Positions 1 to 43,705 of a stretch of DNA of 43,705 nt are shown piece by piece. Positions within the stretch are counted from its first letter, which is position 1. The number at the start of each line of letters is the position of its first letter. The notes under the pieces were generated by a model. That model saw only the letters and a program-made list of their open reading frames with translations, was not told the origin of the DNA and searched no databases. This DNA is from a virus, in the IMG/VR virus record IMGVR_UViG_3300039159_000815, positions 1-43,705 of that record; one strand, 5' to 3'. The position numbers and the translations under genes are program-made.

Positions 1-1959
1 TCAGTAATCCGTCTCCACGTAGACCCCCGAGCAGTCGTAAGCGACCGCCGCAGCTGTTGCACCGTTGTTCATGAACAGCCGGGGCGACAGGAACTGCGTG
101 TTGGCGGGCAGGTCGGCGGTTATCTCCTGCTCAAAGACCGCGCCCGTCACCTCGTTCACCGCCCGCACCCAGACCGACGACCCGTTCGGCGGGGCCGCGA
201 TGAACAGGGTCAGCACGCCGCCAAGTGCGATGGCAAAGGGCGCGCCCATGTCTGTCAGGGTCGGCGCGCCGGTGGCGTCATTGGTCACCATCTGCCAGTT
301 GGCATGGGTGCCGCGCTGGAACCCTATCCCGACCGCGTTGATCACCGTGGCCAGCGTCAGGTTGACGGCAAGCGCGGCAATGGAGCCGTAGAGGCCGAAG
401 AACCCCATGCCGGTCGCCTGCAAGGTAGTCAGAGAAATTCGCGTCAGGAAGGTCCAACCGCCAAGACCAGCGGCGTTTCCTCTCCAGCACGCCCAACCCG
501 CAGAGCGTTGTTCGGCAACTGAATCAACCACCGCAGCCGAGGTAAGACGCCAGCGCCGCATGGAGGCCGCAAGGTTGGTGGCGGCAAGTGTCGGATGCGA
601 GACGGTGCCGACGTTGGTGATCGGCAGACCCTCGGTGGTGATTGTGGTCGTGATTGATGGTGACCAGTTGGCGATCCGGTTCACCCCGAAATGCGGCTGC
701 AGCGGGAAGTCCCGGCCGGAGGGGCGCATCACATCGATCCACGGCGCCCCGGCACGATTGCGGGCATAGACCGCGATTTTGTCGGCGGGGGGCGGGGAAG
801 GTGCGGCGTTCAGCCCCCGCAAGATGGTGGGCTGCGGCAGTTCCACCTGGCCGTTGGTGCGATCCACGATGATGGCATCAAAGAACGCCGATCCATTTGG
901 GCTGACCTTGAAGCTGAAATTGTCGTTGCCCAAGAGACCGATCAGGGCACGGGCCGAAAATCCGGTCTTGAACGCAAAGGCTGCGTCATTCCCGGCTGCC
1001 GCCTTGTTCACCGTCATCTCAACCCCAGCGCCTGCGCTGTTTAACAGGACAGCCGGTGTGTTCATTGACAGGCGGTTGAAGCTGTCGGCTGTGGCTCCAC
1101 CCAGCCCGAGCAGTTGCGCCGTCAAATTGGCCTGCGGCATGGCGACCGCCGAGACAGCATTGGCAAAGGTCACGGTTGGCGTGTTGACGACCGTCGTGCC
1201 GCCCGCGCCAGCCGTGGCGGACCCGATGTTGACGACTGTCGTCGAGCCAGACGCACCGCCGGTGCCGAGGTTCAGCGTTTTGGTCACGCCGGTAGGATTG
1301 ACCCCCGTGCCCATCCCATAGGTCGCAGCGGTGATGGCCGTGCCGATCGATGCCACCGTCGCCGAGACCGTTACCGTGCCAGAGGCTGTCAGTGTTCCCG
1401 TGACGGAGACTGCCCCCGAAGCTGTCAACGTGCCCGAAAACGTCTTGTTGCCGCTGAAAGTTTGGGTCCCGGCGAGGATCGCCAGTTCCGATGATGTGTT
1501 GGGGAGGATAAAGCTGCGTGTCGTGGCCGTGCTGATGCCAGACAACGAAAACACCGCCCTCTTGGTCGGATCGACAGCGTTCACCAGACTGAAGATGGCA
1601 TCCGATACATCCTGCGGCACGCCGACTGGATCCCATGCGCTGCCATCCCAAACACCAAAAGCCGCCTCATCCGCAATCCAGGCCAACCAGCCCGGGCGCG
1701 GCACCAGTCGCATCCAGACCCCATCGACCCAGAAGGCCACGTTCAGATCCCAGCCTGCCCACAACCCCGTGGCCCCACTTGAGACGATATGGCGGTCGCC
1801 ATCTGCGGGAAATGCAGGCGGCGTGGTGCGGCTGCGATCGAGGACCGACAATTGCACCATGGCATCCAGCAGCCGCAGCGCCTCGTTATGGGTGACATGC
1901 TTTTGGGCCTGCGATGCCAGGATATATGGCATCAGGAGGTGGGTGGTGATGTCGGACAT
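1..1959 (-). CDS. DUF2793-containing tail fibre / receptor-binding protein
   Basis: A 652-aa protein with a typical DUF2793 N-terminus (about residues 1-115: SQAQKHVTHNEAL, then W-rich segments around GWDLNVAFWVDG and GWLAWIADEAAFGVWDG). A low-complexity Thr/Ser/Gly/Ala/Val region follows (about 160-270, repeats such as TLTASGTVTV), typical of a beta-structured fibre shaft, and then a globular C-terminus. DUF2793 proteins usually sit last in alphaproteobacterial siphophage tail operons and are thought to be fibres or tip adhesins. Here the gene follows the giant tail-tip gene by 10 bp, with AGCAGGA ahead of the ATG. The stop codon is at the window edge, so the gene is complete. Receptor binding is inferred. 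Confidence 0.8.
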   Translation of the reverse strand: MSDITTHLLMPYILASQAQKHVTHNEALRLLDAMVQLSVLDRSRTTPPAFPADGDRHIVSSGATGLWAGWDLNVAFWVDGVWMRLVPRPGWLAWIADEAAFGVWDGSAWDPVGVPQDVSDAIFSLVNAVDPTKRAVFSLSGISTATTRSFILPNTSSELAILAGTQTFSGNKTFSGTLTASGAVSVTGTLTASGTVTVSATVASIGTAITAATYGMGTGVNPTGVTKTLNLGTGGASGSTTVVNIGSATAGAGGTTVVNTPTVTFANAVSAVAMPQANLTAQLLGLGGATADSFNRLSMNTPAVLLNSAGAGVEMTVNKAAAGNDAAFAFKTGFSARALIGLLGNDNFSFKVSPNGSAFFDAIIVDRTNGQVELPQPTILRGLNAAPSPPPADKIAVYARNRAGAPWIDVMRPSGRDFPLQPHFGVNRIANWSPSITTTITTEGLPITNVGTVSHPTLAATNLAASMRRWRLTSAAVVDSVAEQRSAGWACWRGNAAGLGGWTFLTRISLTTLQATGMGFFGLYGSIAALAVNLTLATVINAVGIGFQRGTHANWQMVTNDATGAPTLTDMGAPFAIALGGVLTLFIAAPPNGSSVWVRAVNEVTGAVFEQEITADLPANTQFLSPRLFMNNGATAAAVAYDCSGVYVETDY

Positions 1960-1969
1960 GGTCCTGCTT

Positions 1970-4900
1970 TCAGAAGGTGAGCGTGACAGATCGCCCAGCG
2001 CCCCGGCCGATCAGGGCCGAGAGCTGGAAGATGCGGATTGCAAGGGACTGGCCCGGGCCGAGGGGCGCGCCCCAATCGGCAGTCTGCTGGGCGGTGGTGT
2101 AGAGGGCGCTCGTCGTGGCAACCTGCAAGGTTCGTTTACGAGTTGCCCCGTCGAGGATTTCCACATCATAGGCCTCGCTGTCCTCTGCCAAAGGCACATC
2201 GCCCATGCCCCAATTGTCGGCCGCCAACGACCGCGACCGGCGTGTCCAGCGGATCGTCAGATCGCCGGGGGTGCGCGCTGTGCGCCACGGCTGTTCGGCA
2301 TGGGCCACCGAAAACGGCCGCAGCCCTGCGCCTTCGGGCGTGAAACTCGTCGCGACAAAGGTGTCATCGCTGACTGGCCGCGATGCCGGGCCGATGCGCC
2401 AGTTCCACGGCAGGCCAAGATCAGCTTCAGCGATGGGCAGCGATGCCAAGGTGGCGTCCAGAACGACGATCCGGGCACCGGTCGAGACCATGCTGACGAC
2501 AGCACCTTCTGTCCCACGCTGGCCTCGCAGCAGGCGGGTCAGGCGATATCGTCCCGGCGCAATCAGTTCGGCATCGTCCGCCTGGACGATTTCCCATTGC
2601 CCAGCGCCGGTTTCGACGGCCAGCGCATTGGCCCCTCCAAGCAGGGCGATATCAGTGACGCTCTCCAGCGTGCCTGAAAACAGATCGATCACCAGCGCAT
2701 TGCCAAGATCGAAGCGCGACACTGGCCCGGCATAGAAGCTTTCCGCGAGCGCACCCATCCGGGCGCGGCCGCCAAATGTGGTCAGCAGCACAAAATCATC
2801 CGTCGCGGCGCTGCGATATACGGCCATCTCACCGGGCCACGGCTTGGCATGGGCTGCAATGAGGGGGCGATGCGCAGGTTGATCCTCGCGAAGCTGTGGC
2901 AGGTCCAGCAGGATCACATCGGGCGTGCCAAATACCATGGGCGTCGAGAGCGAGGCTGGGCGCGGATCACCGGGCGGCAGATCATAGACGGCGCGGTCCT
3001 GACGCACAGCATCGATGCTGCGCAGATCGGAGTCCGCGATGGACACCAGCCGCATTTCTGTCAGGCGTCCGTCATGGTCGAGCAGGATCACATCGCAGGG
3101 ATCCAGCGCCAACATTGAGGGCGGCAACCGAAATACCGCACTTTCGCGCCCGACCCATGCCTCCATTAACGCACGACGGCAGCGGCGTTCCGCCTCTTCG
3201 GGTGGCACCGCCATTGGGAAAGCTTCCGACGCGATGCGCGTGGTGTCGACGGTGATGCGCCGCGCTTCGACCTGTGCTGCGTCATAGTCCTCGTCGGCGC
3301 GGGCGACCTGCCATTTCAGCGCCTGCGGCAGTTCGGTTTCTTGCGCGCGGGTCAGTTCCATCACGTCGCCCTGCGCCGAGGCGGGTGCCACCATGCTGTC
3401 GGGCGTGATGGCCAGACCGGCGATGCGGCCCCGCATCAGGAACTTGATCCGCCCTTCGCTCTCCACCGCATCGAAGCCGAAATGGCGCGCAAGGGTCGAG
3501 ATCGAGGCGCGCGGAGCTTCCAGTGCGGAGATGACATAGCCCTCGACCGCACCCCATAGGCCCGAGACGTCGATCTGGCTCTCGGGCATTCCGGCGCGCA
3601 AGCAAAGGTGGCGCACCAGTGCGGCCAAAGACACCGCGCCCAATCGCCCTGTCAACCAGTGCCCGCGCCGCCAGTTCGGGCCATCGGTCCAGACAGTGGT
3701 CAGTTCGGGAAAAAACGGATAGGGCCGCGCATCCCAAGTCCATGCGGCACATTCCGGCACGGTGACCATCCGCGCGCCGGTCATGCCCGAGATCGGGTTG
3801 TTCGCCGATACGCCCCAAAAAAGGTACGTCGCCTCAAGATAGGCGCGCTGGATCGCATCGTCGCGCCAGCCGCGTGAGAAATACGGCGTAAAGCTTTCCG
3901 ACGACTTCGGATCGAAGAACACGTTAGGCTGGTTGGTGCCACGGTCGATGGCTGGGCAGCCCAGTTCGGTGAACCAGATCGGTTTTGACTGCGGCACCCA
4001 TGCGGTTTGCGTCCCACTCTCCACCCCGCCTGGCCGGTTGAAATGCGGGTTCTGCCACCAGGATCGCAGATCCTTGAAACGGAACACCCATGGTTTGGCT
4101 GCAGCGCCATCGGAGATCGGCGTGCGGTTTTGCGCTATCCGGTTGGCCGGGTTGGCATAGAACCAGTCGAACCCTTCGCCGCCAATGATGTTCGATTGCA
4201 GGTATGAGCGATCATAGATTGCTGGGGCCAGCGCCGCATCGGCATGATCAAAGCCGTCGCGCCAATCCGACATCGGCATGTAGTTATCGATGCCGATGAA
4301 GTCGATGTTGGCATCCGACCACAGTGGGTCGAGGTGGAAATACACATCGCCACTGCCATCGCTCGGATGATGCCCGAAATACTCTGACCAGTCAGAGGCG
4401 TAACCGATCTTGGGCCCAGCTCCGAGGATCGACCTGACAGAGGTCGCGAGGCTTTTGAACGCCATGACTGCGGGATAGGTGCTGGCTCCGCTGCGGATGG
4501 TGGTGAGGCCGGGCATTTCCGACCCAATCAGGAAGGCGTCGACGCCCCCGGCGGCTTTGCACAGATGTGCGTAATGAAGGATCATCCGGCGCAGCCCCCA
4601 TTCGCCGACCGGCCCGGTCCAGCTGACATTTTCGCCGGAGACGTTGAAACTCGCGGGCGTGGCGGTTCCGAACATGGCCGTGACCTGCGTGGCCGCTGCT
4701 GCAGTTTTGTCCACAGATCCGGCGAAGCCCGCCGCCGGGGAACAGGTGATCCGGCCACGCCATGGAAATGTGGGCTGGCCCGCTGTAGCGGCATTGGCGC
4801 TGTAAGGATTGGGTTTGGTGTTGCCGGGCGGCACATCCATGAGGATGAAGGGATAGAAGGTGACGCGCAGGCCCCGGGCCTTCATTTCCTTGATCGCCTG

Positions 4901-5941
4901 CACCACGGTAAAGTCGGCAGGCGTGCCGCCATAGACAGGGCGGTCTTCAGCATCACGGCTGACCAGAAAGGCGTCCGCACGCGAGACCCCGTCGACCGAC
5001 CATGCTGAAGGGGTCGTGGTCTTTACTGAGACCTCGACACCAGGCCGCACCTTGCAATTGCCTGCCCGCAGATCGTCGCCAAACCACGCCACGACCAGAG
5101 AGACGCTTTCCACCGCAGGTGCCATGGATTGAAGACGATCCAGCGCCACGACGATGTCGGCCGTATCTGAAATGGCGTTCAGGTTTTCCGCGACGGTCGC
5201 GCCGCCAGCACCACTGGATTTCTTGACCGGGGCGGTCGCATAGGTGAACTCCCCCGAGGCCGGGATCAGGGTGACGGCCTTGACCAACCCCTCTGCGGTG
5301 TCGGGATCAGCCAACGGCCGGAACACATCAAAGCTGATCTGGGGCAAGCGGTTGCCGAAACCGCTGAGGTCCAACTCTTCAAACACAACATAGGCGGTGC
5401 CGCGATAGGCAGGCGTATTGGCTGCCCCCATTTTGGCCGAAATGAACGGATCAGGGCTTTGCGCCTCGTCGCCGGGATACCAGCGCCAGGTGACACCGGT
5501 CATGTCCATGGGCTTTCCGTCCGCCCAGATGCGGCCAATGCCGGTGATCTCGCCTTCGCAAAGTGCCACGGCGAACGACGCATAATAGAGGTATTCTGTG
5601 GTTTTGACCTTCGGGCCACCACCCTTGCCGCCGCCTTGGCTTGTGGACTTGGTCTCTTCGCGGAAGTCCGTCGCCCAGATGATGTTGCCGCCGATGCGCA
5701 TGCGACCGAAAAGGCGCGGGATCACGGCCCCTTCGGTCGAAGAAGTAATCCGCAGACTGTCCAGCCGCGCACCCTCGATGCGCTGTGCCGGTGCCAGCGA
5801 TGATACAATCCAGCTGTCGACGACCGACCCGATGGTCGAGCCGATGAAACCACCGATGGCAGCACCGGAAAAACCAAGGACGGCACCGCCGAAGCCAGCA
5901 CCGATTGCAGAGCCGACGGCCCCGAGAACTAAAGTTGCCAT
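1970..5941 (-). CDS. GTA-type TIM-barrel tail-tip / host-specificity protein (gp15-like megatron)
   Basis: A 1323-aa baseplate-hub protein. The N-terminus is Gly/Ala-rich and hydrophobic (residues 1-50: VLGAVGSAIGAGFGGAVLG). It leads into a hub domain, then a glycoside-hydrolase-like TIM-barrel region (about 400-750, with KPIWFTELGCPAID and a conserved-looking stretch near LEATYLFWGVSA). A Phage-tail_3-like domain and a beta-rich C-terminus with RYRLTRLLRGQRGTE follow. Size and order match GTA gp15 and the related megatron proteins of Rhodobacteraceae phages. It would form the distal tail tip and act in envelope contact. It lies directly downstream of the NlpC/P60 gene, as in GTA clusters. 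Whether the barrel is catalytic cannot be judged. Confidence 0.9.
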   Translation of the reverse strand: MATLVLGAVGSAIGAGFGGAVLGFSGAAIGGFIGSTIGSVVDSWIVSSLAPAQRIEGARLDSLRITSSTEGAVIPRLFGRMRIGGNIIWATDFREETKSTSQGGGKGGGPKVKTTEYLYYASFAVALCEGEITGIGRIWADGKPMDMTGVTWRWYPGDEAQSPDPFISAKMGAANTPAYRGTAYVVFEELDLSGFGNRLPQISFDVFRPLADPDTAEGLVKAVTLIPASGEFTYATAPVKKSSGAGGATVAENLNAISDTADIVVALDRLQSMAPAVESVSLVVAWFGDDLRAGNCKVRPGVEVSVKTTTPSAWSVDGVSRADAFLVSRDAEDRPVYGGTPADFTVVQAIKEMKARGLRVTFYPFILMDVPPGNTKPNPYSANAATAGQPTFPWRGRITCSPAAGFAGSVDKTAAAATQVTAMFGTATPASFNVSGENVSWTGPVGEWGLRRMILHYAHLCKAAGGVDAFLIGSEMPGLTTIRSGASTYPAVMAFKSLATSVRSILGAGPKIGYASDWSEYFGHHPSDGSGDVYFHLDPLWSDANIDFIGIDNYMPMSDWRDGFDHADAALAPAIYDRSYLQSNIIGGEGFDWFYANPANRIAQNRTPISDGAAAKPWVFRFKDLRSWWQNPHFNRPGGVESGTQTAWVPQSKPIWFTELGCPAIDRGTNQPNVFFDPKSSESFTPYFSRGWRDDAIQRAYLEATYLFWGVSANNPISGMTGARMVTVPECAAWTWDARPYPFFPELTTVWTDGPNWRRGHWLTGRLGAVSLAALVRHLCLRAGMPESQIDVSGLWGAVEGYVISALEAPRASISTLARHFGFDAVESEGRIKFLMRGRIAGLAITPDSMVAPASAQGDVMELTRAQETELPQALKWQVARADEDYDAAQVEARRITVDTTRIASEAFPMAVPPEEAERRCRRALMEAWVGRESAVFRLPPSMLALDPCDVILLDHDGRLTEMRLVSIADSDLRSIDAVRQDRAVYDLPPGDPRPASLSTPMVFGTPDVILLDLPQLREDQPAHRPLIAAHAKPWPGEMAVYRSAATDDFVLLTTFGGRARMGALAESFYAGPVSRFDLGNALVIDLFSGTLESVTDIALLGGANALAVETGAGQWEIVQADDAELIAPGRYRLTRLLRGQRGTEGAVVSMVSTGARIVVLDATLASLPIAEADLGLPWNWRIGPASRPVSDDTFVATSFTPEGAGLRPFSVAHAEQPWRTARTPGDLTIRWTRRSRSLAADNWGMGDVPLAEDSEAYDVEILDGATRKRTLQVATTSALYTTAQQTADWGAPLGPGQSLAIRIFQLSALIGRGAGRSVTLTF

Positions 5942-5953
5942 GTGTTTGAGGTC

Positions 5954-6400
5954 TCAGCGTTGGGGGAACAAAAAGGCGAAAGCGATCTTGCGCGCCCAAA
6001 TCGGCGTCATGATTTCCTCGACCACACCCAGCCGCTCATAGGAATGAATGAAGCGCTCGGACGTGGTCAGAATTCCGACGTGTTTGGCGATGGCGCGCGG
6101 GGCCATTCGAAACAGGAACAGCGCTCCGGGACCGGCTTCAGAGGGCGCGACCTCCCGCATCATGCGGCGCGCGCCATCCGCCAGAATTTCGCGTGGCCCG
6201 GTCTCGCCCCAATCGCGGCTGTAGGGAGGGATGGGAAATGGCTCGTCGCCCACAACCTCACGCCAGACGCCGCGTGCGAGACCGAGGCAATCGCAGCCGA
6301 CGCCGCGCAGACTGGCCTGATCGTGGTAGGGCGTGCCAAGCCAAGACCGCGCGACGGCGATCACCAAGGCGGGATCTGCCGCAGAGGGAAAATGGCTCAC
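5954..6400 (-). CDS. NlpC/P60-family phage cell-wall peptidase (GTA gp14-like)
   Basis: A 148-aa NlpC/P60 cysteine peptidase expected to cleave peptidoglycan stem peptides during DNA entry, as a tail-tip component. The motif GVGCDCLGLARG gives the catalytic Cys (C36 or C38; family alignment favours the Cys before LGL), and AKHVGI (H107) gives the catalytic His. The length is normal for the phage family. Translation probably starts at GTG (6398-6400), overlapping the stop of the upstream DUF2163 gene as GTGA, so coupling is likely. It sits between DUF2163 and the megatron, exactly as in GTA tail modules. Confidence 0.9.
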   Translation of the reverse strand: MSHFPSAADPALVIAVARSWLGTPYHDQASLRGVGCDCLGLARGVWREVVGDEPFPIPPYSRDWGETGPREILADGARRMMREVAPSEAGPGALFLFRMAPRAIAKHVGILTTSERFIHSYERLGVVEEIMTPIWARKIAFAFLFPQR

Positions 6401-7281
6401 AGCACGTTTCCTTCGTGGCCGCCGTCCTGGCTGGCGTAACGCAGCACGGCATCCTGCCCCGGAATGTTCGGAAAGCCCCGGAAGTTGGCCGTATTGGCAA
6501 ACTTCGCGCCGCAGGTTGCCAGCCGCTTGTCGCAGCCCGCGCGCGCGATGAAGCTGTCGCCCTCGGCAATGGCGCGCACAGGTGCTTCTAAGAGGGTCAG
6601 GGTGGCGATGGCATCGGCAATGCCATGCGCCAGCACTTCAGTTATGCGCCCGGCATTGGCACCGCTGGTCCAGGTGATCGTGCCGGAAGTGAACCACCCA
6701 GCGTTAAAACCGGAAAGCCCTGAAGCCATGAACGCCCGGTCGCGCAATAGGTCGGTGACCACGCCCGTGCCCTTATAGACTGCGCTCTCCAGATTGATCC
6801 CACAGCGGGCATCGCCCAAGCGCGCATCACACCCCGCCTGAAACGTCCGCCCGAGGGTCTGGCCCAGCACATGCGCCAGCGACCGGACCTCGGCCACGAA
6901 AGCCATGCGCCCGCGCCGGATTTGGCCCACCGCGCCCCGGCGCAGCAAAACGCGCTGGCTGGTGTTGTCCCAGTTCACCCGCCACAACTCCACCGCCGCA
7001 TTGTCCCAGCGCCCGTCGAGGATGTCGGTTTCCGTGATGCGGTCCGAGGTCAGCACGCCGCTCGCGTCCTGCGCATCGACGGCAAGGTCGGAGCCGGAGC
7101 GGATTTCTGAGGCGGCAAATCCACTCTCTGGCTCAAACTCAGTGCCGTCGAAGCTGAGGGCGCGATCATGATCGGTGAAGCCCAGCGCGACACCATCTGC
7201 CCGCGAAATCCGCCAGCACCAGGACAAGGTAGCAGTGCCATCGTCCAGATGGGCCTGTAGCGCAGGCGAAAAAGATTTCAT
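6397..7281 (-). CDS. DUF2163 tail-tip protein (GTA gp13-like, BR0599 family)
   Basis: A 294-aa protein of the DUF2163 / phage BR0599 family, found in GTA and siphophage distal tails as a hub-domain component. Recognisable parts are the N-terminal WCWRISRADGVALGFTDHDR stretch, the central DILDGRWDNAAVELWRVNW stretch, and a Cys-bearing C-terminal half (GCDARLGDARCGIN, then AGCDKRLATCGAKF), which in GTA gp13 relatives can bind a metal cluster. Its ATG overlaps the preceding stop (ATGA). The gene is adjacent to NlpC/P60 but separated from DUF2460 by the lysis cassette. Confidence 0.88.
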   Translation of the reverse strand: MKSFSPALQAHLDDGTATLSWCWRISRADGVALGFTDHDRALSFDGTEFEPESGFAASEIRSGSDLAVDAQDASGVLTSDRITETDILDGRWDNAAVELWRVNWDNTSQRVLLRRGAVGQIRRGRMAFVAEVRSLAHVLGQTLGRTFQAGCDARLGDARCGINLESAVYKGTGVVTDLLRDRAFMASGLSGFNAGWFTSGTITWTSGANAGRITEVLAHGIADAIATLTLLEAPVRAIAEGDSFIARAGCDKRLATCGAKFANTANFRGFPNIPGQDAVLRYASQDGGHEGNVL

Positions 7282-7487
7282 TTCCGCCCCCAGCCCCGCA
7301 ACAGGGCGACCGACGCCAGCGCCGAGGAAATCACGCCCCCGACCGTACCAGTCAGGGCATAGAGGTTGAACGGGCGCAAATCGAAGCTGCCGGTCAGAAG
7401 GTCGAAATCTGCCAGCCCGGCCATGGCCAGCCCGGAGGCGGCAAGACAGGCCAGATAGACCAGCCCGCGCGCGAGGTTCCAGTTCAT
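7278..7487 (-). CDS. Small two-helix membrane protein of the lysis cassette
   Basis: A 69-aa protein starting MNWNLARG. The ATG overlaps the lysozyme stop as ATGA and is preceded by AAAGGCGACATC, so I prefer this start over longer options. Two hydrophobic segments are visible (about residues 7-25, GLVYLACLAASGLAMAGL; and 43-63, LTGTVGGVISSALASVALL), and the tail RGWGRK is basic. Two helices, a charged C-terminus and a place beside the endolysin fit a class II holin or a spanin-like accessory. I do not recognise a named family, so the role is inferred from context. Confidence 0.6.
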   Translation of the reverse strand: MNWNLARGLVYLACLAASGLAMAGLADFDLLTGSFDLRPFNLYALTGTVGGVISSALASVALLRGWGRK

Positions 7488-8140
7488 GATGTCGCCTTTC
7501 CTTTGAGAAATTTCATCAACCGCTGCCACCGCGACTGTTTAAGGGCGGGTTGGGTTGGCATCGTTGGCAGAACCGGCATATTGGTTGGACGGAGCAATGC
7601 CAGCGCCTCGACCTCGGTCAGCCGCCGGATCGGCCGCGAGAAATCCACCCCTCCGTTGCGATCCACCGCCCAGACCGGGATGGTGCCGGTCGGATAGCGG
7701 CCATTGCGGAACAGATCGCGCTCGGCCTCGCGCCGCGTGCGGATCGCGGCGGGGCGGAGCCAGCCCATGAAGGCTTGCGCAGTGGCGGCGCGGTTGCCCG
7801 CGTTCAGATGCCGGGTCAGCGAGGCCTTGGCTATGCCGCCGGTGTTGTAGTGAAAACTGACCAGCGCATCGAACTCGTGCGGCTCCAGCGGCACCTTCAC
7901 AGCGCGCAACACCTCCGCCTCGTAGGCCACGATGTCGGCGCGAAAGAGCCGAAACGCCTCGCGGATCCCAGCATCCAGATCGGCGGGCATGCCACGCGGC
8001 ATCCGGGCCGGATCGGGTGGACCGGCAGCAGCGGTATGGCCGATGCCGAAGGTCCAGACGTTCTTCATGTCGAGATAGGGTCCGGGCACGAGTCCTTCGT
8101 GCCGGACAAGGGCCAACAGCCCCCGGTCAGTCATGTGCAT
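7484..8140 (-). CDS. Phage lysozyme / endolysin (GH24-like muramidase)
   Basis: A 218-aa protein beginning MHMTDRGLLALVRHEG. The N-terminal pattern RHEG-(7)-LD with WTFGIGHT is the T4-lysozyme/GH24 signature: the catalytic Glu is in RHEG, and the downstream Thr/Asp positions fit the GIGHT stretch. LVSFHYNTGG and FMGWLRPAAIRTRREAERDLF are typical of phage lysozymes. A Pro/Gln-rich C-terminal tail (about 185-218) follows the domain. It would hydrolyse murein glycan at the end of infection. Small membrane-protein genes flank it, forming a lysis cassette. No signal peptide is visible, so release should depend on a holin. Confidence 0.88.
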   Translation of the reverse strand: MHMTDRGLLALVRHEGLVPGPYLDMKNVWTFGIGHTAAAGPPDPARMPRGMPADLDAGIREAFRLFRADIVAYEAEVLRAVKVPLEPHEFDALVSFHYNTGGIAKASLTRHLNAGNRAATAQAFMGWLRPAAIRTRREAERDLFRNGRYPTGTIPVWAVDRNGGVDFSRPIRRLTEVEALALLRPTNMPVLPTMPTQPALKQSRWQRLMKFLKGKATS

Positions 8141-8144
8141 GGGA

Positions 8145-8279
8145 TCACCCGAAAATGAAGGAAAGGATCAGTATCAGCGCAGCGACCAGAAGGCCGATAC
8201 GCAGGCGGTGGCTGAATGCCTGTGCTGGATCGACGGCATCGCAGCGGATGGCGCGCGCAAGGCGGAGAAGTTCATGCAT
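8145..8279 (-). CDS. Very small single-span membrane protein in lysis cassette
   Basis: A 44-aa reading frame starting MHELLRLARAIR. Its ATG overlaps the end of the upstream holin-like gene and its stop lies just before the lysozyme start. The C-terminus is a single hydrophobic helix (LRIGLLVAALILILSFIFG) and the N-terminal half is basic and amphipathic. A longer frame upstream exists but would run through the holin gene. Position and topology suggest a lysis accessory (antiholin or spanin-like). No family recognised. Confidence 0.5.
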   Translation of the reverse strand: MHELLRLARAIRCDAVDPAQAFSHRLRIGLLVAALILILSFIFG

Positions 8280-8622
8280 CCGGGCTGCCCCCTTTGCCGC
8301 TGCGCAGTCGGGCGAGGACAACCTCGATGAAGGCGGGGCCGAAGACGCCGACCAGATAGGCGGCCGAACCCGCCGCACCCCCGGCCGGGATCGCCTGCGA
8401 TGGCAAGCCGAGCCAAGCGGTAATGACCGCCATCGACAGACTTCCCATCCCCGCCGCGATCAGACCGCCCAGCAGGATGTGACGCAGGGCATCGCGCAGC
8501 CGCATCCGTGTGGTCAGCGCGTTGGTGGCACCGCCGAGCGCGCCCCAGGCAGCTAGGATGACGGCGGTGGAGGTTGCCAGATCGCGCAAAACGGCGGCGA
8601 CAAAGCCAGTCTCTTCGTTCAT
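8272..8622 (-). CDS. Putative phage holin
   Basis: A 116-aa protein, MNEETGFVAAVLRDLATS, with about three hydrophobic segments (around residues 15-32, 46-70 and 78-104) and a short charged C-terminus (RLRSGKGGSPDA). A small multi-span protein two genes ahead of an endolysin is the usual arrangement for a class I-like holin that permeabilises the inner membrane. Its start overlaps the end of the DUF2460 gene. The resemblance to LydA/superfamily III holins is general; holin function is inferred from topology and neighbours. Confidence 0.65.
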   Translation of the reverse strand: MNEETGFVAAVLRDLATSTAVILAAWGALGGATNALTTRMRLRDALRHILLGGLIAAGMGSLSMAVITAWLGLPSQAIPAGGAAGSAAYLVGVFGPAFIEVVLARLRSGKGGSPDA

Positions 8623-9245
8623 CGCCGGATCTCCAGCAGGGGAATGGATGTGATCGAGCCGAGCCGTTCGAGGTCGAGGGTCACGTCGAGCATGTCGGTG
8701 TCGAAGCGAACGGAGACGTCGAATTCGAAGCCCGCCGTGATCGCGACACCAGCGCCGGGGGCGGTGGTGAAGGTGACGCTGCCGGTGGTGGTATCGACGC
8801 TCCAGCCCGACATCTGCCCGACGCCGTTCAAGGCGATCCGGACGGTCCCTGCCACCGGCTTGGCGATCGCGCGGGTCCAGCTTTGCGCACCGGAGGTGTA
8901 GCGCTTCAGCAGGGCGAACGTCGTGACAGCACCATTGCCGGTTCCGATGGGCTGGTCAGTCGGGGCCACAGCCTGCGACGGCAGGCAAGACTTGTAGTCG
9001 GCCCAATCCTTGTAACGAAATCCGTGCAGACGGCCGTTGCGCCCCTCAAAGAAGGCAACCACCGCCGCCAGATCATCGGCGCGGCGGATGCCATATGCGA
9101 CATCATAGCGGCGGCGCGAGTTGGCCCAGCTGGCATTGCGCTCCTCGTCGCCGCTCGCAAGTTCCACGATCTGGGTGCGCCGTTCCGGCCCGCCGCGCGC
9201 GCCACGGCTGATGTTGTCGGGGAACCTAACCTCGTGAAACGCCAT
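8619..9245 (-). CDS. DUF2460 distal tail protein (GTA gp12-like, TIGR02217)
   Basis: A 208-aa DUF2460 protein. Family hallmarks are the N-terminus AFHEVRFPDNISRGARGGP, RRRYDVAYGIR and FFEGRNGRLHGFRYKDWADYKS. It corresponds to GTA gp12, the distal tail protein that caps the tube below the tape-measure terminus. The ATG at 9243-9245 overlaps the tape-measure stop region (ATGTGATG) and follows AGGAGAGG; a GTG one codon upstream is possible. The reading frame is intact and of normal length. Confidence 0.9.
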   Translation of the reverse strand: MAFHEVRFPDNISRGARGGPERRTQIVELASGDEERNASWANSRRRYDVAYGIRRADDLAAVVAFFEGRNGRLHGFRYKDWADYKSCLPSQAVAPTDQPIGTGNGAVTTFALLKRYTSGAQSWTRAIAKPVAGTVRIALNGVGQMSGWSVDTTTGSVTFTTAPGAGVAITAGFEFDVSVRFDTDMLDVTLDLERLGSITSIPLLEIRR

Positions 9246-11668
9246 CACATGCCTCTCCTGCCCAACGACACGGCGCGGGCAATGTCGGCCGCGACCTGCG
9301 TGCGCGATTGCCGGAAGCTTTCGGCGTCACGCGACATGATGGTGACATTTACCGATGGTGGGGTGCTGGTTTGCCCGTAGCCCGCCGCTTCCCGACGGGA
9401 CAGCACCCGCTCGCCCCGTTGCAGAATGGCAGGAACTTCGTCAGGTTTAATCCCGGCCCAACCGCCCGCATGCATCCGTGGGGCATTGGCGAATGCCATG
9501 GCGGGCACCATGCGGCCGGGGCCCGGCGATCCGACCACACCACCGGCATGCAGGATGTCCGCGAACAGACCACCCGCACCGCTCAGCGCACCAGAAAGCG
9601 CGTTGGCAATCGGCCCGAGGATGAAGCGCCGCGCCGCCAGTTTGGCGAGATCGGCGATCATCGAAGTGACCAGGTCGCGGAAATCCAGCTTCCCGGTTTT
9701 CACGAACTCACCCACCGCGTTTTCAGCCGATGTGAACGCCGCGACCAGCGCGTTGCCGATATCACCGCCGATGTCGCGTGCCTTGGCAGCATAGTCGGCG
9801 AGGGTCGCAACTGCCGCTTCCCATCCGGTCTTGGCAACCTCGGCCCCGGTGGCTGCTGCTGCCCCAGCGCCACCGGCGGCCCGCCCAGCCTCTGTCACAG
9901 ACTCGTCCAGCCGGTCGGCGGCACCCGTGGCCCCATCCAGTGCGGCTTCGCCCTCTGCGCCTGCGCCCGCAACAGCGTCTTTCAGCGCTTGCCAGCTTTG
10001 CATTGGCCTTGCGGCTGCATCGGCCAGCATGCCCGAGGCCTCGCGATACGCCTCGGCCCGGAATGTTGCGTCCTCGGCCATCCCTGCCAGGCCAAGGTCG
10101 GGCGTGCTGACATAGGTCTGCGCCATCGCCGCCGAGAAGGCTTCTGCAGCAGCAGTCCCAGCGGCGGCGGCCGATCCGGCGAAAGGGTTGTCGATCCGGC
10201 CCAGTGCGACTGGATCCAGCGTGCCGATCTTGACGCCGCCTTCGCCGACGGCCCAATCAGGCAGCAGGTCCAGCGCGCCATTCAAAGCGTTGATGAAATT
10301 GTTGATCCGGGTCACGACGCCGTTCAGCATTGCCTCGACGCCGCTGATCAGACCGTTTGCGGCCTGAAACGCGAAATCCCCAATCGCACCTGGCAGTTGG
10401 CCCCAGATGGCTTTCACCGCATCATAGGCACCCTTGAAGATGCCCGCCGCCGAATTGCCAAAGCTCGTCACCGCTTCAACAGAGGACTGCATCGCTCGAT
10501 AGACGGTCGCTTGTAGCCCCGCCCAGCTGGCCTCAATCTTTGACCAAGCCGAATCCGCACCCAGACCAATTCGGTCCCAGACCTCAAGGGCCAGATCCTT
10601 CAGCAGGCCAATCGCTGCGCCAAACCCACCAGCGCCCGCGACCAGACGCGTGAACTGAAACACCAACTCGCCAGCGCCGACGATCAGCGCGCCAATGCCG
10701 GTACGGATCAGCGCCCCGCGCAGGAACACAAGACCAGTGGCAAGCCCGCGCACGGATAGCGCGGCAGCCGCGAGCCCAGCCACCCAGCGCCCCGCCATCA
10801 GCGCAGCAAAGGTTGCGGCATAGGTCGTCAGGCGACCGATGTTGTCGAAAAGGGCTGTGATCGCAATACCAATCGGGCCGGTGCTGCGCGCCATGTCCGC
10901 CAGTGCATTGGCTACAGCTTCCAGCGCGGGGGCGGCGGCGACCGTCAGGCGGTTGGTCAGACCGATCCAAATCAGGCTGAGCCGTGCGATTGCATCACCG
11001 GTGCGTTCGATCTGGGATGCATCGCTGGCGCTGACCGCCACACCGAAATCGCGCACGTCCTGTGCCGCTTCCCGCAGCGTGGCAGAATCGATCCGCAGGA
11101 AGGCCAGTGCTGCCTTGTCGCCAAAGAGGTCCGACGCCACTGCCGCCCGCTCGGCCTCAGGGACAAACTGATTCAGTGCTTCCTGAATAGCGATGATGCG
11201 CTGGTCGAGTGGCATCGCCTGCAATTGTGCCGCCGTGAGGTTCAAGCGTTGCAGTGCCCCGATAGCGGTTCCTGATCCGGTCGCTGCTTCCGACAGCCGG
11301 GTGGTCAGCTTTTTGGTGGCCTGTTCGATCTCGCCCATCGACACGCCCGCCAGTTCACCGGCCCAAGTCAGCGTTTGCACACTCTCGACCGTGGTCCGCA
11401 TCGATTGCGCCAATTTGGCCTGCGCATCGACGTTCGAGAGGCCCGAGCGGATCATCGCGACACCAGCCGCAGCAGCAGCGACGGTCACAGCCGCCAATGC
11501 AATTCCAGCTTTGTGGGCAAAACTCCCAAGACGGGCATTGGCCAGTTCCATCTCTGACGACAAATGACCAAAGCCGCGCGCCCCGGCGTCGCCGATCCCT
11601 TCCAACTCGGCACGCACTTGGCGACCGCCTTCGGCCACTAGGCGGACGGATACCCGTTTTTCAGCCAT
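9245..11668 (-). CDS. Phage tail tape measure protein (lambda-type C-terminus)
   Basis: An 807-aa protein that sets tail length. It has an Ala-rich helical N-terminus (RAELEGIGDAGARGFGHL, then a hydrophobic patch near residues 50-70) and membrane-like Gly/Ala-rich segments around 260-340. The C-terminal part (about 640-740: NALVAAFTSAENAVGEFVKTG, then LAKLAARRFILGPIANALSGAL) is the lambda-family tape-measure domain. The end (MHAGGWAG, DEVPAILQRGERVLSRREA) is also typical. It follows the tail-assembly chaperone frames, as in lambda and GTA, and would be the substrate they coat. At about 1.5 angstroms per residue this predicts a tail of roughly 110-120 nm. Confidence 0.9.
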   Translation of the reverse strand: MAEKRVSVRLVAEGGRQVRAELEGIGDAGARGFGHLSSEMELANARLGSFAHKAGIALAAVTVAAAAAGVAMIRSGLSNVDAQAKLAQSMRTTVESVQTLTWAGELAGVSMGEIEQATKKLTTRLSEAATGSGTAIGALQRLNLTAAQLQAMPLDQRIIAIQEALNQFVPEAERAAVASDLFGDKAALAFLRIDSATLREAAQDVRDFGVAVSASDASQIERTGDAIARLSLIWIGLTNRLTVAAAPALEAVANALADMARSTGPIGIAITALFDNIGRLTTYAATFAALMAGRWVAGLAAAALSVRGLATGLVFLRGALIRTGIGALIVGAGELVFQFTRLVAGAGGFGAAIGLLKDLALEVWDRIGLGADSAWSKIEASWAGLQATVYRAMQSSVEAVTSFGNSAAGIFKGAYDAVKAIWGQLPGAIGDFAFQAANGLISGVEAMLNGVVTRINNFINALNGALDLLPDWAVGEGGVKIGTLDPVALGRIDNPFAGSAAAAGTAAAEAFSAAMAQTYVSTPDLGLAGMAEDATFRAEAYREASGMLADAAARPMQSWQALKDAVAGAGAEGEAALDGATGAADRLDESVTEAGRAAGGAGAAAATGAEVAKTGWEAAVATLADYAAKARDIGGDIGNALVAAFTSAENAVGEFVKTGKLDFRDLVTSMIADLAKLAARRFILGPIANALSGALSGAGGLFADILHAGGVVGSPGPGRMVPAMAFANAPRMHAGGWAGIKPDEVPAILQRGERVLSRREAAGYGQTSTPPSVNVTIMSRDAESFRQSRTQVAADIARAVSLGRRGM

Positions 11669-12050
11669 GGTTCTCTCCGATTTGCTCGTTCAGTTTGCGC
11701 ACCATCACCGCCTCGATTTCGGGCAGCAATTCGGCGGCGATCAGGGTGTCGATGCCCAGCGCCCGGGCGAGGGAGAGGGCTGCACCCATGTCCCAGCCCA
11801 AAACAGCGCCGGGGATCACCCGCAGTTGACCACCGAGGCGGCCGACCAGATCCCAGATCTGCCAGCCCTCTGGCGTCTGCGGCCTGTTCAACCTTGTGGG
11901 GCAATCCGGGCACGGCCCCGCGCAGGCGGCGCAATACCGGTCGCCCCCGCCGAAGGACCACTCGGCGAGGGCGCGGAGACGTTTTTTTCGGCGTCCAAGA
12001 TCAGACCCTTTGCGACGTATTGGGTTTGGAAGGCCTCGAAGACCGGCCAA
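11661..12050 (-). CDS. Second tail-assembly chaperone frame (gpT-like, reached by -1 frameshift)
   Basis: An open frame, -1 relative to the upstream chaperone gene. It contains a Cys cluster (CAACAGPCPDC) and a helical C-terminus (EGWQIWDLVGRLGGQLRV to VMVRKLNEQIGENHG). It has no convincing start of its own, because its 5' part lies inside the upstream gene. A slippery A AAA AAC at 11981-11987 connects the two frames. A -1 shift there would give a fusion of about 221 aa: 115 codons from the first frame plus 106 from this one. The useful coding portion is therefore about 11661-11984. This matches the lambda G/GT pattern, in which the minor fusion recruits the tape measure. Confidence 0.75.
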   Translation of the reverse strand: MAGLRGLPNPIRRKGSDLGRRKKRLRALAEWSFGGGDRYCAACAGPCPDCPTRLNRPQTPEGWQIWDLVGRLGGQLRVIPGAVLGWDMGAALSLARALGIDTLIAAELLPEIEAVMVRKLNEQIGENHG

Positions 12051-12325
12051 ATTTCCAGCAGGGCGTCGATGCCTTCTGGTGAAACCGGGACGATATTGCC
12101 CGTGTCATCGCCGACACCTTCCCAATCCAAGACAGCCCGGCGCGCAACGGCCTTAGCCATGGCGAGGGCAAGTTCCTCTTGGGTTGCGCCCTCGGGCATA
12201 GCTTCGATGGCTGGGTCGGCTCGGGCCGAAACCATCAGTGCTGTGGTCAGCGGGGCAACGAGCAGCCGCAGGCCGGGGGCCAATTCCAGCCATTCAGGGC
12301 TGGCAGTCAGGTTCAGTCGGATCAT
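11888..12325 (-). CDS. Tail-assembly chaperone, major frame (gpG / GTA gp10-like)
   Basis: A 145-aa protein beginning MIRLNLTASPEWLELAPGLR, starting 2 bp after the tail-tube stop. Acidic helical sequence (LALAMAKAVARRAVLDWEGV, DALLEIWPVFEAFQTQYVAKG) fits the chaperone that coats the tape measure during tail assembly. After residue about 113 (DAEKN) the frame becomes Pro/Ser/Ala-rich and low in character, as expected past a frameshift site. The position between tail tube and tape measure supports the assignment; assignment to GTA-gp10 rather than another chaperone family is tentative. Confidence 0.75.
   Translation of the reverse strand: MIRLNLTASPEWLELAPGLRLLVAPLTTALMVSARADPAIEAMPEGATQEELALAMAKAVARRAVLDWEGVGDDTGNIVPVSPEGIDALLEIWPVFEAFQTQYVAKGLILDAEKNVSAPSPSGPSAGATGIAPPARGRARIAPQG
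11981..11987 (-). promoter_or_regulatory. Probable programmed -1 ribosomal frameshift site A AAA AAC
   Basis: On the minus strand the zero-frame codons GAA AAA AAC contain the canonical heptamer A AAA AAC, part of a run of seven A in otherwise GC-rich DNA. Both tRNAs could re-pair in the -1 frame, which continues as AAA CGT CTC into the downstream chaperone frame. Position between tail tube and tape measure is where G/GT-type frameshifts occur. I did not find a clear stimulatory hairpin by eye. Confidence 0.75.
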
Positions 12326-12327
12326 GT

Positions 12328-13266
12328 TCAGTAACTCACAATGCTGTTGATTAGGACGGCGGTACACATGCGGGCGGGGCTGGTGGCCTTTGCCGCCTGC
12401 CAGTCAAAGCTGGCCTGCACGCCTTGCGGCCCGGCAATCTCAATCCTTGGGCGGGGCAGATAAACGGCGTGCGCGGTGAATGTGAAGCTGGCGTTGGCCC
12501 CGAGGCTGTAGTTGAATTCCAACTCACAGGGGGTGCCGTCGATGGCTTGGGTCACCAGCGTCGTGTCAGAAAACCGGACCTCAATCCGTCCGGTCAGCGC
12601 CGCCATGGTCGGGTCGGCTCCGTCGATGCGGCCGTCACCACGGATCGTCTCGATCCGGTCGAGGTTGTTGGAATAGGTGATCTCGGCCGAAACGACATTG
12701 CCCAGCGCCGTGCCGTTGCGTTTGACCGTGCCGTTGAAATGGCCGAATCGCTGCAAGCCCAGCGCGGTCGGCGTGCCTGCGGCGGAAACCGCAGCGATGG
12801 CTTCACCTTGGGCGACGAGGCGCGCGGTGGCAGTCAGCAGGCCAGAGCGCTGCATTTGCCAAGACAGCTGATCCAGCACGCAGCCCGAATACATGGCAAA
12901 TCGCGGCACCTCGGGCATGGCCGTCTCAATTGATAGGCTGGGCAGGGTCCAGTTTCCGGACTGGAAAGTGTGCGTCTTGGGTGTGGTTCCGCTGGTGGTG
13001 GGCTGACCGAATGCCGCCTTCAGCCAATAACCGAACGCCTCGACATCGATGGGGATCACCACTTCGCCGTCGGCGGTTACCGCATCCTTGATCGGAGCCA
13101 AGGGATCGCGGCCATATCCCAGCAGTTCGGACTCCAGCAGCGGCTGTTCTGACCCCAGCGTCGTCCGGGCGAAGGGCATCAATCGGAACCCACTCACCGG
13201 CGGGGTGCCGTAAACCGTCTCATACGCAAGCGCCATCTGCGCCCGCGCGCCTTGCGCACGTGCCAT
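12328..13266 (-). CDS. Major tail tube protein
   Basis: A 312-aa protein. The N-terminus (ARAQMALAYETVYGTPP, FRLMPFARTTLGSEQPLLES) and the pattern DGEVVIPIDVEAFGYWLKAAFG are typical of the Phage_tube_2 type tail tube family of alphaproteobacterial siphophages. It would polymerise into the tail tube around the tape measure. GGAG precedes the ATG. The gene lies between the tail terminator and the chaperone pair, the standard order. The C-terminal segment is Ala/Ile-rich, with no sign of truncation. Confidence 0.85.
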   Translation of the reverse strand: MARAQGARAQMALAYETVYGTPPVSGFRLMPFARTTLGSEQPLLESELLGYGRDPLAPIKDAVTADGEVVIPIDVEAFGYWLKAAFGQPTTSGTTPKTHTFQSGNWTLPSLSIETAMPEVPRFAMYSGCVLDQLSWQMQRSGLLTATARLVAQGEAIAAVSAAGTPTALGLQRFGHFNGTVKRNGTALGNVVSAEITYSNNLDRIETIRGDGRIDGADPTMAALTGRIEVRFSDTTLVTQAIDGTPCELEFNYSLGANASFTFTAHAVYLPRPRIEIAGPQGVQASFDWQAAKATSPARMCTAVLINSIVSY

Positions 13267-13290
13267 GGGGGTCTCCTTTATGTGGGGATG

Positions 13291-13713
13291 TCAGGCCAGG
13301 GGGCCGGTGGTGGTGTAGTGGAGCACGACGGTGATCACGGCCGCCTTCAGGGCCGCAGCGCCCTCGATAGGTAAATCGACCGAGGCAGGGGCTTCCGGTT
13401 CGACCCAATCGCAGAGGCCGCCCAGTGTGTGGTCCGCTTCCAGCGCTGTACCGATGGCAGCGATCAGGGTGTCGAAGGTGCTGGCCCGGCCATTCGGGGC
13501 CTGGACGACAACCTCCAACTCAGCCCGGTGCTGGTAGTGATAGCGCAGCGGCGATAGCGTCACATCTGGTTCGCCGGGCTGGCCGTCGCGTATGATGATC
13601 AGCCCGGCCGCTGGGGGCCGTTCGGGCATAACCCCGTCACGCAGAACTAGGGCGGCAAGTGGCTGCAGCTGCGCATGCAACGCGGTGAGGATCGTTTCGC
13701 GAGAGGTGGGCAT
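13291..13713 (-). CDS. Tail terminator / minor tail protein U-like
   Basis: A 140-aa protein, MPTSRETILTALHAQLQPL. Sequence such as GLIIIRDGQPGEPDVTLSP, RAELEVVVQAPNGRASTFDTLIAAIGTAL and a strand-rich C-terminus resemble the phage proteins often misnamed acyl-CoA transferase, which take the position of the tail terminator. It would cap the tube and join it to the head. It is the first tail gene after the inserted membrane-protein locus, which now separates it from the head-completion genes. The assignment rests on position, size and general likeness. Confidence 0.65.
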   Translation of the reverse strand: MPTSRETILTALHAQLQPLAALVLRDGVMPERPPAAGLIIIRDGQPGEPDVTLSPLRYHYQHRAELEVVVQAPNGRASTFDTLIAAIGTALEADHTLGGLCDWVEPEAPASVDLPIEGAAALKAAVITVVLHYTTTGPLA

Positions 13714-14021
13714 TTATCGTTCCGAAGTTGGATGCTTAGCCAAAATCTGCTTTGAGCCCAATTTGACGAATGCAACGGTGTGCAAAATGGCCGGCGGCTG
13801 TGTTTCGACGCTATAAGATGAAGGATGAGGACCACGATACGGGAATTGAACGCAGACCAGCATGGCTCGCACGCGTGCTCTGCAAATGTTAGTCTTGCAG
13901 TGCACTCTCCAAACGGACACAAACCTTACTCGTTTAGCGATTTTGGGTGGAACTAGCTTTGAGTTTTCTTTCGGTCACGTCCGTTCCAAAGCTCCGATGG
14001 AGTTCGCCAACGGCTTTCACA
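13714..14021. other. Gene-free leader of the inserted membrane-protein locus
   Basis: About 300 bp with a visibly higher AT content than the flanking phage genes. Short open frames on both strands show no recognisable protein. A TTGACG at 13763-13768 could be a plus-strand -35 box, but no good -10 box follows at normal spacing. This stretch probably carries the promoter of the plus-strand gene downstream; I cannot place it firmly. Confidence 0.4.
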
Positions 14022-14615
14022 ATGAAACCGCCATTGGCGTCAGTCGCGTTTCTCGCCATTGGCCTGGTGATATTCGGCATTGGAGAAGCATTGCTGGTAA
14101 CAGCAGGCGTTGGCGTGAGCCCCTGGACCGTGTTCGCGCAAGGCGTGACCAATATCACAGGTTGGAGCCTGGGATTTGCGAGCTTCATCATCAGCGCATG
14201 CGTCTTGCTCTTGTGGATTCCACTCAAGCAAACGCCCGGGATGGGAACGATCCTCAACGCGATCATAATAGCGTTGGTCCTGGAATACTTGCTGCCCTAT
14301 TTGCCAGCATTTGAGTCGTATGTTGCGAATGCCGTGCTGGCACTGGTGGGTGTGTTGGTGACCGGGTTCGGCGGGGCGATTTACCTGATTGCAAACTTAG
14401 GCCCGGGGCCCCGAGATGGTCTCATGACCGGGCTTCAGGCTGTCACACGTCAACCCATCGCGCTCGTGCGCATGTTTCTTGAGTTGACAGTCGTCGTGAT
14501 CGGTTGGGCCTTGGGCGGCACGCTTGGCTTGGGAACGGTTTTCTTTGCCTTGGGGATCGGACCAGCCGTGGCAATTGGGATGCAGATTCTACAACTTCGC
14601 AGCACCGCGCATTAA
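14022..14615 (+). CDS. YczE/YitT-like integral membrane protein (likely moron)
   Basis: A 197-aa protein from MKPPLASVAFLAIGL; a GTG at 13947 would add 25 residues. It has about five hydrophobic helices, and GEALLVTAGVGVSPWTVFAQG, LIANLGPGPRDGLMTGLQ and ALGIGPAVAIGMQIL are hallmarks of the YczE/YyaS/YitT membrane family. The family's transport role is not well defined. It is the only plus-strand gene inside a 22-kb minus-strand late operon, sits between head-completion and tail genes, and has its own upstream spacer. This is the usual pattern of a lysogenic-conversion (moron) gene expressed from the prophage. No strong ribosome binding site is visible. Confidence 0.75.
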   Translation: MKPPLASVAFLAIGLVIFGIGEALLVTAGVGVSPWTVFAQGVTNITGWSLGFASFIISACVLLLWIPLKQTPGMGTILNAIIIALVLEYLLPYLPAFESYVANAVLALVGVLVTGFGGAIYLIANLGPGPRDGLMTGLQAVTRQPIALVRMFLELTVVVIGWALGGTLGLGTVFFALGIGPAVAIGMQILQLRSTAH

Positions 14616-14843
14616 CATCTGCCGGAAAGGCGAGAACATGTTGCCGGCTATCGCAGATCAATGTCGCGTTGGAGTCCAGAGTAACCGCAATTCAGTCGGC
14701 ATGGGACGGAATGTTCAGGAGATTGCCCGCCTGGTCACGAAGATAAAAGCGGCGAACGCGCCACGGCTTATCAGTGAGATCGTAGATCTATGTCGTGACC
14801 GAGTGCCTATCAGCAGACGGCGGCAAAGCCCGCAAAGCCGACA
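14616..14843. other. Gene-free spacer after the membrane-protein gene
   Basis: About 230 bp between the plus-strand membrane-protein gene and the converging DUF6441 gene. A plus-strand open frame beginning MLPAIADQC crosses it but runs antisense into DUF6441 and looks like no known protein. No T-tracted terminator hairpin is evident. Confidence 0.4.
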
Positions 14844-15476
14844 TCAGCCCAACCCTCCCTCCACCCAGTTCGCCACGATAAGCCCCGGCACCGCTTCATG
14901 CGCCCGCTCTGCGTCCCGCGCCAGATCGAGCCGCTTCGGCAGCTTCACCTGCGGCAGCAGCAGGAAGATCGGCGCGGTCACAACGCCTCGGCCGGTTTTC
15001 GACTTGGAAACAACCGCGCGGCCCTTGGTGTTGAGCCGCCCCTCGGCCACCAGCAGGCTCGGCCCTCTCCGACGATAGATGAACCGCAGGCGCAGCCCGG
15101 TGCGGCGTTCCCATTCGCCGGGGGTGATCCGGCCGCCGCGCGTTGATTTGCCCGCAGCTGGCGTGGGGATCGCCAGCCAGAACCCATTCTTCGCGCGGAT
15201 CAGCGGGCCGGTGTCATGTGCGCCGATGATGACCGGGGCGTTCGACCAGACCAGCGCAGCAGCGTTCAGACTTTCGCCGGACTTCGGAAAGTTGGCGGAT
15301 CGGATCGAGTTGGCGAGGCGGGTGCCCAGCCCTGCGCCGGTGATCTGCGTCCGCCAGGCGGATTTCAGGCCCGTTCCGGCCTCGCGCATGGCGGCGGTGA
15401 CAGCGCGTTCCCCCGCTGCAACCTCGGCCGCCATCAGGGCGACGATGTCAGGATCGATGGCAAGTTTCAGTTTCAC
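14844..15476 (-). CDS. DUF6441 head-tail completion protein
   Basis: A 210-aa protein, MKLKLAIDPDIVALMAAEVA. Helical N-terminus (RAVTAAMREAGTGLKSAWRTQI), then RLANSIRS, FWLAIPTPAAGKSTRGGRITPGEW and RRGPSLLVAEGRLNTKGRA, as in DUF6441 proteins found beside phage head-tail genes. It occupies the position of HK97 gp10-like connector/tail-completion proteins. The start is GTG, overlapping the stop of the upstream gene as GTGA. It is the last gene of the head block before the inserted membrane-protein locus. Confidence 0.8.
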   Translation of the reverse strand: MKLKLAIDPDIVALMAAEVAAGERAVTAAMREAGTGLKSAWRTQITGAGLGTRLANSIRSANFPKSGESLNAAALVWSNAPVIIGAHDTGPLIRAKNGFWLAIPTPAAGKSTRGGRITPGEWERRTGLRLRFIYRRRGPSLLVAEGRLNTKGRAVVSKSKTGRGVVTAPIFLLLPQVKLPKRLDLARDAERAHEAVPGLIVANWVEGGLG

Positions 15477-15784
15477 GCGGGCCTCAAATCAACGGTCCAG
15501 ACCAGCCGTTCGCGATCACGGACAGGCTCGCCGTGGATGAGGAAAGCCTCACCATCAATCTCGATCCTGTCGCCGGGGCGCGGGTTCGGCACCTCGGCGA
15601 CCAGCAGATCGACGCGGGTCGTTTCCGACCAGAGCCGGGCATCGCCGAATTCGGTGACGTCATCGGCGCGTCGGGCAATGAGGCGCACCAGAACCGGTGC
15701 GCCGCCGTCGGCGATATAGACGGCATCGCGCCCGATGTTGCCATCGGCGAAGAGCGCGCCGACAGCGGCGGCGAAGGCGGACAT
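15473..15784 (-). CDS. Head-tail joining / attachment protein
   Basis: A 103-aa protein starting MSAFAAAVGALFADGNIG. The ATG shares its A with the capsid stop (TGATG), so I prefer it to the longer frame that would invade the capsid gene. The C-terminal half is beta-rich (RVDLLVAEVPNPRPGDRIEIDGEAFLIHGEP), the pattern of lambda FII-type Phage_attach proteins. It would plug the connector and provide the tail attachment surface. Position directly after the major capsid gene matches lambda-like head clusters. Confidence 0.75.
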   Translation of the reverse strand: MSAFAAAVGALFADGNIGRDAVYIADGGAPVLVRLIARRADDVTEFGDARLWSETTRVDLLVAEVPNPRPGDRIEIDGEAFLIHGEPVRDRERLVWTVDLRPA

Positions 15785-16797
15785 CACGTCCGCCGCGCCG
15801 AACGCAGCACCTGCGGGCGGGTGCAGATCGGCAGGGGATTGCTTTCGATCTCCAACCGCACCCATTCGTCGCGATCCCGGTCGGGGATCATCCGGGCGTA
15901 GAGCGGCTGGCCCAGCGTGTTGACCGTCTCGAACGTGTCGGCGGGGGCGTGGTAGATTTCGAACAGCCCCTCGACAGCTTCCGGGTAGAACACTGCCTTG
16001 TCGGTGGCGACGCCAAAGCCCGCTCCGCCCCGGTAGCGGCGGAAGGTGATGCCGCCGAAGCTGACCTCATCGGCGATGCGGGACCGCAGATCGGCGGCGG
16101 CGGCGGTGTTGAGGTAGGTCTCGCGCACCTCCTTGTGCGCCACCAGATCGGCGAAGAAGGCTGAGCCGCATTCGGCACGCAGCGCAATCGCCCCGGTGGC
16201 AAGGCCGCCCATCACATCCTCGACGCTCTCGATCAGCGCCTGGCAGCGTTTGCGCAGGGCACCCGAGGCTGGGGTGGCATTGTCGAGATCGAAGTCCACC
16301 TCTGTGGCCGGGGTGATGCCGAATTCGGTGAAGTAGTTCACCACGGTGGCGCCGTCGCGCGGATCTTTCACCAGCCCCTGGATACCGTTGAACAGGTGGT
16401 ATTCGAAGGTGGTCTCAGCATCGTTGCGCAAGCGGCCCAGCTTGCGAGCGACTTCGGCCTGCACCTGCTGGGTGGCGGAGTCGGTGCCGAAATCACGGAC
16501 CTGCTGGATTTCCGAGGCCCAGATCACGTCCTGTTTCTTGAACTGGCGGCAGACGAAGGCCCGCACATCGCGGCGTTCGGGGGTCTGCTGGTCATAGGCC
16601 GAGCCGCGCTCAGAGAACGGGATCAACGACAGCGTGCCGTCGCGGCTCTCGATGACGACGGTGCGCGAGCGCACGCCGCGCGGCCCGAACAAGCCCGAAC
16701 CCGACAGGGTTGCTGGCTTGAAGGGGATGTTTTCGAGCGCACGGGTGAGTTCGATGATCGAGAAGGCATCGCCTTCGAAGATGTCCATGGTGGCCAT
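15784..16797 (-). CDS. Major capsid protein (lambda gpE family)
   Basis: A 337-aa protein with the Phage_capsid_E signature: N-terminal MDIFEGDAFSIIELTRALE, LSLIPFSERGSAYDQQ, RRDVRAFVCRQFKKQDVI and C-terminal GLFEIYHAPADTFETVN. The length equals that of lambda gpE homologues. It should adopt the HK97 fold and form the icosahedral shell. AGGAGG lies 8 bp before the ATG. The upstream neighbour is a gpD-like decoration protein, as in lambda. Confidence 0.92.
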   Translation of the reverse strand: MATMDIFEGDAFSIIELTRALENIPFKPATLSGSGLFGPRGVRSRTVVIESRDGTLSLIPFSERGSAYDQQTPERRDVRAFVCRQFKKQDVIWASEIQQVRDFGTDSATQQVQAEVARKLGRLRNDAETTFEYHLFNGIQGLVKDPRDGATVVNYFTEFGITPATEVDFDLDNATPASGALRKRCQALIESVEDVMGGLATGAIALRAECGSAFFADLVAHKEVRETYLNTAAAADLRSRIADEVSFGGITFRRYRGGAGFGVATDKAVFYPEAVEGLFEIYHAPADTFETVNTLGQPLYARMIPDRDRDEWVRLEIESNPLPICTRPQVLRSARRT

Positions 16798-16819
16798 GGG
16801 GTGCCTCCTGAGTTTGGGG

Positions 16820-17185
16820 TTATCGGACGAGGATGCCGAGCGTCAGCAGGGCAGCGTGGGCAGCGGCGATCTGCGGCGCGGTGGGCGTGCCGGGGGTGGT
16901 GATTTCAGACTGGTTGACGATGGCGGGGCCGCGGATCAGCACCACGGCGTTGGTGTCGCCACCGCTGGCATCTACGCTGTCCCAGAGGATGGCCGCCGCC
17001 GTCTGGGTGCCGTTCGAGGCGGCAGGATCATGGGCGGCGTATTTGCCCGACGCGGTGATCTTGCCCAGAATGGTGCCGGGTTGGAGATTGCCCGAGGCCA
17101 GAACGACCGTGCTGCGGCAATAGTCGCGAAGCGCTTCCCAGACGAGGAAGCCGCCCGCGTGGCGGGTTTCAGTAAGCGTGGGCAT
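16820..17185 (-). CDS. Head decoration protein (lambda gpD-like)
   Basis: A 121-aa protein of the HDPD/gpD family: HAGGFLVWEALRDYCRSTVVLA, LQPGTILGKITASGKY, AAAILWDSVDA and a final HAALLTLGILVR. Proteins of this family bind as trimers to expanded capsids and stabilise them. AAAGGAT precedes the ATG. It lies between the protease/scaffold and capsid genes, conserving the lambda C/Nu3-D-E order. Confidence 0.9.
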   Translation of the reverse strand: MPTLTETRHAGGFLVWEALRDYCRSTVVLASGNLQPGTILGKITASGKYAAHDPAASNGTQTAAAILWDSVDASGGDTNAVVLIRGPAIVNQSEITTPGTPTAPQIAAAHAALLTLGILVR

Positions 17186-17189
17186 GGGT

Positions 17190-18320
17190 TTATCCTTTCA
17201 GACGGAAGGTGCGGGCGATCACGTCGCCCCAGGGGCGCGCGCCAGACGGGCGGCCGGGTTGCGGATGGGCGGCAGAAATGTCCGGCTCCGCTTCGGCGCG
17301 GGTTGCCAGCAGGGCTGCGCGGACTTCGTCGAGGCTCGTGTCGCGCTCAAGGAACCGACCCGCCATCTGAGGTTGACCCGCCAGACGGCAGAGATCGACG
17401 ACGGCGCGAGCATGGTTCAACGCTGTGGCACGGATGCTGGCGGCATCGGCTGCACCGTTGGCAGCGGCAACGGTGCAATCGGCTTCGGGCGCTGGCGCGG
17501 CGTCCGTAGGCAGGACGGTGTCAGCGTCCAAAGTCTCGGCAGCACCAAGAGTTTCCGCCCCCGGGTCAGAGGACGGATCGGGAACCGATGATGGACCACC
17601 GCCAGCACAAGAGCCAGCAGCGGCCTCAATACCGTCTCCCGAGCCTTCGTAGGACACCACGACCGCAATCTCGGCAGTGGTTGCTTCACCCTCCTGCTCC
17701 ATCGCCGCAGCGCCCTGTGCGTCTGCCGACGATTCAACGAGTGCGGGCGGCGCATTCCGGAACCGTGCCACATCGAACCGGGCCGCAATTCGCACCGGCT
17801 CGGCAATCCGGTCGGCAAAGCCGAGATCAAGCGCGTCCTTGGCATCAAGCCAGGTTTCAGCAGCCATTAACGGTGCGATTTCTTCGGGGGACCTGCCAGA
17901 TTTGGCGGCATAGCCCTGCAACAAGCTGCCTTTGATCTTGTCCAGTGCCTCGGCCATCGCACGCATGTCAGTTGCAGAGCCCATGACCATGCCAGCAGGG
18001 TCGTGGATCATCAGAAAAGCGTTTTCCGGCATGACGACCTCGTCGCCCGCCATGGCGATGTAGGACGCCGCCGAAGCCGCAATGCCGTCGATCCAGACCG
18101 TGACCGTGCCAGTGTGGCGCTTGATGGCGTTGTAGATCGCAACGGCATCAAAGACGGAACCGCCCGGGCTGTTGATCCGCAAGGCCAGTGGGGTGCCATC
18201 CGGCAACGCGCCCAGTTCCGCCAGAAACCCCTTTGCCGAGACTCCATAGGCCCCGATTTCGTCATAGATCACCACCTCCGCGCCCGTGGCTAGGGCGCGG
18301 ATCGTGTACCAGCTGTTCAT
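17190..18320 (-). CDS. ClpP-like prohead protease with C-terminal scaffold-like tail
   Basis: A 376-aa protein starting MNSWYTIR (AGGAG precedes; longer frames would overlap the portal gene). Residues about 1-190 are a Clp/S14-type serine protease: LRINSPGGSVFDAVAIYNAI, catalytic Ser in DGIAASAASYIAMAG, His in LMIHDPAG and probably Asp in the DAKDALDLGFAD stretch. The acidic, Ala/Glu-rich region after it (about 200-330) resembles a scaffold segment encoded in the same frame, like the lambda C/Nu3 arrangement. It would mature the prohead. An internal start for a separate scaffold is possible but I cannot choose one. Confidence 0.87.
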   Translation of the reverse strand: MNSWYTIRALATGAEVVIYDEIGAYGVSAKGFLAELGALPDGTPLALRINSPGGSVFDAVAIYNAIKRHTGTVTVWIDGIAASAASYIAMAGDEVVMPENAFLMIHDPAGMVMGSATDMRAMAEALDKIKGSLLQGYAAKSGRSPEEIAPLMAAETWLDAKDALDLGFADRIAEPVRIAARFDVARFRNAPPALVESSADAQGAAAMEQEGEATTAEIAVVVSYEGSGDGIEAAAGSCAGGGPSSVPDPSSDPGAETLGAAETLDADTVLPTDAAPAPEADCTVAAANGAADAASIRATALNHARAVVDLCRLAGQPQMAGRFLERDTSLDEVRAALLATRAEAEPDISAAHPQPGRPSGARPWGDVIARTFRLKG

Positions 18321-18324
18321 GCTG

Positions 18325-19839
18325 TCACTCCTGTTCAGATGTATCGTTGGTGCCTGCACCAGCGTCGCCGCCAGCATCGGGCAACTGCGCCGGTGTCGCT
18401 CGCGCGCCCTGCGTCTCTCCCGGGCTGGTGCGATACTGCAGACCCAGTGCCGCCACGCGGGCCGCATCGGTCGCGTTTTCGCGGTCGATTTCCTCGACGT
18501 CGTAGCCCGTCGCCTGGACGACCTTGCGGCGCGAGACGATCCCGGCTTCCATTGCCAGCACTTGCGCCTGGATGTCTTTCAGCGGATCGACCCAATCCCA
18601 GCGTGGCGGGATCCAGTTCACCGGGCGGTAGCGCGCGGGGGACCCTGCGAAGTCCGGTATCTCCAATGCGCCCGACAGCACCGCCGTTTCCAGCCAGCGC
18701 GCCCAGACCGGACGGCAGAGCTGGTGCGCGACAACACCGTGCTGCAACTGCTCGACACGGCGGCGGAACTCGACCAGTTCGGCGCGCAGGCTGGAATAGT
18801 TGGCCTGCCGCACATCGCCGGTGACCAGGTGATAAGGCAGCCCCAGCGAGGCCGAGACCGACAGCAGTGTGCGGTATTGGAACGCCTCATAGCCGCCACC
18901 GACATCGGCCGGGCTGGAGAATTTCACATCCTCGCCGGGCAACAACACCTGCAGGGTGCCGGGTTCCAGGCTGACGGTCGCACCGCTGTCGTCGGTCGCC
19001 TCGATTTCGCCCATCAGCTGCTCTTCGGGCGCAGTCTTGGTGATGAAGCCTGCGAACATCGCCGCCGTCTTCTTCCGGTCAAGTTCGGCGTCATCGTATT
19101 GGTCGAGCAGGAACAGCCGCACCATGGCGGGTGCCACATGCGGCAGGCCCCTGATCTGGCCCGCATCGATGGGGCGGTAGATGTGCAGCACGTCCCCGGC
19201 CGGAACACGGACCGTCTCGGACGTGAATACGCCCTGATCGGTGCTGTCGCCGGGATGGCGGCGGCGGAAGTGATAGGCTTGGCGCCGACCGATCGCATTG
19301 AACTCGATCCCGCAGCGGATGCGATTGCCATTTGCGGCGGTTTCGGTTTTCTCGAAGGGCAGCATTTCCGATTGCAGCAGTTGCAACTGGATTGGCACCA
19401 GCAGGCCATCCTCGGCTCGGCGCGGGCGCAACCGCACGAAGCATTCGCCCGCGACGAACATCTCGCGCGCCACCATCGCCTGGAGCCCGTAGAAATCGGT
19501 CAGCCCGTCGGCATCCGCCTCGTCGGTCCATGCGAGCCACAACCGCTGGACCTGATCGCGCAGGGCCGGATCCTCGATCAGCGAAGACGGCTTGATCCCA
19601 TCGCCCACAAGGTTCGATGCAAAAGCCTCGCAGGCATTGGCGGCATAGCCATTGGTGACAACCAACTCGCGCGACCGTGCCAGCAGTCGCGGGCCACCGG
19701 AAGCGACCAGCGAATTGATGTTCTCCAAGGGCGGTTGCCAGCCCCGCAGTCGCCGCTGCGACATCGCCCCTTCCAGCCGGGCACGCACAACTACAGGACC
19801 GCCGGTTCCCCGGCGGCGAAAGGCATCGAACCAGCCCAT
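18325..19839 (-). CDS. Phage portal protein, lambda family
   Basis: A 504-aa lambda gpB-type portal. The N-terminus (MGWFDAFRRRGTGG, RLRGWQPPLENINSLV, GYAANACEAFASNLVGDGIKP) and motifs YGLQAMVAREMFVAGECFVRLRP, RAYHF-like GRRQAYHFRRR and VPAGDVLHIYRP define the family. It forms the dodecameric packaging channel at the head vertex. A Thr/Gly/Asp-rich C-terminal tail follows. It lies between the gpW-like joiner and the protease, as in lambda. Confidence 0.92.
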   Translation of the reverse strand: MGWFDAFRRRGTGGPVVVRARLEGAMSQRRLRGWQPPLENINSLVASGGPRLLARSRELVVTNGYAANACEAFASNLVGDGIKPSSLIEDPALRDQVQRLWLAWTDEADADGLTDFYGLQAMVAREMFVAGECFVRLRPRRAEDGLLVPIQLQLLQSEMLPFEKTETAANGNRIRCGIEFNAIGRRQAYHFRRRHPGDSTDQGVFTSETVRVPAGDVLHIYRPIDAGQIRGLPHVAPAMVRLFLLDQYDDAELDRKKTAAMFAGFITKTAPEEQLMGEIEATDDSGATVSLEPGTLQVLLPGEDVKFSSPADVGGGYEAFQYRTLLSVSASLGLPYHLVTGDVRQANYSSLRAELVEFRRRVEQLQHGVVAHQLCRPVWARWLETAVLSGALEIPDFAGSPARYRPVNWIPPRWDWVDPLKDIQAQVLAMEAGIVSRRKVVQATGYDVEEIDRENATDAARVAALGLQYRTSPGETQGARATPAQLPDAGGDAGAGTNDTSEQE

Positions 19840-19842
19840 GCG

Positions 19843-20058
19843 TCAGAGCCCCTTGGTGGTGATTACGCGCACCTGCCGGATGATCTTGCGTCCCTCAGCC
19901 GTCGCGATCTCGCGGTCCAGCACTTCGATGGCCCGGTCGATTTCGGCGATGCTGCGGTAATCCACGGTCTTGCCATCATAGCTCACGCGGGCCACGCCGC
20001 TGGAGCGCTGCGCCGCCAATGCCTCGCGGCGGGTCTTCAGCTCTGCGATTGTGGGCAT
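19843..20058 (-). CDS. gpW-like head-tail joining protein
   Basis: A 71-aa protein, MPTIAELKTRREALAAQRSSGVARVSYDGKTVDYRS. Two helices flank a short beta segment (VSYDGKTVDYRS), then IAEIDRAIEVLDREIATAEG, which is the gpW fold signature. gpW binds the portal and is needed for tail attachment. Size and its place between terminase and portal match lambda W. It starts 2 bp after the terminase stop. Confidence 0.85.
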   Translation of the reverse strand: MPTIAELKTRREALAAQRSSGVARVSYDGKTVDYRSIAEIDRAIEVLDREIATAEGRKIIRQVRVITTKGL

Positions 20059-20060
20059 GT

Positions 20061-22055
20061 CTACCTCATGTAACTTGATGGCACCGAGCGTCGCCGCGCG
20101 GGACTGCGCACCGCACGGATGGATCCGGCTGCGGCCTTGTCTTGTGACCCGTCACCGTTGCTGTCACCGGCCACCTGCGCCTCCAGATCGACCCAGCGCG
20201 CCTCGGACCACCGATCTGCGCCGACGATCCATGCAGCGGCGCGGGCGTAGACGCGGCAATCCAGCGCCTCGTTGCGCTCGCGCAGTTTCTGCCATTCGAG
20301 CCGGGCGAAGCCGCGTTTGGTGCGCACGGTGACCAGCTCTTCGGCCACCAGTTGCTTCAGCCATTCGCTTTCCACCCAGTCGGGCAAATGCACCGTGCCG
20401 GGCGGATGCGTTGCCCCCTCGGCCAGTTCCTCCTTGGTCGGGCGCGGCAGGCCGAGATGGCGGTAGGTCTCCGCCTTGAAGGTGGACACTGCCACGGTCC
20501 AGAGACGTGCGCCCCGGCGCAGGCGTTTGCCCGCGTCGGTGACATCGACATAGGTCGGGCCCGAGACCGGGCTTGACCGGTTGAACCCTTCGACGCCTTT
20601 GACCGGGGCAACCTGCGCCACGCCTTGCCGCCGCGACCAGCCATAGACGGCCGGAGCCTCGTAGCCGGTGTCGACTGCGAGCTTGGCCAGCCGCAGTTGC
20701 GCGCCGTTTTGGTGGATCCACGTCCGGTCAAGAAGCTTTGTCAGCTCCGACCACGCGCCCTGATGGTCCGGACCACCCTCGATCACGATGTGATCGACCA
20801 GCCAGCTCGTGCCGCCCCGACCCCAGGCCCAGACGTCGACCTCGATCCGGTCCTTCTGCACATCGGCCCCGGCGGTCAGGAACAGCCCACCCGCAGGCAC
20901 GATGCCCGGCTTCCACGCCTCGCGCCGATCATAGAGCCGCGACCAATCCGGCGCTTCGCCGGTTTCCACCCACGTTTCGCCAAGGATGGTGTTCTTGAAT
21001 GCGCGGATCGCCTCGTCCGAGCCCTGCGCTGCCTCCCATGCCCGCACGATCCGCTCCCAGCTGAGCCAGCCGATCGGCGAGTAAAGGGCCGAGAGGTGAT
21101 AGCCGACGGTACCTGGATCGGCGGCGACAGCAGTTGCCCGCCATTCGCCAGCCTCCAAAAGCGCCGTCTTGTGATGTTCGGCGATGGCGCGGTCGCAGCC
21201 CTCGCAATGGTATGCGGCCGCCTCGGGCCGGCCCTTTTCCCAGCGCAGCCGCTCGAACTTCAGCCACTGGAACTGGCTGCAATGCGGGCATGGCACGAAG
21301 AACCGGCGCTGATCGCTGGTCTCATATTCCCGTTCGATCCGGCTCAGCCCCCGGGTTGTCGGCGTCGAGACCAGAAACACCTTGCGCCGGTGTGCGAAGG
21401 TCAGTGACCGCGCTTCCGCCAAGCTGACCGGGTCGCCTTCCTCGTCGGCTGAGGCGGGGTAAGCATCGACCTCATCAAGGAAAATGTAGCGCGCAGGTGT
21501 CGAGCGCAGACCCACGGCAGAATTGGCCCCGGTCATGATCAGGATGCCGCCCGCGAATTCCTTGGACAGCATAGTGTTGCCCGCATCACGCGACCGCGCC
21601 GGTTTGACCCGCTCGCGCAGCTCCGGGCTTTCCTCGATCAGCGGATCGATCCGCTGACGCGAGTTGCGTTTCGCCAGTTCCACGGTCGGCTGCACCGCGA
21701 GCATCGGCCCCGGCGCATGATGGATGGCAAAGCCGATCCAGTTGTTCCCGGCCTCGGTAGCACCGACCTGTGCGGCCTTCATGAACACGATGCGCTGGAC
21801 AGCCGAACCCGGCGACAGCGCATCCATGATTTCGCGCATGTAGGGCGTGCGTGCTGTGCGGTAGCGTCCCGGCTCGGCGCTGGCGCGCGACCCCAGCATC
21901 CGGTGCGCATCGGCCCATTCCGACACCGTCAGATCGGCATCCGGCCGGAGACCCCGGCCCCAGCTGCGCAGAGGTTGATCGGCACCGTCGAAGGTGTCTG
22001 CTTCAGCGAAGGTCGATGCGGACCTCGGCGAGGCTGTCGAGTTGGGCACGGACAT
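20061..22055 (-). CDS. Terminase large subunit (GpA family)
   Basis: A 664-aa packaging ATPase-nuclease. N-terminal region SWGRGLRPDADLTVSEWADAH; deviant P-loop FMKAAQVGATEAGNNW (about 100-115), in which the usual P-loop Lys is replaced and an upstream Lys may substitute; Walker B YIFLDEVDAYP; zinc-binding pairs CPHC and CEGC (about 270-310); and a nuclease domain with conserved Asp in LAVDTGYEAPAVYGW. It should cut concatemers and translocate DNA into proheads. The start overlaps the small-subunit gene by 53 bp. Confidence 0.93.
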   Translation of the reverse strand: MSVPNSTASPRSASTFAEADTFDGADQPLRSWGRGLRPDADLTVSEWADAHRMLGSRASAEPGRYRTARTPYMREIMDALSPGSAVQRIVFMKAAQVGATEAGNNWIGFAIHHAPGPMLAVQPTVELAKRNSRQRIDPLIEESPELRERVKPARSRDAGNTMLSKEFAGGILIMTGANSAVGLRSTPARYIFLDEVDAYPASADEEGDPVSLAEARSLTFAHRRKVFLVSTPTTRGLSRIEREYETSDQRRFFVPCPHCSQFQWLKFERLRWEKGRPEAAAYHCEGCDRAIAEHHKTALLEAGEWRATAVAADPGTVGYHLSALYSPIGWLSWERIVRAWEAAQGSDEAIRAFKNTILGETWVETGEAPDWSRLYDRREAWKPGIVPAGGLFLTAGADVQKDRIEVDVWAWGRGGTSWLVDHIVIEGGPDHQGAWSELTKLLDRTWIHQNGAQLRLAKLAVDTGYEAPAVYGWSRRQGVAQVAPVKGVEGFNRSSPVSGPTYVDVTDAGKRLRRGARLWTVAVSTFKAETYRHLGLPRPTKEELAEGATHPPGTVHLPDWVESEWLKQLVAEELVTVRTKRGFARLEWQKLRERNEALDCRVYARAAAWIVGADRWSEARWVDLEAQVAGDSNGDGSQDKAAAGSIRAVRSPARRRSVPSSYMR

Positions 22056-22605
22056 GGGCTTCCAGAACCTCTCGCATCATGACGGGCTCCAGACTTCCGT
22101 GATCAGCGATCATCACCCCCAGTTCCGACGCCATCAGCGCCGCCGCCCGTGCGGGCCAGGTCACCCAGGCATCGCGTTCCTCGCGCGCCAGCCGGAACAC
22201 CAGCCCCACCGCGCGGTCGCGGTCGATCAACTCGCCCTTCAACATGGCGAGCTTCAGCTTGCGCTCCTGCGCTTTCAGAACCTCGTTGGCAGTCTTGGCC
22301 TGTAGGAAGGTGGTGCCGCCACCCGTGATGGGTGCTGCCAGACCATTCTCACGCAGGGTATCGCCCACGGCCGACAGCGCAGTGTCTGGCACCGGCTTCA
22401 GCTTGGGTGCCGGTGACGGTGCAACTCTTGCCTCGCCCCGTTGCTTGGCGGGGTCCGTCATCGCAGCTCGTCGCGCATCTGAAGCAGCTGCGTCAATCGA
22501 TCCATCGACGTACTGAACCAGCCGCCCGGTATCCTTGGCCTTCTGGACCGCACCGCGCGACAGGCCGACATGGGCGGCATATTGGCGCTCGCTCATCCCC
22601 TGCAT
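22003..22605 (-). CDS. Terminase small subunit-like DNA-binding protein
   Basis: A 200-aa protein. The start at MQGMSERQYAAHVG follows GGGG with 6-bp spacing; an in-frame ATG at 22626 would add seven residues and abut the palindrome at 22628. N-terminal residues about 4-40 form a helix-turn-helix (SERQYAAHVGLSRGAVQKAKDTGRL). The middle is helical (TANEVLKAQERKLKLAMLKGELIDR) and the C-terminal part (VFRLAREERDAWVTWPARAAALMA) resembles Nu1-like and 'elements of external origin' phage proteins. It would recognise the packaging site for the large subunit, which it overlaps. Confidence 0.75.
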   Translation of the reverse strand: MQGMSERQYAAHVGLSRGAVQKAKDTGRLVQYVDGSIDAAASDARRAAMTDPAKQRGEARVAPSPAPKLKPVPDTALSAVGDTLRENGLAAPITGGGTTFLQAKTANEVLKAQERKLKLAMLKGELIDRDRAVGLVFRLAREERDAWVTWPARAAALMASELGVMIADHGSLEPVMMREVLEAHVRAQLDSLAEVRIDLR

Positions 22606-22622
22606 CAAGCACCCCGTATCCT

Positions 22623-22644
22623 TCATAAAGCAATGATATTGCTT
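22623..22644. repeat. Palindromic operator-like element, copy 1
   Basis: Contains AAGCAATGATATTGCTT at 22628-22644: 7-bp perfect arms around GAT. A second copy (21 of 22 bases identical) lies at 23863-23884. This copy sits between the divergent terminase small-subunit gene and the first plus-strand accessory gene, so a protein bound here could control both directions. Confidence 0.65.
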
Positions 22645-22718
22645 GGAAATGAGTTGATTACACGCGGCGATGGAGCGATTCTGAGATCAGGAAATCATCC
22701 CTGATCGGAGACCAGATC

Positions 22719-22940
22719 ATGACCATCAAGACCAAAGCCAAACCCACAGCCCCGGAGGCGCTGATCCTAGAGATCGCCACCAGGCACTTCTTCGTCGAGA
22801 CGCTGGAAACCCGGAACAGCGACCAGCTGGATTTCCATGATGTCGCCGTCTGGGCGATGCGCGCCGCCCTTGAAGACGCCTTTGAAGCCGGACGCATTGC
22901 CGGTGCCAAGGCCATGCTGGCCGCCGCAACCTCCCGCTGA
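22719..22940 (+). CDS. DUF6900 protein
   Basis: A 73-aa protein. The stretch from ILEIATRHFF through VETLETRNSDQLDFHDVAVW to AALEDAFEAGR is the DUF6900 signature found on phages and plasmids of Proteobacteria. No biochemical role is known to me. CGGAG precedes the ATG. It is the first gene of the plus-strand accessory run, about 75 bp downstream of palindrome copy 1. Confidence 0.8.
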   Translation: MTIKTKAKPTAPEALILEIATRHFFVETLETRNSDQLDFHDVAVWAMRAALEDAFEAGRIAGAKAMLAAATSR

Positions 22941-22952
22941 AAGGATCGAACC

Positions 22953-23168
22953 ATGGCCATCACCACCATCCGCATCGACATCGCCACGCTGCCTGACCAT
23001 CTCGACCGCAGCCGCCTTAACAGCGTCGCCGCCAGCATCGAGGAAGCGCTAAAGGAGGCAGGGATCAAGGCTGACTGTTCGGACCTGTTCTCTCACCTCA
23101 AGATCGAACTGCCGACAGCGCAGCTTGCCGCCGCCAGCGCAGTGCTGGCCGACCTTCAGCTGATCTGA
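22953..23168 (+). CDS. Small hypothetical protein
   Basis: A 71-aa protein, MAITTIRIDIATLPDHLDRS, with an apparent alternation of helix and strand (helix VAASIEEALKEAGIKA, strand HLKIELPT, helix AQLAAASAVLADL). AAAGGATCG precedes the ATG, 12 bp after the DUF6900 stop, so the genes are probably co-transcribed. Not recognised; no catalytic or membrane motif visible. Confidence 0.65.
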   Translation: MAITTIRIDIATLPDHLDRSRLNSVAASIEEALKEAGIKADCSDLFSHLKIELPTAQLAAASAVLADLQLI

Positions 23169-23178
23169 GGCAAGCCGC

Positions 23179-23463
23179 ATGAGCACGCGCGCGCAGATCG
23201 CCATCCAGACCGGACCCGAGGAATGGGCGCATGTGTATGTCCATTACGACGGCTACCCCGCCCATATGCTGCCCGCGCTCTCGCGCTGGACGCCCGAGGA
23301 CATTCTCGCCGCTAGTGAGATCAGGCAGGTGCGTGCCGATGAACTGGACGGCTTCGTGCCGCCACGCGCGCCGCAGATGCTGCCATGCCCGACCCGCGAG
23401 TTTTGCCACCTTTACGTCTGGCAGAACGAGGCTTGGGTCGAAATCGACCCCGACGCCCTCTAA
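23179..23463 (+). CDS. Small hypothetical protein (MSTRAQIAIQ type)
   Basis: A 94-aa protein. The opening MSTRAQIAIQTG-WAHVYVHYDGYPAHMLPAL resembles small phage and plasmid proteins of unknown function that begin MSTRSQI and contain a VYxHxDGYP motif. The C-terminus has FCHLYVWQNEAWVEID. It is acidic and soluble, 10 bp after the preceding gene. Function not known. Confidence 0.7.
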   Translation: MSTRAQIAIQTGPEEWAHVYVHYDGYPAHMLPALSRWTPEDILAASEIRQVRADELDGFVPPRAPQMLPCPTREFCHLYVWQNEAWVEIDPDAL

Positions 23464-23481
23464 CCGGAATGGACCCCAACC

Positions 23482-23847
23482 ATGACTGAATGCTCCCCCA
23501 ACTGCCTGCCCGAAGGCGAGACGCTCACTGATCTGGTCCGGCGCAACTGCGCCATCGGGTTCGACCTGCGCTTCTGCCGCAGCGTTGCTGTCAGTCCCGA
23601 CGACCGCGATACCATCACCTGCGACCCGGGCGAGGCGGAGTTCGCGACGCTTTATGCCCTCACCGACTTGGGCGAGGCGATTGCGATCCATGACGTCACG
23701 CTTTCCAGCGCCGGGGCCGACGAAGTGGCCACTGTCGCCCGCGCGCTGTTCGTGGCCATGGTCAACGCCCGCCGCGACCCGCCAGATGCTGCGCAGCGCC
23801 ATGAGGCCGAACAGGCGGCCCTGATCGATCCCGACCGGATTGGATGA
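23482..23847 (+). CDS. Hypothetical protein
   Basis: A 121-aa acidic protein, MTECSPNCLPEGETLTDLVRRN. Four Cys are present (C4, C8 and two more in the first 35 residues, plus one in TCDPGEAEF), but without a tight zinc-finger spacing. The C-terminal half is helical (VATVARALFVAMVNARRDPP). Last gene of the first accessory group; palindrome copy 2 follows 15 bp after its stop. Not recognised. Confidence 0.65.
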   Translation: MTECSPNCLPEGETLTDLVRRNCAIGFDLRFCRSVAVSPDDRDTITCDPGEAEFATLYALTDLGEAIAIHDVTLSSAGADEVATVARALFVAMVNARRDPPDAAQRHEAEQAALIDPDRIG

Positions 23848-23862
23848 CATGGCGATGCAGGA

Positions 23863-23884
23863 TCATAAAGCACTGATATTGCTT
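23863..23884. repeat. Palindromic operator-like element, copy 2
   Basis: Contains AAGCACTGATATTGCTT at 23868-23884, one mismatch from copy 1 at 22628-22644; the flanking TCATA is also shared. It lies in the leader of the second plus-strand gene group, 80 bp before the 23965 start, the same relative place as copy 1. Confidence 0.65.
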
Positions 23885-23896
23885 AGATTAGCCTAC

Positions 23897-23926
23897 GACA
23901 ACCAGCCCGTCAGAGCGATGGTTGTC
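23897..23926. repeat. Perfect 8-bp inverted repeat in leader
   Basis: GACAACCA at 23897-23904 and TGGTTGTC at 23919-23926 with a 14-bp loop, directly downstream of palindrome copy 2. It could be an operator or an RNA hairpin in the leader of the 23965 gene; no T-run follows, so a terminator is unlikely. Confidence 0.5.
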
Positions 23927-23964
23927 ACCGGAAAACGATGCAACTCACCCCCGGAGACCAAGCC

Positions 23965-24192
23965 ATGACCACCCGCCGCGCCACCGACAATTCCAAAGCC
24001 CTCGACGCATTCCTCGCCGCGAAGGTCGAGATCGACGCGATGCTCGAACGCCTGACCACCCTCAGCGCGGACCATTTCGACGCCCACCCTGACGAGGTCA
24101 ATTGGGGCCATGTCGGCACCCTCAATCATCATGCGGGCCTGCTGCGCCAGATCACCGACAGCGCCTTCAAGGAAGGCGAACACGCCGAGTAA
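23965..24192 (+). CDS. Small hypothetical protein
   Basis: A 75-aa protein starting MTTRRATDNSKALDAF; CCGGAG lies ahead of this ATG, so I prefer it to the upstream in-frame ATG at 23938. The sequence is helical (ALDAFLAAKVEIDAMLERLTTL) and contains DHFDAHPDEVNWGHVGTLNHHAGLLRQI, a likely three-helix protein rich in His and Asp. No family recognised. It is the first gene after palindrome copy 2. Confidence 0.65.
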   Translation: MTTRRATDNSKALDAFLAAKVEIDAMLERLTTLSADHFDAHPDEVNWGHVGTLNHHAGLLRQITDSAFKEGEHAE

Positions 24193-24211
24193 CGCACCCC
24201 GCCATAGCGCC

Positions 24212-24230
24212 AGCCCCGCCCTGCGGGGCT
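24212..24230 (+). terminator. GC-rich hairpin between small genes
   Basis: AGCCCCG and CGGGGCT form a 7-bp stem with a 5-nt loop, 19 bp after the preceding stop. No T-tract follows, so it may be a weak terminator or an RNA-processing hairpin before the DUF3489 gene. Confidence 0.4.
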
Positions 24231-24280
24231 TGGCCTCGTAGAAGGGCCCGCATCCCGCGCGCCCCGATACGGAGATGACG

Positions 24281-24790
24281 ATGACCCAGATTCAGCTGTC
24301 CGATGCCCAATCCATCATCCTGTCCACCGCCTGCGCCCGCGCAACCGGTCTGATCTTTCCCGTCACTTCCACCCTCAAGGGCGGCGCTGTCGGCAATGTC
24401 TGCAAAAGTCTGTTGAAGCGGGGGCTGATCGAAGAGATCCCTGCTGCCGATCCCGATACGGTCTGGCGACATGACGACGCGGGCCCCCTGACCCTGCGCG
24501 CCACGCAACTGGCCCATTCGGCGCTCGGGCTTGGCGACGCTGACCATGATGTGCCCACCCTGCAACAAGACCTGACACCTCCGACCCAGCGCAAAGGCAC
24601 CAAACAGGAGGCGCTGATCGCCATGCTGCGTGCCGACGGCGGCGCGACCATCGACGAGATCGTGGCAGCCACTCATTGGGAGCCTCACACTGTGCGTGGA
24701 TCGATGTCCGGGGTCCTGAAGAAGAAGCTCGGCCTGACCATCACTTCAGAAAAAGTCGACGGTCGGGGGCGGTGCTACAAGATTTCTTGA
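24281..24790 (+). CDS. DUF3489 winged-helix-like protein
   Basis: A 169-aa protein. The ATG at 24281 has GGAG 6 bp upstream; the ATG at 24275 touches that GGAG and is less likely. The C-terminal third (KQEALIAMLRADGGATIDEIVAATHWEPHTVRGSMSG, then KKKLGLTITSEKVDGRGRCY) is a clear DUF3489 domain, which looks like a winged helix. The N-terminal half (LSDAQSIILSTACAR to LLKRGLIEEI) is also helix-turn-helix-like. Such proteins are widespread in alphaproteobacterial phages and islands; a DNA-binding regulator is plausible but not shown. Confidence 0.85.
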   Translation: MTQIQLSDAQSIILSTACARATGLIFPVTSTLKGGAVGNVCKSLLKRGLIEEIPAADPDTVWRHDDAGPLTLRATQLAHSALGLGDADHDVPTLQQDLTPPTQRKGTKQEALIAMLRADGGATIDEIVAATHWEPHTVRGSMSGVLKKKLGLTITSEKVDGRGRCYKIS

Positions 24791-24822
24791 GCCTGACCTC
24801 AGGCCGCAACACTGCCCATATT

Positions 24823-24854
24823 GCCGCCGTCGACCGAACCCGGTCGGCGGCTTT
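24823..24854. terminator. Terminator hairpin between convergent genes
   Basis: GCCGCCG-TCG-ACCG pairs with CGGTCGGCGGC (3-nt bulge, short loop) and TTT follows on the plus strand. It lies between the DUF3489 gene (+) and the DUF2786-like gene (-), where a terminator is expected. Confidence 0.65.
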
Positions 24855-24873
24855 CACGTTCAGGCCAGTCTGA

Positions 24874-25314
24874 TTATTGGCCGATCTGGCGCTGCTCCAG
24901 TGTTTCGTCGTCACCGTCCGACTTCATTACATCGGCGATGAGGTGGTTCACCATCTCGTCGAAATAGCGGGTCAGTTCCCGATGAAGGCTTTGAAACTCG
25001 GCAGCGATTGTAGCCTCGAAAACACTCTTGCGGGCCCGCACCGTGACCGTCGTTCGCCGCTGACGAGGGTACCGATATGGCTTCACATCATGCTTGCGGC
25101 ACAACGCCACGAACACTCGCACGGCCCAAACATCCGGGAGGATATATTGCAATTCGGTTTCTGGCTCAGCCGTTTTGCTTCCGGCCAGATCCAAGCGTGC
25201 CTGCATCCGCTCGAGCGCTGCCCCGGCGGCTGCCCGTTCTCCGGGTGTTGCCCCACGCGCAAAGAGCGCCTCGAGCTTTATCAACTTGTCACGGATGTCT
25301 TCGTGGTTGTTCAT
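24874..25314 (-). CDS. DUF2786-like protein of the modification operon
   Basis: A 146-aa protein from MNNHEDIRDKLIKLEALFARG. The first 45 residues (KLIKLEALFARGATPGERAAAGAALERMQARL) have the pattern of DUF2786, the short helical domain KIRKLLALA-NPHEAEAALAKAQRLM. The rest (VWAVRVFVALCRKHDVKPYRY, FEATIAAEFQSLHRELTRYFDEMVNHL) matches a group of Rhodobacteraceae phage proteins. It overlaps DUF7220 by about 26 bp and is the last gene of the methyltransferase operon. Function unknown. An upstream GTG at 25320 is possible. Confidence 0.65.
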   Translation of the reverse strand: MNNHEDIRDKLIKLEALFARGATPGERAAAGAALERMQARLDLAGSKTAEPETELQYILPDVWAVRVFVALCRKHDVKPYRYPRQRRTTVTVRARKSVFEATIAAEFQSLHRELTRYFDEMVNHLIADVMKSDGDDETLEQRQIGQ

Positions 25315-25597
25315 CTTCACCGCGCCCTGATGCTTCAGGAGGTGGCGTAAAGCACCACCGCCTCAGCCGGTCAACCACGGCTTGGGCGTCTCGTCCTCGC
25401 TCGAACAGCCGCCGTAGCAGATAGCCACGCACCAGCGAGACGCCGACGAAGGCGAGCCCAATGGTCAGGTGCTCTGCAAGGCCGGTCGCGATGCCGAACC
25501 AAGGGAACACCACGATTTGCGTCGCAATGGCCAGCACGTAGCCAACCACAATATTCGTCGCTGCCTCAACCAGCGACATGGCCCGAGACTGCGTCAT
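25289..25597 (-). CDS. DUF7220 small membrane protein
   Basis: A 102-aa protein, MTQSRAMSLVEAATNIVVGYVLAIATQIVVFP. Two membrane segments (about 14-32 and 42-60) are followed by RGYLLRRLFERGRDA, the DUF7220 pattern common in phages and genomic islands. The C-terminal 35 residues are polar and probably cytosolic. Its ATG overlaps the TGA that ends the alternative frame of the C5 methyltransferase gene, and lies 9 bp after the methyltransferase frame's own stop. Function unknown. Confidence 0.8.
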   Translation of the reverse strand: MTQSRAMSLVEAATNIVVGYVLAIATQIVVFPWFGIATGLAEHLTIGLAFVGVSLVRGYLLRRLFERGRDAQAVVDRLRRWCFTPPPEASGRGEDEQPRRHP

Positions 25598-25606
25598 GCT
25601 TGCACG

Positions 25607-26788
25607 TCATCCATCGGCCAGCAGTTCAGCTGCCAGAGTTCTGAGCGCATGCGCTGCAACCAAGGGGACCACGCCGTTGCCACAGAGGCGAAGCCGGTCC
25701 ACCCGGTGGGCCAGCCCATCAGCGCCTCGACGAACAGCGGGTTCAAGGTGCGGCGCACATCGGAGGTATCGCTCCCAGCCATCGGCGTCACCAGGACCTG
25801 GCGGCCAAGCAGGCCATTGACCGGCGTGTTCGCCAATGTCGTCGCCCCGTCCTTGTGATCCCGCGCAGTTGGCGTCATCCAGAGACGGCTGACATGGGTC
25901 AGGTCCGCTGTGCGGCGATTGCCCGCGCTTGGCTTGCAGCCGTCGTTCGCCATCGGTGTCGGCCAGTCGCGAGCCATGCGGTCCAGACCTTTCTCGTCCT
26001 TCCGCTCGCCGCCCCGGCTGCGGAAGCTGTCGATCTGCGGCGTCGGCCACAGGGCTGCTGTGGTCGCCAGGTTCATCCCGTGCTGGCCCGCTTCCTGCGA
26101 AGGGGTCGGCTTTGTCTGCCGGTTCTCGTTCGCGCTGGCACGAGGCGTCGGCCACAGCCGCATCATTTCCGTCCGGTTCCCGCCACTCGACCGGGTCCCA
26201 GAGCAGGCGCGCGGGGTCGGCCAACTCGTCCCCTTCGCGGGTGGCAAGGATGAACAGCCGCTCGCGCTTGTGGGGCGCGCCGACTTCCGCCGCCGTAAAG
26301 AGGCCTGCCGCAAGGCGGTAGCCCATGTTGACCAGTCCGCTGGCGACTTCGGGGAAGCCAAGGCGGAGATGATGGGCGACATTCTCGAGGAAGACGAAGG
26401 GCGGTTCGACCTCCCCGATGATGCGGGCGACATGCGGCCAGAGATGGCGTGGGTCTTTAGTGCCGAGGCGCTTGCCCGCGACCGAAAATGGCTGGCATGG
26501 ATATCCTGCGCTGACGATATCCACCGCGCCGCGCCACGGTCTGCCGTCGAAAGTTCCAATGTCGTCCCATACAACCGCTTGATCCAAGGCCGCGTCTTCC
26601 ATCCGCGCCACGAGAGTGGCTGCGGCGAAGGTTTCCCGTTCGACATAGCCCACAGCACGATATCCGGGGATGGCGATGGTGAGCCCGAGGTCGAGCCCGC
26701 CTGCGCCGGAGCAGAGGGAGAGGCCGAGCAGGCATGCGTCATCGGTGCCGGAATGTTTTCCGGAGGAAGGTACAACCAGGTCATGCAT
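25607..26788 (-). CDS. DNA (cytosine-5) methyltransferase
   Basis: A 393-aa C5-MTase. Motif I SGAGGLDLG (27-35, AdoMet binding), motif IV GYPCQPFS (catalytic C98), motif VI ENV (135-137), motif VIII PHKRERLF (172-179) and motif X GNGVVP (370-375) are all present, so the enzyme looks intact. The region from 185 to 345 is Asp/Ala/Arg-rich with repeated ADA/ADT motifs and serves as target-recognition region. Translation starts 4 bp after the N6-methyltransferase stop. It probably modifies phage or host DNA against restriction. No partner restriction enzyme is seen. The same DNA is open in the +1 frame along the full gene, with protein-like motifs in the second half (see findings). Confidence 0.9.
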   Translation of the reverse strand: MHDLVVPSSGKHSGTDDACLLGLSLCSGAGGLDLGLTIAIPGYRAVGYVERETFAAATLVARMEDAALDQAVVWDDIGTFDGRPWRGAVDIVSAGYPCQPFSVAGKRLGTKDPRHLWPHVARIIGEVEPPFVFLENVAHHLRLGFPEVASGLVNMGYRLAAGLFTAAEVGAPHKRERLFILATREGDELADPARLLWDPVEWREPDGNDAAVADASCQREREPADKADPFAGSGPARDEPGDHSSPVADAADRQLPQPGRRAEGRERSGPHGSRLADTDGERRLQAKRGQSPHSGPDPCQPSLDDANCAGSQGRGDDIGEHAGQWPAWPPGPGDADGWERYLRCAPHLEPAVRRGADGLAHRVDRLRLCGNGVVPLVAAHALRTLAAELLADG

Positions 26789-26792
26789 GGCC

Positions 26793-28142
26793 TCACGCGG
26801 CGGGAATCAAAGGAGAAGCAGTGGGTTCGGGCGCGGCGTCGACGTTTTCGCCCAACCGCTCGGCCCTCACCTGCGTGAAAGATCGGCCATCGCCATCAAG
26901 GAGCGCGTCGCGACCGGTCTCAGCCTGCCAACGCACGACAGCGACGTCGATGTAGGCCGGGCTGATCTCCATCGCGAAGACGCGGCGGCCATTGGCCTCG
27001 CCCGCCATGATCTGCGAACCCGAACCGCAGAACGGCTCGTAGCACAGCCCGCCGCGCGCCACATGCTGGCGCATCGGGATGCCGAAGGCGTCGAGCGGTT
27101 TCGGCGTCGGATGGTCGGGGCGGTAATCCTTGGCAAAACTCGGCAGCGCCCATGTCGAGGCCAAGGTTTCTTCCGCCACTTTCGGCGGGCGATTGCCCCT
27201 GATCCAGCCCATGAAGCAGGGCTCATGTTTCCAGAGGTAATGCGACCGGGTGAGAACCCCGCGGTCCTTCACCCAGATGATCTGCTGATGAACGAAGGCC
27301 CCGACCTTTTCCCAGCAGGCCTCGAGCATCGCCTGTCGGCGCGAGGCATGCCAGCAATACCATGCCGCATCTTCGGCAATCGCCTCGGCGACCGCAGCCG
27401 CGATGAAGCCGTCGTAGAGTTCCGCGCCCTGCGAGGAATCGTCCCAGGTCACGCCGTAGCTTTGCGACCAGTCCTTATTCCGCGTCGGATGGTTCGAGCC
27501 ATCATAATCCACCAGATAGGGCGGGTCAGTTGCAAACAGGATCGCGCGCTCGCCGTTCATCAGGCGGCGTACATCGGTCGAGCTGGTGCTGTCACCGCAC
27601 AGGAGCCGATGGTCGCCGAGGATCCACAGATCACCCGTCCGCGACGCCGGGTTGCGCGGCGGTTCCGGGATCACGACCGGCGGCACACTGGCACCGCTGC
27701 CTTCTTCGCCTTCGCCCTCGGGCACATAGGCCAGCAGTTTGTCCAACTCGCCGTCGGAAAACCCGACCAGCGACAGGTCGAAATCCTCGGTTAGCAGGTC
27801 GTTCAGTTCTGCTGACAACAGCGCCTCATCCCAAGTGCCGAGTTCCGTAAGTTTGTTGTCTGCGATCCGGTAAGCCCGCCGCTGCGCCTCGGTCAGATGC
27901 CCAAGCACGATCACCGGCGCTTCGGTCAGGCCGAGCTGTGTGGCAGCCAGCACCCGGCCATGGCCCGCGATCAATTCGCCGTCCTCGGCCACGAGGCAGG
28001 GCACCGTCCAGCCGAACTCCGCCATGCTGGCAGCGATCTTGGCGACTTGGTCTGCGCCATGCGCCTTGGCATTGCGAGCATAGGGCTGCAAACGCGCGAG
28101 CGGCCATTGCTCGATACGCTCCGGGGCGAAGCTGAGGGTCAT
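26793..28142 (-). CDS. ParB-N / N6-adenine DNA methyltransferase fusion
   Basis: A 449-aa protein. Residues about 10-130 are a ParB N-terminal-like domain (LQPYARNAKAHGADQVAKIAASMAEFGW, LIAGHGRVLAA). Residues about 165-430 are a beta-class amino-MTase: catalytic DPPY (206-209), HPTPKP (344-349) and AdoMet motif EPFCGSGS (369-376), with motif IV before motif I. The fusion is common on phages and islands. It likely methylates adenine in a short site; the site is unknown. AGGA precedes the ATG. First gene of an operon with the C5-MTase, just downstream of the TGGACTCCGG repeat region. Confidence 0.92.
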   Translation of the reverse strand: MTLSFAPERIEQWPLARLQPYARNAKAHGADQVAKIAASMAEFGWTVPCLVAEDGELIAGHGRVLAATQLGLTEAPVIVLGHLTEAQRRAYRIADNKLTELGTWDEALLSAELNDLLTEDFDLSLVGFSDGELDKLLAYVPEGEGEEGSGASVPPVVIPEPPRNPASRTGDLWILGDHRLLCGDSTSSTDVRRLMNGERAILFATDPPYLVDYDGSNHPTRNKDWSQSYGVTWDDSSQGAELYDGFIAAAVAEAIAEDAAWYCWHASRRQAMLEACWEKVGAFVHQQIIWVKDRGVLTRSHYLWKHEPCFMGWIRGNRPPKVAEETLASTWALPSFAKDYRPDHPTPKPLDAFGIPMRQHVARGGLCYEPFCGSGSQIMAGEANGRRVFAMEISPAYIDVAVVRWQAETGRDALLDGDGRSFTQVRAERLGENVDAAPEPTASPLIPAA

Positions 28143-28180
28143 GTGGATTGTCCTGTTGCAGGATTGGCTGGCTTCCGGGG

Positions 28181-28467
28181 TGGACTCCGGTTGCGGAATC
28201 CATGGCGGATTTCATTGGCTTCAAGCTGGACTCCGGAGTCCAGGGTATCCACCCCGGAGTCCACCAGCCAAGTGTCTGTTTTATTGTGTTATTTATGGGC
28301 TTCAGGGGTGGCTTCCCGAGGGGGTGGCTTCCCAAAAAAATCGCTCTGACGCTGGCGATATGCCGCGCTGCGCCCCCCAGCATACGTTTTTGGCCGGAAA
28401 GGAACCGGAAAACAATGGGTTAGGGGACTGGACCCCGGTTGGACTCCGGTTCGGACTCTGGGGTCCA
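28181..28467. repeat. TGGACTCCGG iteron-like repeat cluster
   Basis: Perfect decamers TGGACTCCGG occur at 28181-28190 and 28440-28449 (+), and inverted at 28254-28263. An 18-bp perfect palindrome, CTGGACTCCGGAGTCCAG, is at 28226-28243. Degenerate copies lie at 28429-28438 (TGGACCCCGG), 28452-28461 (CGGACTCTGG) and, inverted, at about 28458-28467. The last direct copies are spaced 11-12 bp apart, one helical turn, as for iterons or cooperative operators. Confidence 0.75.
28305..28333. repeat. Short direct repeat GGGTGGCTTCCC
   Basis: Two copies, 28306-28317 and 28322-28333, separated by 4 bp (period 16), followed by seven A. Lies inside the repeat-rich spacer; significance unknown. Confidence 0.5.
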
Positions 28468-28595
28468 CCACGGCATCCATCCGGAGATCGTTTGCGCTGG
28501 CAGTCTTCTGCACGCGTCTCTCCCGAGTATGTCCAATAGATAGCCCCCAGAGCCGTGTGATGGAATCCCTTCCGGTGTCTCTCCGAAAGTTTTTC

Positions 28596-29042
28596 TCACA
28601 GGATGATTTTCCTTGACAGATTGTTGGCGTTTTCAATCACGAAGCGCTTCGAACGTTTGGACGATGGCACGCGTGCCCAGAGCCGCCAGGTGATCAGCGC
28701 GATGCCATACTGCCAATGACGGTTGGCCGCCGGACGGCTGAGGCCCACCTCCCAGCAGACCTTCTTCCACTGCACATGGTTGGCTCGCAGCCAGACGATC
28801 CGTGCGTCGTCCTTCTCGAGCCAGCGCAGCCAGAGCATGGCCTCCTCGGCCTCAGTGATTTGGCGTGGGCCCGGCCGGGGACGACGCATCTGCGGCTCCT
28901 GACCAACCTTGTCCGCGAAGCTGTGGAAATACTCAGGCCAAGCGTTGACGAAGCCCTGTGGCCTCACATTGGGCAAGGCGCGGAAGACGTCGGCGGCGCT
29001 CTCCAGCCGGTCTTCCACTTGTGTGGTTGTCCAGTCAGCCAT
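28596..29042 (-). CDS. DUF6362 protein
   Basis: A 148-aa protein starting MADWTTTQVEDRLESAADVFRAL; the start overlaps the preceding stop region, and longer frames would run into the neighbour. DUF6362 hallmarks: NAWPEYFHSFADK, ITEAEEAMLWLRWLE, then a helix-turn-helix-like segment ARIVWLRANHVQWKKVCWEVGLSRPAANRHW. It looks like a DNA-binding protein with sigma/terminase-small-subunit-like helices. Found in alphaproteobacterial prophages; role not known. Last gene of the RuvC operon. Confidence 0.8.
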   Translation of the reverse strand: MADWTTTQVEDRLESAADVFRALPNVRPQGFVNAWPEYFHSFADKVGQEPQMRRPRPGPRQITEAEEAMLWLRWLEKDDARIVWLRANHVQWKKVCWEVGLSRPAANRHWQYGIALITWRLWARVPSSKRSKRFVIENANNLSRKIIL

Positions 29043-29235
29043 TGCGCACCCCCAGCCCTTCGGGCCGCTTGCCATACAGCTTCTCGCCAAGCTGGCGGAC
29101 CAGTTCGCGCTCAGGCCAGGTCAGCCGCAGATCGTCGGCCGAGACCGCCAGCAGACCCTGTTCCTTCCAGCCGTCGCGCTTGACCTGATCGGGATCCCGG
29201 CGCTGGCCGCCGTAGCCTCTGGGGGTGAATCTCAT
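29035..29235 (-). CDS. Small hypothetical protein
   Basis: A 66-aa basic protein starting MRFTPRGYGGQRRDPDQVKRDGWKEQG. Its ATG overlaps the RuvC stop as ATGA and its end overlaps the DUF6362 start, so it is translationally placed between them. The C-terminus is helical (TWPERELVRQLGEKLYG). No family recognised; nucleic-acid binding is possible from its charge. Confidence 0.65.
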   Translation of the reverse strand: MRFTPRGYGGQRRDPDQVKRDGWKEQGLLAVSADDLRLTWPERELVRQLGEKLYGKRPEGLGVRNG

Positions 29236-29768
29236 GCCACACCTCCGCCGGTCTCGACAGCCCAGAGCAGCAGGGCGATGGCATCGGCCTCGTTGTCGTC
29301 GGCCGGGGTGAATCCGCGCGCACGGGCGGCCGCGATCATAGCGAGCTTGTCGGCATTGCCACGGCCCGTCAGGAATTTCTTGATCGTGCCCACCGGGACG
29401 CCCTGATAGGGCACGCCGCGCAATTCGGCCCATGAGGTCAGCGTGGCCATGAGGCCGCCGTAGACGTGGGCAGCGTCGGTGCCTGCGTGGCGCCGGACCT
29501 CTTCGAACCAGATTGACCCTATCGGTCCTGACAGCCGGTCCAGTTCATTCAGCCAGTTGGTAAAGCGCAGGTAGCGCATGCCACCGCCGTCGAAGCGGCC
29601 GGGCCGGAAGCTGGCGGTGCCGCTGGTGATCAGCCCATCGTAGCCGCGCAGAGCCCAGCCGGTGGTGGTGCCGAGGTCGAGGGCAAGGATTGTACGGGCC
29701 GTTTGCGGCGGCAGTGGCGATTCAATCCTTGCGCCGCGAACGGCGGTGGTCAGAGTCATGTCAGCCAT
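29232..29768 (-). CDS. RuvC-like Holliday junction resolvase
   Basis: A 178-aa RNase H-fold nuclease starting MADMTLTTAV, with AAAAGGAG ahead. Acidic residues fit the family: D31 in ILALDLGTTTGWAL, E89/E90 in IWFEEVRRH, and D158/D162 in PADDNEADAIALL. VGTIKKFLTGRGNADK is the usual DNA-contact stretch. It would cut branched DNA from replication or recombination before packaging. First gene of a three-gene operon preceded by the CAGTTTYGG hairpin region. The gene symbol is withheld because it is a phage relative, not the host RuvC. Confidence 0.87.
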   Translation of the reverse strand: MADMTLTTAVRGARIESPLPPQTARTILALDLGTTTGWALRGYDGLITSGTASFRPGRFDGGGMRYLRFTNWLNELDRLSGPIGSIWFEEVRRHAGTDAAHVYGGLMATLTSWAELRGVPYQGVPVGTIKKFLTGRGNADKLAMIAAARARGFTPADDNEADAIALLLWAVETGGGVA

Positions 29769-29936
29769 GGGTGGTCTCCTTTTCTGGTGGGATGGCTCGG
29801 GCGGAAGACGACGGCGATCATGTTCTTGGCGGAGCGGGTCGCCGTCGTCGGATTGAGTTGTTCGGGCAATGCAAGGCCACGCACGCGAAGCCCCCTGGGG
29901 GTGGGAGTGGGAGATCCCGCCTTGCGGCGTTCTCCC

Positions 29937-29966
29937 CCACCCCCGGAGGGGGTGGTTCACACCACC
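29937..29966. repeat. GC hairpin with alternative pairing
   Basis: CCACCCCC (29937-29944) and GGGGGTGG (29948-29955) form a perfect 8-bp stem. The GGTGG of its right arm (29951-29955) can instead pair with CCACC (29962-29966). The two pairings are mutually exclusive, so this could be a terminator or attenuator for leftward transcription; no T-run is visible. Confidence 0.4.
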
Positions 29967-30012
29967 CAAGTTGAACTCGGATATCAAACCATTGCTCTGG
30001 TTGATTATTTTC

Positions 30013-30188
30013 CAGTTTTGGACACCCAAAACTGCCTGTTCAGCCCAAACTGGTTGCAGCGCATCGTGTGTGGTTCGTGCGAAGTTCTGCAGGGGCAGTT
30101 TCGGATACCACCCGAAACTGGTTACAACTGGATAGCGCGCAGTTCCGCGTGCAGATGGCGAGGCAGTTTCGGCAAAGCCCCCAATCTG
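30013..30188. repeat. CAGTTTYGG / CCRAAACTG stem-loop array
   Basis: Stem-loop 1: CAGTTTTGG (30013-30021) with CCAAAACTG (30026-30034). Stem-loop 2: CAGTTTCGG (30096-30104) with CCGAAACTG (30112-30120). Stem-loop 3: CAGTTTCGG (30164-30172) with CCCAATCTG (30180-30188, two mismatches). Extra half-sites CCAAACTGG (30044-30052) and CAAACTGG near 30192 lie between and after. Arms are 9 bp, loops 4-7 bp. Confidence 0.75.
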
Positions 30189-30238
30189 GTTCAAACTGGC
30201 CAGTGCGCAGTTCTGCGGAAAGTGATCAGCCGAGACGT

Positions 30239-32641
30239 TCATGACCGCTCTCCCTCCGGATAGACCCAGACAAGAGGGTTCTCGACCTCGAGCAGCGCGC
30301 CGGTCTGCGCCGATTTGTAATGGCTGGGCAGCACGGGGACGCTGATCGGCGACACCTCACCGGTGTCGGGGTCAACCTCCTCGCCCTCCATGGGCATGAC
30401 CATCCCCTCGACGCACAGAAAGCCGAAGCGGGACCGTGACGCCCCGATCCCATAGGGTGAGCCGTCACGCACAAACTTGATAAACCCCTTGGTGGCCTGC
30501 ACCCCGATCCGACCGCGAACCGCGTCCTTTCCGCCAAGCCCGGCCTTATTCTCGAAGGATTCAGCGAATTGGTTGATGGTGTAGAGCCGCCCCTTTGCCG
30601 CCTCATCCAGCAGAATGCCAAGAATAATATCCTGCTTGCGGACCCGTTCGGCGTCGAACCTGGCGCCAACCTCGACCCGCACCAGCCGCTCGTTCATGGC
30701 GTTGATCTCGACCCACTCACCATTGACCTTGTCGATCAGCTTCGGTGCCAACGCGGGCCCATTGCGCAGCTCGATCTCCAGTTTGCGCTGGGGGCTTTCC
30801 TCGTCGGGACGGTGCAGGATCAGGCCAGAAGTATAGAACCCGCGCAGCGCACTCGCCCCGGAGAGCGCCAGAAATGGATCATCCTTGACCTGCTGCTTGC
30901 TGAGTTTTTTCGTGTGATGGGCGAGGATCACGCCGCAGTCAGGGTTGATGTGGTCGCGCAGAACCTCGACCCGGTCCTTCAGAAAGAACATCATCGCACC
31001 GTTGTCGTTTTCGCCGCCGCCGTCGGGCCCGCCGTCAAAGATATTGCGAATTGGATCGATGCAGATGATGTCGACCGGATCGATCGGGAAGGCCCGCCGA
31101 ATGGCCTCGGCCACGCGCATGCTGCCTTCGGTATCGAGCAGCATCTTCAGCTTCGGTGTCGCAACGAGGTTGTCGCGCGCGCCAGCCAAAACCCTTTGCG
31201 GCAGCGCAATCTGCTTCATCCGTTCGCGCAGGTAATGATACTGGATTTCGGCCTGCAGGTAGAACACGCGCAGGGGACGCGGCGGTGTGAAGTCGAGAAA
31301 CGACACGCCAGCGGCCATGTGGACGAGCCAGGAGATCAAGAGATCGCTTTTGCCGACCTTGGGCGCGCCACCCAGCACCAGCAAACCGCCCGGTGTCAGC
31401 ACGCGCGGCGCGATGATATCGGCGGGCATCGGGCTCGCGTCGTCAAGCAGCGCCCCCAGCGTGAAGGCTGGCATCTCATTGGGCACAGGGGCCGCGCTGT
31501 CGAGGCGGATCAGGGGTGCCCCGTGCTTTTCGACATGGATGGCCCAGAGCCGTTCGGACTCGCGCTTGAGCCGCTCCACCGGCCACTGCGGGCGCAGCAT
31601 GGCGGCGTTGTAACCGCAGATCGCCTCCCAGCCATCGCCTTTTGACAGCCGCCCGTCATGGACCATGCGGATGAAATAGCCGATCGCCGCACTGGCGCCC
31701 TCAAAGCGTGACCAGTCGTCCTGCCCGCCTTCGCGAACCGGGGTCACCAAGACCTCGTCGGAGCGAGGCTTGTCGGGGGCCACGAAATCCGGCTGCAATG
31801 ACACTCCCGGCGCGGGCGACATGTCGGCGACGGCCTCGATGAATTCGCCAAGATCGCGTTCCAGCGCGGGGTTCATTTCCACGATCCGAACTTGGGTCTT
31901 GAGGTTGTTCTTGTAATAGACCGAGCCTGCTACCCGGATCGGCTGATGGGCCGAACGGAAGTGCATGTCACCGCCGACCTTGGCCGCGATGTCACCGCGC
32001 AGGCGGCACACCCGGCGAATGTCATCGCCCTCGGCGGGCTCGCTGAGTTTCCACCAGACATGGGCCTTGCGCTGCCCCTCGGGCGTGACCCCTCCGCTTT
32101 CGACCACCATGGTCGGTGCGCCCAGATGGCGTTCGAGATGGGCCCGCTTTGCGGCAATATCGCCGGTGTCGATATCCACGACCACGGTCTGCATTTGCAG
32201 GATTTCAGCCGCCTTGGCCTGGCCCGGTGCTGCAACCGTGCCAGGTATAATGTAGACCGCCGCCCCCTCGCGTGACGCCCATGTGGCGAAGGTGGCCATC
32301 TTGTCGGGGGTGGCCTGATCCGCCTCTATCCAGATGTTGTGCGGGCGGCCATCGATGCCTTGGCCCTTGTCGATGAAACTGCGCACCGGGATCAGCCCGT
32401 CGCAATAGCCGAAGACCACCCCCATGAACTGGGCGATTTGCGCAGGGTCCGGCTCGTCGCCGAAGACATCAACCTGCGAGACCGCATCGTTGAAATCCCG
32501 CCATGGGTTGAAATGGACGATATTCTCCTTCGGAGTATCGTCGGGCGCCACATTTGGGCTGTCGGTGGTGTAGTCGTCTTTCATGGGCCTGTCCTCAGAA
32601 TTGCGGAGTCTCTCTGGATCGTCGGGAAGGTCGCCGCTCAT
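30239..32641 (-). CDS. Phage replication primase-helicase (RepB-primase + RepA-like ATPase)
   Basis: An 800-aa protein starting MSGDLPDDPE (ATG overlaps the nuclease stop as ATGA). The N-terminal half resembles RepB-type archaeo-eukaryotic primases: NIWIEADQ, VVVDIDTGD (about 153-161, metal-binding Asp), ESGGVTPEGQRKAHVWWKL. The C-terminal half is a RecA-fold RepA-like helicase: Walker A GGAPKVGKS (about 424-432), Walker B VDIICIDP (about 523-530) and AHHTKK (about 575). Priming and unwinding at the phage origin are thus joined in one chain. It is the last gene of the early operon, next to the stem-loop array. Confidence 0.85.
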   Translation of the reverse strand: MSGDLPDDPERLRNSEDRPMKDDYTTDSPNVAPDDTPKENIVHFNPWRDFNDAVSQVDVFGDEPDPAQIAQFMGVVFGYCDGLIPVRSFIDKGQGIDGRPHNIWIEADQATPDKMATFATWASREGAAVYIIPGTVAAPGQAKAAEILQMQTVVVDIDTGDIAAKRAHLERHLGAPTMVVESGGVTPEGQRKAHVWWKLSEPAEGDDIRRVCRLRGDIAAKVGGDMHFRSAHQPIRVAGSVYYKNNLKTQVRIVEMNPALERDLGEFIEAVADMSPAPGVSLQPDFVAPDKPRSDEVLVTPVREGGQDDWSRFEGASAAIGYFIRMVHDGRLSKGDGWEAICGYNAAMLRPQWPVERLKRESERLWAIHVEKHGAPLIRLDSAAPVPNEMPAFTLGALLDDASPMPADIIAPRVLTPGGLLVLGGAPKVGKSDLLISWLVHMAAGVSFLDFTPPRPLRVFYLQAEIQYHYLRERMKQIALPQRVLAGARDNLVATPKLKMLLDTEGSMRVAEAIRRAFPIDPVDIICIDPIRNIFDGGPDGGGENDNGAMMFFLKDRVEVLRDHINPDCGVILAHHTKKLSKQQVKDDPFLALSGASALRGFYTSGLILHRPDEESPQRKLEIELRNGPALAPKLIDKVNGEWVEINAMNERLVRVEVGARFDAERVRKQDIILGILLDEAAKGRLYTINQFAESFENKAGLGGKDAVRGRIGVQATKGFIKFVRDGSPYGIGASRSRFGFLCVEGMVMPMEGEEVDPDTGEVSPISVPVLPSHYKSAQTGALLEVENPLVWVYPEGERS

Positions 32642-33405
32642 TTGGGCGTCCCCCAGCAGCGCTCCGCCCATGGGCAGAAGCGGCATTCAAAAAAGTCTCG
32701 ATTTTGGGCTATGCGCGGCAGCAGCTCGCCCGCGTCGGTGGCCTGCAGGATCCGCACACCGCGATCCGACATCCGCTGCGCCAGATCGGCATCGAAGGGC
32801 ACCAGCTCGTGGTGCATCTCGGCGGTGTCCTTGTTGATGGCGGTGAACACGGCCGGTGCGGCGCTGATGCCTGGGATCGTCGCGTCCATATAGGCCTGGT
32901 AAACCGCGATCTGGGCGGCGTAGACCGGCTTGGATTTGGTGACCCCGTCCTTGACGCAAGCACGCCAGTTCTTGGCGTTCATCGTCTTGCATTCCCAGAG
33001 CGCAGGAATGGTTAGTCCGAAGCCTTCGGGGCCCGCAGCGATGATGCCATCGACATGGCCACGGATGCGCCCACCAGCGATGGAGAAGCCGAACTGGCCA
33101 CCATCGGGGCGATTGCCCTTCCGCGTATAGAGATCGAAGCCCGCGCCACGCAGCCAGGCCACCGCCAGATCCTCAAGGACATGGCCGATGGCAAAGATGC
33201 GCAGCAATTGGCCGCTGAAATCCTGGCCCTCGTCCTTCGGTGCATGGGTGAACTCGAACTGCAGCGCGCGTTCGCAGGCATGACCGAGGCGCGAACCGCC
33301 GAGATAATCGCGTGGCGTGCGGGCGGCATTGTCGGTGGTCAGCGCTGCGTCGACTGCGGCGTTCACTTTGTCGGCGAAGCTAGTCCTGTGATTATAGTCC
33401 AGCAT
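32638..33405 (-). CDS. Cas4/RecB-like PD-(D/E)XK nuclease with Fe-S cysteines
   Basis: A 255-aa nuclease starting MLDYNHRTSF; its start shares the A of the preceding stop (TGATG). Nuclease core: H117-V-D119 in RGHVDG, E138-C-K140 in LWECKT, and Q165-x3-Y169 (AAQIAVYQAY), the RecB-family motifs. Four Cys (C44 in GHACERAL; C241, C244 and C250 in CRFCPWAERC) have the 1+3 layout of Cas4/AddB Fe-S nucleases. It probably resects phage DNA ends for the Sak4-like annealing system of the same operon. A CRISPR link is not suggested. Confidence 0.85.
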   Translation of the reverse strand: MLDYNHRTSFADKVNAAVDAALTTDNAARTPRDYLGGSRLGHACERALQFEFTHAPKDEGQDFSGQLLRIFAIGHVLEDLAVAWLRGAGFDLYTRKGNRPDGGQFGFSIAGGRIRGHVDGIIAAGPEGFGLTIPALWECKTMNAKNWRACVKDGVTKSKPVYAAQIAVYQAYMDATIPGISAAPAVFTAINKDTAEMHHELVPFDADLAQRMSDRGVRILQATDAGELLPRIAQNRDFFECRFCPWAERCWGTPK

Positions 33406-33833
33406 CAGAAGGGGATCTCCGATTGGCCGGCGATCTCGGCCATCTCGGCGCGGAATGCCGCGATGATCGTCACGATCAGCCGGTGCATGTCGTTCCGGGT
33501 CAGCTGCCCGAGCGAACGGTCCCAGCCGATGCGTTCCATCTCCGGGGCGAGCGCGCGCATCACAGCAGGCAGCGCCTGCGTTTCCTCTTCGGTAAAATCT
33601 ACCATCTTCAATCCTTTCCGGGCTTTGAGGGTGAAGGCCGCCTGGCAGCCCATTGAGCAAAACCAGCGGCGGGTTCGGTGCGCACGCGGCAGGCGGGGGT
33701 CGAACCAGCCGAAACCTCGGGTTCGGGATGTGCAGACGGCGCAAAGCACGGGACGTGGATGCCAGAGGGGATCAGCGCCCGGTCGATCCGGAGCCACCGG
33801 GGGCGGGGACGGGATTTGCGCGACATGGCTCAT
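33405..33833 (-). CDS. Zinc-binding hypothetical protein (DUF6511-like)
   Basis: A 142-aa protein. The N-terminal half has a Cys4-like zinc site (CAVC near residue 31 and WFCSMGC near 58); the C-terminal half is helical (TEEETQALPAVMRALAPEMERIGWDRSLGQLTRND, HRLIVTIIAAFRAEMAEIA). It resembles the DUF6511 proteins of Rhodobacteraceae prophages. Stops and starts overlap with both neighbours (ATGA at 33830-33833, TGATG at 33403-33407), placing it firmly in the operon. Role unknown; the finger suggests nucleic-acid or protein binding. Confidence 0.7.
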   Translation of the reverse strand: MSHVAQIPSPPPVAPDRPGADPLWHPRPVLCAVCTSRTRGFGWFDPRLPRAHRTRRWFCSMGCQAAFTLKARKGLKMVDFTEEETQALPAVMRALAPEMERIGWDRSLGQLTRNDMHRLIVTIIAAFRAEMAEIAGQSEIPF

Positions 33834-35521
33834 GCGGCCCTCCGCTGTTCGGGGGCGGCGGTCATGACGAGGTGGCGGATCGCCCGCTTGTTGAAGGTAA
33901 ACGTCATCAGCGCCGAGGCATGATAGCGCGTCAGGCCGTAATCCTGCCGATAGGCGGGCGGCAGATACTGCAGCTGCTTGTCCGTGGCGGCCTGTTTCAG
34001 CCAGCCGCGCGTCTTGAAGGCGCTCTCATCGGTCTCGACCTCGTTGAGCCAATCATCGGCTTGCGCGAGGCAGACGGTCCTCTCGCCGATCCCCAGCAAC
34101 CGGGGGCTTTGGCCCTTTGCGCCGCCGACAGCATGCCAGCGCCCTTCCAGAAAGAAGATGCCGCCCCAGGCGTTGAACCCGTTGGCCATCAGCGCGTCAT
34201 CAACCCCGAACAGATCGATCCAGGCAAAGCTGGACCGCTTCAACAGATCGATCTCCGTCATGATGAAGCCGGTCAACTCAGCGCGCCCCTTCGCATCGGC
34301 CTCACCGTCCTCGTCAGCGCCGAGAACCTCGCCGCAGAGCGGGCATTCAAAACAGGCCAGTGGAATGTCGGCGCCACAGGCCGGACAGGCCTTGGTCGGG
34401 GCGTCGCCAGTCTCGGTCTTGCCGTCGAGATCGACGTCCTGTTCCAGCGTGCCGTGGATGAGACTCGACGTGCCGAAATCCAGCACGACGCAGTCGGTCT
34501 TGATGACGCCGGGGTGTTCTTCGGGATCGATGGTGCGCAGCCCGCGACCCACCATCTGGATCATGGTAGATTTATAGGATGAGGGGCGCAGCAGGACGAC
34601 GCAGGAGGTCGGCGGGTGATCCCAACCTTCGGTCAGCACCGCCACGTTGACGATGACGCGAATATCCCCGGCGGCGTAGGCAGCGAGAATCTGGCGGCGA
34701 TCCTCGCTTGGCAGATCGCCATGGATCAGCCCAGCCGGCACATCTGCGGTATTGAAGGCCTCCGTGACATGGGCGGCGTGGGCGACAGTGGAACAGAACA
34801 CCACGGTTTGACGGTCGCCCGCTTTCTCCTTCCAGTGCCGGATGACCTCGTCGGTGACCGGAGCGCGGTCCATGATCGACGCGACCTCTGCCATGTCGAA
34901 GTCCGCCAGCGACTTGCGCACAGCGCGCAGCTTGTCCTGCACGCCCACATCGATCACGAAGGTGCGCGGTGGGACCAGATGGCCCGAGGCGATCAACTCA
35001 CCCAGACGCACCTGGTCGGCGACATTGTCGAACACCTCGCGCAGGCCCTTTTTGTCGCCCCGGTTCGGTGTGGCGGTGACGCCGAAGATGCGGGCGTCAG
35101 GGTTTGCATTGCGGACATGGTCGATGATGCGGCGGTAACTTGCCGCCACCGCATGATGCGCCTCGTCGATCACCAAAAGATCGAGGCGCGGCATGTCGGC
35201 AAGGTTCGATGACCGGGCCAGCGTCGGCACCATGGCGAAGGTCACCTGACCCACCCATGACTTGCCGTTGGCATCGACCACCGACGTGGTGAGGCCCGGA
35301 TTGACCCGGGCAAACTTGCCCCGGTTCTGATCGGTCAACTCGTCGCGGTGGGCAAGTACACAGGCCTTGGCATCGGTTTCGGCAATGCGCTGCCCAACAA
35401 CCGCAGACAAAGCCAAAGTTTTACCAAACCCGGTGCTCGCCACACTCAGCGTGTTGCCGCGTGTTGCGAGCGCAGCAAGGCTGCGCTCAACAAAGGTTTT
35501 CTGACGGGGGCGAAGGCGCAT
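33830..35521 (-). CDS. DEAD/DEAH-box superfamily 2 helicase
   Basis: A 563-aa protein starting MRLRPRQKTFVERSLAAL (AGGGG ahead). SF2 motifs: Walker A STGFGKT (about 28-35), DEAH in LLVIDEAHHAV, TATPNRG, and motif VI MIQMVGRGLRT. A zinc ribbon (CPACG-CFECPLCG) follows about residue 385. The layout resembles phage UvsW/RadD-like helicases that remodel branched DNA. It lies between the ssDNA-binding-like gene and the Cas4-like nuclease, so it is likely part of the recombination-dependent replication set. Confidence 0.88.
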   Translation of the reverse strand: MRLRPRQKTFVERSLAALATRGNTLSVASTGFGKTLALSAVVGQRIAETDAKACVLAHRDELTDQNRGKFARVNPGLTTSVVDANGKSWVGQVTFAMVPTLARSSNLADMPRLDLLVIDEAHHAVAASYRRIIDHVRNANPDARIFGVTATPNRGDKKGLREVFDNVADQVRLGELIASGHLVPPRTFVIDVGVQDKLRAVRKSLADFDMAEVASIMDRAPVTDEVIRHWKEKAGDRQTVVFCSTVAHAAHVTEAFNTADVPAGLIHGDLPSEDRRQILAAYAAGDIRVIVNVAVLTEGWDHPPTSCVVLLRPSSYKSTMIQMVGRGLRTIDPEEHPGVIKTDCVVLDFGTSSLIHGTLEQDVDLDGKTETGDAPTKACPACGADIPLACFECPLCGEVLGADEDGEADAKGRAELTGFIMTEIDLLKRSSFAWIDLFGVDDALMANGFNAWGGIFFLEGRWHAVGGAKGQSPRLLGIGERTVCLAQADDWLNEVETDESAFKTRGWLKQAATDKQLQYLPPAYRQDYGLTRYHASALMTFTFNKRAIRHLVMTAAPEQRRAA

Positions 35522-35532
35522 TGCTCTGCCCC

Positions 35533-36198
35533 TCACTCGGCCCAGCTGGGACGCCCGGAAAAACCGGGTATCGCAGGGGTTTGCGGAGTCTGCGGTTGCG
35601 GCGTGGGTGCTGCGTAGCTCGGAGCCGGGGCGGCATAGCCCTGCTGCGGCGCGTTGTTTGCAGGGGGCTGGCTGTAGCCCTGCATCGACGCAGACCCAGC
35701 CTGCCCCATCAGCTGCGCATAATCGCGGTGGCTGGGCGTGACGGCAGATCGGACCTCGTTCTTGTCCTCGCCATTGGTGTCGGACCCGATGTCCATCCGG
35801 GCGATGAATTCGATCCCGTCCAACTCGGCAAAGCCGCTGATCCGGCGGCGGGCCTGCGCTTGGGCCGAATTATCCTTGTCGGCGATGCCGCGCGCCGAAT
35901 TCAGGATGCCCTTGATCAGACCGCGCCCGGCATTGCCCCAATCCGGGCCCTTGGGGCTGTAAAGCCCGATCAGCGACCAGATCTTGCGCTTGGCATAAGG
36001 CCCCTCGACCACGGTATATTCGGCATCGAGATAGACCGCCCCGGTGGCACCGCGCTTGGCATAACCACCAGTCCAACCTTGCGAGGGATCGTCGAAACCG
36101 CCGGGGCGGATGGTCAGACGCACCTTGGCCAGTGTGCCCTTCGGGATGACGTTGCCGCTGCTTTGCGCGGAGTTGAAATCGTTCCAGAGTCCGGTCAT
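35533..36198 (-). CDS. Putative phage single-stranded-DNA-binding-like protein
   Basis: A 221-aa protein. The N-terminal 155 residues are beta-rich (GTLAKVRLTIRPGGFDD, GAVYLDAEYTVVEGPYAKRKIWSLIGLYS). A Pro/Gln/Ala-rich linker ends in the short C-terminal tip GFSGRPSWAE. A beta domain, disordered linker and short tip is the architecture of SSB proteins, and the gene is directly downstream of the Sak4-like ATPase gene. I do not recognise a named family, so SSB function is inferred. AAAGGATT precedes the ATG. Confidence 0.55.
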   Translation of the reverse strand: MTGLWNDFNSAQSSGNVIPKGTLAKVRLTIRPGGFDDPSQGWTGGYAKRGATGAVYLDAEYTVVEGPYAKRKIWSLIGLYSPKGPDWGNAGRGLIKGILNSARGIADKDNSAQAQARRRISGFAELDGIEFIARMDIGSDTNGEDKNEVRSAVTPSHRDYAQLMGQAGSASMQGYSQPPANNAPQQGYAAPAPSYAAPTPQPQTPQTPAIPGFSGRPSWAE

Positions 36199-36211
36199 CG
36201 GATTAATCCTT

Positions 36212-37099
36212 TCAATTGACGTGGGAGGGGTTTGCGGCGGCAGCTTCAGGCGGACTTTCGACTGCTGCGGGATAGGTCAGGCGGGCTGCCGCGGGGCGCA
36301 CCGGGCCGTGGATCTTGGCCATCAACTGGCCCAGATGCGGCACTTCGACCATGTCGAGCCGCCCGGAACGATCCTTGGCCGGAAAGCCGAAGGGGTTCAG
36401 CGTCTGACAGACGAAGGCGCGTGCGGGCTGGCCATCGGCACTGGCAATCTCGGCCATGGTGATGACCTGATCGACAATTCCGGGCAGTTCCAGCCCGGTC
36501 TTGGCGCCGTCGATCTGCGGCGAGAACACCTTGCGGTTGAAGTCATCGAGCTTCTCGTCGAGGATCCCGACGAACCAGATGTTCTTGCGGCGGGTGTGCT
36601 GCAGATGGGTGAGCCAGGCGATCATCTCGCGGCCATGCAACCCGTAAGCTCCCCGGACATCCGGCTTGCCGGTCTTTTCCGAAAACGCCTCGGGCTGGCC
36701 CTTGCACCACTGGAAGCAGAGCCGCCCGGCAACGGTGATGGAATCGACGAATAGCGTCTCGTAGCGGTCAACGGCAGTCGGATCGCCGAACTTCTGGCAA
36801 ACGGCGGCATGATGCGCCGGGCTGTAAGCCTGATCATCGCGCAAGCTGGGGTTCGCACCACCGATGAACACCGCAAAATCGCGGCACTCCATCCATGTGC
36901 GCGGCCGGATCGTGTCGCCCTGCCAGCCCTCGATGGCGAGATCGCCCGCCTCGAGATCCATGAACAGGGTCGTCGTGGCATTCAGCGACCACAGCAGGCT
37001 GGTCTTGCCGATGCCGGATTTGCCGAAGATGCAGCCCTTGATGCCGCGCGGTTCGGCCAGCCGCTGATCGGCAGTGATGATGGGCAGCGCGCCGGTCAT
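36212..37099 (-). CDS. Sak4-like RecA-fold ATPase (single-strand annealing recombinase)
   Basis: A 295-aa AAA_24/Sak4-type protein. Walker A GKSGIGKT (26-33), conserved MDLEAGDLA after strand 2, and Walker B TLFVDS (115-120). The RecA-like core is compact with no N-terminal domain, as in phage Sak4 annealing proteins. The C-terminal 25 residues are Ala/Pro-rich. The neighbouring SSB-like, helicase and nuclease genes complete the usual recombination module. Its ATG overlaps the previous stop... the gene after it begins its stop/start as ATGA at 37096-37099. Confidence 0.8.
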   Translation of the reverse strand: MTGALPIITADQRLAEPRGIKGCIFGKSGIGKTSLLWSLNATTTLFMDLEAGDLAIEGWQGDTIRPRTWMECRDFAVFIGGANPSLRDDQAYSPAHHAAVCQKFGDPTAVDRYETLFVDSITVAGRLCFQWCKGQPEAFSEKTGKPDVRGAYGLHGREMIAWLTHLQHTRRKNIWFVGILDEKLDDFNRKVFSPQIDGAKTGLELPGIVDQVITMAEIASADGQPARAFVCQTLNPFGFPAKDRSGRLDMVEVPHLGQLMAKIHGPVRPAAARLTYPAAVESPPEAAAANPSHVN

Positions 37100-37569
37100 G
37101 CCGACACCTCCTGACGCGCATCCGGGTCGTCGGCGGTCACCGCAACGTAGAGCGCATCCAGTCGGTCAGCTTCGTCCAGGCATTCCTTGCCCTTGCGCCG
37201 CATGAAACGACGGGCATCGTCGAGGAGCTCGGGTTCCGCAATGAGGGCCGGGATCGCGACGTATTCCTCGGCGCTTTCCACAAAGTAGGACTTCGAGCGC
37301 AGATCCTGGACAAACGGGGTGAAGGTCTCGCAGATTTCGGAGAAATCCGACTGGCTCAGAATGTCGCTCCGGTTGCGCAGGATGCGCTTTACCTCGGTGA
37401 TGATGCCGGTGCGCAGCATCCGCATCGCACCCTCCTGCCGCGCCTGCGTACAGGTGAGCGGAAAGGCCGCCTCCATCATGTCATCGGCGATTTTCGGGGC
37501 GTTGTTCCCGAGTTGAGAGGCAACCTCCCAGACCCGTTCGGCAAAACCCGCTGCTTGGCTATCGAGCAT
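37096..37569 (-). CDS. Hypothetical early protein
   Basis: A 157-aa acidic helical protein starting MLDSQAAGFAERVWEVASQL. Its start overlaps the end of the 37559 gene by 11 bp and its stop overlaps the ATPase start as ATGA. Sequence: NAPKIADDMMEAAFPL, TGIITEVKRILRNRSD, EPELLDDARRFMRRKGKECLDEADRL. No motif or membrane segment. Not recognised; probably a small partner in the replication operon. Confidence 0.65.
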   Translation of the reverse strand: MLDSQAAGFAERVWEVASQLGNNAPKIADDMMEAAFPLTCTQARQEGAMRMLRTGIITEVKRILRNRSDILSQSDFSEICETFTPFVQDLRSKSYFVESAEEYVAIPALIAEPELLDDARRFMRRKGKECLDEADRLDALYVAVTADDPDARQEVSA

Positions 37570-38347
37570 CAAACCACTCCTTGATTGTTGTGAACGCTGC
37601 TGACCCTTGGGCGATGGCCTTGGCATCGAGGTCGTGAAACGGTGTGTCCCGGGCCTGACGCATGCCCTTGCGGGCAAGGACGAGGTTTCCCTCCGATGCC
37701 CACTCGGCAAAAGCGCGGAACGTGCCGGTGACATGCCGCCACGCCGCCTGCTCGGGCGTCGGCGGAACATGGAGCGGGTTGCGCCGGCTGGCGGACCGCT
37801 GCGGGCGCAACCCGCGCATCGCGGCATCCACCACCATCTTGCGCAGGGCCGCCCTCGTGGGTTCCTCGCCGCGCGCCAAGCGCTCATCCAACGTGCGGCG
37901 CACGATGCCGGGATCATTCGCCTCGGCATCACGGATCAGGCGCGCGTCGTGGATTTCGTCGCGGCGAAGGCCAAGGTTGGCGGCAGTAACAGGTGCTTCG
38001 TTGGCGGCCTCTACGGTCCATTGGTTGCCCCGGTTGCTGCGGGTCGACGCCACCTCGCCCCGTTCCTGCGCGGCGTCGTATTCGTCCGCCAGCCGGTGCT
38101 TCGCCTGCGCTTCGATTTCGAGTGCATGGGCCTGTGCGCGGTGCGCGGCACCAATCAACACATCATGCGCATCCTTGGCGCGCTGAATCCGCGCGGTGCG
38201 CTTTGCGACGTCGTAGGCGAGGCCCGCCATCTCGCGCGCATCAAGGATTTCGGCTGAGCTGCGCGCGTTTGCAAGAATGCTGGCGGCCCGGTCGACCAGT
38301 GCGCGCAGGTCATGCACCTCGCCGATGACGACTGCGAGCGCTGTCAT
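37559..38347 (-). CDS. Hypothetical early protein
   Basis: A 262-aa protein, MTALAVVIGEVHDLRALVDRAASI. The first 100 residues are helical, likely coiled coil (AREMAGLAYDVAKRTARIQRAKDAHDVLIGAAHRAQAHALEIEAQAKHRL); the middle has LGLRRDEIHDARLIRDAE. The C-terminus contains PPTPEQAAWRHVTGTFRAFAEWA. It resembles a group of alphaproteobacterial phage proteins without assigned function. ATGA overlap with the upstream gene. Confidence 0.65.
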   Translation of the reverse strand: MTALAVVIGEVHDLRALVDRAASILANARSSAEILDAREMAGLAYDVAKRTARIQRAKDAHDVLIGAAHRAQAHALEIEAQAKHRLADEYDAAQERGEVASTRSNRGNQWTVEAANEAPVTAANLGLRRDEIHDARLIRDAEANDPGIVRRTLDERLARGEEPTRAALRKMVVDAAMRGLRPQRSASRRNPLHVPPTPEQAAWRHVTGTFRAFAEWASEGNLVLARKGMRQARDTPFHDLDAKAIAQGSAAFTTIKEWFDAR

Positions 38348-38832
38348 TGCGCACCCCCTTGCGGGATGATCTCGACCTTCAGCGTGCCGGTCCGCACCGT
38401 GCGCGCGGGCTCGAAACCCTGACGGATGGCATCGGGCCAGGCGACATAGTTGCGTTCCGGCACCTTGAAGCTGATCTCGACATATTCGGCGGGGTCGTCA
38501 CCTGCGGCGCGGATGCGCTCGACCATGGCGGCCAGCCGGTTTTGATCCCAATCCACCCGTTTCGGCAGATCGGCGACGATGGTGAAATCACCCTCGTCGA
38601 AGCGCACTGTGCCGGTGTCCTTGCCGGTGGCGCTGCGCACTTCGGCAGCGCGCGTGGCAAACCGGACCTCCAGCGCGGTGTTGAAACGCGTAGTCACCGC
38701 CTTCATCTGCTTGGCGGCCGCGTCGATCTCGTGCTGCAGGACAGCCAGCAGGTCGACCGGAAGCAGAGCGATCTCGCCCACGGGCAGATTGATCGCCTCG
38801 TTGATGTCGGGTGTGTTGTCAGGAAAAGGCAT
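38344..38832 (-). CDS. Hypothetical early protein
   Basis: A 162-aa protein starting MPFPDNTPDINEAINLPVGEIALLP; GGAG lies 8 bp ahead, and the only upstream extension would use TTG. The middle is helical (DLLAVLQHEIDAAAKQMKAVTTRFNTAL), the C-terminus beta-rich (FTIVADLPKRVDWDQNRLAAMVERI, EYVEISFKVPERNYVAWP). Not recognised. Phage early operons often carry such a protein before the recombination genes; no function is claimed. Confidence 0.65.
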   Translation of the reverse strand: MPFPDNTPDINEAINLPVGEIALLPVDLLAVLQHEIDAAAKQMKAVTTRFNTALEVRFATRAAEVRSATGKDTGTVRFDEGDFTIVADLPKRVDWDQNRLAAMVERIRAAGDDPAEYVEISFKVPERNYVAWPDAIRQGFEPARTVRTGTLKVEIIPQGGAQ

Positions 38833-38861
38833 TTGGGTCTCCAAGTTGGGGAATGGGGGGA

Positions 38862-39209
38862 TCAGGCGGCCTCGAGCAGGCGCACCGAAAGCGAGGCACT
38901 GGCCTTGCGTGGCTTGCGCCGGGCAACGGCAATGTAGGCGAACTGGTCGGGGCCGATCCGGGCCTGCACGAGGTGGACAAGATCCTGCTCGGCAGCGCGC
39001 AGCGCGGCAGCGGCCACCAGTCGCAACGCGCGCTGCTGATCAGAGAGCAGTTTGGAGACAACGCCGGTCGCATCGACCGCGAGAAAGCCGCGATGGTAGA
39101 CCAGCGTCTGGCCGGGCTCAGCTTGTGCCACCCATGCGCAGAAGGCGATCTCGTCGGTCGATGCGTGGATCGGCCCTACATGAGCAGGTTTAAAACTTGC
39201 CATCATCAT
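38862..39209 (-). CDS. Hypothetical early protein
   Basis: A 115-aa protein, MMMASFKPAHVGPIHASTDEIAFCAWVAQAEPGQTLVYHRGFLAVD. The start shares bases with the HTH gene stop (three consecutive ATG codons; any could serve). The second half is helical (SDQQRALRLVAAAALRAAEQDLVHLVQ), ending in a basic stretch. A similar pattern (GQTLVYHRGFLA) is common in Rhodobacteraceae prophages next to an AlpA-like gene. Function unknown. Confidence 0.7.
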   Translation of the reverse strand: MMMASFKPAHVGPIHASTDEIAFCAWVAQAEPGQTLVYHRGFLAVDATGVVSKLLSDQQRALRLVAAAALRAAEQDLVHLVQARIGPDQFAYIAVARRKPRKASASLSVRLLEAA

Positions 39210-39418
39210 GCCGCCCCCGCCGCAACGACCGAGGTCGTGTTCTGGCGCAACTGCGCTTGCTCAAAGGCAAGAATGTCATCGAGCCGGTAAACCACCCGCC
39301 CGCCGATCTTCATGTAAACGGGGCCTTCCCCGACCCAGCGCCAGCGTTCCAGCGTGCGGGGGGAGATCGTCCAGCGCCGCGCGAGGTCTGTCTGAGTGAG
39401 GCAAGTCTTTTGCTGCAT
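39206..39418 (-). CDS. AlpA/excisionase-like helix-turn-helix protein
   Basis: A 70-aa MerR/AlpA-type winged HTH: MQQKTCLTQTDLARRWTISPRTLERWRWVGEGPVYMKIGGRVVYRLDDILAFE. This fold serves as excisionase or transcription regulator on phages. It is the first gene of the 10-kb early operon, next to the lysogeny region. A hairpin CTCCCG/CGGGAG (39425-39430, 39442-39447) covers its GGGAG ribosome binding site, so translation may be repressed by RNA structure. No integrase is in the window, so an Xis role is open. Confidence 0.85.
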   Translation of the reverse strand: MQQKTCLTQTDLARRWTISPRTLERWRWVGEGPVYMKIGGRVVYRLDDILAFEQAQLRQNTTSVVAAGAA

Positions 39419-39633
39419 CGTTGTCTCCCGGTGTTGGTTGTCGGGAGCAAGATGCGATATTCGGCTGTGGGATGTCGTCGGGGTCGTAGTGGGATGCGGA
39501 GGGGGATCAGATCGGCCTTGCGAAACAAGGTGCTGATGCCGGGAGGGGGATCACCATCCCACTGCGGCCCCACACCCCATCCCCCACCGCAGCCAGAAGA
39601 GGGATCGAATCGCCCCGGAAAGCTTGCGCTCGG
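39419..39633. promoter_or_regulatory. Early-operon control region with GTGGGATG repeats
   Basis: 215 bp between the HTH gene and the 39634 regulator gene. AGTGGGATG (39488-39496) and CATCCCACT (39555-39563) are perfect 9-bp inverted copies; TGTGGGATG (39466-39474) and CCCCATCCC (39575-39583) are partial copies. The array lies where the promoter of the early operon must be, so operator sites are likely. No -35/-10 pair was placed with confidence. Confidence 0.5.
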
Positions 39634-40317
39634 TCAGACGCCTGCGAGGCTGTAGAGCCCACGCTGATTCGATGCGATGAGGTCGCGCCAGTGCTTCTGG
39701 GATTTGAAGACGTCAGACATCTTCAGGCTTCTCGAACCCGCAGCCGCCAGGATCATCTTTCCGCTCAGCCAAGGGTTCCCGGCACGCGCGGCGTCATGCA
39801 GCACGCGCACAACCTGCGCCTGGATCGGGCCCAGCCGGAAATCGCGCCCCCGGCAGCGGACTTGGTGAAAGTCCGGTGACGCAAGGAATGTCGGCTGCGC
39901 AGCCTCGGCCCGCGCCCCGGAAAACCCTGATTTTGCTTCGAAACGATCCCGCTCTTCGCGGCGGAGCAGCAGATCATTAACCGTGAACAGAACGGGTTCG
40001 GCGTCGTCCCAGAGTGACGCGTAGTCTGCCTTCGGGGTCCGGAACTCGGTCACAACCAGTTCGCCACAACGAAACAGTCGAAATGCATCACGCGCGTTAA
40101 GATCCACGAGCCCGCTGAAGTGCTTTCGTTTCACAGGAACATTGTAGCGTCGGCCGTCATCCGTCATCTCGTGATCGCCGAACTCGACAGGCAGGCCAAA
40201 CACCCGCACCGACAACCGCAGCTTGTCGTTTTCGGCAAGGTAGATCAGGTCTGCCTCGCGCATCGACCAGCGGTCGAGGATCTCCGGGAGGGTGAAATAA
40301 GCCTTCTCGATCTCCAT
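39634..40317 (-). CDS. Putative early regulator divergent from the repressor
   Basis: A 227-aa protein starting MEIEKAYFTLPEILDRWSM. The N-terminus has a helix-turn-helix-like stretch (FTLPEILDRWSMREADLIYLAE). The middle contains a beta region (VRVFGLPVEFGDHEMTDDGRRYNVPV). The C-terminal 80 residues (RDFRLGPIQAQVVRVLHDAARAGNPWLSGKMIL, SQKHWRDLIASNQRGLYSL) look like a second DNA-binding, winged domain. It is divergent from the cI-like repressor across 109 bp and first on the early side, the position of Cro or an antirepressor. No family recognised. Confidence 0.6.
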   Translation of the reverse strand: MEIEKAYFTLPEILDRWSMREADLIYLAENDKLRLSVRVFGLPVEFGDHEMTDDGRRYNVPVKRKHFSGLVDLNARDAFRLFRCGELVVTEFRTPKADYASLWDDAEPVLFTVNDLLLRREERDRFEAKSGFSGARAEAAQPTFLASPDFHQVRCRGRDFRLGPIQAQVVRVLHDAARAGNPWLSGKMILAAAGSRSLKMSDVFKSQKHWRDLIASNQRGLYSLAGV

Positions 40318-40426
40318 CTTTTTCCCTCGAATCCCGCACTGGTTGTTTACCTTATGTTCTAATGTCTTGACGAGCACCAATCAATCCTGCTTTATCCTAT
40401 TTGATCCACAGCCCCTTGGGGACAAC
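40318..40426. promoter_or_regulatory. Divergent lysogeny-switch promoter region
   Basis: Rightward promoter candidate for the repressor: TTGACG (40367-40372), 18 bp, TTTATC (40391-40396). Leftward candidate for the 39634-40317 gene: TTGATT (complement of 40379-40384), 17 bp, TAGAAC (complement of 40356-40361). The -35 boxes overlap in the middle, so the two promoters would compete. This is the expected operator site for the repressor; exact operators were not resolved. Confidence 0.6.
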
Positions 40427-41107
40427 ATGACCAACCACCACACACTCGCCGACCGCTTGCGCGCCCGCGCCGATCAGCTGGGCCTGGCACCGGCCCACGT
40501 CGCAGAAATGGCCGGGGTCAATCGCTCCTTCGTCTATGACATCCTGCGCGGGCGATCCGTGCGCCCCGGCATCGACCGGCTGGCCGATGTCGCCCGGGTG
40601 TTGAAGGTGGATCGCGATTGGCTGATCCACGGCATCGGCGAGGTCGAAGGCGCGTCACCCTTCATCGACAATCCCGACGATACCTTTGTGGCGATTGCCC
40701 ATGCCAGTCCCCGCCCAGCGATGGGCGGCGGGGCCGTGGTGAGCGATGAGGATGGCGACACGCCCGGCCGGGCCTATCACTTCCGCCGCTCGTGGATAAA
40801 GGACAGCCTCAAGGCCAGCCCGTCTCAGCTGCGCATCATGCATGTCGCGGGTGACAGCATGGCACCGACCCTGCTTGACGGCGATACCGTGCTGGTCGAC
40901 ATGACCCGCCGCACGCCAAATCCGCCTGGGATCTTCGTGGTGCATGACGGCATGGGGCTGGTGGCCAAACGGCTCGAGCATATTCCCAACAGCGATCCGC
41001 TTGCCGTGCGCATCATATCTGACAACCCCCTCTACAGACCCTATGAAGGCACGGCAGAGGAGATCAATATCATCGGGCGTATTCGCTGGTTTGCGCGGGA
41101 AATGTGA
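40427..41107 (+). CDS. LexA/cI-type phage repressor (XRE HTH + S24 peptidase)
   Basis: A 226-aa repressor starting MTNHHTLADRLRARADQLG. Residues 6-65 are an XRE helix-turn-helix (APAHVAEMAGVNRSFVYDILRG). Residues about 115-225 are an S24 domain with catalytic S144 (AGDSMAPTLLDGDTVLV) and K181 (GLVAKRLE), so RecA-stimulated autocleavage and SOS induction are likely. The linker has no clear Ala-Gly bond, so the cleavage site is uncertain. It is transcribed away from the early genes across a shared promoter region. A hairpin follows its stop. Confidence 0.9.
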   Translation: MTNHHTLADRLRARADQLGLAPAHVAEMAGVNRSFVYDILRGRSVRPGIDRLADVARVLKVDRDWLIHGIGEVEGASPFIDNPDDTFVAIAHASPRPAMGGGAVVSDEDGDTPGRAYHFRRSWIKDSLKASPSQLRIMHVAGDSMAPTLLDGDTVLVDMTRRTPNPPGIFVVHDGMGLVAKRLEHIPNSDPLAVRIISDNPLYRPYEGTAEEINIIGRIRWFAREM

Positions 41108-41425
41108 GCGTTCGGCTGAAACTGAAAAGCGCCCGAGAGGGTACTCTCCGGGCGCACTTGTTCCATGATCAGATAGAACGTCAAGGGGGGCAGGTATGTC
41201 AAGTCGAATTCCGCATCAGATTCAGTAGGATGCAGGCTATCGGACTTCGAACGTTCTAAGGCAAATTTCATGGTATCATTAGCTGTCAATTCACCACGGA
41301 CCCGGTCAGTATTGTCGGTTGAATCTCGCGGTACGGTCGCGAAATGTAGATGTCCAGACGGGGGCTGGTCCGCCGTGTCGGGGGCGACATGTCCCTCCGA
41401 CAGAATGATGGCGATCAGGAGTGCG
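41108..41425. other. Gene-free spacer after the repressor
   Basis: About 320 bp, less GC-rich than the genes beside it. The start holds a terminator-like hairpin. A minus-strand open frame with a hydrophobic N-terminus crosses the whole region but overlaps both the repressor end and the helicase start, and is not accepted as a gene. The helicase promoter should be here; none was placed. Confidence 0.45.
41129..41155 (+). terminator. Terminator-like hairpin after the repressor
   Basis: GCGCCCGAGAG and CTCTCCGGGCGC pair with one bulged base around GGTA, 21 bp after the repressor stop. The following sequence is ACTTGTT rather than a T-run, so termination would be moderate. Confidence 0.55.
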
Positions 41426-43705
41426 ATGGACAAAGACCGAAAACCAAACGGCATGCGAGAGGCACCCGCGACCTTCGTCGCAGCGACGGATCAGCGCCAT
41501 GAAGTGCTGGCCGGTCTGGTCGAACGGGTGACCTTCCACAGCACCGAGACCGGGTTCTGCGTTCTTCGTGTCAAGGCGCGCGGGCATCGGGATCTTGTCA
41601 CAACCATCGGTCATGCCGCGATGGTCTCGGCGGGAGAATGGATCACCGCCTCGGGCACATGGCTCAACGACCGCAACCATGGCCTGCAGTTCAAAGCGCA
41701 TTTCCTGAAGACCTCGGCCCCCTCCACGATCGAGGGTATCGAAAAGTACCTCGGCTCCGGCATGATCCGTGGGATCGGCCCGACCTATGCCAAGCGCATG
41801 GTCCGGCTGTTCGGCAAGGACGTCTTCGACATCATCGAGGCGGCGCCGGAGCGTCTGCGTGAGGTCGAGGGGATCGGACCGATGCGGGCCGCGAAAATCA
41901 CCTCCGCCTGGGCGGACCAGAAGGTCATCCGCGAAATCATGGTGTTCCTGCATGAACACGGCGTCGGAACCGCGCGCGCCGTGCGGATCTTCAAGACCTA
42001 TGGCACGGACGCCATTCAGGTGATGAGCGAGAACCCGTACCGCTTGGCGCGCGATATACGCGGGATTGGGTTCCGAACAGCCGACCTCATAGCCGAAAAG
42101 CTCGGGATCGCAAAGACCGCGATGATCCGCGTTCGTGCGGGCATTTCCTATGCGCTGACCGAGGCAATGGGAAATGGCCATTGCGGGTTGCCGAAGGTGG
42201 AACTGGTCCCACTCGCCATCAAACTGCTCGAGGTGCCGGACAGCCTGATCGATACGGCCATCGGGCTGGAGATGGCCGAAGCCACGGTCACCGCGGATAC
42301 GGTCGCCGGAACAACCTGCATCTTCCTGACCGGGCTCTATCATGCGGAGCAAGGCATTGCCGACCGATTGCGGCGACTGATCGCAGGGCCCCTCCCCTGG
42401 CCGGAAATCGACGCCGACAAGGCGCTGCCTTGGATAGAGACCAAAACCGGCCTCACCCTTGCGGCCAGTCAGGCCGAGGCCATTCGTTTGGCGCTGCGTT
42501 CCAAGGCGCTCGTCATCACGGGCGGTCCCGGCGTCGGCAAGACCACGATCGTAAACTCCATCCTGCGCATTCTGGCAGCCAAGGCGGTCAAGCTGCTGCT
42601 TTGCGCCCCGACCGGCCGGGCCGCCAAACGGATGACCGAGGCCACCGGCATGGAGGCCAAGACGATCCACCGTCTTCTGGAATTCGATCCCAAGGCCTTC
42701 GGCTTCAAGCGGGGCGAGGAGAACCCGCTCGACTGCGATCTTCTGGTCATCGACGAGAGCTCCATGGTCGATGTGTTGCTGATGCAATCCCTGCTGAAGG
42801 CAGTTCCGGATCATGCCGCCATCCTGATCGTGGGCGACATCGACCAGTTGCCCTCGGTCGGCCCGGGTCAGGTTCTGGCTGATATCATTGGCTCCGGCGC
42901 GGTGCCGGTGGTGCGGCTGACGGAGGTTTTCCGTCAGGCCGCTCAAAGCCGCATCATCACCAGCGCACACAGGATCAACCAAGGACAGATTCCCGACCTT
43001 GCGAAGCCTGAAGGAGAGACGGATTTCTACTTCGTGGCGGCTGATGAGCCCGAACAAGCCGTCGAGCGTATCATCACCCTCGTCAAATCGCGTATCCCGC
43101 GCCGCTTCGGCCTTGATCCGATCCGCGATATTCAGGTGCTCTGCCCGATGAACCGGGGCGGTGTCGGCGCGAGGTCTCTGAACGTGGCACTGCAGGCGGC
43201 GCTAAACCCCTCCGGCGACAACAAGATCGAACGGTTCGGCTCGACCTTCGCGCCCGGCGACAAGGTGATGCAGATCGAGAACGACTACGACAAAGAGGTC
43301 TACAACGGCGATATCGGCTATGTCGAAAGCCTCGACTTGGCCGAGGGCGAACTAGCGGTCAGCTTTGACGGCCGCTTGGTCACGTACATGTTTGGCGAAC
43401 TCGATACCCTTGTGCCAGCCTATGCCGCCACGATTCACAAAAGTCAGGGATCGGAATACCCCGCCGTGGTCATCCCTGTCATGACCCAGCACTTCACCAT
43501 GCTGCAGCGCAACCTGCTTTACACTGGCGTCACCCGCGGGAAGAAGCTGGTCGTTCTGGTCGGGCAGAAGAAGGCCATTGCGATCGCGGTCAAAAATGTC
43601 TCCGGGCGGCGGCTCTGTTGCATAAATCAGCCTAAGGTCGAGTTTCCCCTTCCCGTGAACGGACTCATCCAACGCGTTGAGTTTGCGGCGTTCCAAGTGC
43701 CGTAA
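41426..43705 (+). CDS. RecD2-like SF1B DNA helicase, 3' end altered by insertion
   Basis: A 759-aa protein from MDKDRKPNGM (AGGAG ahead). Domain order as in RecD2: N-terminal OB-like region, helix-hairpin-helix repeats (MIRGIGPTYAKRMV, VEGIGPMRAAKI), SF1 helicase core with Walker A GGPGVGKTT, Walker B VIDESSMVD, VGDIDQLPSVGPG and motif AATIHKSQGSEY. It unwinds 5'-3' in repair and recombination. Up to NVSGRR the sequence is family-like; the last about 30 residues (CCINQPKVEFPLPVNG onward) are unlike the family. They are encoded by DNA resembling an IS end (43611-43705), so the natural C-terminus has been lost. It may be a host gene at the phage border. Confidence 0.85.
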   Translation: MDKDRKPNGMREAPATFVAATDQRHEVLAGLVERVTFHSTETGFCVLRVKARGHRDLVTTIGHAAMVSAGEWITASGTWLNDRNHGLQFKAHFLKTSAPSTIEGIEKYLGSGMIRGIGPTYAKRMVRLFGKDVFDIIEAAPERLREVEGIGPMRAAKITSAWADQKVIREIMVFLHEHGVGTARAVRIFKTYGTDAIQVMSENPYRLARDIRGIGFRTADLIAEKLGIAKTAMIRVRAGISYALTEAMGNGHCGLPKVELVPLAIKLLEVPDSLIDTAIGLEMAEATVTADTVAGTTCIFLTGLYHAEQGIADRLRRLIAGPLPWPEIDADKALPWIETKTGLTLAASQAEAIRLALRSKALVITGGPGVGKTTIVNSILRILAAKAVKLLLCAPTGRAAKRMTEATGMEAKTIHRLLEFDPKAFGFKRGEENPLDCDLLVIDESSMVDVLLMQSLLKAVPDHAAILIVGDIDQLPSVGPGQVLADIIGSGAVPVVRLTEVFRQAAQSRIITSAHRINQGQIPDLAKPEGETDFYFVAADEPEQAVERIITLVKSRIPRRFGLDPIRDIQVLCPMNRGGVGARSLNVALQAALNPSGDNKIERFGSTFAPGDKVMQIENDYDKEVYNGDIGYVESLDLAEGELAVSFDGRLVTYMFGELDTLVPAYAATIHKSQGSEYPAVVIPVMTQHFTMLQRNLLYTGVTRGKKLVVLVGQKKAIAIAVKNVSGRRLCCINQPKVEFPLPVNGLIQRVEFAAFQVP
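43611..43705. mobile_element. Partial insertion-sequence end (IS5/IS903-like)
   Basis: GGCTCTGTTGCATAAATCAG at 43611-43630 closely resembles the terminal inverted repeat of IS903-group IS5 elements (GGCTTTGTTGAATAAATC). The helicase reading frame loses family likeness exactly here. Only about 95 bp are inside the window; transposase, the other end and a target duplication are not visible, so the family assignment is tentative. Confidence 0.6.

Follow-up and report, generated by a model that had tools for sequence, protein, structure and literature searches.

A repeat array and the C-terminal domain of the adjacent primase-helicase diversify together at a putative replication origin of temperate phages

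Initiators of the kind considered here are already known from P4, SaPI and PLE. As described in PMC4234260, P4 alpha is a single protein with a primase, a helicase and a C-terminal winged helix, and it binds the origin repeats, whereas RSF1010 employs RepA, RepB' and RepC, which comprise an iteron reader, a hexameric helicase and the RepB' primase, together with iterons and ssi hairpins. ORF904 of pRN1 joins an archaeo-eukaryotic-type primase (AEP) to an SF3 helicase and a winged helix, and an essential stem-loop lies just downstream of its gene (PMC4234260). SaPI Rep is described in PMC7581432 as an initiator helicase that uses its C-terminal domain to read iterons directly downstream of its own gene. 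For RepA of the PLE satellites of Vibrio, the DNA-binding domain covaries with the origin iterons in two types; cognate pairing was proven, domain swapping was inferred, and an origin-directed nuclease was proposed as the driver of swapping (PMC8263062). Finally, the section of PMC5862659 on PrimQH, of the PrimPol-PV1 supergroup, assigns it an AEP primase, a RepA-type helicase and a C-terminal winged helix suggested to serve origin recognition; data on origins or iterons do not appear in that section.

The window analyzed here is the whole of a 43,705-nucleotide stretch of viral DNA (IMG/VR record IMGVR_UViG_3300039159_000815) that carries tailed-phage genes for terminase, portal, head protease, major head protein and tail. 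A minus-strand primase-helicase gene of 815 codons ends in it with a stop codon at 30239-30241, and a repeat region free of genes extends from there to the start of a RuvC-like gene at 29768 (Table 1). Our favored interpretation, to which we assign a probability of roughly 0.8, is that the repeats are iterons of a phage replication origin read by the C-terminal domain of the initiator, and that the two form a matched cassette traded between phages.

Compared with the systems above, the locus shares individual features with each. As for SaPI, the iterons lie directly downstream of the initiator gene, and co-diversification suggests that a C-terminal domain reads them; however, the SaPI helicases are of the DUF927 and D5 classes, whereas ours is an AAA_25 RecA-like helicase in an AEP and RepA-type fusion from a tailed-phage family. 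The three-part domain order of P4 alpha is predicted to recur in our single protein, which may similarly bind its repeats, but the P4 primase is of the TOPRIM (DnaG-like) class while ours is AEP-like. A further cis region, crr, is present in P4; a second motif cluster of that sort was absent from the window in an exact motif scan of what may be an incomplete contig. Covariation of a DNA-binding domain (a predicted one in our case) with origin iterons is shared with PLE, where it involves two types and an N-terminal domain, in contrast to about 9-14 types, a C-terminal domain and far more exchanges here. The order AEP primase, RepA-type helicase and C-terminal winged helix, as judged from predicted structures, is that of PrimQH. 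A RepB'-like primase, a hexameric helicase, a proposed iteron reader and a hairpin near the iterons recall RSF1010, although the three separate proteins of RSF1010 are replaced by one fused protein and priming at our hairpin is putative. As in pRN1, a protein made up of AEP, helicase and winged helix is accompanied by an element that directly follows its gene; pRN1, by contrast, has an SF3 helicase and no iterons, as opposed to a RecA-like helicase and many iterons here; moreover, our repeats lack compensating changes, while a separate hairpin downstream covaries. The breadth of recognition types and their in-register switching within one phage family appear to be new, such switching being undescribed in the open-access literature searched.

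Table 1. Window coordinates of the putative origin and of the genes and domains beside it
Feature	Position	Strand	Remarks
RuvC-like resolvase gene	29232..29768	-	conserved 3' neighbor; does not track the motif
Conserved covarying hairpin directly past the array	29894..29949	-	candidate single-strand initiation or priming site
Iteron-like array, ~9-10 half-sites in three modules	29953..30238	-	from the primase-helicase stop codon to the conserved hairpin
AT-rich block, conserved CARTG..TTGAT core	29979..30012	-	window copy fails the strict IHF consensus
Module 3	30013..30052	-	CAGTTTGGG 30044-30052, CAGTTTTGG 30026-30034, CCAAAACTG 30013-30021
Module 2	30096..30130	-	CAGTTGTAA 30122-30130, CAGTTTCGG 30112-30120, CCGAAACTG 30096-30104
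Module 1	30164..30198	-	CAGTTTGAA 30190-30198, CAGATTGGG 30180-30188, CCGAAACTG 30164-30172
C-terminal domain, residues 641-781	30242..30664	-	proposed reader of the iterons; predicted to be a winged helix with a beta extension
Predicted recognition helix (helix 3), residues 686-699	30488..30529	-	GGKD at 684-687 marks the CAGTTT/AAGTTG motif groups
RecA-like helicase domain, AAA_25	30695..31474	-	resembles RSF1010 RepA
Archaeo-eukaryotic-type primase domain	31820..32461	-	resembles RSF1010 RepB' and S-2L PrimPol

Residues of the primase-helicase were numbered from MKDDYTTD. The AlphaFold model of the whole protein was of moderate confidence (pLDDT 65.6). Using Foldseek, its N-terminal part was matched to RSF1010 RepB' and S-2L PrimPol (AEP primase domain, E 2.9e-8 to 3h20 and TMt 0.81 for 6zp9), and its middle part to RecA-like ATPases that included RSF1010 RepA. 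The C-terminal domain modeled alone reached a pLDDT of 88.6 and a pTM of 0.81, with three helices and a beta hairpin arranged as a winged helix and followed by a beta extension. Its matches to solved structures were weak and mainly to Fur- and MarR-type winged helices (best E 0.37), Pfam returned weak LexA_DNA_bind matches in 3 of 74 members (best E 0.0088), and a profile search of solved structures gave a single, unrelated match. The winged helix, primase and helicase folds are structure predictions.

The preliminary description of this DNA had placed three copies of CAGTTTYGG-N4-7-CCRAAACTG just downstream of the replication gene, in a gene-free and partly AT-rich stretch, and these observations held. 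Perfect copies occupy 30013-30034 (gap of 4) and 30096-30120 (gap of 7), a copy with two mismatches occupies 30164-30188 (gap of 7), the gene runs on the minus strand, and GC content is lower in the array part than around it. No further copy with up to two mismatches was found elsewhere in the window, and exact CAGTTTYGG half-sites were confined to 30013-30172. The 43.7 kb contain five inverted repeats with perfect 9-bp arms and loops of 3-8 nt, two of which are copies from the array, and the array 8-mer occurred 8 times compared to a maximum of 4 in shuffles of the same stretch. Two corrections were needed: the array reaches nearly to the stop codon, thereby including the sites at 30122-30130 and 30190-30198, and beyond it, at 29894-29949, lies a distinct structured element with better conservation. 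In 31 relatives the half-sites of module 1 were kept, arm mismatch included. The module 2 pair was conserved best, with 93.5% of cells paired, while the middle site of module 3 was missing from most relatives.

Protein searches with the primase-helicase and RuvC yielded 130 loci with both genes (window counted), among which 99 intergenic regions were distinct; scanning bacterial genomes contributed 80 more loci, mostly from Rhodobacterales with some from Hyphomicrobiales, and the merged set analyzed contained 165 distinct loci. The family is one of temperate phages of these two orders, and the primase-helicase gene was present in 43 of 397 species genomes sampled from one host family. Annotated phages contained no DNA relative of the array, and Rfam gave zero matches. 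Searching plasmids with the replicon returned one close match, on a Shinella replicon of 4.6 Mb, and three that were distant and partial; no small plasmid with the same replicon was found in that search.

The repeat array that the preliminary description had suggested seeking beside RepA-like genes was present throughout the family, albeit with different letters: an 8-mer was repeated in all 99 distinct viral arrays, at 4-13 copies per array, a number that in most of them was unreached by any dinucleotide shuffle. Whereas the window motif is CAGTTTYGG, other arrays carry GAAATCTG, AACTCCTC, AGGACGAA, AACACGGA, ATGACARA, CCTCATCC, AAGTTGGG, AAACCGGA or others. Comparison of these sequences suggests that array and C-terminal domain diversified into at least nine recognition types, about 9-14. 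Site positions were retained across motif types while letters changed, with column overlaps of 0.69 and 0.65 for two broad layouts compared to null maxima of 0.38, although shared letters may raise the overlap figures since the alignment was built from the same sequences. Cassette exchange and site-by-site change in register both appear to have taken place. L257 and L094 have domains 99% identical and an array similarity of 0.98, and the L257 protein is 69% identical overall to that of the window. The weakest part of the motif-domain pattern is C-terminal-domain cluster 4 (L105, L106, L111, L172 and others), in which repeats are few and motifs mixed (GAAGTCAT, AGTTAGGT) while domains are alike.

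IHF-like WATCAANNNNTTR was found inside the array in most other motif types, at 2.44 per kb of array compared to 0.001 per kb of upstream DNA, and 83 of 87 occurrences shared one orientation. About half of the arrays contained such sites; the window type had a degenerate form only, with no strict match. DnaA-like boxes were present in 20 of 165 intergenic regions, and no GC-skew switch was seen at the array. A GTTCN7GTTC box at 30073-30087 raised the possibility of a LexA (SOS) control region, as it matches the alphaproteobacterial LexA consensus perfectly. It was nevertheless present in 5 of 165 arrays, 4 of which were those of the window and its closest relatives. Because it is common only to these relatives the resemblance is probably due to chance; a LexA operator was rejected as not conserved, and we give SOS control almost no credence.

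The motif followed the C-terminal domain and not the remainder of the protein. Identity of the window protein to those of L005, L006, L008 and L009, whose motifs differ, dropped from 82-100% (residues 41-640) to 35-66% (last 140 residues); relative to L002 and L004, which carry the same motif, it was 97-100%, the last 140 residues included. Across the 165 loci, array similarity correlated with C-terminal-domain identity (Spearman 0.52; partial correlation 0.53 given the core; 0 of 999 permutations, figures that serve as a guide and not as exact probabilities because the sequences are related), in contrast to 0.07 for the protein core. Motif similarity averaged 0.64 inside C-terminal-domain clusters and 0.05 across them, and array clusters agreed with domain clusters at an adjusted Rand index of 0.81, compared to 0.05-0.15 for the core. 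With nine motif labels, 61 label changes were required on the core tree, a count inflated somewhat by FastTree errors, and 8, the minimum, on the domain tree. Likewise, the mean array similarity of the nearest neighbor was 0.83 when chosen by C-terminal domain and 0.41 when chosen by core, and with domains more than 90% identical barred the values were 0.67 and 0.11, respectively.

The preliminary description had also offered repressor operators for the RuvC operon. The half-sites are inverted, intergenic and ahead of a co-directional operon, as operators for a regulator of that operon would be. The primase-helicase could itself be the autoregulator, and initiators often are. However, correlation with the motif ranged from -0.04 to 0.11 for seven neighbors (RuvC, DUF6362, ParB-methyltransferase, helicase and three upstream proteins), so that among the proteins tested only the C-terminal domain tracks it, and 8-13 sites exceed a usual operator. 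The proposal found no support in these comparisons, and we consider it quite improbable.

Adjacency of domain and array means that linked exchange alone would give some correlation. Hitchhiking of this sort, in which the two are exchanged as neighbors and without binding, would fit their contiguity and the frequency of exchange implied by the 61 changes on the core tree. Counter to pure linkage, the correlation began to rise at about residue 640, stood at 0.3-0.5 throughout the domain and ended at the domain boundary, while on the other side it was 0.25 in the leader between array and RuvC and 0.11 in RuvC (first data set). The coincidence of the upstream boundary with that of the domain, the coordinated, in-register letter changes across array sites, and the L254 locus described below all argue against exchange by adjacency alone, which we regard as very unlikely.

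When 20 loci were later added from a single host family's genomes, prediction from the domain gave the correct array group for 19, although many of these domains were 96-100% identical to known ones and L241 and L242 apparently repeat L197 and L216. The array group was right for all five later loci whose domains were 74-86% identical. The sole miss was L254, with a domain 57% like any other and an array that was nonetheless of the CAGTTT type. The sequence GLGGKD-IR, where the predicted recognition helix begins, is common to L254 and the CAGTTT and AAGTTG groups, and residues 684-688 may therefore form part of the specificity code. L254 also represents a natural test of the residues that set specificity.

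Recognition of the repeats as single-strand hairpins during replication was the other proposal of the preliminary description; such recognition has been proposed for the pRN1-type stem-loop origin. Folded as single strands of DNA, stems 2 and 3 score well (z -4.3 and -5.1), and pRN1 does have its essential stem-loop downstream of a comparable gene (PMC4234260). Stem 1, on the other hand, folded no better than shuffles. Lack of compensatory changes between the arms in relatives had been named as the result that would count against the hairpins, and this is what was seen: among 31 same-motif relatives, arm covariation was 0.034 compared to 0.035 in shuffles, stem 3 was paired in 37% of cells, and stem 1 had a conserved mismatch that left one pair unpaired in 29 of 31 rows. 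The three-hairpin layout was not retained by other motif types, and the hairpin that does covary lies outside the array. Single-strand recognition of the repeats is accordingly improbable, whereas the origin portion of the same proposal is well supported, if indirectly, by the co-diversification of array and C-terminal domain.

The covarying hairpin directly past the array had a covariation of 0.263, compared to 0.118 +/- 0.013 in shuffles, with 94% of cells paired, and was kept wherever the layout is CAGTTT or AAATCTG-like; a related element, with a weaker consensus fold, occurs around CCCATACTACGTATGGG in the other layout. A role in priming is a reasonable guess by analogy to RepB', to which the primase is similar and which acts beside ssi hairpins when it primes (PMC4234260).

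Under our origin interpretation, the initiator encoded directly upstream (AEP primase, RepA-type hexameric helicase and C-terminal winged helix) would bind the iterons as double-stranded DNA, its C-terminal domain being the part that contacts them. Binding would lead to helicase loading, and the AT-rich block would be bent and melted, probably with the help of IHF. The primase would then begin synthesis, perhaps at the conserved hairpin downstream. C-terminal domain and array would in this way constitute a matched specificity cassette, repeatedly swapped among related phages.

Origin-initiator specificity is known mostly from single pairs, and the present family provides 165 natural pairs of about 9-14 types. 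Since site positions are largely constant among them, the recognition code of a winged-helix initiator should be learnable from these pairs, and the same pairs make it possible to ask how change in one protein is coordinated with change at about ten scattered DNA sites. The family also offers compact, mutually distinct candidate replicons for Rhodobacterales. More tentatively, the lock and key may represent a fast-diversifying, horizontally traded specificity module, in which about ten sites per origin switch letters in register with positions kept and in which exchange is favored by selection for rarity (e.g., to evade enemies that target origins, or to avoid cross-talk in replication when relatives co-infect); we view this idea as plausible, albeit slightly on the doubtful side. 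Co-resident prophages shared a type in 3 of 15 pairs, compared to about 1.6 expected; there was no sign of incompatibility, as same-type prophages were not avoided within one genome.

Several other elements were observed. A perfect 10-bp inverted repeat (GACGACGGCG / CGCCGTCGTC, 23-nt loop) lies at 29807-29849, about 40 nt before the RuvC start, and was seen in many relatives of other motif types as well. In L064 and L081 an HNH homing endonuclease-like ORF, recognized by eye, is apparently inserted just after the RuvC gene start, and a small CxxC-pair gene (SHCAECG-like) is situated between origin region and RuvC in L009, L020, L073, L143, L149, L151 and L198, which represent several iteron types. 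The window also encodes a ParB-like nuclease fused to an N4/N6 DNA methyltransferase (26793-28142), adjoined by a separate C5 cytosine methyltransferase gene (25607-26788). A second repeat family, TGGACTCCGG, occupies 28181-28449 of the window, and TGGAYTCC arrays of 11-13 copies were found downstream of DUF6362 in L002, L004, L005, L085 and L087. This family is independent of iteron type, L005 having a different iteron and the same TGGATTCC.
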